A DNA stretch of 64,000 bases from Rhizophagus irregularis. Its lineage: Eukaryota > Glomeromycota > Glomeromycetes > Glomerales > Glomeraceae. Of this stretch, positions 1-64,000 are shown piece after piece. Under the pieces are notes generated by a model. That model had not been told where the DNA came from. It did no database searches and was given only the letters and a program-made list of their open reading frames with translations. The DNA lies in NCBI RefSeq assembly GCF_026210795.1, contig NC_089460.1, positions 248,001 to 312,000 on the forward strand, given 5' to 3'. Positions within the stretch are counted from its first letter, which is position 1. Every line of letters starts with the position of its first letter. The position numbers were made by a program, and so were the translations under genes.

Positions 1-91
1 TGTACTTGCACGGAGTTTGAATAGAGTCAACATATTCTCCACCAATAAAGTTTTGTAAAATACGTGAAGATTCACCATTCAAACCTGACAT
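1..91 (-). CDS. Aldehyde dehydrogenase-like protein, N-terminal 30 residues (cut by window edge)
   Basis: A reading frame starts at ATG 91-89 on the minus strand and stays open to the window edge. It gives a short polar leader and then the segment NFIGGEYVDSIQTP. An NFI-G-(E/K)-(F/Y) segment near the N-terminus is typical of NAD(P)-dependent aldehyde dehydrogenases, which oxidise aldehydes to acids in cytosol or mitochondria. Only 30 residues are visible, with no catalytic Cys or Glu, so the family call rests on this one segment. The A-rich leader just upstream of the ATG fits a fungal start. It could be another dehydrogenase-like protein; the next bases outside the window would decide. Confidence 0.45.
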   Translation of the reverse strand, partial: MSGLNGESSRILQNFIGGEYVDSIQTPCKY

Positions 92-1376
92 TTTCGTTCT
101 TTACACAATAAGGAGTTTAAAATTTTGAAATTATGTAAAGGTACCGTTTTTCTTGATTTAGACAGTAATTAATATATGATCTCACCGACATTGATGATCA
201 GCACGGGGCCATTCTCCAATCCGTAAACAGTAATCCTTAATTTGGCGATCATTTTTATAATTCTATACACAAGCATTCTACGCAATAGTAGCATTAAACA
301 TATAGTAGGTTAACTAGTTCTACAATGTATAACATTTTGGTATATAGATGGGATGAAAATTACCATGTACAAGTATTCAGTCTTTATATACATTTGTCTA
401 ATGAAATTTTGCTCTTTAATACTTTAATGATTATAATAGTGTTGGATATTTAATGGATAATTGATATATAATCAAATCTAATCCTTATATTAAACAGATA
501 CTGGAAATTAATATAATTGGATATTTAATTGAACAATTATATATTAATTATTAAATGACATACTATTTACTAAGAATATCTTTAGTGACTTTTGAAGTGT
601 TTCTTTTTTTGTTAAAAAAAAAATGTACTCGCTTTACGAAGTTCGTTATAAGAAAATCTTGGGAAATTTGGTATATTGCAGTAAATTGTATAGGATAACG
701 CATGTCGCACAAAATATCTGTTATATTAATATAAAAATTCGTTATGAAAAAAATTCGTTATAAGAGTCATTTTTATATATATTTAATGACTTACTTTGTT
801 AAACGGTATACAGCATTTCATTAGTAATCTTTGGTATAACGAGGTTTTTTTATATGATAAAATTGGTACAACACCGAACTGACCGAAGGTCCGCTATATT
901 AAGAAGTTTGTTGAATCAAAATCCGTGGCGACAGTGTTGCGACTGTTGCGACTGTTTATTTTTTTTTAAAATATTATTAATTTGTAAAAGAAAAAAAAAT
1001 CAAAATTTCAAGTTATATTTTTAATATCTTTATCAAAATACTACAAAATACTATGTAATAAATACATTGGGGAAAAGATGACGATTACATAATATAAATG
1101 CATATTTTAACGATTATTAATAACTTTATTTTAACTGAATTAATTAATGATCAGCAGTTTGGTAGGACTGTGTTAACTCAAAAGTTAGAGATCATGTGAT
1201 TTGAGTGTTAATTATATACGTAATGTTTTACGCCACGAGATGATTAGATGATTGGTGATCAATTGATTGATAGTGTTCCCCAATTCCCATGTGCACCCAT
1301 ACTATTTACAATTTCCTCTCTTGTTCTTAAAAAAATAAAAAAATTGTAAAGTCCAGATAATAAAGATAAAGGGAAA
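92..1376. other. AT-rich intergenic region between divergent genes
   Basis: No coding frame of interest on either strand. The stretch holds A/T homopolymers and a small direct repeat of the TTGCGACTG kind near 940-955. It must contain the promoters of the minus-strand dehydrogenase-like gene and the plus-strand TspO-like gene, but I cannot point to a specific element. Confidence 0.5.
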
Positions 1377-2279
1377 ATGTCTCGTTACAACCTTTTCCTT
1401 AAGATATCTAATGTTGTTGCCTATATATTAGTTATCGCTGCTAATACCGTAGTACATGTTGGAGACTCAAAGCCTGACGAACCGGTTACTAATAGCACTC
1501 TTATTTCTGGTAATTGGACAGTTCCAGAAACTTACCTTTTACCCGCGACCTACACTTTTGGAATTTGGGGACTTATTCATGCGTTACTATTTGGTTTCAT
1601 TATTTATCAATGGTTTGAAGCTGCTGAAACTGCAACTGTTGAGGGAGTTAAATTTTATTATGTTACTGCAAGTATTTTAACTGTTGTCTGGTTATTAATT
1701 TGGGTGAGAATCATTTTTTTTTTTTAAGATCATTTTATTACAAAAAAGAAAGAAAAAATATTAATATATTTGTCTTATTAATCGTAGGGTAATAGTAGAA
1801 TTAGAATTCTTATTGATGCTTTTGTTCTCGCAGCGATCTCTATGAATGTATTCAAAGCATTCGATAATATTTCAACACATTATCCTCCAAAAGATTTTAA
1901 GGATCGATTATTTATTCATTATCCTTTTACAATTTATGCAGCATGGACTCTGATAGCAACAATTTTGAATTTTTGGGCAGCAATTCCTTTTCTCAACACC
2001 GTATTTTTTTCCACTATTGCAATTATATGTCTTGGAGTTGTGGGATATGATTATAATAAAAATCATGATGTTGTCTTCTCGGCTACCATTGCTTGGGCAC
2101 TTGTTGGTATTGCAGTTAGACAACAAGATACATTGCCAATTTTAATCGCTTCTTCTGTTTCTTCTGGTGTGATTTTAGGAGGTATTTTAAGAAAATGGAT
2201 TAGTAAAACCCGTGCTTATATTGAATTAAGAAGAACTAGATTGAGAGATGTTGGTGAAACTGATCCTTTGTTACCATAA
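1377..2279 (+). CDS. TspO/MBR-like (tryptophan-rich sensory protein type) multi-pass membrane protein
   Basis: Two exons, 1377-1703 and 1788-2279, are joined by an 84-nt phase-0 intron (donor GTGAGA, acceptor CGTAG), giving 272 residues. The start is the first ATG after an A-rich leader. The protein is mostly hydrophobic, with about seven membrane segments. It carries the segment TYTFGIWGLIHALLFGFIIY, whose F-x-IWGLI core followed by a hydrophobic helix and Y-x-W is the signature of TspO/MBR-related proteins. A conserved-looking LLIW sits at the exon junction. The C-terminus is basic (KTRAYIELRRTRLRD) and probably cytosolic. TspO proteins bind porphyrins or sterols, but whether this distant, longer form does so is unknown. 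It is convergent with the tubulin-ligase gene. Confidence 0.6.
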
Positions 2280-2409
2280 ATAATCAATAAGAAACTTCGT
2301 ACTTATACATGTATCAATTATTATTATTATTACATATTCATTATTTGTATAGGTCCTATATGAATTAATATATTAAAATTTTAAGTCCTTTAAGTAAATG
2401 AAAAATATT

Positions 2410-3778
2410 TTATTTCTTATATTTATTATATTTATTAAATATTAAGCAAAAATTTGAATCTTCATTATCACTACTAATCTTTTCATCCTTAAAGAAAGGA
2501 GCAACAGCTAATTTTATGGTACCTTCGAATAGGGATGAAATCACATGAGATAGACGATCACCTGTTTGTTTAAAATCTGGAAACTGAAATAAAGAAAAAG
2601 AAAAGTAAATAAGAATAAATAAAAAAAAAGTTAAGTATCAATATTTATGATTAACTTACGGAATTTGCTTCTAAAAAATAGACATTTTTATGTTGATCGA
2701 CCAAAAAATCGAAACCAAATAATTCAAAAGCATTTTCCAACGGCATAAATTGAATCACTTCATTTGAAACAGATTCAAAACAATCATTTAAAATTAATTT
2801 AATTTGATCAAAAATTATTTCCAAATCATTTACGTTAATTCCTTCTTCTGATGATAAATCCCAAAATAATTTTACTTGATTTGATTCTTTAAAAGAATTT
2901 TCATTAACTTGTAAACAAGTATTTGTTAAATGTGATAGGGAATTATTAATATCAGTGGGTGAATATGAATTTAATGCGAAAAGAGCCAACATTTCTTTAT
3001 AAAGATAAACTCGTAAATTTGATATTGCCAAAATATAAGAACGGATATGAAATTTTCTATTATTAATTAAAAGTGGATTTGATATATATCTTTGAATAAC
3101 CCATTCTCTTATATGAAACATGCTTTCATCATCATCATCATCTACTTCTTCTATTTCTACTTCTGCTTCTTCTACTTCTACTTCCTTTTCTTCATCTTCA
3201 TCTTCTTCATGATCTTCTTTATCATCTAAAGTTTTATTTCCTTCAAAAACATTTCTTAATTGTTCGATACTATAAAAAATCTTAATTTCGGCACCTTTAT
3301 TACCTAAGCTAGGTTTTAAAATGAATTTGACTTTTTCTTCTTCGATCCTTTCATCATTTTCTTTACATTCTTGTACAACTTCAAAAATTTCTTCTAATGC
3401 TTCATCTAAATAATCTATATGTATAACTTCAAAAAACCATGTTTCAGGTGTAGATTTTTTTAGGATACTATTTGGATTTTTGCTTATATATTTTTGTATA
3501 TTATAATTTAAATTTGCTTTACGAATTAATCCTTTCCTTATACAATATGTATTAATCATTTGTGTTTGTTTATTTGACATTACTTGATCAAATTCTATAT
3601 CTTCATATTCCAACCAAAATAATATTTTTGAACTTGATATTAAGGAAGATCCAGTAGATCGAGGAAATTCTAAGATTTGTAAATTGGGAAGAATTGTTTT
3701 AAGTGATTTAATTATTATATTTCGAGTATAATCATCTTGAATTCCTACTATCGCTATTTCTTTCATACTAGATTCCAT
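2410..3778 (-). CDS. Tubulin-tyrosine ligase (TTL)-family protein
   Basis: Two exons on the minus strand, 3778-2660 and 2583-2410, are joined by a 76-nt phase-0 intron (GTAAGT...TTTCAG), for 430 residues. TTL enzymes are ATP-grasp ligases that add an amino acid to a carboxylate, classically tyrosine to alpha-tubulin. Visible ATP-grasp landmarks are FILKPSLGNKGAEIKIF (about residue 155), the WVIQRYISNPLLI segment, RKFHIRSYIL, HLTNTCLQ, and FDFLVDQHKNVYFLEANS running across the intron into FPDFKQTGDRL. The Q-R-Y-I, H-I-R and LEAN(S) positions are nucleotide and metal ligands in this family. Exon 2 ends with ISSLFEGTIKLAVAPFF, as in fungal Pby1-like proteins. A Glu/Asp-rich insert (about residues 183-220) splits the domain. 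ATG 3778 was chosen; M5 is an alternative start. Confidence 0.85.
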
Positions 3779-3997
3779 TTATTTTTTTATAAATAAAAAA
3801 ATCCAAAAAAAAAAATTACTATGTTTATGTTTCACTTTTTTTTATCACGTGTCCTTGTGTTTGTAAAAATTTATTCACTTAATGTATAAAATAGATTTTA
3901 AAGGAATATTTTATTAAAAAAAAAAACAAAATTTTACATCAATCATCTCCATAAAGAGAAATATCTCTAAATGAGGATTAACCACCTGTAGAAATTT
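3779..3997. other. Short spacer between two minus-strand genes
   Basis: AT-rich spacer holding the 5' flank of the TTL-like gene and the 3' end of the SUN gene. It has a CACGTG palindrome near 3846 and a poly-A tract around 3917-3926. Nothing else is seen. Confidence 0.4.
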
Positions 3998-6019
3998 TCA
4001 CCCGGTACTAAAATTTTGATTTGCGTCAGCACGCCTACCATGTACACGAAATCGATATAAGCAAGTATATGACGGGTTATCCCAATTACTATTTATTTTC
4101 ATAATAATAGCTCGTACAGGTTTATTCCATTTATCCACCTCAAATGTTTGAATAGGTAAACCATTTATATCATAAATAAACCGTCCCAAAAATAAATGAT
4201 TTGGAGATGATCCAAGTTTTAAATCTTTACCAGATGAATGTAAAAGACTAGATGATGATGATGATGATGATGATGATGAATCAAGAATGTTTGAACCTGG
4301 TTGATTACTGGGAATATTCTTTAATGTACTAGTAACGTAATCAATATTTTCATCAGATTTTTGTTCCATTTTCTGATCTGTTTTCTCATTTGAATCATTG
4401 TCATCATCAATAAAAGCCCAAACTTCGAATTCTTTCGGAGCACTCGTCGTCCCCATCGCTACCGTCTTACTAACATGATCATAAGTTATAGCGGTAACAT
4501 ATATTCTTCTACTCAATAATACGGCTAATTGTCCTTGTTGTCCAGCGAATGGCCAACATTGTCCTACATGTGTTTCTGGTTGTAATGCAGTTATCGGTGG
4601 TTTACCTCTTGTGATTCCAGAACCTGTTAATTTAGCTATTGCTAATTTAAACCATGAAGTTGGCCATTGCTCATACGTTGGTGAAGTTAATGGAACAATT
4701 ATTTTCGCCCCTCCCGAAGATAATGCAAAATCCGCTTTATTTAGTTTATCTTGTGAATAAGTATATAACATTTCTTCTACAGCTTTTCTAATTTCTTGTC
4801 GTACCATATCAACAACAATATCTTCTCTTGTTGTTAAATCATAATTTTGTGTTGGAATCCTTTTTTGTACTTCTGCTGCACATACCGTTTTTACCTGATC
4901 TGCAACTACATCTCTAATTAATGCATCATTATCACCCTCAAATGACGATGTTTCAATATTATCCTTGTTATTTATAGTATGTGATATCGATGAATCTGCT
5001 AAATCGGCAACATTAATTTGTCGAATCACATTATTAATTTTTGTTATACACTCTGCAAATTCTAAACTTTTTAAATCTGTCACATTACATGGAAAATAAT
5101 TATATAAAAGAAAACAAAAGATCACTGTAAATATTATAAGCCAATTATCATATACAAATGAATATATTCGGCTAGGTACCGATCTAATAGATCTTTTAAT
5201 CCATTCTTTTGCTAAAATAATCGTTCCAATAAGCTTATTCCAAAAAACAAGTCCAATACTATTCAACGCTCGATTAATACTAAAATTTTGTTGTTGTTGT
5301 TCCTCCTCTTCATCCATTCGTACTTCTTGTGTGCCATCATCATCAATATTTGTGGGAAATGTTTCTAATTCTTCTCCTAGTATAGAATTATTTAATGGCC
5401 TAACAACAGAACTATTGTCATCATCAGAATTTTCTTCATAGTTAAAAGGCTGAAATAAAATAGATGATCTTCTCGAATGATTTGTCGAAGCGGTTTCAGA
5501 ATTACGATCAGAAGAAATTTCAGAATTTACAAAAGGTGATGATGCACGCGATCTACTATTAGTAGAAATTACTGACTCCGTACCAATAAATGAATCTCCT
5601 CTAGATAATGAAACTGATGATGACCGAGAGAGAGAACTTTCCGAGAGATTGATGATTAAATTTGAACGAATATCTTCTAAATTATTATCTAATGATTGTT
5701 GTGAGGTAAAGTTAGAGTTTTCTGTTGGTACCGTATTAAAATCCTCATTCGTTACACTTGATACTGAAATAAAACTCGCATTTGCATCAGTTGGTTGAGA
5801 ACTAGGAGGGGAAATTGAAGAATGCCTAAGTTGATATCTATTATTACTCTTACTACGTTCACTAATATTATCAAAAGGTGAAGACTCCTTTTGTGCTGTT
5901 GTTCTTGCTTTGGAAGCTGATTGAGATCTTAATTTTCTATAATTTGTTCGCTTCATAACTTTTGGATAATAACTAGCTGTTGATGTTGTATTAATACAGT
6001 AGGTTTGGTCAAAAGGCAT
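3998..6019 (-). CDS. SUN-domain (Sad1/UNC-84) nuclear envelope protein
   Basis: Single-exon gene of 673 residues. SUN proteins sit in the inner nuclear membrane and bind KASH partners in the perinuclear space, linking chromatin to the cytoskeleton. The N-terminal half is Ser/Asn-rich and disordered with basic patches, as expected for the nucleoplasmic side. A single membrane segment (IIFTVIFCFLLYNYF) lies near residues 292-310. A spacer follows, then the SUN domain from about residue 426: KADFALSSGGAKI, GQCWPFAGQQGQLAVLLSRR, ITYDHVSK, APKEFEVWAF, FTVD-like QTFEVDKW and YTCLYRFRVHGR. The WPF-G-x-G and APKEFEVW blocks are diagnostic. A low-complexity insert with ten serines (encoded near 4250-4280) lies between the APKEFEVW and GRFIYD strands. 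The length is ordinary for fungal SUN proteins. Confidence 0.93.
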   Translation of the reverse strand: MPFDQTYCINTTSTASYYPKVMKRTNYRKLRSQSASKARTTAQKESSPFDNISERSKSNNRYQLRHSSISPPSSQPTDANASFISVSSVTNEDFNTVPTENSNFTSQQSLDNNLEDIRSNLIINLSESSLSRSSSVSLSRGDSFIGTESVISTNSRSRASSPFVNSEISSDRNSETASTNHSRRSSILFQPFNYEENSDDDNSSVVRPLNNSILGEELETFPTNIDDDGTQEVRMDEEEEQQQQNFSINRALNSIGLVFWNKLIGTIILAKEWIKRSIRSVPSRIYSFVYDNWLIIFTVIFCFLLYNYFPCNVTDLKSLEFAECITKINNVIRQINVADLADSSISHTINNKDNIETSSFEGDNDALIRDVVADQVKTVCAAEVQKRIPTQNYDLTTREDIVVDMVRQEIRKAVEEMLYTYSQDKLNKADFALSSGGAKIIVPLTSPTYEQWPTSWFKLAIAKLTGSGITRGKPPITALQPETHVGQCWPFAGQQGQLAVLLSRRIYVTAITYDHVSKTVAMGTTSAPKEFEVWAFIDDDNDSNEKTDQKMEQKSDENIDYVTSTLKNIPSNQPGSNILDSSSSSSSSSSSLLHSSGKDLKLGSSPNHLFLGRFIYDINGLPIQTFEVDKWNKPVRAIIMKINSNWDNPSYTCLYRFRVHGRRADANQNFSTG

Positions 6020-7553
6020 TCTCTATTCCATAAAAAAAAAGAATATACATTTAATATTTAGTTGCAATGAACATTTTCAACAAAAAAAAAAACGCGTTAT
6101 AATTAACTAATTAATTTTCCCAATTAATTCTCCACCTGAAAAAAATGTAAACATGTGTCACGTGATAAATAAGATAATCAGTTGATTACACAACATGCCG
6201 ATCGTTGACTGATCGGGAGTTTAACTTTACTTTCACGTGATATTTAATGGGGGTTCAGTAAACTGTAATGGTAGGACAATTCAGGAATTTAAACATAATA
6301 TGAATCCTGAATCAGCTCCTATTTATATGCTTTAAAATTTCTATCAATCACCCTTTATATCAGAAAGTAACTTTCAGATATAAAGGATCATTACTAATAA
6401 GAAAATTATAACAAGACAGAATGAAAATAAGTATTATTTTCGTATATACATTTTAAAAATTACTGTTTATTTCTTTTGCAAATATTTGTAATAATATGTA
6501 TTTATTATTCAAAACTAAAGTAAAAAGACAATTCATTGTTTTGTTTTTTTTTCTTTTTTGATTATATAATACTTAATATTTTATAGTATAAAATGCTTGA
6601 ATTTTTTAAAATGGATTATTATTTATATTTTAATACAAATAATAAGAAATTGTTTTAATTTTGTGAATATAAAATTATAAATTGTTTTACTTCACACTTT
6701 AATAAAATGATTTAGCAAAAAAAAAACGATATTCATAATATTACTTAATTTTTATACTAAACATTTTTTTAATTTTACTATTCTCATTGTTGGAAAAATA
6801 TACTTTCTTTATTATATCAGTGATTTTACGGAGGGCGATGTATGATTGGTCAATCAAGTTGCATTGCCGATGTTATAAACGGCTAAAATATCACGATCAT
6901 ATGTGGCCGTGTATTATATATAGTAAATTAATAAGTAAAAGAAAAGAATAACCAGAAATAAGATTATAAATACATATTTCCTTACATATTGCTATATTTG
7001 TATTATGCTTGTCATGACCGAATGATGTTCGCTTCTGATATCAAAGATGATCACAAGTTAAATTTTAATTTACCATGAACCCCAACACAGGACGCATGGG
7101 ACAATTATTTAACGCCTTATTTTAAACTGTATAGATGTAAAAGATTTTTTTTTTTATTTTCAATTTTATTTTTATTTTGTTTTTTTTATTTGTGAAAATA
7201 TTTTTTTTTAGATTAAGTTTGTTATTATTCGTATTATTCGCCAAAACTTAATTTTGGTCAACAAGATTAATAAATCACGTGGAGAAATTTTTTTTTCGAG
7301 ATTACTGGAAGATCTCCCGCAGCAACACCCATTTACTACCCATATGCTTTAACTCAATTTTCATGTGAAAAATATTCGGTTTAGTAATTTGAAATCTTAA
7401 AATCGGCATTTTAATTTTACTCCTTTTTTCCCTAGATATAAAATAATAAAAAGGATCTTGGTACGCATTTTTTGAACTGATAGGTCAATTTGTTGTTTTA
7501 GCGTGAATTACCGAATACCTCATTAAACCGCATTCCACACTTAATCTTATCAA
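6020..7553. other. Intergenic region between divergent SUN and lipase-like genes
   Basis: About 1.5 kb of AT-rich DNA with no convincing frame. It contains scattered CACGTG-type palindromes (near 6159, 6235 and 7277) and long T/A runs near 7146-7210. It must hold the promoters of both flanking genes. I see no RNA gene or repeat in it. Confidence 0.5.
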
Positions 7554-9582
7554 ATGTTTAGTATCAAAAAAATAATATCAACACCGCAACAACATAATAA
7601 TGATACAACAGTATCAACACATCTTTATCAAGATGACGACGAGCCTTATCTTGCCGAAGCTGTAGATAGTTCCCCGTTGAGCGAGACTAAAGAAGTAAAA
7701 CTTATCTTTGAAGGTGAAGACAGAGATCCCACCGTACTTGTACCTGGTCTATTTTGGGTCGACAAAATTGAATTCACCTTGCCGGGTGGAAAACAATGGG
7801 TTATTTCTGATTACTGGAATGATGTTAAAGATATTGTCGAAGATCCCTTTATTTCAAGTCCAAGTTCTCTAAGTGTAAGCATCTTTCAAAAAAAAAAAAA
7901 TTTTTTTTCTTTCTTGCTAAGCTGATCATAGACGATGAGTTTATTTTTATGTTTCTGGCATGAAATTCTCATATAAATATAGTTGCACTAAATTACTAAC
8001 ATTTCCTTTTTTTATCTCTTATATAAACATGTAGTCCGTTCATGATAGAGCTGTAGAACTTTATTATCAAATTAAAGGAGGTCAAGTTGTAAGTAATTTT
8101 TTTTAAAGAAACTTTATTATTATTATTTTTTAAAAATAAATTCTTTATCTCTTTTAGGATTATGGATTGCATCATTCATATCAATTTTGTCATAACCAAT
8201 TTGGTGCAACATATGAAGGGTTCATGCCTAGTTGGAGTCCAGACAATCCAGTTGTGTTAATTGGTAAAGGTTACGGAGCTACAACTGCACTTTATCTACA
8301 ACACTTGTTGTCAACCAATTACTTTGGACAGCATACTTCGGGAAGAATGGTCAAGGCCATCATTTGTCTATCTGCGCCTCACCGTGGAAGTACTCTCCCT
8401 TATTGGTTTGGTCTTGAAGCAGGATCAAAATGTGTGGTTAATCCATTGAGTCTTCTTCAGTTACTTTTGTCTTTTGTTCATATCGTATGTTACTTCGCCT
8501 GTTTAGACCGGCTTTTCTCATTTCAATTAAATGACAAGTGGAATTTGAGCAGTAGAGAGGAAGGTGGGGAACAATCAATATGGAGCGCAATATCTGCGCG
8601 TAGCAAATTTGCATACTTCGGAGATAATTTCTTGGTTGATTGGTCGGTTGAAGGTGCAAGGATGCGGTACGCTGGAGAAGAAAGGGATAAACACTTCTTG
8701 GATCCTGATTGTGTTTATATTAATTATATTACGACAGGATCAAGTTGGAGATCTAAAATAACAGGTCATTATTTGCCGAGATTAACATGGCGTAATTTTC
8801 CGACCGCTATTATTTCTACGATCCTTGGACAATACAAAATGACACCGGATGTCGAACAACATGTATTACGCACATCATCATCAACTTTCTGGGAAAATGA
8901 TGGTACACTCTCGGTTTATTCTCAAGAACCACCACCACATCAAAGAGTACAAATGAATATTGTCATTACAGAGAAACTTTTCGATCCAGTTGAACATGAA
9001 TTAACTCCAGGTGCATGGTATAATGTTTATGTTGAAGATCGTTCAAATACAATATTATTTGACGATGAACCATTCTTAACTACTTTGCCTTTTGTTGAAC
9101 AAATATTAGAAATTAATACTGTTAAAAGGTTTGGAGAATATCTTTCTAAAAATGTGGATAGTTTTGAATATTATTATATTTTTTTAGTAGAATTTCTTGA
9201 ACGTCAATTATGTTATTTAAGATCAATAAAAAGTAATGGAAATAGTGTAGCAGTTATTAAAGATATAGAATATGTTACAAATTCTTATTTAATGAACGCT
9301 AATTTGGATCGTGTTGAAAGACGTACGAGTGACAAAGCTGGAGAAGAATGGTGTGAAAGAATTAATACTATTGAATTAATGAATAGCCCAAGTAAAATGT
9401 TATGTTATATTAGTAATATCCAAAAATTAAAATTATATTCGTCAGCCGAAGGTAGTTCTCAAGATTTAGCATCATTCAAAGATGATTTTTCTACAAATGG
9501 TTTAATTCCATCCGGGCCAATGTTTATAAAAGCTAGACATAAAATGACTACTGAAGATTATAGATCTAGCATGCAACAATAA
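7554..9582 (+). CDS. Family I.5-type lipase-fold protein, probably catalytically inactive
   Basis: Three exons, 7554-7874, 8035-8088 and 8158-9582, with phase-0 introns (GTAAGC...TAG, GTAAGT...TAG), give 599 residues. The fold matches bacterial/fungal lipases of the Geobacillus L1/Staphylococcus type block by block: VLVPGLFW, YWNDVKDI, LSSVHDRAVELYYQIKGGQV across two introns, DYGLHHSYQFCHNQFGATY, SAPHRGSTL, FSFQLNDKWNL, ITGHYLPRL and WENDGTLSV. At the nucleophile elbow, where active enzymes read G-H-S-x-G, this protein reads GKGYG (about residues 161-165), so glycine replaces serine. The segment matching the catalytic histidine (YNVYVEDRS, about residue 413) has no His. The reading frame is otherwise intact, so this looks like a maintained pseudoenzyme rather than a decayed gene. 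The extra C-terminus (after about residue 440) matches nothing I recognise. No signal peptide is visible. Confidence 0.85.
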
Positions 9583-11038
9583 TGCTACATATCTCTCCAT
9601 AATTTAATATCTTGAGGAAGAGATTATTTTTTTTACAAGATTTGAAAAACAAAATATTCGAAAAAAAAAAATTTATTTATTTTGTCGTAATCATTGCTGT
9701 TTTTAACTAGATAAAAAAAAACTAGATTAAAATTATTTGCTATTTGATAGAATACTTTTAACAATAAATAATCACATTTATCATACGAATTTTAATTAAC
9801 AAATCAATAATCAATCTTGTAATGTAAGTCAGTTCGTATTTCAGTATATAATATAAGCTCAGGTTTTTTATTAATGGTGCAATTTAATTATTTAATTCCA
9901 GTATATATTAACTTTAGTTTTTTTTTTGGCTTTTTATTAATTTTATATATAATGAGATAAGTGCTAAAAAAATGTCAAATTGATATAAAAAAAATACCAT
10001 TGATTTAAAACAATTAATATTTAAAAAACTGTTTGGTTTCTTTTTTAATATTTGTTTTATATTAATAAAATATTTACCTTCACAATATATTTTTATTAAT
10101 AATTTTAAGCAAAAGGAACTTTTAATCTCTTAATTTTCAATTTAAATTTAGGCCTCAAATGTCACGTGTTTAGAGAATTAATCATGTGATTTATTAGTTA
10201 ACATATAACCTTATTGTATCATATTTTATGTCATTATATACTTGACAATAAAATCTTATCTTGAGAATCATGAATCGGTTTATACCATTTAACTAGTGCA
10301 AGTAATTATTTAGATAGACCTGTATTTCCAAAAATGAATTTATTGATTAACTCGAAAATGGCCTTCTAAACCACCTGTATATTCTCTAAGTAAATTTGCA
10401 GAACAGCTAAAATTTCTAAATTTAAAAGTTATATAAGTTATATAATAAGAACATTTTCTTTATTGAGTGAATTTATTTACTGCACCCTGCGTTACAAAGC
10501 ATCTTTCCTTTTTTGTAAATTATTTATATTGATCTTTAGTTTATACGCCGCACCCCCTTAAAATAGCAAATAATAAACATAAAAATATATATAAATTTGT
10601 AATGCAGAGTGCAGTGAATACATTATTTCTTCTTTATTTTTGTAATTTTTTTGTTATACCAGAACCCCGCTTACTTATAATAAAGGTCACTGTAGAAAAT
10701 TGGCCCTTTACTAATAGTTTTTATCTTACTTTTTTCTTAAATTCTATTGGTTAATTATCTAAAAAGGAAAAAAATCATAACAATGTAACATAAAATTTCC
10801 TTTTATAGTAGGATCTGCAAAGAATTTTATATGTGATTTTTACTTTAGACCTGGGGATAACCTATCTTATAAATAAGCAGGGTCCTGTTACATCATAATG
10901 CTTAGCTGCGTCACTAACCTGCCAAAAACATGATTTATGATGTAATAATTACATAAGTTATTAAATTACACAAAAAAGTATAATATGAAATGACTCATTT
11001 GATTTATTTGATTTTTAATGTGAAAAAAACTAATTAAT
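9583..11038. other. AT-rich intergenic region
   Basis: No supportable gene. The stretch contains CACGTG-like palindromes near 10162 and a short imperfect inverted repeat listed separately (10474-10620). The rest is A/T homopolymer-rich DNA. Confidence 0.45.
10474..10620. repeat. Small foldback (inverted repeat), about 147 bp
   Basis: The left arm around 10474-10498 (TATTTACTGCACCCTGCG...) is matched in reverse by 10596-10620 (...GCAGAGTGCAGTGAATA). Most differences between the arms are C/T or A/G transitions. It may be a short MITE remnant. I could not identify a target-site duplication. Confidence 0.4.
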
Positions 11039-11560
11039 ATGGATGAATTACAAGCTTTACGACATCAAAGGGTTTTCGAGTTATTAAAAGAGCCTGGAAT
11101 AAAAGAATCTTTTAGAAAAGATTTGAATTTAATTGCATTAGAAAAGTGGGAAGAAGCTGGAGAACCTTTTGAAGAAGATGAAGAAATATTAGGTATTTAT
11201 AATCAATTAGAACATTTATAAAGTCTCGAATTTTAAACTTTATCTATTAAACTTCTAGCATATCTTGAGTACAAGAAAAATGAAGCTTGTAAAAATAGTA
11301 CTGACTCTGCTAACTCTGAATCAGCTGATGGAGTTATTAAACAAAAATCAATTAGTAAGTTTATTAATATTCTACCTGATTTAATAAAACTGATTCATAT
11401 CCGCCGATTTGTGAAATTTGCTGATCATCAGTTATGTGGCGTAGTACCGATTAAAATCGATCAAAACCCGTTCCTACATAAGAAAAAATGTCAAAAAATA
11501 TATAAAAAAACTTTTAAGACCTCTCCCAAAATATTTACCCCTTTAACCCAAAACCAGTAG
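11039..11560 (+). CDS. Small two-exon hypothetical gene, 3' end possibly disrupted
   Basis: ATG 11039 opens a 51-codon acidic/helical exon (MDELQALRHQRVFELLKEPG...). A 66-nt intron (donor G|GTATTT at 11193, acceptor CTTCTAG at 11258) joins it in phase to AYLEYKKNEACKNSTDSANS. Without splicing the frame stops at 11219. After splicing it stays open to TAG 11558-11560, about 151 residues. The last ~55 codons run into the left terminal repeat of a 781-bp element at 11396, so the natural C-terminus was probably elsewhere. An open stretch past the element (KELEDKVLLMEINKKLE..., about 12199-12366) could be the displaced continuation. I do not recognise the family. The splice model is inferred from signals only. 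Confidence 0.4.
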
Positions 11561-12176
11561 AAGGAGTTTCTAGAAAAAGAAGGAAAAAAATATTATAAAG
11601 TTAATTTATTAGAAAAAACAAAAGAAAACTTTACAAAATTCAGAATATTTAATGATTTAACGAAAAAAAATTAACTGAAAAATAATTAATACTGTAATAA
11701 TAAATATCAAATAGATTTTAATTAAACAACTAATCAATATATAATCTAAATTCGCTAAAACATCGTTATAAATATTTAGAGTTATTTATTTATTGAAAAG
11801 ATTTTTTTTGAATAATTTTGCTTTCTAAATAAATTTTTTCTATAAACTATAAAAAAAAAATAAAAAAACAGCTCCAAGTTGTATCTAATATAAAATAATT
11901 ACAAATATACTTGCAAAAATTCTTAACTTACTTGATGTAAAAACTGTTTGAAAAGTTGATGGGGGAGTTGATGGGGAGTTTAATAGGAAGTTTATGAAAG
12001 AAAAAAATTTTTTTAACGCTACTTTTTGTTGAAGTAATTTCTTAATATCTGTCATATGATCATGTAGCACAAGTGTGATCATTTTTGCAAAACTTAATTT
12101 ACCTAATTTTTATTAAATTATTGTCAAATTCCTTAATTTAGACGAATTTTGTTAATTCCGCAGATCGGCAGATATG
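11396..12176. mobile_element. TIR-bounded non-autonomous element (781 bp)
   Basis: 23-bp terminal inverted repeats lie at 11396-11418 and 12154-12176, sharing CATATC(C/T)GCCGAT and AATT blocks. 19 of 23 positions are identical and all four differences are transitions. The interior is AT-rich with no transposase. The target duplication is not obvious. It lies just inside the 3' part of the small gene at 11039. Confidence 0.5.
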
Positions 12177-12659
12177 TTCACATAAAATTTAACTTTTTAA
12201 GGAACTGGAAGACAAAGTTTTGTTAATGGAGATAAACAAAAAATTGGAAATATATATGGAATTTATCCCAATAACAATCAGAAGACCAAAAAGGAAAGTC
12301 TATTTTCTGTTTCCAAAATTAAAAAATAATCAATTATCACTACATACACTATTTGAACAAAAGTAGTGGATATCAAAACTTGGTTAATTTCTCAAAAATG
12401 TACATAATAACCTAGCTTAAAATTTTTGTATATAATTATTTATACTTTACATGTGCTATGTATAATATAAATATTATTTCATATATAAATAAATTTAAAA
12501 TGTGATTACAAAAACAAATTTTAAACCAGTTTTTATTATATATAATTAATTGAATTTGGACACAATCAAATTATTAGTTTTTTTAAAAATAGTATCATAA
12601 AATTAAACTATTTAAACCTATTGTGATGGAAAAAATCTCAACAAATTAAAAATTACTTT

Positions 12660-13690
12660 GGTTGAATCATTGGTCAAAATATAATCATGAAATCGCTATC
12701 TAAAACTTTTAAATATTGAATACAAAAAATACTAAAGAAAATTGTTAAAAAGAATAATCATCAATCAGCTGAGCAAATTAAAAATAAATTTTAAGAGAAA
12801 ACTAATATGGAAGTCTCTATCAAAACTATTAGAAGAAGTTTACATGAATTTAAATTTTTTTCTTATATTCTAATATCTAAATCACTTTTATAATCAATAA
12901 AGAAAAAATCATTTAAAATGATGTATTGAATAAAAAAATTAGTTTTTTGCAAAATGGATATACATGCTACCCAAATTATTTTAGGATGTCATAATTATAA
13001 TTTGGGATGCTATAATTCATTCAATTTATATATAATTTACTATGTAAAGTACCAAAATAATTTGGAATGTCATAATTGAATTTGGGATTTTACTTATAAT
13101 TACGGCAGCTTAAAATAATTTGGGTAGCATATATAAAATGAAAATCAGCTATATGAAGTGATAAAAGCTAATTTACCATATTTAAAAATGATGGTTCAAA
13201 TCATATTTGAAAAATACCTGGAATAAGATTCAATATTAAAAACATGATTTCTTCAATTAAATATGATGGTAGGGAAATAATAGTATAGGGCTGTTTTCAG
13301 GAAAGGGATTAAAATCACTAGTAAAACTTGATAGAAAAATAAATTATTGGGACTATATCTAAATACTTGAATCACATTTGATACCAATAATTAATAATGA
13401 TTTTTATAGGTAGGGTTATTTATTTTAAGATGACTGTTCATATTGCTAAAAATGTTAAAGAATAAATGAAAATAAAATAAATTAAAATTCTGGAAAATTG
13501 GCCAAGTCAATTATTTAACTTAAATTCCATTAAACACTTATGGTCAGAATTAAAAAGATGTATCAAATGATGACCCAAATTTGCAAAAAATATGAGAAAA
13601 TTGAAGGATATTTTAAATAAAAAATGGAATAAAATTCCTAATAATTTTTTAATATACTGTATTTAATTAAAAGTATGTCTTGCAGAATTA
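12660..13690 (+). pseudogene. Decayed Tc1/mariner transposase
   Basis: Fragments of one Tc1-like DDE transposase can be read in order in shifting frames: a helix-turn-helix-like part ending QSAEQIKNKF, then VSIKTIRRSLHEFKFFSY (near 12814-12866), then GLKSLVKLDRKINYWDYI-ILESHLIPII (near 13310-13395), then ENWPSQLFNLNSIKHLWSELKRCI (near 13490-13565). The last matches the WP-QSPDLNPIE-LW-ELKR block of Tc1 elements. Several stops and frameshifts interrupt it (one is TAA where Gln is expected in DYI(Q)ILE), and a MITE sits inside it. It is non-functional. The terminal repeats could not be fixed. Confidence 0.75.
12966..13128. mobile_element. 163-bp MITE nested in the Tc1-like transposase
   Basis: Perfect 18-bp terminal inverted repeats, GCTACCCAAATTATTTTA, begin at 12966 and end at 13128. 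The flanks read ATACAT and ATATAT, consistent with insertion in a TA-rich target. Internally it repeats blocks of the type CCCAAATTA...GACAT, also seen in the array at 52.9-53.4 kb. It interrupts the transposase between its helix-turn-helix and catalytic parts. Confidence 0.75.
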
Positions 13691-14019
13691 AAGTATGTAT
13701 TGCAAATAATAGCTGGCCAACTAAATATTAGGTTTATATATAATTTAGCTAATAAACTTTAAAATTATAATTTCGGTTACACAAGTTAAATAGATGCTAT
13801 TGTCGCAAAATTTACCTAGAATTTTTCTGGCAAATTGAGAATTATCCCAATAAATTAGGTTAAATTGTATTACAATTTTGAGATAATGGAGGACTTATAA
13901 TTTGGCAAATTTTATCAAAATGGCGCCATTTTTACAGAATTTTTAATTCAATTATTGAGAAATTTTTCAGTAAATAATTATTAAATTGTTGGAAATTTTA
14001 GGTAAATTTTAGTAATGTT

Positions 14020-14260
14020 ATACAAACTAAGGTTGCTAGAGAAACTAAGGGGTTTTGGCAAGTTGGTGAAATGGCAAAATGGCAAAATTTTGCCGAAACT
14101 ATATGAAAGTCTTATTAAAAAGTTGGTGAAACTCTGGAGAAAAGCAAAACCTGACGAAACTTATTATAAATGTCAAAACTGCCAAAACTTTGCCAAAACT
14201 ATAATAAAACTATAGTAAAATTTTAGAGAAACCAATTGTAGAATTTTGGAGAGGTTTAGG
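14020..14260. repeat. Short-period degenerate repeats (GGCAAAATTTTGCC type)
   Basis: Stretch of low-complexity sequence with repeated TTGGTGAAA, GGCAAAATGG and GCCAAAACT words. It resembles decayed minisatellite DNA. The open frame through it (14015-14215) is compositional and not believed to be coding. Confidence 0.35.
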
Positions 14261-14310
14261 CAGGCAACCTTAATGCAAACGTAGTGTAAATTGTGATAAA
14301 TTTAGTCAAA

Positions 14311-14518
14311 TTTTTAGTAATGTTATGCAAACATAATGCAAATTGTGGTAAATTTAATTAAATTTTTAGTAATATTATATAAATATAATGCAAATTGTGG
14401 TGAATTATAATGAATTTTTAGTAATTTTATGCAAATATAATGCAAATTGTAGTAAATTGTAATGTATTTTTAGTAATGTTATATAAATTGTTAAAAATTT
14501 AGATGAATTTTTCAGCAA
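14311..14518. repeat. 52-bp tandem repeat, about four copies
   Basis: The word TTTTTAGTAAT recurs at 14311, 14363, 14415 and 14467, exactly 52 bp apart. Each unit reads TTTTTAGTAATGTTAT followed by a GCAAATATAATGCAAATTG-type block. Related, less regular copies extend to both sides (14003 and 14530-14590). Confidence 0.8.
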
Positions 14519-14868
14519 TATTGTGTAAACATAATGCAAATTATGAAAAATTGTGATAAATTTTGCATTTTTTCGGTAAATGTTATGAAATTTAGGATAA
14601 TTTTGGACAATTAAGTGAAAATGTTTTACTGATTTTGGATAATTGAATATAAATGGTATAAATGCAACATTTTCAGAGATAATTTAGTGAAATTTTGCAA
14701 TTGAGTGAAATTTAGTAATAATTTAAACAATTTAGTGTAAATATTATGACAATTTAAAATACTGATTTAATAATTTTATATAATTTATTATAATATTATT
14801 TATTAACAAATACATAATTATTATTTAACGATAAGAATCTATATTTATCAGATATCTGATGATCCATT

Positions 14869-15427
14869 TATAGTTAGATGCTGAAACTCTTTATATGCCA
14901 AAACTTATTAACCATATACTGAAAATAGTTTAGCTTTTAGTTTATATAGTTTTCAAATCTGAAACCTAAACCCATTGCTAATATTTTAAGTCATTTTCAA
15001 AATTCTAATTTTACTGAAAATTTACTAGATTTAGTAATAGTCTTATAGTTTGGGATTTCGGCAATAGTTTTAGTAATTGCATATGGGGACGCCCGCAGCA
15101 AAAGCCGGGGCTCGGCAAATCACGTGATTTTGCGAAAATCACAATTTAATATTATTGGTTAATTTAGTAAATCGCAATTTATTTTATCATTTTTAAAGAT
15201 TTTTAAAATCAGTTTTTTGCAAACTAGGGTAAAATTTTGCAAGGAATTCATTAAAACATTGGTTTTTTTTCTAGCAAGTTTATATTATCCATTAAATATA
15301 ATAAAATAAAAATACAAAAATCATAAATTATAAAATATTATATTTTTTTAAAATCAAAATTTTGGCCGAGCCCCGGCTTTTGCTGTGGGCGTCCCCATAT
15401 GTTAAAATGTTTCAGCACCTAACTATA
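14869..15427. mobile_element. Outer TIR element (559 bp) hosting a nested insertion
   Basis: Inverted ends TATAGTTAGATGCTGAAAC (14869-14887) and its complement at 15409-15427 differ at one base. The interior contains the GC-rich-ended element at 15080-15401, so the original element was roughly 240 bp. Confidence 0.6.
15080..15401. mobile_element. 322-bp MITE with GC-rich 37-bp terminal inverted repeats
   Basis: The left end 15080-15116 and right end 15365-15401 are inverted copies matching at 36 of 37 bases, beginning CATATGGGGACGCCC and ending GGGGCTCGGC. The ends are strikingly GC-rich against an AT-rich interior. No coding frame. A CACGTGATTTTGCGAAAATCAC-like small palindrome lies just inside the left end. 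Confidence 0.8.
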
Positions 15428-16064
15428 GATCTATCCATAGATAATCTAGGACCCAAGACATCACATATATAACTCATATTTGAGTTTTAGCAAATTCAAT
15501 CAAAATTAGATTAAATTCATAATTTTAGATAAAGCAAATTAATTGAAAATTAATTAATAATCATAATTATAAGTTTTAGCAAATTGTATTGATTTTATAA
15601 AGTCATATTTTATATTTGAGTAAATTGGTATTTTTTTTAAATTTAACTTATCCTTTTTTTTAACTTTTATAGATAATATTTTTAAAATATTAGTTTTAGG
15701 GTTTGGGTTATATTTTGGCCAAAATTAAGTATAATTCTGGCCAAAATTAAGCATAATGCAGGCCAAATACCATTTGATTAGTTTTGCAACATTTATTTTT
15801 TAATAATTATTTATATTTAATTTATTATTTTTATTAATTTAATATTATTTTATCTATAATCTACATATTTTTAATTATAAATTATAAAAATTAACAGTTT
15901 AATTTATATTAATTATTTATTTTTTTATTGATAATAAAAAATATGATTGTTAATTTCAGTAAATTGACAATTAAATTTACTAATTTACAAATAATTTTAA
16001 TAAATAGAAATTATATTTTATTAAGCAAATTTAAACCTATATTATTTAGAATTTTACTATAACA

Positions 16065-16990
16065 CTGGTCAAAAACTAGGCAAATATAGCATGAGCTTGA
16101 ATTTTATTAATTAATACTAAAGTAACGTAACTTTAGAGAATACAAAATATTCTAAAAAGAATCGCAATAAAGTGCAGAACTAATAGAAAAACAAAGAACA
16201 AATAATCTTTTGATATTACAATTTACAAATAAAGAAAAGCTAAGATTATTAAACCTCACCCTCTTTATATAAATAACTATGGCTACTCCTCCCAAATCTA
16301 TTTCAAAATAGGTAAAGTCGACTATGCTATACGTAACCCATCAAGCGCCATATCTACTCTGAATTAATAAAGAATCTCTGAGCTACCATTAGCACTATCA
16401 AAATGCATAAAATTCAATTTTCCTTATTTTATAAAGACCTCTGAGAACTTTTTAGTGTGATGCAGTCCAGCTGATAGAGAACTTTTTAGTGTCGTGCAAT
16501 TCCTAAAGGGACACCCATCTCATTGCGAATGATCCCAAACAGAAGATACCCACCTTATTGTAAATGATTCTTCAATCTAAGATCTATCTAGATAAGTCAT
16601 TCCAATAATAGTCCAACATGTGACCACCTTGATCAGTATACTACAAAGACTGCGGTATTCAACCTGTCTTATCACTTGAGTAATCATCGACTTTAAAAAT
16701 CAGTAACACTAAGCCATCATGACGATCAAATTTTCCAGTATTCCCCTACTTCCCAAAGAAAATAAGGTTACACCAAAAAAGTGACAAAAAAAAACAAAAA
16801 GCAAAAAATAAAAACAAATAAAAACATAAACCTCAGGAAAACTCGAAGTGCAATAAGAAAAACCTGAGTAAAAAACACCAAACATGCTCCTCAACTCCGT
16901 CTCCTTATTTTAGAAGACAAACTCTTCCGTTAACAACTTCAACTAGCAAGAAATACATTGGTCAAGAGCTTCTTTCAAGAAATACCAATC
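16065..16990. repeat. Long direct repeat, copy 1 (about 926 bp)
   Basis: It starts CTGGTCAAAAACTAGG and is matched along its length by 19065-20009, including internal GAGAACTTTTTAGTGT duplications and the block containing CCCATCTCATTG. Both copies carry similar but unequal minus-strand frames (16709-16894 and 19617-19901), which I regard as fortuitous. The same-orientation pair is LTR-like, but no reverse transcriptase or integrase is visible between them. Confidence 0.7.
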
Positions 16991-17058
16991 CAGCCTGTAA
17001 ACTACTAGGCCAGTTAGACTTTAAAGGCATAAGAACCAAAACGCACTACTTTTCAATA

Positions 17059-17635
17059 AAGATGCTGCCCGAAACTATTTTTCAGTTTCCGAAACCAAAA
17101 CTGAAACTAAAACTAAACCCGAAACTATTCTGAAACTCCCGAAACTAGCTCGAAACTCCCGAAACTAGCCCGAAACTCACTAATTTTGGCCGAAATTAAA
17201 ATTTGGCCGAAATTATGACATTTTATCACGTGACGTTACACCAATTTCCTAAAAAGGAAATTATGTTTTCCAGTAAAATTGGAAAAATTAGTTACACAAT
17301 GGTTACATAAAATTCCAAAAAAGGAAATTTTAATGTCGATCATTTTCTTGGCCAGAATTACGTCCTAAAAATGGCCAGGATTATATCAATAATTTCGGCC
17401 AAATTTTGAACTTTCAGTAATAATTTTGGCATTATAAATTTTGGATTAATTTTACCAGTTTCAGATTAGTTTTACCAGTTTTGGGTTAGTTATACCAGTT
17501 TCGGGTTAGTTTTACCAGTTTCAGATTAGTTTTACCAGTTTTACCAGTTTTGGAAAATAAGAAAATTTCAGAAATAGTTATACCAAGTTTCGGTTTTGAC
17601 AGTTTCAGAAACTACTAAGTTTCGGGCAGCATCTT
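17059..17635. mobile_element. 577-bp TA-flanked MITE with GAAACTCCC / TTTTACCAG subterminal repeats
   Basis: Terminal inverted repeats AAGATGCTGCCCGAAACT begin at 17059 and end at 17635, flanked on both sides by TA (17057-58 and 17636-37), the duplication typical of Tc1/mariner elements. The left interior has repeats of CCCGAAACT, the right interior repeats of TTTTACCAGTTTCGGGTTAG. No transposase. Confidence 0.8.
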
Positions 17636-17764
17636 TAACCGTTAGATGACCCATAAAACCCGAAAAGTAATTAAACCAAGGCAAACCATATTTTATCGAG
17701 TTCTTCAACCAATCGGTTCCAGAGTTACGTGAATCGTGTAGGGTTAGAGGTGGTAAAGTAAGTA

Positions 17765-18240
17765 CAGTCGCTCTACAATCGCGCTCCTCGGGACCATCCA
17801 ATGGTGTGATTATAATGAGGTGTGCCTATTGGTGAGGGTTAAATATATAATCACACATATATAAATTTTTAAGTAAACGTGATTATATATATATATATAT
17901 ATATAATAATAATTAAGTAAAAAAGTTTATATGTAAAATATACTTAAAACCATTGAATTTTTGAAAAATAAAAAACTTAAATTTTTCCTCATGGTAAAAC
18001 AACAAAATAATAAAATGAAACGCACAGTTATTTTATAAATCACGTGATTTGTGTGCTTATGCAAGGGGAATTTTACATATATTTACTATAATATGGGACC
18101 AACGTTTGGTGTGATTGTACTTATAACTAATAAAGTGATTATAAAAGGGGTATTTTATATATAAAAAAATCTGGACTAAAAAATGTGTGCCTTAAGAAGG
18201 GGAGTTCTTATATGGGAGGTGCCTATAAAGGGGTCGACTG
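17765..18240. mobile_element. CAGTCG-ended TA-flanked MITE (476 bp)
   Basis: It begins CAGTCGCTCTAC after TA (17763-64) and ends GGGGTCGACTG before TA (18241-42). The ends match the CAGTCAACTC ends of the elements at 34655-35309 and 54386-56343, so this is a third family member. A run of TA dinucleotides lies near 17884-17906. Confidence 0.65.
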
Positions 18241-18258
18241 TATATAAATGTAAGCACG

Positions 18259-18744
18259 CAGGTCGAAAAGTGAAAAATCGAGGCACCAATCAGTACCTGA
18301 TTGGCATTTTCGCCAAATACCGTCACCAATCAGGCAGTTTGCTAACTTTTGATCCAGTGATCAGAAAAAGATGAAATATAGCTCATTGGAATCGTCTCAG
18401 CAAGACGAATCTAATGGTAGTAAAATCGCATCTCTAGGATTGATAGTTAATAAAAAATTAAATAAAATATGAATGATACATTTTCATTTTTATATTTTAC
18501 TTAATTTCTCATCAAGTATTAATCCTAGAAATGCGATTTTACTACCATTAGATTCGTCTTGTTGAGACGATTCCAATGAGCTATATTTCATCTTTTTCTG
18601 ATCACTGGATCAAAAGTTAGCAAACTGCCTGATTAAGACGTATTCGCGAAAATGCCATCAGCACCATCCGGTGTCACCAATCAGGTACCTGATTGGTGAC
18701 CGATTGGTGCCTGATTGATGCCTGATTTTTCACTTTTCGACCTG
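18259..18744. mobile_element. 486-bp foldback element (long inverted arms)
   Basis: The two arms, each about 210-220 bp, are inverted copies starting CAGGTCGAAAAGTGAAAAAT and meeting in a short AT loop near 18465-18495. Each arm carries the recurrent module with GAATCGTCTCAGCAAGACGAATC followed by ATGGTAGTAAAATCGCAT. No coding capacity. Confidence 0.85.
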
Positions 18745-19064
18745 TGGCAAATTTGACGGCTGAGAAGTAGTTTTCAACTTATAAGTAATATTCATTGCGT
18801 TTTCACATCTATTTTTATCATAAGAACGTGATTTCAAATTTGTCTTCTGAATTTTTAAACAAAATTATTGTAAATAGCAGCGACGACCTTCATTGCAGAA
18901 TTTCTTGGAATAGATAATTTGACAAATAAGTCGACAAAGAGCTTAGGTAGACAATTACAGACAAGGGCATAAAGGACCAATTTGTAGAAGAAAAGGACCA
19001 ATATGAAAGAAAAGTAAATTTAGCAATAAATAGAGTAGAATCAATATCAGCTAATTTTCTGATC

Positions 19065-20009
19065 CTGGTCAAAAACTAGCAAATATAGCTTGAGCTTAAA
19101 TTTTATTAATTAATGCCAAAGTAACTTTAGAGAACACAGAGTATTCTAAAAAATACCGCAATAAGTGCAGAACTAATAGAAAAACAAAAAACAAATAATC
19201 TTCTGAAATTACAAATATAAGAAAAGCTAAGATTATAAACCCCACCCTCTCTTTACAAATAATTACGGCTACTCCTCCCAAATCTATTTCAAAATGAATA
19301 AAGTCAACTATGCTATACGTAATCCATTCAGTGTTGTACTAACTTTTAGAATCAGTAAAGAACCTTCGAGCTACCATTAGCACTATCAGAAACACATAAA
19401 ATTCAATTTTCCCTATTTGACTACATACTATAAATAACAAACCTACTTCACAAAGGCCTTCAGAAACTTTTTAGTATCATGCACTCCAGCTGCTAGGAGA
19501 ACTTTTTAGTGTTGTACAATCCCTGAGAGGACACCCATCTCATTGTGAACGATCCCTAATAAAGGACACTCATCTTATTACGAACGATCTATCAGCCTAA
19601 GATTTACCTAGATAAGTCAATTCAATGATAGTCCAATATGTGACCACCTTGATCGGTATATTACAAAAACTGCGTTATCCAACCTGTTACCCTTCTTATC
19701 ACTCAAGTGATCATCAATTTTGAAACTTAGTAATACCAAACCACTATGACGATCAAATTTTCCAGTATCCCTCCACTTCCCAAAGAAAATAAGATTATAC
19801 TGAAAAAAGTGACCAAGAAAAACGAAAAGCAAAAAAATAAAAATATAAATCTCAGGAAAACTCAAAGTGCAATGAGAAAAACCTGAGTAAAAAAATACCA
19901 AACATACATCTCAACTCTGTCTCCTTATTTTAGAAGACAAACTCTTCCATTAATAACATCAACTAGCAAAAAATACATTGGTCAGAAGCTCCTTCCAAAA
20001 AATAACGGT
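19065..20009. repeat. Long direct repeat, copy 2 (about 945 bp)
   Basis: Same family and orientation as 16065-16990. It is immediately followed by a truncated third copy. Confidence 0.7.
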
Positions 20010-20106
20010 CTGGTTAAAAACTAGGCAAACATAGCTTGAGCTTGAATTTTATTAATTAATGCCGAAGTGACTTTAGAGAACACAGAGTATTCTAAAAAGC
20101 ACCACA
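20010..20106. repeat. Truncated third copy of the long direct repeat
   Basis: Matches the first ~95 bp of 16065 and 19065 (CTGGTTAAAAACTAGGCAAA through GTATTCTAAAAAG), then breaks off. It is directly followed by yet another CTGGTCAAAAACTA start at 20108, which leads into unrelated sequence. Confidence 0.65.
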
Positions 20107-20107
20107 A

Positions 20108-20255
20108 CAACCTGGTCAAAAACTAATATATCAGGTAGCAGATATGTATCAGATATGTACCTAGTAAAAATGCAGAAAATTGGGTACCTGATATGTGTAA
20201 AATATGTGTAAATATATATATCATATACATATCGGATACTAGAGATGGTAAAGTT
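20108..20255. repeat. GATATGTGTA / GGGTACCTGATAT repeat block
   Basis: Short repeats of AGATATGT and GGGTACCTGATATG. The same words occur at 24784-24970 and in the palindromic MITE at 58712-58992. Blocks on both sides of 20.3-24.8 kb suggest one older element split by later insertions. Confidence 0.5.
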
Positions 20256-20290
20256 CTAGGTCTTGGACCTAAAGACCTGGTCCTAGGACA

Positions 20291-21066
20291 GTATAGCGAA
20301 CATCCCTTATATTGTCACATTATTGCTGATCATTTGCCGATTATTTATTAATCATCTTTTCAATATTGTTACATAAAAAAAATACTATCTGATTAATATA
20401 TAAAGCTGAAATGATGTTTGATTTGACAATTTTGAAGGTAAAATTGATCAATATTAACAGAAATTATATCAATACATGTAAATTTTTATAATTAATAAAT
20501 AAAATGAAAATTCAAATTTTATAATCTTGAGATCCAGTGAACATATTCTAATGAATTATATACTATTAGATTGGTCTCAGTGAAAGGATTCGAATGGTAG
20601 TAAAATTATTACCATCAGATTCATATTGGCGAAGTTATTGCATTTTAAAATTTTGTACTAAATTAAATAGTAATATTATTAGTATTAATAATTGCAAATA
20701 TTAATTTGGCTATAACTTTGTATTACCTAAAATTATGCTGTGTTATTTCGGCCATTAATTTTAAAGACATTAATCTATAACTCATAAAAATTTCAAGTTT
20801 CACCTGAACTTCTGTAGCTTTGCCCGAAGCTTCAAAGTTTGATTAGAAAATAATCAGCATATATTAATTAACTTTAGCATTACATTTTATTTTAGCACAA
20901 AATTTTTATATTAAACTGTTAATACTTAAAACTATTAAATAAAATAATTTAATGTGATTTTTTTTACATATTTATGGTTTAAAATAATGCTTCAAAGTTA
21001 ATGTGATGTCACATATATTATGATTGGCAAATGATCAGCATGTGATAATAAGCATGTTCGCTATGC
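20291..21066. mobile_element. TIR element (776 bp) with long inverted ends
   Basis: Left end GTATAGCGAACAT...TGCTGATCATTTGCC (20291-20341) is matched in reverse by 21020-21066. A further copy of the left end, CAGCATAGCAGACAT...GATCATTTGTCAATC, starts near 21080 in head-to-head arrangement, so a second, incomplete element adjoins it. The interior is AT-rich without a transposase. Confidence 0.6.
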
Positions 21067-21499
21067 TTCCTAAAACAGCATAGCAGACATTTCTATTTTA
21101 TCATAATTTTGTTGATCATTTGTCAATCATTTGTGTGATCTTATCACATAATACAAGTGCCATCTGTTATTTATCAACAGATAATAGGAAAAAATTTTAT
21201 AAAATAAATAATTTACTTTTATATTTTCAAAATCTAAATAAAAAGATTTTGTTCTTTTATTAAAAGTCCATTAATAACAAATAATTAGCTAAATTCTCTA
21301 TAAGCAAAAAACCTGTATTATAGGCCAAAATCCTGTATTATTTTTTTTGTAAATTATATATGATAAAAAGAATGTTTATGCAAAGTTTTAAGTTTCGGCC
21401 TTGCATATTCAGTTCTGGCCATCAATTTTTGTCTGGTGATCAGCCAAAATCACTGGCCAAAATTGATGCTATCATCGGGAAATTTTTTAAGATGCAGAA

Positions 21500-21770
21500 C
21501 TGCGGAGATCTGTAAAATTAGCAGATCTCCGCATTTTTTTTGTGAATTTATGCGGAAGTCTGCGATTTTGCAGATTTCTGCTTTTTATTTTTTACAAAGT
21601 TATGCAATAATCTGCAATTTTGCAAGTTTCCAATTTTTTATGTATGAATTTCTGCAGTAATCTGTGATTTTGCAGATTTCTGCTTTTTTTTATGTGAAAT
21701 TTATGCAGAAGTCTGCAATTTTGCAGATTTTTGCTTTTTTTTCATTAAAATATCAGTTCGATCTGCAATT
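21500..21770. repeat. Subterminal tandem repeats (TTTTGCAGATTTCTGC type)
   Basis: About five imperfect copies, roughly 60 bp apart, of a unit reading GAATTTATGCGGAAGTCTGC followed by GATTTTGCAGATTTCTGC and a T-run. The right side of the element has matching CTGCGCAGAT words. Confidence 0.65.
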
Positions 21771-22039
21771 TCATCATTGATTTAATATTTAAACTTTGAT
21801 TAACTCTAACTTGATTTAATTTTTTTTACAATACTCTTTAAAAAAAAAAACTTTACAAGACTTTAAAAAAATAATTTTTTCTACAACACTTATTACTAAA
21901 GAAGTGAAATAATTTTTTCTACAACACCTTTTAGGAAATAATCTGTTAAAGATTTCAAAGAAAAAATATTTCTATTATAGTTTTTTAAGCTTTGAAACTT
22001 ATCAGAGAAATTTTTTTTTTAAAAAAAAAATTTATTTGC

Positions 22040-24330
22040 AAGGTTCGAGTCTTTAAGGCAAATTCGTCCAACATTCGGCATATAATCTGCAACATGCAGG
22101 AGATTCGGACTAAAAAGATGTCGGACTCCTTTATCTCCTTCAAAAAATACATTTTACAGAACGCCGAAGTCTCCATTTCAAACTTTGATATTAGTATTAT
22201 TTAACGAATGTTAGAAAATGTTCGTTTTATTAATCCGAAACACAAATGGTACGTCCTGGACTCCATTTCAAAAAAAAAAAAATTTAACGAAACATTAGCT
22301 AAAGTTCGTTTTATTTTTTTTTTTGTAAGTCCAGAGCGCTGAAAGTACCAGTTCCGGACTCTATTTCGAAGGTAAAACTTCAAAACTAATATTTTTTATA
22401 TACCGGACGTTGTCCAACGTTCAGTTTATTATTTTCTTGTCCTGGACGCCAAAGAATGGCTCCGGACTCTTATTTCGAAGGTAAAACCTTTACCTTCAAA
22501 TTTTTTATATATTTTTGTTTAACGAACGTCGCTAACGTTCGTTTTTACGTTTTATAGGTTCTGGACGCCAAAGAACGGCTCCGGATGTTTATTTCGAAGG
22601 TAAAGTTTACCTTCGAAATATTTTTTAATTTTATTTTAATGAACGTTAATTAATGTTCGTTTTTACATTTTATAGGTCCTGGACACCAAAGAACGGCTCC
22701 GGACATTTATTTCGAAGGTAAAGTTTACCTTTGAAATATTTTTTTAATTTTATTTTAACGAACGTTAATTAACGTTCGTTTTTACGTTTTATAGGTCTTG
22801 GACGCCAAAGAATGGCTCCAGATGTTTATTTCGAAGGTAAAGTTTACCTTCGAAATATTTTTTTTTTTTATAATTTAACTTTAATGAACGTTAGTTACGT
22901 TCGTTTTTGTATTTTATAGGTCCAGAACGCTGAAGGTATGTTCTGGACCCATTTGAAAGTTCTGTTTGAAGGTAAAACTTTCAAATTATTTCTTTTAATT
23001 AATTTATTAATGAAACGTTCAGTTTATAACGTTTCGTTTCTTTTTTTTCAGGTAAAGGAAGCCGAAACAAGTTCCGGACTTCCATATCGAAGGTAAAACA
23101 AACCTTCGAAAATTAATTTTTTTTTTAATTAATTTATTGACGAAACGTTTCTGATGTTTCATCTCTTTTTTTTTAGGCAAAGGAATCTGAAACAAGTTCC
23201 GGACTCCCATATCGAAGGTAAGACCCTTCGAAAAAATTAATTTTTTTTAATATTTTTATTTAGCGAAACATTAACAAACGTTTCGTCTTTTTTTTTAGGC
23301 AAGAAAATCCGAAACCGAGTTTTGGACTCCTATATCAAAGGTAAAACCCTTCAAAAATTTTATTTTTTTTAATATTTTTATTAACGAACGTTAACTAACG
23401 TTCGTGTTTCTTTTTTTTTAGGCAAGGGAATCCGAAAACGAGTTCCAGACTCCCATATCGAAGGTAAAACCTTTGAAATTTTTTTTTCTTTTTTATTTAT
23501 TGACGAATGTAACTAACGTTCGTATTTCCTTTTTTTTTTAGATAAAGGAAGCCGAAAATGAGTTCAGTCTCCCATATCGAAGGTAAAACCTTCAAAAAAA
23601 TTTTTTTTTAATAATTATACTTAACGAAGCGTTTTCTAACGTTTGTTTTTGTATTTTGTAGAAACACAGCTCTCTGGACGCTCCTGAACAGAATTTTTAA
23701 GGTAACCTTCGAAATTCTGTTTTTTTTTGTTTTTATTTAAACAAAACGTTAGCTAACGTTTCGTTTTTCTTTTTTGTTGTAGGTTTCGGTACTCCAAGGT
23801 TTCTGAAACAAGTAAATGGTAAGTTTCGCAACTCTCATTGCGAAACTTTAAAATTTATTTTTTTTTTCAAAGAACGTTTCTAACGTTCTTTCTTCTTTAT
23901 ATAGGGACGCCGAACTTCTTTAGACGAACCAGACTTGGAGATTTTTTCAGGATTTCGAAGGTATTTACCTTCGAAATTAATTTTTTTTTAATGTTTAACG
24001 AAACATTTACTAACGTTTCGTTTGTCTTTTCTTTTTACTTTTTGCAGGTTTACGGCTTCTGGACAGAATTTCGAAGGTAAAATTCCTTCAAAATTCTTTC
24101 ATGTTTTTTAATTTGCGAAACGTTTACTAACGTTTTAGTTGTTTTTTTCTGTAGGGTTTTTTTCTCTGGCTCCTGGACGAAAGAATTTGAAGGTATATCT
24201 TCAAAATTCTTTATAATTTTTTTTATTCTTCTTTAACGAACGTTCTACTAACGTTCATTTTACTTTATTTTTTAGATCCTGAGATTTCGTGTCAAACATT
24301 TTGAAAGTAATAACTTTGAAATGATTTTCT
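22040..24330 (+). repeat. Tandem array of about 18 intron/microexon-like units (period about 109-135 bp)
   Basis: Each unit has, in order on the plus strand: a hairpin of AACGAACGTTAACGTTCG type, often containing CTAAC; a T-tract ending TAG or CAG; a 41-42 nt core; and GTAAAR. This is the order branch site, acceptor, exon, donor. Clean 42-nt cores are 22558-22599, 22676-22717, 22795-22836, 23299-23340 and 23422-23463. Read in phase 0 they give 14-residue repeats such as VLDAKERLRTFISK and ARESENEFQTPISK, all ending (F/P)ISK. Other cores are 41 nt (23052, 23177, 23542), 40, 36, 56 or 29 nt, and one (22439-22480) lacks an AG, so the frame is not kept throughout. A longer open exon (near 22041-22197) precedes the array and an apparent tail with GT/TA-rich 3' sequence follows. 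Whether it is a live gene, a decayed one or a satellite that mimics introns cannot be settled here. Confidence 0.55.
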
Positions 24331-24783
24331 TATTTCTAACAAACATCTCTGATTTTCTATTTTATTTTGTTGTTTGTTGGAATCGAACCAACTGGAACAA
24401 TGTCCAAACCATTAACAACATGTAAATGTGCAGTAAAGAGATGATAAATAGCAATGACTAGTAATAGATTTCAATTGTATTTGTAAACTTGTTAATATAT
24501 AATAATAATAAAAACGTAATTTTGATTATATAAATAAATTAGTAGTAATTAATGCAATAAATTAATTTGTATTATTGTGATGCAGATTTTTACTGAAAAA
24601 AATTGCTGAGGTATTTCGAAGGTTTTTTATTTAAAAATCTGCGCAGAACTTTGTTATTTTTAAAATCTGCGCAGTTTTTTATTGGATTTTTCCTTTAATA
24701 TTTTGCGCCAGGGTATAAGATCTGCGTAGATATAATTTCTGAAAATCTGCGCAGATCTGCTCCCCAAAAAATTTCCCGATGAT

Positions 24784-24985
24784 CAGGTACATATCGGGTA
24801 CCTATATATCAGTGACTAATTAGATACATATTGGACATTTATTATATATTGGGTACCTGATATGTAACATATCAAACATGCCTAAAAATTGGATTCCCGA
24901 TATCTAAACGATTAGTCACTGATATGTAATAGTGAATCAATCTTACATATATCGGGTACTGATATGCAAAATATTTATTTATTGT
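24784..24985. repeat. GGGTACCTGATATG repeat block, right-hand part
   Basis: Repeated ATATCGGGTACC and GATATGTAA words in both orientations (for example GATTAGTCACTGATATG and its inverse CAGTGACTAATTAGATAC). Related to 20108-20255 and 58712-58992. Confidence 0.5.
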
Positions 24986-25297
24986 ACTATTTGTATTATA
25001 TAATCCAAAGAGGTATATTAAAATTATTACTAAAAAAAGTATTTTAATATTAAAGATAATTGTTTATTCATATAAAATCTCTTATTTTCAATTTTTTTTA
25101 TTTTTTCTGATATCACGAATAACTGACGAAAATATTAAAAATATACATATTTTATTTTAAAATTAATTGGATTGAATGTTCAAATTAATCTTACATACAA
25201 CTTTATTTTAATCAATTTGTATAAATGCCAATTGATAAGAATAACCTAATAAAAGTATTTAATCTAATAATTTAATTTAATTTTTATTTTTATTTTT

Positions 25298-25701
25298 TTA
25301 TTTTTTTCTCCTTTTTTTTGCTTTTTTTGTTTTTTTAATTTTTTCTTTTTTATTTTCATATTCATCGTTATGATATTCGTCATTTTCTTCATCTTGATCA
25401 GTATTATAATTATATGTTGGAATTTCATTTGTTGAACGATTAAATCTTTTAAGAGTCTCATCGGTCAGACACCAATTTTGTATATCCACTGGAGGCATAC
25501 TTGTTGTTGTTTTACATTTTTGAACTCTTTTAATTTTTAGAATTCGAGGTTTTTTCATCAGTTTTTCAACGGTCAGATCAATCTGATCATATAATAAACA
25601 CAATAAATAATTACTATTAATAAATAAAATAAATAAAATAAAAAAATAATCATAAATATATAGTACATACTGCAGAAGAACGCCACTATGTTTTATATAT
25701 A
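25298..25701 (-). pseudogene. 3' part of an unknown host gene split by the CACTA element
   Basis: The last exon, 25582-25298, opens after an acceptor GATCAG and encodes IDLTVEKLMKKPRILKIKRV, then a linker, and ends in a Lys-rich tail (about 95 codons). Upstream lies an intron with donor GTATGT near 25668, then a short coding-like stretch up to the transposon at 25702. The 5' part of the same gene lies beyond the transposon at 32338-33074. I do not recognise the protein. Its basic tail suggests a nuclear or nucleic-acid-associated role, but that is only composition. Confidence 0.5.
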
Positions 25702-26086
25702 CACTAGTCGAAATAAGGCAAATCAGAAGTAAGGCAAATCGGCCAAATTTCGGCCAAATTTCGGATAAATTTCGGATATGATCGATAATCGGCTGCATAT
25801 CAGATGACATTCGGCATAGCCGATTTGCGGTGCAAAATTCCGATATTTGTTTCAAATTCCGATGTTTGCGCATTATAATATTTTGACATTTCGATAATTA
25901 TATTATATGTAAATTTGACATTTAATAATTCCGATATTTGTATTGTATTGTTTTAACATTTAATAAATTTCGATATTTGTATTATTTGAAATTTGTATTA
26001 TTTTGAAATTTAATAAATTCCGATATTTGTATTATTTGAAATTATATGTCATTTCATCAAAATAAAGTTCAAAAAAGATACTAATT

Positions 26087-29000
26087 TCAGCGAATATGAA
26101 ATTTTCTATTGACTGGATTTACCGCTAAATAGACGTTTGAACTTCTTCTGCCTGAAATTTGGTATTTCGTTAGTATAAATCGGCCAAGAATATGATGAAC
26201 TGGAATAATACAGTCGCGGGATTCTGGGTAAAACTCAGTACTCCATAATTCAACATTGCATATTTCGTCATCTCTAACTCTGAAATGATACCGAATATTT
26301 GATGATTCTGCAGGTTTATACCAGCGAATAAATGCTAGATTATGTTCGGATAACCCATCTGGCAAATTAACGGCATGTGTAAAAAAGTATTGGACTTGTC
26401 CAGGATAGCAATTGATATCACCACTTTCTGTTATAAATTTTGCCAAGATAAATGAGCTTTTTACATGACGTGATGATATCGAAGAGCCGAATATTTCAGA
26501 ACCAATTCGGCACCTTCCAAATTGATTCATTTTAACTTGAACTATTATCGAATCTTCTGCACCTTCTCCAAATGGTTTCCGAAATTCCATCGTTTCGTAG
26601 CTCACCATGTAGTATTCAACTATTAAGTCAAGCATATCACTTGACATTACAATATCGTTAAATACTGGTCTGAGCATTTCGCCCAGAAATGCTTCTTTTC
26701 CTGTGGTGGTCGATTCATGAATGTTTCTCGAAGTCAGCGAAATGCCTTTCATTTCGTCTTGACAGAAAATTGGTCGACTTCTGATAGAGAGCCAACAGAT
26801 GGTCTATTACTAATCAAATCTAGGCCCTTTGATTTCACGCCGGAATTAATGATATTACTGATTTGATTATCAAACATCAGGCGGCGCATAATTTCCAGTT
26901 CAATTTTCCTTCTGCTATTCGGAAAAGAGCCTAAATTTATTTTAAACAAAAGTTGATAAAAATGCATTATTTTAGAAAGTAACAAGAATATTTAAAATAT
27001 TATACCTAGCATGCCATTCATGCTCTCAAAGGAAAAACACCAGAATGTATATAAAGGTCCATAGTCGAGTGAGCATTCACATAAGTGAAGTGATAAATGT
27101 AAATTCGGTGTGATTTTATCACGACCGTAATTTTCTTCTATCAACTTCACTAGGTTAATTAGCCTCTGATGCGCCTCTTTCATGAAATCGACTTCTACAA
27201 TTCGACTTACTGAAATTGAACAAATTCTCACAAAATTCACGAGAATCTTCTGGTCATTCTCAGAAAGATGTTCCCAGAGAGAGACCGTTGCATATATTGT
27301 AAAAAATATTCGCCATTGATCCGCAGTAAAATTTGAAAACCCATCTCCACAATCGACTTTTCCCGAGATTCGACTCAAGTCAGCTGGAACTTTAAATTCA
27401 TCCATTTTTTTCTGAACTGTTTTCAAAATATGTGTTGTTAATACGCCATTTTCGATCCAAAGTCTTCTTACAATCCATTTTGCGATGCCCAGAAACAAGC
27501 AGTGCATCGGGTCGATTGTAATGAACCAAATTGGATTGAAATATGGTAGACGCAATAATTCGGACCATCTAACTCCAGTTTGCTTTACAAATCGTTTTCT
27601 TGCTGCGTCCGAATTACAGCGTCTCCATCCTATAGCATCTTGACGATGTTGAGCCGAATCACGGCAAGTAAACCATTCGTCCATTTCATTTATCCCAGCG
27701 AAATTATGCTGCCGATTTTCATAATTCGCCTTCTTTTCGCATCTATGACACGACACCAAAGCGGAAATATGTCCGCAAATTTTTCTTGCAGCTGGTATGT
27801 CACATGAAACAAGAATCAGAGCTGCGCGAATTCTTTTCCCTTCTTGACATTCATACATTTGATTTAATGTCACTCCTTCCCAAAGTGACTTCAACTCATC
27901 AATGATTGGTGCCAGATAGTGATTAATCTTATGTAAACTTACTTCATCTGGGCCGGGTAATAAGCCAAGAATCAAGATATTATTGCGCTTAAATCTGACA
28001 TCCCTCGGAAGGTTACCGAGTGCAGCGTATATTACTCCAGTGCTGTGGATTGTGCCGTCGAAGGATTGAAACCAATCCAAATTCAAAATCAATCCGAGGT
28101 GCGAATCAGTAACATCAGATCAGAAAAAATTATTCGAACTTTCATCTGTCGTTTCTTTAAAAGTTTTCCAAACTTCACCATTGTATATATCAGTTAGGAT
28201 ATTATTGAAAGTTGGACGATTTATCCAATGCCTTAGAGAATTTTCAAAGTTAGGTTGACGATACATTGCTTCCAATTGCTGCTTAATACTCACAAACGGA
28301 AATAATAATTCAGGTTTGATTGAAATTTGGTTATTTAACAATGTTGTTTTCTGTGCCAAAGGTGTTTGGCACAACCTTAATCTTCTAGTTGTCGAATTAG
28401 AAAATTCGACATGGCAACACTTCATGATGGCAGGTTGCTCATTTTGGAGAAAACTTTTTATTTCCTGTTTGTTGTATAATTTGTGGCATTTTGAACACGC
28501 CACAAAACTATGAAACCGGTCTTCAAGATTAAGGGCTTTTCTTGCTAGATATAAAGTGTCAGGAAATGTGTCAAAATCAGGACTACCGATTTCTGTTAGA
28601 ACAAGCTTCAAGAATTTTATCAATGATTCTGTAGCTGTTTCTGGTAAGTTAAACCTGGTTCAGAAGCTCATGATCCATAATAATATCCATAAGAACTGAT
28701 TATTTATTGATTGTTCAGTATCAGAATCTTGAAATGGTTCAAAAGGTGGACATGAATAATCTTCAAAAATTTCGTGGTATTCGTCATCATTGGATGGTTC
28801 ATTATCGGATGATTCATTTCTATCATCGATATTTGCATCTTCCTCCGTAGTATATTCAGAAGATTCAGAAGATTTATCATCTACTATATCTCCTAATTCA
28901 GCAATTATAACCGGTCGAACATATTTTCTTGATCGTTGTCTACTAGGCAATTCAGCTTCCGATTCTCTCATTCGTGGTTCATCTGATATTGAGGCATTTT

Positions 29001-29391
29001 CGTATGGTTCATCACTAGGCAATTCAGCTTCCGATTCTCTCATTTGTGGTTCATCTGATATTGAGGCACTTTCGTATGGTTCGTCACTAGGCAATTCAGC
29101 TTCATCAGTTAGATGTACTTCTGTTCTTTCTGAATCATCATCCTCTGAATTTTGGTTAATTTCATGGATAGTTTTCGTACGAGGATCTACTAATCGTCCA
29201 TTACATTCAGAACAATTACATGCAACTAACCTTCCAATACGTGATGATGTAGGATAAGATTGATTTGAAGATTCTTCGTCAATTATATTTGACACTGATC
29301 TGGTTCTTTGTATACGTGATGAAGGTATGGCATGAGGTCTAGAATCTGATTCTTCATTGAGTATACTTGATAATGATCTTTTTCTCGTCAT
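26087..29391 (-). pseudogene. CACTA transposase (tnp2/TnpD type) with three disruptions
   Basis: One minus-strand gene from ATG 29391. The N-terminus is acidic and carries a zinc-knuckle-like CNCSECNGRLVDPRTK; it then has a doubled 26-residue repeat (ELPSDEPYE...RESEA). The transposase core follows: FACSKCHKLYN-like CSKCHKLYN, LILNLDWFQSFDG, VIYAALGNLPRDVRFK, GLLPGPDEVSLHKINHYL, WFITIDPMHCLFLGIAKW and LHLCECSLDYGPLYTFWCF-FESMNGMLG. A 75-nt intron (27005-26931, GTATAA...TTTAG) joins this to NSRRKIELEIMRRL. Breaks: TGA at 28662-28660, TGA at 28119-28117, and a frameshift near 26750. Both TGAs fall where CGA (Arg) reads well (F-R-TRFNLPETATE; FF-R-SDVTDSHLG). These enzymes cut and paste CACTA elements with a DDE nuclease. 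Confidence 0.88.
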
Positions 29392-29993
29392 TTTTGTGAA
29401 CGTTTTTTGAAATAAAGTTAATTGTTAATAATATATCAATAATATCAATATAATTCGTTTAAAATACTTAAATTAGAATAAAATCATCAACTGCGTCGAT
29501 GTAATACTAAATTTATTAAAATCATCAATCTACACTTAAATTATAAATATAAATCATTCGATTAATAATATTGATAATAAAATAGACTATTCGATCGATC
29601 AGTATGATGGCGAAAGTTTCTTAAAGTTTAATTTTTTAAACAACTTCATTTTTTCTCACCAACCTTTTTCTTTTTAGAGTTTAATCTTTTTAGAGTTTAA
29701 TTGTCAATATAATACTTAAATTATATTAAATTTATTAAAATCATCAACTATCACTTAAATTATAAATATTCCATGATGTCGATTTGCGTTCAAATCGTTC
29801 GATTAATAATATTAATAATAAAATAGACTATTCAATCAGTATGATGGCGAAAGTTTCTTAAAGTTTAATTTTTTAAATAAAACTTCATTTTTTCTCACCA
29901 ACCTTTTCTTTTTAGAGTTTTAACGTCTAATACTCTTCGCAACCAAAAAAAAAATAAAAAAATAATGAGCCAAAATTCGCAACCAAAAAAATA
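29392..29993. promoter_or_regulatory. Divergent spacer of the CACTA genes with a 237-bp direct duplication
   Basis: A block containing AGTATGATGGCGAAAGTTTC and TTTTTTCTCACCAACCTTTT occurs at about 29530-29700 and again 237 bp further on. As the only space between the two divergent transposon genes, it must contain both promoters. The promoter role is inferred from position. Confidence 0.5.
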
Positions 29994-31964
29994 ATGATTC
30001 AAAATAGAAAAAATAAAAATACTGAAAAAGGTTTGGCTAGTGATAATCGAAATAAAACGATTACTAACATCAATAAAAGTTCGTCCAATATCCAACAAGC
30101 TGTTGAAGGAACTGCCACGCCAATTCATGAGCGAGCTCAAACTACTAACATCAATAAAAGTTCGTCCAATATCCAACAAGCTGTTGAAGGGACTGCCACT
30201 CCAATTCATGAGTGAGCTCAAACTACTAACATCAATAAAAATTCGTCCAATACTCAACAACTATCTGCTGCGCCAAGTCGAACGAGCTCAAAGTGTAAAA
30301 GAGATATAAAAATCTTCGGCTTCCGGATTCGTGTCTAACCACCATCTGCCGCGCCTGTCTACGAACGATCAAAGTGCAAAAGAGAGATATAAAAATCTTC
30401 GGCTTCTGGTCAGATATCAAACTAATGAACCTACCCACGATGATGATGATGCATCAACAGGTCTGTATCGTGTATATATCGTCAGTTAGATTTAGTATTT
30501 TTTTTTTGTTGATTTTACATTTTTATACAGAGAATCGGAGGTTATCACAAGAAGTATCCGATTTGCGTGCAAAGTGTTTACAGTTAGAACGACGAAATAA
30601 TGAATTAACCAAACATACAGCTGTCGTTGCCACTGAAATAGCTCGCTTACGAGAAGATAACGAATTTCTTGCTGGTGTTAATGCAGAATTCGGTTCTGAA
30701 AATGACGACTTGAAAGAAGAGGTTAACAAATTAAAAACGAAACTCGAACAATACCAGATACGATCATCATCTGAAAGCCTTGATGTTATTGATGTTTCAG
30801 AAGAACGGTTAGCAAAACGGTTCAAATCGGATGGGTCAAAAAAAGTAAAGAAGACGGTCACCTTACGCCAAAAATCAACTAAAAGAAGAACGAAGAACGA
30901 ACGTGAAAAGGAGGCGAGGGTTTGTAATTTTGTAATTTTAGGCAGAATTGTACAGTCTTTATACTTTTATACTAATTGTTCCGATTTAAAGATTGAAATG
31001 AAAATGATCCTCAAAACTATTAAACCTAATGACAATTTGGATGATAACGAAACGTTTAATAGTCCAAAAAATGTTGAAATTCGCAGTAGATTAATTCCCG
31101 AACTTCGAAGGGCGATGTTTCTGAATTATAAACCTTCAGTAGCACAATTGACGAACTGGTTGAGCGCCTTCCATAAGTCGCGAAGATCACAAACACAACT
31201 GAAAAAAAGTGGAAAAAGCGACGAGGACAGTCGCAGAGTTCACAACAACAGTCGCGTACAAAATGTAAAATTGTCGAATTTTTTCCTTTATCATCATGTT
31301 AATGATTTATGCTAATTTTCTTATATATTTATCATTTAAGAAAAAATTGCGTCGAATTAAGGCTGCAAAGGATCTTTATAGGAAAAGTGACAAAAGAATA
31401 ATTGGTTATGAAAAACGCCAATTATTAAAAATGTTGGCAAATTGATCTTACCACTCGCCGGAAATCAGTGAGTCAGATGAAGAGAATTCAGATAAGACGA
31501 TTGTATGCGTCTATGATTATTCTTGGCGATCACAAGAGGTTTATACTTCGATATTTATTATACTTCGATATTTATACTTCGATATTTATACTTCGATATT
31601 TATACTTCGATATTTATACTTCGATATATCACTCGTTCCTTTTTTTATTTTGTATTTATTTTATTTATATTGTCTTTTTTAGCTAAAAAATTTACTTCGA
31701 AATGTCATCGACTCACATTCGGCAGATATTCAAACGGCAAAATTACAACGATTTCGCCAGTATGATGATGAAGTTCAACACTTCGACCGAATGCACCCTG
31801 AAGATGCTCCACAATGGTCATATGTCGAGCAAGAGGATTTTATATATGATACGGAAATCGATAGTAGAAATGGTTTCGACGAAGATGAAGACTATGGTGA
31901 AGAAACGGAAGAGGTGTTAATCGATAGTCAAAAAAGTGCAGCCGGTGATGATTTAGCTGAATGA
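29994..31964 (+). pseudogene. CACTA accessory (TnpA-position) coiled-coil protein, decayed
   Basis: The 5' part (29994-30215) encodes two copies of an 81-bp repeat (TTNINKSSSNIQQAVEGTAT). The second copy ends in TGA 30213-30215 where the first has CGA 30132-30134. Further degraded copies follow with 2-bp indels. Spliced exons then read on: ...30460 | 30531-31264 | 31341-31538 | 31683-31964. The 30531 exon is a heptad-rich coiled coil (NRRLSQEVSDLRAKCLQLER...LKEEVNKLKTKLEQY) with a basic KKVKKTVTLRQKSTKRRTK tract. The 31341 exon has TGA at 31443, again where CGA fits (MLAN-R-SYHSPEISES). The last exon is acidic and ends in GDDLAE. By position it matches the DNA-binding partner of CACTA transposases; homology is not shown. 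Confidence 0.6.
31539..31682. repeat. Intronic 14-bp minisatellite (TTTATACTTCGATA)
   Basis: The putative intron between the third and last exons of the accessory gene is largely made of six TTTATACTTCGATA-type units, 14-16 bp each (31540-31630). The open frames through it are repeat artefacts. Confidence 0.7.
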
Positions 31965-32337
31965 AGCGGGACTATCGATTACATTTATTTTAAATTTTTT
32001 TTTTCATGTATTATTCGTAAATATTTCTGATAATTAATATATAACGATAATAAATTTAAATCGAATTTTTTATATATAATAATTTTCCGAATTTAGTATG
32101 ATTTAGTTCTGATTTATGTCTGATTTAAGTTTCGAAGTACATCTGATTGACTGTCCGAATTTAGTATGATTTAGTTCTGATTTATGTCCGATTTAAGTTC
32201 CGAAGTACATCTGATTGGCAGTCAATCGGATAACAATCAGAATATATTTTTTTGTAAAAATCAGACATATTTCAGCCGTAATTTGACCTAAAATCAGATA
32301 TCCGATTTTTAGCCGATTTGCCTTATTTCGACTAGTG

Positions 32338-33074
32338 ATATGAATTGACATTATCTTTTTTTTAACAGCAGATTCTTCACCAATTATATTATTTTCTTCA
32401 TTAGAATCAGTTTCCTCCCACTCCTCTGAATGATAACCAGATTCCTTAAGAATTCGTACAAGCTCCTTCTCTGGGTATCTACAAATGTATTTATCATTAT
32501 TTTCTATTAAATAGTTGACTGCTTGAGCTCTTCTTTTTTTTTTCTAATAATAATAAATAATTATAAAATTAAATAAAATTAACTAAATTTCCACTTCATA
32601 TTAATAAAATGGTTACTAATGTCCATAGTTCTTGAATTCTTTTTTAATCTCCTCCTATCCATTTTTACTTTGTTGTCTCCTTGCTTCTTTATATTGCTTA
32701 CACGGTAGCGTGCCATGTAACATCTTTAAAATATTACTATTTGAAACATTATACTTTTTGTTGACTAACTTATAAAGCGGTGGAAGTAATTTTATAATAA
32801 TAGTTTCTTTCTGCTCAAGCCACATACGTTCACTATCGATCTCATATATATTCTTTAATTCAGAATCTACACAGATAAAGACTTCTTTCTATAAATAATA
32901 AATAAACGTAAATATTTAGAAAAATTCAATAACAGATAATAAAAAAATACTTACTTTAATTGTTCGATACATATTTTGATTCAAATAAATAGTATTATCT
33001 GACAAGGACGAAGATGAATAGGTAGAAGATGATGAGGAAGATGAGGAGCTAGATTCTTGATCACTATCCATCAT
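32338..33074 (-). pseudogene. 5' part of the unknown host gene split by the CACTA element
   Basis: Exon 1 (33074-32955) starts MMDSDQESS, has a poly-Ser run, and ends at donor GTAAGT. Exon 2 (32888-about 32669) reads KEVFICVDSELKNIYEIDSE, then a block ending NILKMLHGTLPCKQYKEARR. Exon 3 (32543 to the transposon) reads RRAQAVNYLIENNDKYICRY, then KELVRILKESGYHSEEWEE. The 3' part continues at 25701. The exon 2/3 junction phase does not close cleanly in my model, so either a boundary is off or the gene was already damaged. The family is unknown to me. Confidence 0.5.
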
Positions 33075-33089
33075 TGCCTACTTTGATTG

Positions 33090-33531
33090 CTTTGATTGAG
33101 AAGAGGAATTTGTGAAAAAAGATTTGTGAGCAAATTTATAGATTTCAAAGTTGTTGAGATTTGACTACGCGAATGAGTAACGCAAAATATATGAACTTGA
33201 TTTTGAAGAACTGCACGCGAATCTGATCTAAAAAAATAATTAATTGTTTATTTTATCTTACCAAAAATGCGAAACTGATTTTAAAATAGGAATTAAACGC
33301 GAAACTAATCTTAATCTTAAGGAAGAATTGAACGTGTATCTGATCCTAAAAGAAAGGTTGAACACGAAATTGAAGAATTGAACGCAAACTTGTTCCTGAT
33401 CCTAAAAAAGTGATTGAAGAACCTGATTTTGGAAAAATTGAATTGATAATTTTTTTGAAAATTTTTTAATAAGTGTACTTCATTTAAGTAATTGTAACCT
33501 TAACTTTTTTAACTATTTCATAAAATACAAA
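33090..33531. other. Leader region with degenerate GAAC/GCGAA-type repeats
   Basis: Repeated words of the type TTGAACGCGAAACTGATCC every ~40 bp between 33220 and 33420. It lies between two divergent relics and may hold their promoters. No gene seen. Confidence 0.35.
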
Positions 33532-34200
33532 ATGAATAATAAAAAAAGTAAAATTGAAACCTTTAACTCCGTGTCTGATTTAGTAAAACACAAAAAAAGT
33601 AAAATTGAAACCTCTACCTCTGTTTCTGATTTAGTAAAACCCAGGAAAAGTAAAATTGAAACTTCTGCCTCCATGTCTGATTTAATAAAATCCAAAAAAA
33701 CTAAAATTGAAATCTTTACCTCTGTATCTGATTTAATAAAATCTAAAATGGCCAATTCAATAAAATCAAAAAAACCAAAAATGGCCGATTTAATAAAACC
33801 CAGAAAAAGGTATTTGTATCCATGCCACTGTATTCGTTATGACGGCGCAGAGGTTGATTTTCACACTCAAGAAAATCATACAAATGATGAAAGTTTGTGG
33901 AACTCAGAGGATACTAGGAAAAATCAGGAAGATACTATTACAGCGAGAAAACAAAAAAGATTAATTATTATTCAAGATGTAAACCTTACAAAAAAGTGAA
34001 AAAGGGCATCAAGTTCTAATCTTGATTCTTCCTAACATAATAGTGGCTTTAATCCTTTCAATGAAGATACTGATTCATTCCAACCAAATAATAATGAAAA
34101 CATACATACATTATTTTCATCATTACCATTATTGCTAAATCCTTCTTATTTTCATGTTCCAGCACCTGATGAAAATAAGTTATATATAATTTTTTAGTAA
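33532..34200 (+). pseudogene. Fragment of a CACTA-type transposase N-terminus
   Basis: Starts MNNKKSKIETFNSVSDLVK, with four 20-residue repeats (KSKIETSTSVSDLVKPRK). Then comes CHCIRYDGAEVDFHTQENH, which resembles the CNCSECNGRLVD-PRTK-IH motif at the start of the neighbouring CACTA transposase but has Tyr in place of its third Cys. The frame stops at 33997-33999. Shifted by one, it continues KRASSSNLDSS-stop-HNSGFNPFNEDTDSF and then SSLPLLLNPSYFHVPAPDEN until about 34198. So it is a truncated, frameshifted copy of a second CACTA-like family, not the one at 25.7-32.3 kb. Confidence 0.55.
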
Positions 34201-34654
34201 TCATTAATAAAATAAAGAATCCACTATTTTTATTTAAGTAATGTAAATATTACCAACCTTCTTTTATTTTAATTAATATAGTTATATGAAAATCAGAAGT
34301 GTAAAATTTTAAATATATATTCTTTGGAATTTATGTTATCATATCATATTAAATTTCAAGTATTGTTATTATATGCAATTTTAAATAATTGATATAATAT
34401 TTACTAAAATATAAAAATTTAATACAATTTAACAAAGGTAAATTTTACTTTGATTTACATATAATACATTAAATTTTTCAATATTTTATGATAAAATTCA
34501 CTAAAGATAAATTTTACCTTAATTTACAATAATTTATAAACTAATTTTTAAGCTGGTTTTATCCATTTATCTTGTATATAAGTATTAAAAATTGTAAAAT
34601 TTTTATTTTTAGATTTTTTTAGTTTTTAAAACTGAAAAAATTTAAAATTTAATA
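34201..34654. other. AT-rich non-coding stretch
   Basis: Very AT-rich DNA with short repeats of the AAATTTTACTTTGATTTACA kind (34440 and 34510). No gene or clear element. Confidence 0.4.
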
Positions 34655-35309
34655 AGTCAACTCTCCTAAATGCATTCTCCCTAAATGCATCCTCTGGTTT
34701 GAACCCAAACTTATATGATCTCTAATTATTTACTCTCTATAAATGCACCCCTCTCTAACAAAATTATGTATATGGTAGGATCCAGAAATATTATATAAGG
34801 GTCAGGCAACAAAAAATTTTTTTACTATGAGCTGTATGCAGAGACTTTTTTATATAAGTAGTACGCATAATTGACACCTGATATTAAAAATCCTGCAAAA
34901 ATACGCAAATAAAATTTCAGACATTAAGTAATAAATTATTTTATCATGACTTCTATATTATTTATAAAACCAAATACTAATGTAAAAAAATAATTTACCA
35001 TTTTTCAATAATATTTTACTAAAATTTCACTTTTTAACCCTTAGAAACTTCTTTCAATTAATACTAAATATGTATTACAATGTGGTTAACGTACATTAAA
35101 TATATTATATAAAAATACGCAAACTAATTTTTTACATATAAAATTTTAATAAAAAATACGCAATTTTGATGACCTAACTATGGATGAAAAATTCTTAAAT
35201 TGTACGCAAATCATAACTTTACTCTGTCTAATTCCACTATATCTGTGTACCCTACCTCTGTATGTATATTTCTGGGTCCTTATATGGTGCATTTATAGGG
35301 AGTTGACTG
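34655..35309. mobile_element. AAGTCAACTC/CAGTCAACTC-ended TA element (655 bp)
   Basis: The left end AAGTCAACTCTCCTAAATGC follows TA (34653-54). The right end TTATAGGGAGTTGACTG precedes TA (35310-11). These ends match the larger element at 54386-56343. Non-coding inside, with repeated TACGCAA words. Confidence 0.7.
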
Positions 35310-35832
35310 TAATATGATAGTGAATTTTACCTGAGGTGATTGTTACCCTCTTGATGAATTTTACCCCTGGTGAGCGTATAATAATATGTAAATTGAATAT
35401 AAATAATAATTGATCAATTTCAGTTAGTGTGTGTGAATCATATGAATTATGCCAATTTTACATAGATGATTAGCCTTATTTGTGCTATGAATTGATACCA
35501 AATTTGGCAAAGATAAAAAGTTTAAAATACTGCTTATTATATTTGTTACATGAAATATACTCAAAAGACAAACCTTCTTAACGTTAAGGTGCGTATAAAA
35601 ATAAAAGAAGCTCAAATTGTAAGTGGTATATTAATCGAATTGGCAAAAAATAGTCTTAAGTTTAATTTAAAGGCCTCGATATGAATAAAAGAAAACCGAA
35701 AAAAATTTGTGATCACTCTACCTTACGCCAAAAATGGGTTATATGATGTCATAAATTATAATGCAATATTGACATCATTCGTTATAAAATCCCAACTTTT
35801 TTCCTCAAGCTTTCTGCAACTTAACGTTAATA

Positions 35833-38385
35833 ATGTCCAAAAATTCCGACGCAGTTTCACAAGTAAATTCAACGAATTTGGCTCAAGGGACGGACAAATT
35901 ACTGTTTCACCAAATTCGTCAAAAGGGAAATAAAGATATCTTTGCTGACTACATAATACTCCTTCGAACGATTCCAACGAAGAGTACTGATAAGGAAGAA
36001 CATAAAAAGAAGCTTGAAGAAACGTGCAGAAAAGTTATATATAGTTTAGAACAGGCTGGTCTACAAGCTGAAGTCCGCAGAGGCTCTGACAAATTAATTT
36101 TTATATTTGTTCTCTGTGATTTACATAGGCTAAAGAGAGAGGTCGAAACCTCGAGGTATATTTTGAAAATAAATAGTTTGACGTTTTTTATATTAGCTAA
36201 TTTGTCATTATATCAATGAATGTAGAATTAATGACTGGTTTGCAGGTGTTCGTGTAAAGGATATTCAAGATGATAATGAAGTCGAAAACGACGAGCCTCT
36301 ACCAGACTCTGAACGATTACGTCTAGTATATGAAATTATAACAAAACCCGTACAAGAAAAAGGTGCTGGTATTAATCCCGGACTTGGCGATTTTGAATTG
36401 GTTGAGAGTATATTGCTTCTTCAAGATGACGAATACAATGAGGTTTAAAGTCTATGAATAAAAATAACATACGTAAAAAATTTTTTTTTCTCTTTAATTA
36501 ATTGGCGACTTTTAATTTATCACATCCTAATAGGAGTGGATAAAGACTTGGTCAACCAAGTGGATAATCGAAAAAGAAGATCTGCTTAGATTAAGAAATC
36601 ATTTTGGAGAAAAGGTATTCAATCATATTTATTACACAAGAATCAATGTGTGAGGCTAATAAGTTTTATTTTATTTTATAGATTGCATATTACTTCGCTT
36701 TTCTTCAATACTATTGCGTTTGGCTCATTGTGCCATCAATTGTTGGTTTATTTACTTGGTTGACTTTATCTGAATATTCCATCTTCTATGGGGTCTCAAT
36801 TGCCCTATGGTCCATAGTATTCGTAGAATTTTGGCGACGAAAGGAATATGAGTTATCCGTCTGGTGGGGAGTACGTAATTACTCTCGCGTTGAACGTTGC
36901 CGTCCAACTTTTCAAGAAGAATATTACATTCCAGATCCCATAACTGGTGAAAATAAACCTTATTTTTCTCCATGGAGAAGATGGTTACGAAGAGCTGTCG
37001 CAGCTCCAATAATTATTATGTTTAGTTTAACATTATCTGTGACATTGCTTTTCTATATCTTACTTAATGTTATAATGTCTGACTATTATGATGGGCCATT
37101 TAGAGAAGAGTTGGTATGTGTTCAATTTTGTTTGCCATTTTATTGTGATGCTAATAAATTTTATATCGAAAAATTTATTACAGATGTATCTACCGACTGT
37201 AGCTTATTGTGCCTTAGTTCCTGCGTTAAACATGTTTTACACAAAGATTGCACGGCGTCTTAACGAATATGAAAACTATGAGACTGAATCCTATTATGAA
37301 TTTAATCTCTCTCAAAAGATCTTCATATCCAATTTTCTTATAGGAAATCTTTCAATTTTCTTTATTGGCTGGATTTATATCCCTTTCAATTACGAGATTG
37401 GACAATACTTTGGAAGTTTTTTTGAAATATTTGGGTTATCAGTCACAATTGAACCTGTTGGGCCAGAAAGACTGATGAATGAATTGAAATATTTTGTTTT
37501 GACTGGTCAAATTATGAGCCTTTTCATGGAAATTGCATTACCCTATTTACTTCGAGCTGGGGCAGTTGGGGTTAAGAAAATACAACGGACTACCACCAAA
37601 GATGATGCAAGAAACGAAGACGAGTCTGCATTTTTGAAGAGAATTAGAAAAGAAGCTAAGTTACCTGTGTATGATATATTTGAGGATTATGCTGAAATTA
37701 TCACTCAGGTATTAATTTTATCGTATTAAGTTTCAAACAATAAAATTTTATGTAAATATTCGTTTTAATTTGAAATTTTTATATTATAGTTCGGTTATGT
37801 AAGCTTATTCTCTGTAATATGGCCATTAACACCAATAGCGGCACTTATCAATAATTTGGTAGAATTACGTTCTGATGCCATCAAGTTATGTGTACATACT
37901 CGACGACCAATACCACATCGTGCTGATAGCATTGGTCCATGGTTGGAAAACTTGGTAGATTACATAATAATTCTTTTTTCTTCGTTTTATAATAAACTTT
38001 TACTAACAATAAATTGTTGTACCTGTAGGAGCTACTTACTTGGTTATCAGCAATAACAAACCCTTCTTTACTTTATCTATACCATCCAACCTCAAAGGCA
38101 TTTTCATCTGCTTCGTTAATTGTTATGATGGCACTCATATTTTGTACTGAACATATTTTCAGTATTGTTCGCTATATTGTACGACAAATGATGTCCGCCA
38201 TTCCAAGTTCTGCGGATGATTATATTAAAAGTCAGGAATATAATGCAAAGAAACGGTTACTGGAAAAGAGAGCACCTGCTATTAAGAGACAAATATCAAA
38301 TCAAGAGAAAGGAGGAACTTGGACGTGGGGTAATGATCTTGAAGAATCTCTTCGTTCTGCCATCCACGACTATAAGACTGAATGA
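35833..38385 (+). CDS. Anoctamin / TMEM16-family membrane protein (Ist2-like)
   Basis: Seven exons: 35833-36155, 36226-36442, 36534-36614, 36682-37113, 37184-37708, 37790-37954 and 38029-38385, giving 699 residues. All introns are 67-91 nt. TMEM16 proteins are ion channels or lipid scramblases; fungal Ist2-like members tether ER to plasma membrane. The soluble N-terminal domain ends RINDWFAGVRVKDIQDD across intron 1. IITKPVQEKGAGINPGLG and LLRLRNHFGEKIAYYFAFLQ lead into the transmembrane region. Family landmarks are LIVPSIVGLF, EFWRRKE, VGPERLMNELKYFVLTGQI, AEIITQFGYVSLFSVIWPL, NLVELRSDAIKLC and RRPIPHRADSIGPW. The ELRSDA and R-P-R-A-SIGPW blocks are characteristic. The C-terminal tail is short and basic (KKRLLEKRAPAIKRQIS), much shorter than in yeast Ist2. 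It is convergent with the NADPH oxidase gene. Confidence 0.93.
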
Positions 38386-38924
38386 AAATCGAAAAGTCGA
38401 TTTTTTATTAAATTTGTAAATAATGATAAAATTTCAATTTCAATTTTGTGTGACATTGTCTACATAATTATCTCGAATTTTGTATTTTTATATATCTTAC
38501 ATGAAAACGAGGTTTTCGTTTTTATTAAGTTATTACTTTATAGGTTACATTATAACTGAGAATCTGTACATGTTTGACATGTTTCATTTTTATTACTTGA
38601 TTCAAAGCTAAGCAAAAATAAACATTTAGTATAAGTACTACTTAGCAATTACACAAGGATATTTGGATATAAAAGATCGATAGATTCCAAACGTGTAAAT
38701 TGATAATAAATCTAATAAATCCATTATATGAATGAGTAAATTAAGTATAGTTTTTCATTAAAAACATTCTCTAAAATATTAAACAACTAAAATTATAACA
38801 AAAAAACTAACTGGTATACATGCATCACTAATAAAGAATAAATAATCTGTCGTTCTATATTGTAATGTGATTTTTCTATCTATAAATGGATTATTAAGTG
38901 TATATTTAACAATCTTAAGATTGA
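38386..38924. other. Convergent 3' spacer between anoctamin and NADPH oxidase genes
   Basis: About 540 bp of AT-rich sequence holding both 3' untranslated regions. No other gene is seen; the open frames here lie in the last intron or the 3' end of the oxidase gene. Confidence 0.5.
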
Positions 38925-41120
38925 TCAAAAATTTTCTAAAAAGAAAGAAAATTGAATTAATTATTAAATCATATTTAATAAAAAATATTAAATTGCCTCT
39001 TACCTTTTCCATAAAAAAATCTAGTTCCATCCTCAAAACCTTGACTCCAAAGGTTACATTTCGTATGTAAGGTTTTACCAAGTGGTTTTGGTCCACAGAA
39101 GAAAACACCAATATCCGTTGCTTGATATTGATCTCTCATATTCGAGAAGATCTTATCCCAATTAGGACGGCCAAAATGTGTTGGTGCGCGAAGGCCTGTG
39201 ATTGTATCTTTAACATTACCATCATCATTCACGAGAATATTTCCAACCTCCGAATGACGTAATCGACCCGTAAGATAAATGTGTGTTTCAATGAATTGTT
39301 CAATGTCTTGCTCTTCAATAGCTGACAATAGTGATTGAAACCATTCGAAAGACTAAATTTCATTGAAAGAAAAGTATTAGGAAAATATATAAAGTAAAAA
39401 AAAAGCTTAAGTAAAATCTTACATCATAATCACGGCAAACCCAGAAAAAGTATACTTTAGATAATTTGGTCGATTTTGTGGGGTAATTAACGCGATACCA
39501 AATGCTTTTAAGAATACTAGCGAATGGAGTAACACCAATGCCAGCACCAACAAGCATAGCAACTTCAAATTTAAACACATCTTCAGAAGCACTTCCAAAT
39601 GGACCATCAACCATAATCCTAGGTAAAATTTTTTGAAGTTCTGGGTTATTTGTTGAAATATCAATTCCATCATATTGACTTTTTATACGATCTCTATGTT
39701 CTTTACGAATTCTTAATTCCTCATCATAATTGCATCCTAATTTTATGGATAAAGCTTTGGTAAAATCACCAACAACACGGATATGTACTGATATATAATC
39801 CTCTTCCGGTGCAGATGTTAAAGTAAAAGGATGCCATTCCCAAAGTGATACTTCGGGGCAGGATAAAAAGATATATTGTCCAGCTTTAGTTGACATGGAA
39901 GGTTTTTTAATTTGTATTTCAACAACACGTGAAGGATGCATGACAACTTTTGAAACATAAGATCTTTTTCGTGCACGAATTTCGCGAAGAATACGTTCAC
40001 TAATATAAATTACTCCTGAAGCTATCCAATATTTCCAGAAATTAGCAATACTATCACATTTTGGTTCTCTATCAGGCTTAATCATACAAAACGCTCCATG
40101 AAAGGCCCAAGCTCCAAAAAATGGAACAAAAAGATGATGAAAATACCAAAATCTATTAAAATGACTTCGTCTTGCACTTTCTCTTGCAGTAGCAACCATA
40201 ATAACCAACGATATAAGCATTACATAGCCCGTTGCACCAGGTCCCGTTTCGAAATTAAGTTCAAGCCATCCTAATATTGGCGAAGGAGTAGTAATGGCTA
40301 GTTTTGCAAAATTAACCCAATGAGCAACAGTATGAAGTACAGAGAAAAAAAGTAAAGACCAGCCAATAGCTTTATGAAATTCGATATTTTCATCGAAAGG
40401 TACGATATTATTAAGAGGTGTTGCGCGAATAATGGAAATTAAATTCCTACAAACAGGAAATAAAATCATGGCAGCATCAAGATGAAGAACTAATGCGGCT
40501 GATCTTGCAATTGAATATGTTATGCCAAAGGCGGCTCTTGCTCCCGTCAAATTATCGCTATAAAAGTAATTGAGAAAAGCTAAAGCAAAAACCAAACCGT
40601 GAAGTGCTATCCATACTCCAAAAAATATGGCACGACCGCCTGGAATTGATAAATAATAATTAGAAAACATTACTTCCTCGATATGTATAATGCCTTTCTA
40701 TCCTTCTTTAGATATACCTTCATTAATCATCCATGCTTGAAGTTTTTCAAATTTTGTAACTGGTTTTTTAACAGTTACAGCTGTACCATTTGAGGGATAA
40801 GGATCAAATTTATCAAGATTAGGTATCTTCTTTACAGAATCTCCTCTAGCTATTTTTCTTAATGAATCACCGCGTCCTACATTACCAGGATTATTTACTA
40901 AAAGTTTTTTTGAGGGTTGTCTTTGAATAACAGCATCTTCAGAATATACTATACTATCATGTGTACCGACACTTGTAGAATAACTATTTCTAAAATCTGA
41001 ACTATCAACGTATTCACTTGTTCCTTCGTATTCACTTGTATATCGATTATTTTCACCATTAGACAAGTTCGGGTCGAAATATGGGTTATATCCAAGCGAA
41101 GGATTTGTAGATTTACTCAT
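38925..41120 (-). CDS. nox: NADPH oxidase (NOX, fungal NoxA/NoxB type)
   Basis: Four exons on the minus strand: 41120-40718, 40639-39423, 39352-39004 and 38935-38925, giving 659 residues. The enzyme passes electrons from NADPH through FAD and two haems across the membrane to make superoxide. The first intron joins KLQAWMINE to GGRAIFFGVW, so a long Ser/Asn-rich N-terminal extension (about 120 residues) precedes the usual NOX start. Haem-binding His occur in LVLHLDAAM, LHTVAHWV and FHHLFVPFFGAWAFHG. The FAD site is HPFTLTSAP, and the nicotinamide sites are DGPFGSASEDVF, GAGIGVTPFASIL and FFCGPKPLGKTL. The last exon is only 11 nt and supplies the invariant C-terminal ENF (FFYGK-ENF-stop). No EF-hands, so it is not NoxC-like. 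It is divergent from the RRM gene. Confidence 0.95.
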
Positions 41121-41666
41121 GATTTATTTATTCTCGGTTTTAAAATTATTGTGGTTTTTTATTATTTTCGCGTTATATTTTAAACAAGTATACACCAAAA
41201 AACACTCAGAATACACAGAAATGTTCACGATAATAATAAACTCGGCCAGCCGAGAGAGACTTTATTAGAATAAAAAGGTGGTTGTAAAATATCAAAATGA
41301 TAGAGTATTAAAAAGAAATAAAAAAATTTAGTGTGCTAGTATATAAATGGACAGTTATCCAAAAAAATAAATATAAAAACAAACTCCTTATGTTTGTTTA
41401 TATTCATGTTACCTGATAGCAAAATTTAGATTTTTAGGGGTACTAGTTGTTTCATTTTAAGTTAATTTAGACGCAGTAATATAAGGAAACATTGTTCTAA
41501 ATCGAGATAATATCTAAAAATTTACGTTTCATTTGATGCGATTTGTTCTTTGTAAATTTACCTGAAACAATTGGGAACATCATACGATTTTTTTTTCGTA
41601 AATTTGTGCAACTATGTAACTATTTGATGATCGATCATCAATGTTGTGATCGACGCAAAGAAAAAG
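41121..41666. promoter_or_regulatory. Divergent promoter region, NADPH oxidase / RRM gene
   Basis: 546 bp separate the two divergent starts. It contains T/A runs and a GATGATCGATCATC palindrome near 41623-41640. Assignment as promoter is by position only. Confidence 0.5.
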
Positions 41667-42350
41667 ATGACTTCTGGTATGAAAGACAACAATAATAGAA
41701 CTACGATCTATGTTGGTACTATGAGCATTATTATGTATTATTTTTTTTTCTTTTACATTTTACCACTACCTTCTAACCCTTAATATTTCTATAGGTGGAC
41801 TAGACGATCAAGTAAATGAGCAAATCTTACATGCAGCATTTATTCCGTTCGGTGACATAGTAGAGATTCAAATACCACCAGATCCAGCATCTCGTATGTA
41901 ACATTCTATGCTTAGCCTTCTTTCCTTGTAAATAATTTATACGTTTTTATGCATTTTAAATCATTTGTTAGATAATCAACATCGCGGATTTGGCTTTGTG
42001 GAATTTGAAGAAGCAAGTGACGCACAAGCCTCAATAGATAATATGAATTTATCAGAACTATATGGTAAAGTAATAAAAGTTAATTTAGCGAGACCAATTC
42101 GAATTAAAGATGGAAGTATGAGAGCAGGTAAAATATTGTAATTAGTCTTTAATGGTATTTCGATATTTTGAAGATTTTGTTTATACAAAAAATATTGTTT
42201 ATAGTATGGTCCGAAGATGCGTGGCTACAAAAATACGCGCTTAAATCTGCTGATCCGAATGTACCTTATGAATCAGATGAAAATGAAGGAGATAAGCAGC
42301 AACAAGAAGGGAAATCAGATGCAACACAAATGAAATCTCCCGAACAATAA
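41667..42350 (+). CDS. RRM protein resembling the RNA-binding half of PPIE/Cyp33 cyclophilin
   Basis: Four exons, 41667-41715, 41795-41893, 41972-42127 and 42205-42350, giving 149 residues. One RRM is visible: RNP2 TIYVGGLDD, the segment [22 protein letters not shown]1 [26 protein letters not shown] and [16 protein letters not shown], followed by [12 protein letters not shown]. The [17 protein letters not shown] and R-VW-(D/E)DWL sequence is that of the N-terminal RRM of spliceosomal cyclophilin E. The cyclophilin domain itself is absent: the protein ends in a short acidic/Gln-rich tail, and the next gene begins 40 bp later on the other strand. It would act in the nucleus in pre-mRNA processing by family analogy. 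An RRM-only form is common in fungi as far as I recall. Confidence 0.9.
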
Positions 42351-42390
42351 TTTTACAATATGGGGGGGTTCATTAAAATATTATTATATT

Positions 42391-45171
42391 CTATATTACG
42401 CTTGTCGTCGAGGCTTCTAATTTACGTTGATCCGATTCCGTTAAAAATTCACGATGCTGTTTTTCAAAATTTATATAATCCTGAGTAGTAGTATTTCTTT
42501 TCTTTTCTTCATCAACACAAAAAATATCTTGTGTACTAAAATTAAGTTGATCATTTTCTTCTTTGTAATGAGGAGGACATTGAGAAATATTGTTATGAAG
42601 GTTAATTCCACGATTAATTAAATCATTAAAAGTAGTTAAATTACCCCAAAGATTAGTTACAGGTAATTCAGTGAAATCGGTTAAATGATTATTTGGCAAT
42701 TCATCATATAAGGTAAAATCTTTCATTAAAGGTACACCAAATATAGTAACGGGTTCAGGTTTGTCTTTTATAAGGTGAATATGTATGCCAATTTCTGCAT
42801 GATTGGTAGAAAAACTAGTGAAGTTTTTATAATTAGGATATAACATAACATAACCTCTTAAATAAATTAATTCAATAAAATATTTTTTCCAGGATTTTTT
42901 CCATTTAAATGATGATCTACTATTTGGTACGATGATTTCTTGTGAATGATAATTTGATTCATCGTCTAATCTTCTAATAAGATATTCATGAAATTCTTTC
43001 CAGATCTCAGGAAAGTATACCGCACCCCAACTACATGGTACTTGAGACAAATAAGGGGAGCGACTAGGAAATTTTGTTCCATGAAATATAGATTCAGGAT
43101 CGTATGGTCTACGACCAACCATATGCAACTCCATCTGTCTTTGTCCGTATAAACTTATACCAAATAATCTTTGATATTTAGCAGGACCATACCGATATTT
43201 TAAAATAGTATACTTAACCCAAAGATAATAAAATGGAGATACCTCAACATCATCTTCTAATAATATACCATAATCATTATAATCATTTGGATAATATGAT
43301 TCTACTACCGCAGGTAGTAAACCTCCTTGGATTACTCTATGACGAACATTTTTTGAGCCATGATTCCATAGAAATTTCGAGCAAAATTCTATTGTAACTG
43401 GATCAGCTCCTCTGTCCATATTTATTGTTAATGTAATATTATCATCACCAAAGTAATATGACGCGTTTAATGAATGAATTAATCGTGATAATGAATCTGG
43501 TCTGTTCTGTGTTATTATTTGCAATTGAATTTTTGGTTTATTCCAATTTTTTAATGAATAAAATGGCAAATCAATTATCAATCCTGTTACGTATTCAATT
43601 TCTTCTAATGGTATTTTAATCACCGTAATAGTATTAGTATTCTCTATATTAAATTCTTCAATCGCCGATGAAATTCCTTGATTGATGAAATCTTTTGTAA
43701 TTTTAGCATAAATTAATATTTCAGGTTTTAAAAATTCTATCATATGTTTAACATCTTTATGCACTTGATTTCTAATATTAGTATTATCATTCTCGAATGA
43801 ATTGGTTCGAACGTCAAGATCATAAACATTTATATGACCACATGATGATTTCTTGTTTTTAATAATATTCCTTAACCTTGATATATCTAATCCACGATCT
43901 TTTCCTGTTGTAATAACATTGACCGAATTATTACTTGTCAATGATAGTTTACAATATAGTGATCTAAAATATTTTTCTTGATAAATTCCATCGAAAATAA
44001 ACATAATCTTATTCTTACTAGAAGATTCTTTTACAATTAATGGGTATCCACGTTCAATATAATGTGCCCAAGCAGCATTATTTGAAAACTCTCGACTTAA
44101 GTTATTGCAAGTAACGGTTTGAATTGATATTGTACTTATATCACCCCGTGATTCTTGATTAAATGTAGGAAGTATAATGGAAGGTATATTAGAACGATAC
44201 CTAAGAGCAAAACTAATCAAAAATTCTAATGGAAGATAAATGGCATCTTTATTATTCTCTTTAAATAAAGTTGATAACCATTGTTTTTGTAAAAACCATA
44301 TATTTGTTAACATATCAACCCGTTTTGATGTTCTTGAATATTTCATCATACCATCATTAGAATATGTAAAAAATGATGATATATGATCATCATAACAAGT
44401 CAATGAAACTTCATAATCAACCTCACTTGGTATATTATTAAGATTTGCTCCCATAGTACCCAATAATGTATTGTTATATTCTTTTGTATTTGATATATAA
44501 AACATATTTTGTAAATATCGATTTCCTAAAATCACTCTGGAATTCAGCAACAATATATATTTTGTTTGAACTTTTTGTGCTATTTGTAAATATGCAAATG
44601 GACCTAAATTATCAATTTCTTTAATATATACTTGAACATAATTAATTAACTTCTTTTCCAGTAATAATTTATTTATATTATCTACTTGTTCTGCTAATGT
44701 TATTATCCAAATTGATTCGGGTTTAACTGTTTGAGAAATGACCGCATCCAATTGTTTATCAATATTTCTATCATCATCTTCATCATCTTCATCATTTTGA
44801 TTATTTTGATTATTAGCGTGAAAAATTATTACTGTTACTGGCACTTTAGAATCTAATGTTGAAACCCAGGCCGATTCTAAATGTAATAATTCTATGTAAG
44901 TATGACCTTTAAAGACACCTGTGTTTAAAGTTTCAAAGTAAGTGTGTGGTATATTATCATTTTCACTGTTTATGTTATTATGTTGCTTGGGAGAGTATTG
45001 GTGATTCGTTATGATATTTAAGTAAAATATGGCAAAAAAGAAAAGTGAAAGTGAGAGGAGAACTATATAACGAAATATTCTAGGAAAAGAACTTGTACGT
45101 AATAAATAACACGTTATCCCAGCACGTTTATAATAGGAAAAACGTGTTTGTGAACTTTCCTTATAATGCAT
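42391..45171 (-). CDS. Large type II membrane glycosyltransferase-like protein
   Basis: A single exon of 926 residues. A short basic N-terminus is followed by one membrane segment (IVLLSLSLFFFAIFYLNII, about residues 35-55) and a long luminal part, the layout of a Golgi type II enzyme. The first half contains a GT-A-like region (VPVTVIIFHANN...LDAVISQTVKPESIWIITLA). The second half has a clearer nucleotide-sugar transferase core: IQLQIITQNRPDSLSRLIHS, ITLTINMDRGADP, then YGILLEDDVEVSPFYYLWV with the acidic LEDD metal site (about residue 634), followed by PCSWGAVYFPEIWKEF and a conserved C-terminal part. It is related to uncharacterised fungal family 2-like transferases; donor and acceptor are unknown. 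Asn/Asp-rich inserts are low-complexity. It is convergent with the RRM gene (40 bp between stops). Confidence 0.75.
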   Translation of the reverse strand: MHYKESSQTRFSYYKRAGITCYLLRTSSFPRIFRYIVLLSLSLFFFAIFYLNIITNHQYSPKQHNNINSENDNIPHTYFETLNTGVFKGHTYIELLHLESAWVSTLDSKVPVTVIIFHANNQNNQNDEDDEDDDRNIDKQLDAVISQTVKPESIWIITLAEQVDNINKLLLEKKLINYVQVYIKEIDNLGPFAYLQIAQKVQTKYILLLNSRVILGNRYLQNMFYISNTKEYNNTLLGTMGANLNNIPSEVDYEVSLTCYDDHISSFFTYSNDGMMKYSRTSKRVDMLTNIWFLQKQWLSTLFKENNKDAIYLPLEFLISFALRYRSNIPSIILPTFNQESRGDISTISIQTVTCNNLSREFSNNAAWAHYIERGYPLIVKESSSKNKIMFIFDGIYQEKYFRSLYCKLSLTSNNSVNVITTGKDRGLDISRLRNIIKNKKSSCGHINVYDLDVRTNSFENDNTNIRNQVHKDVKHMIEFLKPEILIYAKITKDFINQGISSAIEEFNIENTNTITVIKIPLEEIEYVTGLIIDLPFYSLKNWNKPKIQLQIITQNRPDSLSRLIHSLNASYYFGDDNITLTINMDRGADPVTIEFCSKFLWNHGSKNVRHRVIQGGLLPAVVESYYPNDYNDYGILLEDDVEVSPFYYLWVKYTILKYRYGPAKYQRLFGISLYGQRQMELHMVGRRPYDPESIFHGTKFPSRSPYLSQVPCSWGAVYFPEIWKEFHEYLIRRLDDESNYHSQEIIVPNSRSSFKWKKSWKKYFIELIYLRGYVMLYPNYKNFTSFSTNHAEIGIHIHLIKDKPEPVTIFGVPLMKDFTLYDELPNNHLTDFTELPVTNLWGNLTTFNDLINRGINLHNNISQCPPHYKEENDQLNFSTQDIFCVDEEKKRNTTTQDYINFEKQHREFLTESDQRKLEASTTSVI

Positions 45172-46511
45172 TCTTTTCCAATACCGTTTTCAATTAAAAG
45201 AAATAAGATAGAAAAGATAGATTTAATTTAATTATTATTATTTCATATTTTTGTATAATTATGGTGCGTGGTTTTAATGAAAGATAAAGATCGTCGTCAT
45301 AATATCGCGTTATTTTGATGATCCCGTTATTTGATCCCGTTTGTGTAACTGGTTACTATAGAATCACGTCATAGTTGTGTTATTCCATACCGAATCGATT
45401 TAAGATATTTTATTAAGGATTTTGTATTTGGAATAGCCAAAATTTTCTTTTATATATAATTTATGTAATAAAAATATAATAAAACTGAATAATCCCCTGT
45501 CGCACACAATAGTTTTGAAAATTGCGAGTAATTTAGCCGAATTTATAAATGACCGGTAATCTAATTTTTGAAAATTTGCGAGTGATTAGCTGAATTTATA
45601 CTTATTTCCCGGTCTCATTTAGATAGCCGGAAATTTTTAAAATAATTAATAGTTAATCACATGTTAAATTTAATGAGTGACATGCTCATGAATGATACTT
45701 CGGGAAAAAAACCCTATTATTCCCAAAATAAATAGTACTTTTCTTATCAATACAAACTTGTATTAAGTCCATAGTTACTAATTTTCACAATGAAATGATT
45801 TGTAATAAGTTATAATAATTAAATTGTATCATTTGCTGTGTTATAATTTACCTTTAACTTTTTATATAGTCAATAATAACTATAGTAATAATTATTAATT
45901 GTAATTGTATATTTATATTTATTTTTACAAAACTGTATATATAAAGCTCTTTATATACCAAAATATAGTTAAAGAGGTATTATTATGTAGTAGTGTCTCA
46001 AACTTAGATAGACTTATATAGACATATTGTAAAAAAAACTTGTATTTCTGTTATTTTATTCGTTCTTTAATTAAGTTTACAATATTTAGCCGCAAAAAAA
46101 AGTTTTGAATATATCCATGTCCATTCAAATTAATTATGCTCCCGGTTTTTTTGTTTTAATAAAAATCTAATTATAAAATTATGCTGTACTTCGTCCGAAT
46201 CCCGCACTACGATATATTGGTCTTCAAGTCTAAAATCGGGAGTGCTAATGCTGAATTTGGATATTTTCAGCCTGATAAACATATTTGCACTTCTATATTT
46301 CTTATTAGAATAATTTAATAATTTTCACGAGGCCGTTTGATGACATAAACGCTACATGCATTTATTTTTGAGGAAATTTATACAATTATAAACTTCTATT
46401 TTAGCTGTATTATTTATTGTATTGCACACTCGTTTTTACCTTTGCTCTCTTTTGCAAATTAGAATATTCAATAACTTGACAAGAACAACTATCTTAAACT
46501 CTAAAATAATT
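45172..46511. other. Divergent intergenic region, glycosyltransferase / acyltransferase
   Basis: About 1.3 kb with no convincing gene. It contains a duplicated motif near 45520-45605 (TTTGAAAATTGCGAGTAATTTAGC-like, twice within 65 bp). Promoters of both flanking genes must lie here. Confidence 0.45.
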
Positions 46512-47543
46512 ATGATTTCATTTGAAGAAATAAAGATGAAGCTCGATGTAGTACCAGTAAGACCGCTCGCAACGGCGATAATAATAGCAGCGCTGTATAC
46601 GGGAAGTCGAGTTAATAATACAATACAATTTGGAGTACGCGCTTTTATTAGTATAATATTCTTATTAATTTTTTCAGCTTATGGAAGTTTAATAGCGATT
46701 ATATTTAGTATAATAGGCAAAAGAGGGTTAATTAATTTTGTTACAGCAAGGACTTACGGATATTTTGCTAGTACTGCTGTAGGCATTTCTTTTAAAGTAC
46801 AAGGTGAAGAATATTTAAATACACGACCTGCCATCTTCATATGTAACCATCAAGCTGCTGTTGATCTACTAGTGTTGGGAAGGATATTTCCTAAACATTG
46901 TGTGGTTGTTGGTAAAGCTTCTTTGAGATTTATTCCTCTTCTTGGAATGTTCAGTAAGTGAAAGCCTTTTTTTGATCTGGTGATACATATCATGGGATTT
47001 GCATGGTGACTTATGCCGCAGTTAATTTTAATTAGTGTCACTTGGTCATGCGGTATTTCTTGATCGAAAAAATCATGGTAGTGCAGTACAAGCGTTAACA
47101 AATGCTGCAGAAGAAATAAAGAAACAAAACACAAGTGTATTTATATTTCCCGAAGGTACAAGAGCAAGATTACAAGAAGCAGATTTATTATTATTTAAAA
47201 AAGGAGCTTTTCATATGGCTGTACAAGCAAAAATTCCGATTGTACCTATTGTGGTTGCTAATTATAGCGATAATTATAATTCAAAACGTAAAATATTTCG
47301 TGGTGGTGAAATTAACATCAAAGGTATTTAATTAATTATCAAAAAGATTTACAAGAAAAAAAATTGGTTTAACTTAATTTATTTCTTTTTGTAGTGTTAC
47401 CGCCGATTGATGTATCAAATATTAGTATAGACCAAATAGATACATTAACAAATTCTACGCGTGAATTAATGTTGAAAACATTAAAGGAGATATCTCCATT
47501 GCATTCAACTCAAAATAACAACCCCAAGTCCTTAATCGAATGA
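46512..47543 (+). CDS. 1-acyl-sn-glycerol-3-phosphate acyltransferase (PlsC/LPAAT)
   Basis: Three exons, 46512-46953, 47036-47323 and 47395-47543, giving 292 residues. It transfers an acyl group to lysophosphatidic acid, making phosphatidic acid at the ER. The start ATG 46512 follows a long AT-rich leader; M9 is an alternative. Two hydrophobic segments precede the catalytic block AIFICNHQAAVDLLVLG, with the NHx4D motif (about residue 112). Then come GKASLRFIPLLGMF, HAVFLDRKNHGSAVQAL, the glycerol-phosphate site VFIFPEGTRAR (about residue 184), KKGAFHMAVQAKIPIVPIVV and the C-terminal VLPPIDVSN. The motif I-IV order is complete, so an active enzyme is expected. Introns use GTAAGT and GTATTT donors. 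Confidence 0.93.
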
Positions 47544-48333
47544 AAGGCAGAAGAACATTTAAAAAGGAATTAACAACATAAATAATAAAAATAATAAGCG
47601 TAAGTGTTAATATTTTAAAATCAATATGATAGACCTAATAGTTTATTGAGTTCATTTACTATAACAGTTCCTTAACTCTTTTACTTTAATCACATTCAGG
47701 TGTAATATAATAATAATGGGTTTTTATTTTCGTAAACTGTAGAAACTATTATATAATGGTAACAGTGATAAATAATTATAAAATATTATTTTAGACATCA
47801 ATTATCAGTATTTATGTGGGAATCTGGATTTTATTAATTCATACTTATTGTAATAAAAAAAGAACAAAAAAAAAGGTTAAGCATTTTATTAACTAATATA
47901 AAAAAGGATTTTATTAATTATGGAATACATGAAAATACAAAAATTTGGACTAAATAATCAGAAAAAGCACTTTTTTTTATCCAAAATTATAATTATCCTT
48001 GTAACACAAACATTTTAAAAACATAATTGCAACCTACCTATAAAAGATTGCCTTATAAAACAACTTATAATTTGACTTTAATACTAATAAAAAAAAGTAA
48101 AAATTCAAAAATCAGTTTTTTGCAATTATTTTGTTATATCTAGTAATCTCATACCCAGTTATTATATGCTGTAGCTTCAGTTGAGCTCTTCTTAGATTCA
48201 CTTCTTTTGACTTTATTCGTATATTGAATTACACAAATTGCAGTTAATATTTTATTTATTCTAAACTAAACTAATAAGGTTAATAGTATTTGTACATCCT
48301 TATGTATTATATTCATGTTGTGGAGGCACGGCG
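47544..48333. other. AT-rich intergenic region
   Basis: Contains the 3' end of the acyltransferase transcript and long A/T runs. No gene or clear repeat. Confidence 0.45.
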
Positions 48334-48771
48334 TTACAAACCTTCGCTTTCTTCAAGATGATCATCATATGATGAATCATATCCTATAGTCTTATCAAGC
48401 ATTTCTCCAGTTTCATTAACGGCCCAGTGCCAATCGTAATTAAGATCTCGATGTAAAACTGTTGTTAAGTCTGAATATTCTTCCAGAATTCTGGCCGCAA
48501 CTAAAGCTTCCCTAGTAAATATGCAAAATTAAAGTAAAAGTAAATAGACAAAACAAAAAGACGATTGACCTTACTTTAATGGAGATTCTGCAAGTGATAA
48601 ATTATATTTATTCTTGAATTTATCTGGCCAGGTATTGGCCTTATATTCCTCGTGGATAAGAGCCATCGCATATTGGATATCTTCGAGGACTGAGATGCCC
48701 GGAATAGATAGAACTTTTTGTCGAGCTTCAGCATATCTCTCGACACATTTGATGAGTTTCTGGTGATGTTC
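48334..48771 (-). CDS. Unknown gene, two 3' exons visible
   Basis: An exon, 48771-48575, opens after a CAG acceptor and reads EHHQKLIKCVERYAEARQKV, then PGISVLEDIQYAMALIHEEY, ending at donor GTAAGG. It joins in phase (a Lys codon split 2+1) to 48511-48334, EALVAARILEEYSDLTTVLH, then LNYDWHWAVNETGEMLDKTI and an acidic tail SSYDDHLEESEGL. The intron is 63 nt. No ATG-bearing first exon was found upstream before the opposite-strand exon at 49068-49186, so this may be the truncated 3' end of a gene or have a first exon I missed. Predicted mostly helical. I do not recognise the family. Confidence 0.5.
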
Positions 48772-49067
48772 CTGTATTATAAAGGATGAAAGGATGAAAG
48801 GTTAGATTTAAATACTGATTAAATACGTGATTTCTTTCACAACTGGATGCTACCTTTTTTATTGGTTTGTTTTCCTTGTGTTTAATTATATTTTAATCAA
48901 ATAAAATGTCAAAAGAGGTCAGTTAATATATTATGAAGTGTGAATAGTTCATAGTACTCTGTTTTTTCCCTTGTTTTTTGGCATTTTCTTTAATCGAGAA
49001 AAAGGGATTACATAATTAGTACACGATCAAGTGGCTTAGTCGATTATATCATAATTTTTTATCAACA

Positions 49068-49632
49068 ATGTCCATTAATAAGGTGCACGAGTTTTTCAAT
49101 CGCGAGCCTGAGAATTGGCCATTTCCAATACTCAAAAAGGTCCAAGGCAGGAACGAGCGAATAAGTTGCTTGAACTTTACAGACAGGCAAGTTTATTATT
49201 TTTTTTGGATAAGTTTTTGGTGACGTTGGCATGAGGACTTCAAGTCATGCGTCAATCAAGTCTTTGAAACAAGCTCCGAAGCAGTGTTGGGCGCAAGACA
49301 ACATCTTTGAGAGTTACGTTTGAGACTTTGAGTCGACTTGGCACTTGCCCCACTGAGCATAAGACAATATCTTTGAGAATTTCTTACGTTTGAGACTTCG
49401 AGTCGATCTTGTGGGATGTGAAATCGGATAATGGATTTTAAAATGATCAAGAATATTACTAATACCAAAATTTATTTAGGTCCTGAATTATACTGATGCT
49501 CGAAATTGGAAGAAGGAAAAGGAAACTAAATCAGTCAGTGGAACATCGGTTCACTTTCACCAAGTTACGGATAGCTCAGTGATCGGGACCAATAGTGGAT
49601 CTTTACCCAATCTACGCCCGAGCTTCTTATAA
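49068..49632 (+). pseudogene. Unknown short two-exon gene with a frame break
   Basis: ATG 49068 opens MSINKVHEFFNREPENWPFP. Near 49140 the better frame shifts to read RQERANKLLELYRQ up to 49186, where a GC-type donor (CAG|GCAAGT) could join to exon 49480-49632 (VLNYTDARNWKKEKETKSVS, then HFHQVTDSSVIGTNSGSL, stop 49630-49632). The frame change means either a one-base indel or a tiny missed intron. The ~290-bp putative intron is long for this window and contains a ~60-bp direct duplication (AAGACAAYATCTTTGAGA...). The last exon overlaps the degraded deaminase copy on the other strand. Family unknown. Confidence 0.4.
49290..49415. repeat. Direct duplication of about 60 bp
   Basis: A block with AAGACAACATCTTTGAGAG, TTACGTTTGAGACTTTGAGT and CGAC near 49297 recurs near 49361 with a few changes. 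Confidence 0.6.
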
Positions 49633-49649
49633 CTTTCTTACTCCTTTTC

Positions 49650-50050
49650 TTTTCAAGAGCTTCTCCATATTTATAATAATATAAAATATTTGCTCTATTA
49701 CAAATTAATCTATCTTCATAATATTCTTGATCTTTATTCATTACAGCCGAGGATAGATCTTTCACATCCTTTCTGCGATGTGCCTGTTTGAATGTCATGG
49801 GACATCTTTAGATATATTCGTCAGGGTTTCTTTAATTTAGTTGACATATTTACGATCTTTATCAGTCCACTTCTTGTTCTTAGCAATGGAAACTATATAC
49901 CGGCCGGATTTTTCACTCACGTTTAATTCAACAACTTCTTTATCTCTCACTAGTATTGTTGCGAAATTACAAGAAATTTTGACCCTTGTCTTCAATAAAC
50001 CTTCTTTACTTTCTTCGGCGACGACAAATTTGAGGCATTCTGCAAATATA
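49650..50050 (-). pseudogene. Truncated, broken copy of the neighbouring deaminase-like gene
   Basis: Minus-strand reading gives KISCNFATILVRDKEVVELN, then GRYIVSIAKNKKWTDKDRKY, a TAA, IKETLTNISKDVP, a one-base frame change, and MTFKQAHRRKDVKDLSSAVM. This parallels the intact stretch at 51.9-52.2 kb (YNLATILVKDKVVVAVNLRV..., IKETLANISKDAPMTFKQTH, DMIDLSSTIL). Only the N-terminal part is present. It is a tandem or dispersed duplicate in an early stage of decay. Confidence 0.75.
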
Positions 50051-50059
50051 TATATATAT

Positions 50060-51071
50060 ATACTATAAAACTCTTCTCAATTGTTTGATAACGACCATTT
50101 AATGTGAGTAAAGTGTATTTTGGCATTGATGGTTAAATTGGCAACGCCATGTAAGCAGTTCGTCTATATTTTTATACTCGGTCGAAAGACATTCCCGTCC
50201 GTTACAATTCTGCAGTCATGCCTCTTTCATCCTGCTTTTGATAAATATAGAAAAATATTTTGTAAATACTAAATCGGCTTTAATTATTTATTATTAAATT
50301 TGAAGTAATTTACCCAAAAATTTTTAAATTTTGTACCCATTTTTATATACTACTACATGAGAAAATTTAAAAATTTACTGATTTTACTGGTTTTTTATTT
50401 GTTTTTTTCTTTTTAATTTAGGAACAAAAATATAATTTAAGTACTATCATTAGAAAGTGTTTCTTTCATTTTATCAAATTATTATATATAAATTTATAAT
50501 ATACCACTTTGAAAATTACAAAAATTTACCCTAAAAATCCTTTTTTACTTCAAAATTTACCCTATTTTATATCAAGTATTAAATCCGATTTAATTTTTAT
50601 CTGAGCAATAATATATAATTATCTGGGATTCTAATTTAGTCATTTTTCTTCCCATCATATAGATCATATCTTCTACTATATGGATTATATCAAACTACCC
50701 TAAAATCAGCCATATCATTAATATGAACTTAAAAATTGTGTATTTTAGATTCACTTAACGAAAAGGAGAATTCTGTGAATTGACGTGAACTTACTGTGAA
50801 GAAGGTTGGGAGGATACAAGATTTTATTACGAGTATAGTGATCCTAAATATAGTTACAGTACTATAGAGATAGATTAGTAGTAAATTTGATAATTATTTT
50901 GTTGGCTATGTACCTTCTTTTATTACTAATAAAATTTTTGCACACAATAACTAATAATCTCTTTCTTGTAACAGGTAAATTCAGAACATTTACGTTATGC
51001 AAAAACATTACAAATATATTGGAAAGGAACAGAAAGAAAAAGGAAATCGACAAAATGCAACTGCTACATAC
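50060..51071. other. AT-rich spacer with a TA microsatellite
   Basis: (AT)n microsatellite at about 50046-50062. The rest is AT-rich with no supported gene. A partly repeated ATTTACCCTAAAAATC/TTACCCTATTT motif lies near 50310-50575. Confidence 0.4.
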
Positions 51072-52311
51072 TTAAAGTCGAATAAATGGCATATTCTTAA
51101 ACCTTTCGAATTCTTTTTCATCATACTCCATACTTAATGCCTCATCATCAGATGAATCATATATTAATTCGTATTTTATTTCATTACCTATGATCTGATC
51201 GAGTTCCAGTTGAGCAAATGACATGAATTCTTCCTTGTACCTATCTGGAAGTTTCCATCGATTATATAACTTCTTATAAAACTTTTGTGATCCAGAAAAG
51301 ATAATATTATATCCTTTGTCTCGTACGAATCTGATATACAAATCACATAAAAAACAAGTTCTCTTTGAAACTGCTATAAAAATCCTTTTCTCTTCATGAT
51401 TCATTACGCTGGTCAATATGTTCAATATCGGGTGTAAATATATTTCATTAGAACTTTCACAATTCAGTTCCACATTTATGCCACCATATATATGTTTTAG
51501 ATTTCTCTTTATCATAGAATCTTTCAAACATGCTTCCTTTAAATATCCATATTCTACTTGATCAACAAATTCTTTGACAATATCATTCCATGGTAAAATG
51601 GGTTGAATCATCACAACAGGATCCAATAATTGCAAATCCATATGAGAAAATAAGTGTGTATTTTGTTTTACATACAAAATTTGTGATACCAAACAAAGAT
51701 TCAACGCATGATCCCACCTTTCTGATGCGTTTTAGAAAACTTTTCGGGGTTGCAGGATCTTTTTTTGCTATGTAATAATACTCGCAACAAACAGTGGATA
51801 TAGAAACTATTTTCTCATCATTGTATATGTCATCAACATTGATTCTAGTCTTAACAAACTCTAAAAAAGACTTAATATAATTTTCATCTTTATTCTCGGT
51901 TATACTTTTCCTAAGTTTATCTGATCTATTCCTGATTATTTTAGAACAGTAATTCAATATAGTTGAAGATAAATCTATCATATCCTCTCTGCTATGTGTC
52001 TGTTTGAATGTCATGGGAGCATCTTTAGATATATTTGCCAGGGTTTCTTTAATTTTGTTAACATATTTATGATCTTCTTCAAGCCAAACACCATCCTTAG
52101 CAATGGAAATTTCACACCTGTTGGATAAGACTCTCAAGTTTACTGCAACAACTACTTTATCTTTCACTAGTATTGTTGCTAAATTATAAGAAAGTTTGTC
52201 CCAGCCAGATGGAACAAATTCATTTAAACATCTTTTACCGACAGAAGATTTAAGGCTTCTAGCAACACACAGTTTACTATAAAATTTTCTCTCTTCCATT
52301 ACTCTTAACAT
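51072..52311 (-). CDS. OTT_1508-type cytidine-deaminase-like protein, frame break in the middle
   Basis: The first part (52311 to about 51735; M5 is the likely start) reads MEERKFYSKLCVARSLKSS, YNLATILVKDKVVVAVNLRV and MTFKQTHSREDMIDLSSTIL. The second (from about 51730 to 51072, one frame away) reads WDHALNLCLVSQILYVKQN, LQLLDPVVMIQPILPWNDIV, then KRIFIAVSKRTCFLCDLYIR and YKKLYNRWKLPDRYK. The SKRTCFLCD segment is the Cys-x-x-Cys zinc site of deaminase-like families found in fungal expansions. The usual His-Ala-Glu upstream appears as EIYLHPILNIL, so the catalytic Glu seems lost. The frame change near 51705-51735 may be a frameshift or an unseen intron. The product is probably inactive as a deaminase. 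A broken paralogue lies 1 kb away. Confidence 0.6.
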
Positions 52312-52905
52312 ACAGTAAGAGCAGAATATACATATATCCTACAGGAGTTTAGGAGTCTAGGTTACGTTAATGGCTTTTTTTCTTTGGCTTATAATTAATT
52401 ATTACAATAAGTAGTAGAAAAAAATGAACTGCTAAAAAAAACAAATCTGGACTTATTTAATTTTTTCTGACCCTTTTTATTGCAAAGTCTCTAAGTAATT
52501 ATAATTAATCATTACAATGAGTGACTTATAATTAATCTACATACTGTATGTTGTGACTCAGATTGATTCTTACCTCAGATTAAAACTCACGCTGCATGAG
52601 ATCAACACCAGATCACATGTATTACATATATGGTAATTTTACTATGTAGATCATCATATGTATATATATAATTCATCACATCCTATTTGTAGTTTTAATC
52701 TGAAGCATGAGGCATAACATATATATTCAATAACTGTGTTATTACGTTATTATGCAGATGTAGCTTTAATTAATATATAGTAATTTCTCTGTAAAATTTA
52801 ATATATAAGTGACTTATAATTAATCATTACAATAAGTTTAATCATATTGGTAAAGTGATCATGTATTTGTGCATATAGAATATACATATTGCCAAAAATA
52901 TATTA
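52312..52905. repeat. AT-rich region with dispersed short repeats and a small foldback
   Basis: GACTTATAATTAATCATTAC recurs near 52386 (variant), 52520 (variant) and 52808. CTCAGATTAAAACT at 52573 and its complement AGTTTTAATCTGAAG at 52691 form a ~135-bp foldback. No gene. Confidence 0.45.
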
Positions 52906-52914
52906 AATAAATCC

Positions 52915-53395
52915 CAAATCCCAAATTAATTATGACATCCCAAATGTACAAATCCCAAATTATTATGGCATCCCAAATTAATTATGACATCCCAAATTAA
53001 TTATAACATCCCAAATTAATTATGACATTCCAAATTAATTATATAACATTTTAAAATAATCTAATATTCCAAAATAATTATGGTATTTCAAAATAATTAT
53101 AATATTCTTTTATATTTTAATTTTAAAAATCTAATTTCTTAATATAATTATTGTAATTTTATAATTTTAATTCAAATTTTAAATAAATTAATTAAGATAT
53201 TTTAAATGTATAAGTCCTAAATTATTGTAATATTTCAAATTAATTATATTATTTTAAATTAATTATAGCATTTTAAATTATTATAACATCCTAAATTAAT
53301 TACAACATCCCAAATTAACATCCTAAATTAATTATGACATCCAAAATTAATTACGACATCCCAAATTAATTATAGCATTTCAAATTAACAAATTT
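52915..53395. repeat. Short-unit array, AATTAATTATGACATCCCA (about 19 bp)
   Basis: Around twenty imperfect units of AATTAATTATGACATCCCA and variants (TATAACAT, TATGGTATTTC, CATCCTAA). Regular copies cluster at 52915-53045 and 53280-53390. The same words make up the ends and interior of the MITE at 12966-13128. Confidence 0.8.
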
Positions 53396-54060
53396 ATTTA
53401 TATTTATAGATTATCAAAATATGATTATCAAAAACATGATTATCAAAAATATGATTATCAAAAATGTAATGATTTTATAATATGATAATTTTGTTATTAG
53501 TCAAATAATGTCAAATCGAAAACTAATCAGGTGACTAAATTCCATCCAATTAGTCCTTATTTTTTTAAAATTTTCATCAATTGGTAAACCTGATTGCTGC
53601 CAAAAGATGGTGCAAAAGGAAAATACTTGGGTACCAATCAGGATATTTAATAGAGTATCGTATAACGCTACGTACAGTATAGTATTCCAGTACTATTCAA
53701 AAAAGTCTGCTTAGATTGAATAGTACCTGGAGGATACTATAGGAGGAAGGGATACTATTACAAGGAGGTACTGTATGCAGTGCTAAGCGCTATATGGTAC
53801 AATCAGGTATTAATAATTATTAATAAAATATTTACTATTTGACATATCAGTATACCGATTGATAACTTTTTGATAAATTTATAACAATAAGAAATCTTCT
53901 AATTGCCATACATTTTTATTTAAAAATTTACAAAAATTTACGATTTATTTAAAATATTTAAAATATTTAATATATTAAAAAAATCAGTTTTATTGAAATA
54001 CCGATATTGCTAAAATTGTTATTTATATAATTTGACTACCCACTATTCACTGCTGATACT
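53396..54060. other. Repeat-like spacer with CCAATCAGG words
   Basis: ACCAATCAGG/CCTGATTG words at 53582 and 53634, similar to those in the foldback at 18259-18744. A GC-richer patch with GGATACTATAGGAGGAAGGG lies near 53730-53760. No gene. Confidence 0.35.
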
Positions 54061-54064
54061 ACCA

Positions 54065-54385
54065 TATTCAGAGGAAATAACACTAACACCTTTTTTATTT
54101 TTATTTTGATCCTCTTCTTCGTTTTCCTGATTTTTGTCAACTTCTTGATTTTCATCAACTTCTTCTTGGTTTTAATCTTCTCCATCTTGATTTTCATCTT
54201 CTCCAGTCTAATCGATAGATTCTAGTTTTCATTAGCTTCTTCTGAAGGAGAGCATTTATTCCTAATATATTTCTCGATAAACTGTTTTAGGGATCTATTG
54301 TAGCTGTTTTTAGTCCATTGTGCATTGATTTCATTAGTTGTGTAATTATTATACTCCCAATTTCTTACATATTGAAACTGCACTA
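54065..54385 (-). pseudogene. 3' exon of a decayed unknown gene, cut by a TIR element
   Basis: Minus-strand reading gives FQYVRNWEYNNYTTNEINAQ, then WTKNSYNRSLKQFIEKYIRN and an acidic Gln/Asp/Glu-rich tail (NQDGEDENQEEVDENQE) with several TAG/TAA stops. The 5' part lies across the element at 56420-56960. No known family recognised. Confidence 0.5.
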
Positions 54386-54552
54386 CAGTCAACTCTCTTT
54401 ATAGTCACACATTTGGGACAGTCCATATTTGGTAATTATAAAGAGATGTGACTATATAAAAAATTTCTTATATTTGTATATCATAATTCCGGCCAAAAAT
54501 TAGCATAATTTTAGCCAGAATTATACTTAAAACTTTATTGTATCGTAACTTC

Positions 54553-54993
54553 GCCAATATTAATTGTAAAGAGATGATCTTACCGCCATTCGATTCGTCT
54601 TGATGAGACGGTTCTAATGGTATAAAATATGTCGAAATCCAATCACTAGATTAATTTCCGATATTAAAAAAATATTAATGGTTTTTGTGTAATAACTCTG
54701 CCAATATTGATTCTAGAAAGACGATCTTACTACCATTCGATTCGTCTTGATGAGACGAATCTAATGGTATAAGATACATCGAAATCCAATCACTAGATCA
54801 ATTTCCGAAATTAAAAAATATTAAATGGTTTTTAAGTAATAACTCCGTCAATATTGATCACAGAGAGATGAGCTTACCATCATTCGATTCGTCTCGATGA
54901 GGCGATTCCAACGAGCTATAAATCGTCTTTTTACAATTACTAGGTACCAAGAAATCTAGCAAAATGTTAAATGGCGCAGTAAACGTAAATCAA
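54553..54993. repeat. 147-bp satellite, three units
   Basis: The CGATTCGTCT core recurs at 54591, 54738 and 54885, exactly 147 bp apart. Each unit also has (G/T)CCAATATTGATT, GATCTTACTACCATT, CACTAGAT and ATTAATGGTTTTT words. A fourth, partial core lies at 56068-56100 after the retroposon. Confidence 0.85.
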
Positions 54994-55066
54994 GAAATAT
55001 TATAATGCTGATGTTTAACATTTTGTTGAATAACTCGTCAGCCAGTGATCGAAAAAGGATAAAACT

Positions 55067-56046
55067 GGGTTGGTCACCCTATCTCAGTGGTTAGTCACTG
55101 AGACCCTCATTAAGCCTGAGTATGGTGAGGTCGCAGGTTCGATTCCCATGACCACGGAAATAAAAAGAATTTTACTGCGGGCCTACTGACTTAATAGCGT
55201 GAAGGTACAGGGGATTAGTGTAGTTGGACTGCATCATGGTGAATTAGTGTGTACGGTTAGGCTGCACATTTCAACTAAGGGTCATGGTGTCCTTCTAACG
55301 TTCCCTATGAGGCCATTGGCATGTGCGCAGTCCTGTCCAGAGGGGTCGGCTAGCTATGCGTAGAGGGGGGACCCCACAATCGGGTGGTCGCTACTACGAT
55401 ACCGCTTGGGGTCAGTAATGGCTAGATGGTTGTTCTAGATGGTAAAGCTGAGGGTGCAATGTCTTAGTGGTAGTTAGACCTTCTGTTAGGTCTTAGACCA
55501 ACCAAGGTGTTCGTGCGAGAACAGGTAGCATGGCTATGGGGTTCGATTCCCTACTCCTCGGCCTGGTTGGTGATCCCTGGTGGTTGATACCCACCATAAG
55601 GGGTGATCCTGGACAGATGCCTGCTACTTCCTGTCCGAGTGGTCACTACAAAATATACCACTTGGGGTAAACAACTGTACTATCGGTGCTGGGTAATCGG
55701 CGGCAGAAGGGGCTCGAGTGAGCTTTCGACTAAAATGGTGGTATGGAAGGTACCTAGATGGTTGATGTTACCTGTCGAAAGTCCTCCATGAAAGTAGATG
55801 CTCTCTAAAGGTCGTAAAATAAATTGAGTATCAGTATCATGCAATGGGTATAGGATGAGTAGGCGGCGTGTACCTAGCTTCAGATCAGCCTAAAATGGCC
55901 CGATGGGGGATGTCTTCTATAGTGGTGCTGTTACCTGAGGGAATTAAGTCTTTCGGTTTAATGGTTGCCCATTGAAGATGATAGGACGCAGACCCGAGAT
56001 TAATGCCATAGAGGCAATGGGTGGTCTGGCCGTAAACACTTGCAAA
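55067..56046 (+). mobile_element. 980-bp retroposon (composite SINE-like) with two tRNA-type Pol III promoters
   Basis: Flanked by a perfect 16-bp duplication, GAAAAAGGATAAAACT, at 55051-55066 and 56047-56062. The first promoter has A box TATCTCAGTGG (55080-55090) and B box GGTTCGATTCC (55136-55146). The second has A box TGTCTTAGTGG (55460-55470) and B box GGTTCGATTCC (55540-55550). A segment near 55330-55415 (GTGGTCGCTACTACGATACC, GCTTGGGGTCA) is partly repeated near 55635-55670 (GTGGTCACTACAAAATATAC, CACTTGGGGTAA), so the element is internally dimeric. It is clearly more GC-rich than its surroundings and has no protein frame. The 3' end reads GTAAACACTTGCAAA with no long poly-A. Confidence 0.82.
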
Positions 56047-56419
56047 GAAAAAGGATAAAACTACCACCATTCGATTCGTCTCAGGAGACGATTCTAACAA
56101 GGGCTATGATACATCTTTGTACGATTATTAGATGCCAAGTTATTTAATATATTCTTTATATAACTGCGATTATAAACGGTTCTTTTTAATATAAGATTTT
56201 TGAGGATAGGTGTGATAGTGACTATAGATAGATTGTGACTATATAGGATAGATTTTAATAATAAAGTGTTTTGAACATTCAACTAGTGTGACTATATAGT
56301 AGAATGTGACTATAACGGGAGTGACTATAGAGGGAGTTGACTGTATTAACATAATTTCAAAGAAATATACATAGTTATACAAATAAAAATAGTATTAAAT
56401 TAAAATACACCGATTGGTA

Positions 56420-56960
56420 AAAATTACTCAAATACTTACGGAAGACAATTTCCATTTAAGATCTGGGATGATGATCTTACGTTTATTTGGATTGTTTTCA
56501 TTGGTCTTTAATTTTTCTGAACTGTGGTATCGATTTTTAGTCTGAACAGATCAGAACTCGTCATTATAGAATTTATCTACCAATCAGTCCTTTAACGTGG
56601 TTAGTTTATCGATGATTTTTAATCTTCTTTTACGTTTTTAAATAAATAATAGGAAATATTTATTAATAAGAAAAGGTAATATCAAATAAAATAATTTAAT
56701 ATTTACATCACTTCATTAGAAATTTGCATGCCACCTTCTTATATCATTTTCTACTCAATTTGCACTTCGTCTTGCACTAAGAAGTTCCTGCCGATGACGT
56801 TCATAAATGATATGTTTAATGACGCCATCAGTCACCAAGAAGAACTTCTTATTAATTAATTTTTGAACAACTGGAATGATATTATTCACTTTTTTTTGCT
56901 GACTTTCAAAAGTTCTTTTTATATTTAAATTTTTATCATCTGGAAGTCAGTCCATTCATA
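56420..56960 (-). pseudogene. 5' exons of the decayed unknown gene
   Basis: Reading 56950-56700 gives NLNIKRTFESQQKKVNNIIP, then VVQKLINKKFFLVTDGVIKH and ERHRQELLSARRSAN-stop-VENDIRRWH. Reading 56640-56455 gives KIIDKLTTLKD-stop-LVDKFYNDEF-stop-SVQTKNRYHSSEKLK, then NPNKRKIIIPDLKWKLSS before a donor-like GTAAGT. All three stops are TGA where Arg (CGA) would fit. The gene continues at 54385-54065. Confidence 0.5.
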
Positions 56961-57287
56961 TGGATAGATAAGAAAAATTGGGCTTAATTTTATATCACCA
57001 TATTCTTTTGTGTGTAACATAAATCATAAGATCTGGTGGCTTAATAAATTATATTAAATCACAAAATAGGGGTATCTTCAGGACTTTAAAAATGATTTTG
57101 AATATTAACAATACTAGTAAGCAACTCATCAACTATATAAGGAATCTATGAGTGAATTTTATAGTAAGCAACTGAGTTTAATATCGTGTTACTTTTAGCT
57201 TAAAAAAGACCTTTTTTTTATTATAAACTACGTTAACTAATTTTTTTGGGTTAATTATTTCTTTTTTAAAAAAAAAATAAAAAATAT

Positions 57288-57950
57288 GTTAACAATGTCA
57301 ACTCTAAATAATACGCTTTGCAATACATTAAAATGTAAAATGTGTAGACAGATTTATAAATGACATTCAAGTTTAGCTAAACATGAAAAATCCATTAAAG
57401 ATGCTAATACTATAAAGCTAACAATATATGATTTGCCTAAAAGAGCAATTGAAGAGATGTAAAAAATGATAGTTTATCATATAAAAGAAAGATTGAAACA
57501 GCATTCAAGACATGCTGGAAATGTTCACATTATGGTTAATTGTACAAAGAGTCAGTTTTTTAGTGTTTTAAAGGATATATACATAATTATTATTCAAAAA
57601 CGGGAATTTATAAATGTATATTTAAAGGTGTTGATACTTACTCTACTTTATCACTTATATTGAGAGATGACAATTGGGATGCTAAATATTTTTCACAGCA
57701 TCAGAAAACATTTGTTTTATTATACTAACTACCATTAAATTCAAATGATCTTGATCCTTTTTGAGAACCAGATCCTTTTCAAAAATTTGATCCTCTTCAA
57801 GAGCTAGATCTTCTTTAAGAACCAGCAGATTATCTTCAAAATCAAACTAAAAAATGATGGATTCACAAACCAAAACCTGTACAAATTATTATTGGATGGA
57901 GAAAAAAAATAAAATCAAATGTGTATAATATTAAGGATTTATTTTCATAA
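57288..57950 (+). pseudogene. Decayed C2H2 zinc-finger gene
   Basis: Reads MLTMSTLNNTLCNTLKCKMC, then RQIYK-stop-HSSLAKHEKSIKDA. The C-x2-C...H-x4-H spacing is a C2H2 finger, with TGA (57361-57363) in place of an expected Arg. It continues LTIYDLPKRAIEEM-stop-KMIVYHIKERLKQHSRHAGN, and after a frame change YSTLSLILRDDNWDAKYFSQ and a Pro/Asp/Leu-rich repeat (DPFQKFDPLQELDLL). Multiple stops; not functional. Confidence 0.6.
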
Positions 57951-58129
57951 ATTTTACAGTTTTAGTGTTTCATCATGTATGAAAATTGTTAGATGAACAT
58001 GAAAAAGAGTGATAATAATAAAAATTTAAAAGATAAAATAGATAGAATTTTTTTTTTTTTTTTTTGCAAGGTAGTGCAATTCATGAGTTTATTAGTTATA
58101 TGGAATTACAGATTTTTCTGCTATAAGCA

Positions 58130-58690
58130 TAATTAATCTATTAAAACTTTGAACTGGGTTCTCATCCTATAGATTGCTTCCATACAATATAAAATTCACC
58201 TATATTCTTCTATAGTAGCTATCAGATTATATAGGATCATTATTATCCTATGGCTTTAGTATATGCTTTTACTACCTTCTAAACAAAAAGAAGAATTATA
58301 TGTGTATTTATACATCTTGATATTATTATATATCTTCCAAATTATCCTATTTCCTTCTCTAATAAACTGATTATATACTGTCTTGTTTTTTCAAAAGAAA
58401 TTGACCATTGTTCATTATGTTTGAGAATTTTCCTTCCTTTTAAATCATATGTATTACCTTCTATTTGCTGAGTTGGAGTTCATTCATATGCAATACGTTA
58501 ATGTGCTGGTATTTTTTTCTTTAGGTCTTGTTTCTTGATCCCTTTTATACATTCCCATTCTGTTACTAAGTTGCAACGTAGTTGCCAAATGATTCTATAA
58601 AATTCATTAATAAAAATTTCTAAAAACAAAGTAGTAATTGTTAGTGTAGCTTTTTCTGACTTAACAATAGATTTGAGTTTCTATATTTTT
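58130..58690 (-). pseudogene. Fragment of an unknown gene with stops
   Basis: Minus-strand reading from about 58680 gives SIVKSEKATLTITTLFLEIF, then INEFYRIIWQLRCNLVTEWE and CIKGIKKQDLKKKIPAH-stop-RIAYE-stop-TPTQQIEGNTYDLKG. It is likely a relic of a lineage-specific family. The two stops fit CAA to TAA and TGG to TGA changes. Confidence 0.4.
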
Positions 58691-58711
58691 CTTTTAAAAA
58701 GAAGTTCCTTA

Positions 58712-58992
58712 TCACTGGTAAAAAAATGGTCTATCCTACACATATCCTACACATATCTTACATATATCGGGTACTCAAAATGTAGAAAATCATACACAAA
58801 TAATACACATATCATACACATATCGGGTACTTATATATATAGTATACCTATCAGGTACCTGATATATGTATGATATATATATTAGTACCCAATATGTATA
58901 TGATATGTGTATTATTTGTGTATGATTTTCTACATTTTAAGTACCCAATATGTGTAAGATATGTGTAGGATAAATCATTTTTTTACCAGTGA
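58712..58992. mobile_element. 281-bp near-palindromic MITE with 3-bp duplication
   Basis: Arms of about 125 bp beginning TCACTGGTAAAAAAATG are inverted copies of each other. The element is flanked by TTA on both sides (58709-58711 and 58993-58995). The interior is built of CATACACATATC and CGGGTACT words shared with 20108-20255 and 24784-24985. Confidence 0.85.
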
Positions 58993-59039
58993 TTAATATC
59001 AATTGTATAAAAGGAATAGGTAACTCCTAATTTGAACCT

Positions 59040-59430
59040 GTAATATAAACAAAAAAATTCCTATTTCATGACATCAATTGTTACAGTATGTCCTTTTAAT
59101 TTCTAAATTGGCTGCATCTTGAGTTGGAATTTCGTTGATTATTATATCCTTCATTTCACCAATATTATCATCTTGGTATGTGGATTTTTCATGCGAAGTA
59201 AATGTATCTGGCATTGTAATGGGTGTGTTCCATAACTGAACATCATGTTCTGGCATAACCACTGTTCTTGATGGTTGTCACGAGAATCTTTGAACGTGTT
59301 CACTTGGTTCACTTGGTTGAAAAGTTGTTGTTCTTCCATGGTGTTTGGCATTAGCGTGCTGTCTCAAACCGCTGGAAGTTGAAAAATATCTCTTGCAAAT
59401 TTAACATTTATATCTGACCATTTTTCTTTA
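59040..59430 (-). pseudogene. Possible relic coding fragment
   Basis: Two overlapping minus-strand frames with plausible composition (MEEQQLFNQVNQVNTFKDS and MPDTFTSHEKSTYQDDNIGE) suggest a frameshifted protein relic. I recognise no family, and the evidence is weak. Confidence 0.25.
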
Positions 59431-59614
59431 AAAATCAATGCGAGTTTAGAAATTAATGCAGGAAAATTTTTTTAATTAGTTTCATGTGAGAAATATTTAT
59501 GAAGATTTACTTTTGGTATATTTTTTTTTTTACTGATTATCAAGCGAATATAAATTTTACTGATACTTGATTATTTTTGTTTACTGAAAGATAATTAATT
59601 TATTTACTGATTAG

Positions 59615-59935
59615 TAATTAATTTTTTTCATTTACTGATATTTTTAATTCAGAAGTAACTGATTTTTTAAAAAAATTCTGGCAAAACTTTTAATCTTACC
59701 TAATTTTTCAATTATTTATAATGTAAGAATTTTTTTATTTTTTTCGGTTGGCTGAATCGTCGCAATAATTAATTTATTTAATTTACTGATCATTAAATAT
59801 ATTTTAATTCAGGAGTAACTGATTTTTTAAAAAAATTCTGGCAAAACTTTTAACCTTACCCAATTTTTCAATTATTTATAATGTAAGAATTTTTTCATTT
59901 TTTTTCAGTTAGCTGAATCGTCGCATATTTTTACA
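59615..59935. repeat. Tandem duplication, 160-bp unit, two copies
   Basis: The word AGTAACTGATTTTTTAAA recurs at exactly 160 bp (59654 and 59814), as do ATTTATAATGTAAGAATTTT and GGCTGAATCGTCGCA, the two copies nearly identical. Confidence 0.85.
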
Positions 59936-60059
59936 TTTATATGAATCTTAACATTTTTTTTTTTCAATTTTTTGAATTAATTGTTATTTGAATTTTTCTT
60001 CACAATATTTTTCCTATACGAATTTTACGAATTTAGAATTTAAGTGATTATAGCGTCTA

Positions 60060-60568
60060 AAAGGTCAAAAAATGCAAAAAACTCAAAAAAAAAAAGCAAG
60101 CACTTGACGTTCCTGAAGGACAAAGAAGAAAACAAGCACTTGATGTTCCTGAAGGACAGAATGAAAGCCAATAAAATATATTTGCACAAATGTTATTAGG
60201 TAGTTAGTTGTCAAGATGCTGATATTTTGCAATTTAACATTATAATTAACTTTTGCTGAACGCCAACAGTAGAATCTTAAAAAATTCCTAAAGATCCGTG
60301 CACAGATCATGAAAAATCACCTACTGGTCCTTTTGTACTCGTTACTCCATTTGATGTAGATCATGGAAGATCTTTAGTTAAATCTGTTTCTTTTACTCTA
60401 GCAAATCGTGAGAAATCCTCAACAAATCGCAAAAATTCTTTAGTCAGGACTGCGCATACTGAAACTTCTGTTTCAACTACATTTATACCATCTGTAACTA
60501 GGACCCCGAAGAATACATATACAACTCAGATCCAGACCCAAAATTTTAATATAACTTTATACATCTAA
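60060..60568 (+). pseudogene. Possible small gene relic with a 12-codon repeat
   Basis: The frame around 60095-60172 encodes two copies of KQALDVPEGQ (36-bp repeat) ending in TAA. A second open stretch, 60281-60568 (95 codons), reads PCTDHEKSPTGPFVLVTPFD, VDHGRSLVKSVSFTLANREK and further, without ATG. They might be two exons of one small Ser/Thr-rich protein, but no clean splice was found. No known family. Confidence 0.3.
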
Positions 60569-60934
60569 TTTTATTAGAAGCTTTATACAAAATCATCACA
60601 TAAGTTCAAATTTTATTATAAATTATACAATTATAAATCTGAGTTTATATAAAAAAAAAATTTTTAAAGAAAAATTTCAAATAAATTTTATTGAAAATTT
60701 TAATAAATATTATTAAAAACTATTTAAAAATTCTAACAAATACTTAAAAAATTTTTTTAAAAAAAAATTATTAAAAAAAATTATTAAAAAATAACTTAAA
60801 TAAAATTTTTAAACAAAATTGCATGTTAAAATTTTAAATACCCGATAGATATTGATGCCCAATATGTATAATATAGTAAGTTTTATGCAAAAATTTGGGT
60901 GTATACTACAAAATAAAAGAAAATACATTTTGTT

Positions 60935-61145
60935 ATATATCTCACCACCCAGTGATCGTAAAAAGATGAAACACAGCTCGTTGGATTCGTCTTGACAAGA
61001 CGAATCGAATGGTAGTAGTTTCGTGTTTCTAGGTGTGATAGATGATGAGATATACCACACATCGGCACTTTGTATTTTCGTCTACTGTGCATTTTTACAT
61101 TTTATCACATAACTCGGCATCTATCGCGCCTAGAAATATGAAACT
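60935..61145. repeat. Dyad-module copy with flanking inverted repeat
   Basis: Contains a perfect 23-bp palindrome (60984-61006), GATTCGTCTTGACAAGACGA plus ATC, followed by AATGGTAGTAGTTTCGTGTT and TCTAGGTGTGATAGATG. An inverted copy of the latter part (CATCTATCGCGCCTAGAAAT...) occupies 61109-61150, so this is a foldback like that at 18259-18744, cut by the hAT element at 61151. Confidence 0.75.
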
Positions 61146-61150
61146 ACCAC

Positions 61151-64000
61151 TAGAGTTTGGAACTGGTTGCATTTTTGAAAACCAAATTTAAAACGGGTGC
61201 AACCGGTTGGACCCTTTTTAAATCGGTTTTTGCAAAATCGGTTGAAACTGATTTATACACCCAGTTTATATTTATTTAATTATCAATTACATATCATTTT
61301 TTTTAAACGAAATAAACAGCTTAATGATCACGTGATGTAGATCATTTCATTTTACTATAACGAATAAATAATGAGCTGCACGTTCCTTATGAAATTATAC
61401 AATGATCTGTATCTAAACCAGATCGGGATTAGGCTGCAGCTAATTTTTTCCAAACAAACTACATCATAATCAAAATAGTTCTCACATGAATTCCATGAAT
61501 TCATGAAAATTCACAATGAATTCATAAAATAATTCTCACATGTAGTTGTTTAAATCACCGCATTCTCTAAAAACTTGTAGACATTCTTTTTTTGCTATTA
61601 AAATGTCAAGTTCACCATACACATTTTCTGACTCTGAAACAATTGATAATACTAATTCCACGATAAGTGAGAGTAATACCATTATACAAAATCAACGTCA
61701 GCAAATTTCCTCAACACGAAAAAACCGCAGCCATACAATATTTTTTTTTCGCGTAGATGGTGATTTTGCCTATTGTAAAATTTGTGAATCAAATTTTGCC
61801 AACACAAATAAAAGAGCTTATGGCTATAGTCAGAAAGGTGGGAATACAACTAATCTCATAGCACACTTAAGAGATAAGCATAATATAACTAAAGATAATT
61901 ATTCAGAATATCTGGATGAACACGAAGAGGTATTTCATTTTTTAATTAAGTCATGTGATTATGTCATACAAAAATTTTTTTATAAACTATAAATATTATC
62001 TATTAGCCAATTACTGAACTCGCAAATCATCTTTCAACAACATGTTCTCCTAAACGACAAGAATTAATCACCAGAAAAGTTACTGCTTTTATTATCAAAA
62101 ATGTTTAACCTTTATTTGTATTACAAAATCAAGCATTTCAAGATCTTTTATTAACATGTGAACTGGGTTATAAAATTCCCTGTGATAAATCTATTAAACA
62201 AATGCTTTTTTTAGCATACACATGGAGTAAAAACAACTTCAATCCTTATTACAAGATACAGCAGTAACAGTACACCTGACGACTGATCTTTGGACATCTA
62301 AATCCCGACATGGTTACCTTGGTGTGACTGCAACATGGTTAACTGCGGACTTTGAGTTTCAAGAAACTCTATTATCATGCAACCACCTTCCTTATCCTCA
62401 CACTGGTGAGGTTATTTGTGAAGAATTATTTCAAATATTAGAAAGTTGGAATCTGAAATAAACAGCTTTTACAGTAGCAACTGACAATGGAATGAATATG
62501 GTAAAAGCAGTTCGTTTATTAACAGAAAATTATTTTGACCAAATTCAACACCAGTCTTGTGTTGCACATACTTTGCAACTTTCAGTAATGGAAGGTTTAA
62601 AGCAATGTAAAGCATTCCATCGTCGAATAAAAAGTTTACAGACCTTTTTTTGCTTACCTAAACAGGCTGAAAGACTTCATTCAGCACAACAACAAAATTT
62701 CCAAATAAATTTATCTGAAAATGAATATATGAATCCACTAGAAGTTTTGACAGATGTCAAAACTAGGTGGAATTCTACATACTTAGCGTGGAAATGAATT
62801 CTTGAGTTACATAATTTCATGAGAAATGTATCTACAGATTTACTCTCAAAATCTGACCGAGCATCTCAAAAAGAAGGTGAAAAGCTAGAACGATTATGTT
62901 TAAGTCCAGATGAAAAAATGTAAATTTATTTATTTTTTTAGACAAATTAAATTCTTTCATTAATGTTTATATATTTTTAATAATAGATTTCTCCAGAAAA
63001 TGATTGTCACTTTGGAACCTTTTAAAACTATAACACGTAAAATTAGTGGTGCAAAATATCCAACATTAAGTCTTGTTATTCCATATATGTATTTACTTAA
63101 AAATAATTTTGCACCAAATGAGAAAGAAAATGAAACCTTAGATACCTATTTTAGTTTAATTTATGGATCTAATGGTGAAGAAGAGGATTCTGATGTGGCT
63201 AGTGATGATGAATATATTCCATCAGGTGGAACAAGACAATATTGGCAGCATTCACATCGTCAATTTCACCACCAAAGACGTGGAAATACACGAAATAGAG
63301 GTCAGAGTCGAGGTCGAGGTCGTAGAAGGGGTGGTGCATCCACATCTCATCCAGTTGAATCAAATTTGGATGATATAAATACTGTAGAATATTTACAGCC
63401 AGTAAATACTGAAGGTTTATTGCAAAAAGTTCGTGCTGCCATTTTTTTATCTTTAGATGAGCTTTGGACAGTGCCATCTAATATTATGCTTGTTGCAACA
63501 TTTCTGGATCCCCGCTTCAAAAACTTTGATTGGTGTAATGGTAATGGTAAGGATGAAGCTAAACAATTAGTTCAAGAATTGTATAATGCAAAAAAGGACT
63601 TTCTACCTCGAAATAGTATCAATAGTATTATAAGCTCTTCAGATGATGATGATGATATTTTTAAAGCACTAAAAGTTAATAAGGAAAGAGTGCAAGATGA
63701 TGATGAAGTGATGCTTTATTTGCAACAAAAACAAGTCAGATTGAAGGATGATCCATTAAAGTGGTGGTCAGTTAATGAGATTACTTTACCAATTTTAGCT
63801 CAAATTGCAAGAAAGTATTTATCCATCCCTGCAGCATCAGTACCTAGTGAGCGTCTATTCTCTGATGCTGGCAATCACATATCTGCTAGGCGGACCCGAT
63901 TATCTCCAGAGTTGGTAAACAAAATGTTGTTTTTAAAGAGAAATAGTGATATTTTTGATATTTTTCCTCCATTAAATTAGCCTAGTAGCTATATGTAACT
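61151..64000 (+). mobile_element. hAT element, left end and body (right end outside window)
   Basis: TAGAGTTTGGAACTGG at 61151 fits the YARNG start of hAT termini and abruptly interrupts the dyad-module repeat. The preceding ACTACCAC would be the 8-bp duplication, which cannot be checked because the right end is beyond the window. The body is the transposase relic at 61603-63980. The leader 61151-61600 has repeats of GGTTGCA / AATCGGTTTTTGCAAAATCG. Confidence 0.55.
61603..63980 (+). pseudogene. hAT transposase with BED zinc finger, decayed
   Basis: Exon 1 (61603-61929): MSSSPYTFSDSE, then a BED finger with YCKICESNF...NLIAHLRDKH (C-x2-C...H-x4-H). Exon 2 from 62007 (PITELANHLSTT) carries the catalytic region: LTTDLWTSKSRHGYLGVTAT, FTVATDNGMNM, SCVAHTLQLSV and TDVKTRWNSTYLAWK. 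After an intron (62920-62986), exon 3 reads FLQKMIVTLEPFKTITRKIS, an Arg/Gly insert (GQSRGRGRRRGG), MLVATFLDPRFKN, and the C-terminal hAT dimerisation block ARKYLSIPAASVPSERLFSD AG...RRTRLSPELVNKMLFLKRN. Disruptions: TAA near 62106, a frameshift near 62230, TAA near 62460 and TGA 62795-62797 (CGA expected). The ends are well preserved, so decay is moderate. Confidence 0.88.

Follow-up and report, generated by a model that had tools for sequence, protein, structure and literature searches.

A family of terminal inverted repeat (TIR) DNA transposons in Rhizophagus irregularis seems, with somewhat better than even probability, to carry a chain of spliceosomal intron/micro-exon modules that is transcribed and spliced. 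One copy of this family lies in the window, that is, the whole stretch of 64,000 nucleotides that was analysed (contig NC_089460.1, positions 248,001 to 312,000), and its array is most likely a decaying chain of such modules, grown by unit duplication. That some copies are modelled as micro-exon genes with such junctions is already known from the public annotation; new here is that two separate hairpins can form in most introns of the arrays, one with the 5' splice site and the other with the branch region. The element in the window has the following parts:

21471..21472, no strand: left copy of the 2-bp target duplication, AT
21473..24781, plus: whole TIR DNA element, which carries the array; 3,309 bp, with exact 16-nt terminal inverted repeats
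21473..21488, plus: left TIR, CATCGGGAAATTTTTT
21521..21771, plus: subterminal tandem repeats of about 50 bp, GCAGATTTCTGC-like, found by TRF
24766..24781, minus: right TIR
24782..24783, no strand: right copy of the 2-bp target duplication, AT

The exact 16-nt ends are enclosed by imperfect 39-nt inverted arms, and they match the ends of other copies. Both ends could be read in 21 copies, the window's copy counted, which are 3.3-5.2 kb long and in 17 cases have identical 2-bp flanks. The left end has at least 44 genome matches, at least 40 of them 268 bp long or longer, a lower bound for the 146.7 Mb searched in 32 contigs; a 27-nt TIR pattern with up to 3 mismatches occurs at 71 genome sites, and the copies are spread over many contigs. 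Terminal inverted repeats and a target-site duplication are thus both present, as for a non-autonomous TIR DNA transposon, and to judge from these features the carrier of the array is a TIR DNA transposon family, in agreement with the earlier note on this DNA, which had placed the array inside a transposon-like element. TIRs, 2-bp duplications and subterminal repeats are shared with TIR DNA transposons of the 2-bp duplication type, and this combination is reminiscent of CACTA-like elements; in contrast to such transposons, no transposase was found in the window's element. A scan of the window's copy for stop-to-stop open reading frames (ORFs) of at least 120 aa returned none, and this copy is therefore probably without a transposase. 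An ORF with a Transposase_21 match (tnp2, CACTA-type; 26992-28119, minus strand, E 3e-11) adjoins the element outside its ends. Transposase_21 was the one transposase family tried, and none of its listed matches was seen, by eye, within 10 kb of the listed TIR sites.

The repeat units, read along the array, are as follows:

22330..22371, plus: core with a weak acceptor (AAG), 42 nt, read from the sequence
22439..22480, plus: core without an acceptor AG (CTTG instead), donor present, read from the sequence
22558..22599, plus: core 1, 42 nt
22676..22717, plus: core 2, 42 nt
22795..22836, plus: core 3, 42 nt
22920..22971, plus: core 4, 52 nt
23052..23092, plus: core 5, 41 nt
23177..23217, plus: core 6, 41 nt
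23299..23340, plus: core 7, 42 nt
23422..23463, plus: core 8, 42 nt, encodes ARESENEFQTPISK
23542..23582, plus: core 9, 41 nt
23662..23701, plus: core 10, 40 nt
23783..23818, plus: core 11, 36 nt; a different hairpin (GTAAGTTTCGCAA..TTGCGAAACTT) opens its intron
23905..23960, plus: core 12, 56 nt
24048..24076, plus: core 13, 29 nt
24155..24192, plus: core 14, 38 nt
24276..24306, plus: last core-like stretch, then GTAATA

The 14 numbered cores, with lengths in the order given, are each flanked by an acceptor (TAG or CAG) and by a GTA donor, and the array contains 15 introns of 76-87 nt each. The earlier note had described about 18 modules of roughly 120 bp with a fixed order of motifs and a 41-42 nt core, five cores being exactly 42 nt. 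The unit length agrees with TRF periods of 119 and 123, and the count of five was confirmed, but the number 18 is reached only if weak units are included, since complete splice-site pairs were found at 14 cores, and the stated core size applies to eight of these, the other six having other lengths (29-56 nt). The order of motifs is well borne out: when it was defined as a branch-like motif, 8-40 nt, T/CAG, 25-60 nt and GGTAA, without overlaps, 13 sets were found in 22040-24330, against a mean of 0.37 and a maximum of 3 in 300 dinucleotide shuffles, and plain chance was ruled out as the source of the array because of this excess. With regard to the related phase-0 peptides that had been named, ARESENEFQTPISK is encoded at 23422, but VLDAKERLRTFISK is absent from all plus-strand frames of the window, where the nearest peptides are VLDAKERLRMFISK and VLDTKERLRTFISK.

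For comparison between copies, 40 sequences were used, consisting of the window and 39 further loci picked from the genome matches. Parsing yielded 555 donors, and the removal of 77 without an acceptor left 478 cores; the chain parser set wrong bounds for one locus (L021), which gave 0 exons, and its chains break at units without clear signals. Close copies keep the order of core lengths (37, gap, run of 42s, 46, 41, 41, 42, 42 and so on), and among copies whose flanking units agree in order, the number of 42-nt units differs. A conserved order with a variable number of 42-nt units is expected from whole-unit duplication and loss, so that these collinear copies support the proposal of tandem intron and micro-exon modules in a transposon, made by unit duplication. 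Many genomic copies with random core lengths had been taken in advance as the mark of a plain satellite; many copies do exist, but with core lengths in conserved rather than random order. The other option that had been offered, a decayed version of a modular gene, fits the reading of the window's array as decayed.

The units were found to contain a second hairpin, missed in the earlier note, in which the exon end and GGTAA pair with the start of the intron. Examples of the two hairpins are:

22588..22622, plus: donor hairpin, exon end and GTAA, 14 bp, RNA fold z -6.8
22632..22668, plus: branch-region hairpin, 10 bp, RNA fold z -2.9

Folding was assessed in 455 parsed introns, after those outside 60-100 nt had been dropped. 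The donor window has a mean of -9.4 kcal/mol, against -2.7 in mononucleotide shuffles, and windows shifted by -25, +20 and +40 nt have means of -6.6, -1.9 and -5.6 kcal/mol; the window 25 nt upstream also folds better than shuffles, and stretches neighbouring the donor therefore fold as well. Strong stems (score of at least 8) occur at 60% of donors (5% when shuffled) and 56% of branch regions (9% when shuffled), that is, in most introns of the arrays and by no means in all. No folding beyond shuffles was detected in the four cores tried (z -1.3 to 0.5). Nine control introns of 67-91 nt, a small set from only two genes (the neighbouring anoctamin and NADPH oxidase genes, mapped using R. diaphanus proteins), fold weakly, with means of -2.1 at the donor and -2.5 at the branch. 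The window's 15 introns differ from these nine at p 1.7e-4 (donor) and 8.2e-5 (branch), and one intron per locus (n=39) at p 3e-4 and 0.008, respectively. GT, branch motif and AG stand at ordinary spacing, as in U2 spliceosomal introns; CTAAC is present in 198 of the 455 introns, and in 181 its A lies 20-28 nt from the acceptor.

The stem sequences vary between units, and the branch stems show swapping of pairs, with variants such as CGAACGTT/AACGTTCG, GAAACGTT/AACGTTTC, AAAGAACGTT/AACGTTCTTT and others. Covariation of the branch stems was tested over seven outward steps with 251 distinct arm pairs and 1000 partner shuffles. At steps 2-4 the arms pair with their own partners in 79, 65 and 66% of cases, which was reached by 0 of 1000 shuffles, and at steps 1, 5, 6 and 7 own pairing was not above the 1000 shuffles. 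For the donor stem outside the core covariation is weak, with one of six steps beyond 500 shuffles. Kinship among sequences can inflate such tests, and palindrome correction at the DNA level would leave the same paired changes as conservation of a stem.

Read as a mechanism, these features suggest that the element would be transcribed and that the host spliceosome would take each spacer, of about 65-90 nt, as an intron and join the tiny exons. The hairpins may keep the 5' splice site and the branch region closed until opened, or may shorten the intron; with donor and branch set in stems or loops, recognition would be slowed or gated. U1 should be impeded by a stem of 14 bp that covers the 5' splice site, and some sites may therefore not splice. 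Arrays would grow and shrink through whole-unit exchange, tolerated because each unit brings a complete intron, so that the splicing grammar could be kept as the number of exons changes. The window's copy is most likely decaying, and its transcript, if made, would be spliced while coding for little or nothing. Two spliced junctions were searched for as retrocopies with up to 3 mismatches, and each gave 0 genome matches.

Arrays of the same plan occur with other cores. Two longer copies (L035 and L039) hold a second array whose core sequences are unrelated to those of the first; it adjoins the first array in this longer subfamily (L039:1001-2600 and L035:1580-2480). Its cores are 38-43 nt long, 67 being found over all 40 sequences, its donor hairpin reads TTCGGAG followed by GTATGCTTACCTCCGAA, and its acceptor can sit in a hairpin too (ATAG followed by GTTCC..GGAACCTAT, z -3.2, one tried). 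With up to 2 mismatches, this donor hairpin has 155 strand matches genome-wide against 0 for the reversed control, and the pattern TTCGAAGGTAN{2,16}CTTCGAA has 350 against 3, perfect palindromes being counted on both strands. Among the matches listed, the latter pattern forms 87 sites in 46 clusters; 33 of these clusters lie more than 6 kb from the TIR positions compared (one at 6.1 kb), 18 of the 33 have at least two sites, and 15 of 31 spacings are 117-137 bp. Single-site clusters also exist, and the arrays read so far are tandem. Two of these clusters, L060 and L061, were read in part. Their cores, of 42 and 44 nt, are unlike those of the window; the donor hairpin is the same, and it is accompanied by a hairpin at the branch region and by a T-rich stretch that ends in TAG. 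FERTSK-like repeats were also noticed in the R. irregularis proteins P0012, P0017 and P0018, an indication of additional array families in which exons likewise end in TTCGAAG.

The recurrence of one plan in arrays of unrelated cores counts for the module reading. A wider form of it, possible but rather doubtful, would be that mobile, self-expanding splice modules, each made up of a micro-exon and an intron, with one hairpin locking the intron's 5' splice site and another its branch point, have spread in Rhizophagus as arrays, some of them transposon-borne; transposition and duplication would then yield genes with tens of micro-exons, and hairpin opening would set which exons are joined. The same recurrence bears on the chief rival explanation, a palindromic DNA satellite, in which tandem AT-rich palindromes are kept at the DNA level by palindrome correction and unequal exchange, and the splice-like signals are by-products or fossils of one former intron. 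The stems are indeed near-perfect DNA palindromes, the changes among cores are richest at CpG sites and mostly CpG-type transitions, paired changes are also expected from palindrome correction, and the splicing of the arrays is predicted from sequence. However, GT, branch motif, T-rich stretch and AG hold intron spacing in arrays of unrelated cores, and the intron sizes equal those of ordinary genes; the satellite is an unlikely explanation.

The public protein models bear on whether the arrays code. Joined L028 cores as a query found four R. irregularis proteins at E<=1, and P0003 found 30, itself counted and one of them from R. diaphanus. In spliced alignments P0001 matched 221 of 232 residues on L030, P0003 296 of 309 on L037, and P0004 171 of 181 on L032 and only 91 on L021; P0002 aligned poorly on L039 (170 of 247). 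In the P0001 model, exons of 41 and 42 nt form runs, and their TAG acceptors are T-rich. Given the fits on L030, L037 and L032, the public annotation already uses such splice sites. The models could be ab initio predictions, because that of P0001 opens with a 3-nt ATG exon and exons are skipped, P0003 leaping 193 nt where sister copies hold a 32-nt exon. Long-read RNA has served for annotating the same R. irregularis strain, as described in PMC10234402.

A working modular protein gene, perhaps in copies other than the window's, could be read from annotated models of 181-365 aa, from stop counts that are lowest in phase 0 (17, 62 and 37 of 139 units and 2, 24 and 28 of 51 by frame), and from L028, where 12 consecutive 42-nt cores are all open in phase 0. 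It is nevertheless quite improbable. The lengths of 252 of the 478 cores are not multiples of 3 and those of 226 are (in the window, the five of 42 nt and one of 36 among 14); no third-position excess was seen among the sets of 139 and 51 cores (non-CpG variability 0.078, 0.050, 0.086); the 32-nt exon of the sister copies has a phase-0 TAA in 10 of 11 rows; and different models read one unit in different frames. A conserved protein domain in the array was rejected, as none of 10 annotated models scanned against Pfam had a family over the cut-off. In the 21 of 40 sequences kept for the ORF test (at least 10 parsed cores of 20-62 nt), the longest ORF exceeded random phase in three (p<0.05) and order shuffling in one, and in 18 the chains were no longer than under random phase. 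The earlier proposal of a protein in which every exon could be skipped in frame does not withstand these core lengths, codon positions and random-like ORFs. Evidence for a protein product of the array is poor, and for the window's copy, which we read as a decayed array, coding by its ancestor is uncertain.

Very improbable is a source of RNA hairpins, in which serial hairpins of the transcript would feed small-RNA silencing of the element with splicing incidental: each unit has two hairpins, the second array has a third over the acceptor, and CpG-type decay may point to methylated, silenced copies, but stems of 8-14 bp are short for Dicer and no Rfam family reached its gathering score in 20500-25500.

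The favoured reading, a transposon-borne chain of intron/micro-exon modules, has likenesses among known systems. Among fungi, introner-like elements and symmetrical (stw)introns form families of mutually similar introns, which fold into stable or symmetrical RNA structures and multiply in the genome (PMC3443670, PMC8469720), and near-identical introns with stable folds at several places are found here as well. In the accounts given there, introner-like elements insert singly into unrelated host genes, whereas here intron and micro-exon stand in tandem within one transposon, with separate donor and branch hairpins. Introners from DNA transposons share with the array the link of DNA transposition and introns, but carry the TSD or TIR on the introner itself, while here the TIRs bound the whole array; pezizomycotina were the only fungal group with introners in that survey's main set (PMC9860276). 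As far as these accounts extend, neither type involves tandem multiplication of introns and exons in one transposon (PMC3443670, PMC8469720, PMC9860276). Schistosoma micro-exon genes (MEGs) likewise have chains of tiny exons in TE-rich surroundings; their exons are described as symmetric, of at most 36 bp, and as coding, signal peptides included (PMC8293314), whereas most array cores break frame (226 of 478 being multiples of 3) and coding is doubtful. The SP7-like effectors of AM fungi, to which kinship had been put forward as speculation, share the fungus and the repeated modules, but SP7 genes are described as having a signal peptide and, ahead of the first repeat, a single conserved intron, in contrast to about one intron-like spacer per repeat here, and the kinship was rejected on gene structure alone (PMC11333574). 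A search of literature titles and abstract starts, with bioRxiv and most subscription papers outside its scope, found no description of this array.

If the favoured reading is true, the array would directly exemplify the joint multiplication of introns and micro-exons, as a single tandem unit, in a DNA transposon, which would bear on the origin of introns and of micro-exon genes. The hairpinned splice sites would form a natural series of hundreds of variants in which the control of splice-site selection by RNA folding could be studied. A further implication is that transposon arrays account for some of the 'uncharacterized proteins' annotated in AM fungi.

Just beyond the array lies a tRNA-like stretch with a perfect B-box-like GGTTCGATTCC (24365-24420, minus strand), which recurs with GGTTCGATTCC in the copies L023, L035 and L039. 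No tRNA was called by ARAGORN in the window, and none of 10 Rfam matches at E<=1 in 20500-25500 reached the gathering score, this stretch being included in both searches; a tRNA or known RNA family was thus ruled out as the nature of the array. Elsewhere in the window, a 147-bp tandem repeat (2.4 copies, 85% matches) occupies 54546-54905, and an ORF with a hAT dimerisation domain lies at 62964-63980 on the plus strand (E 6e-21).
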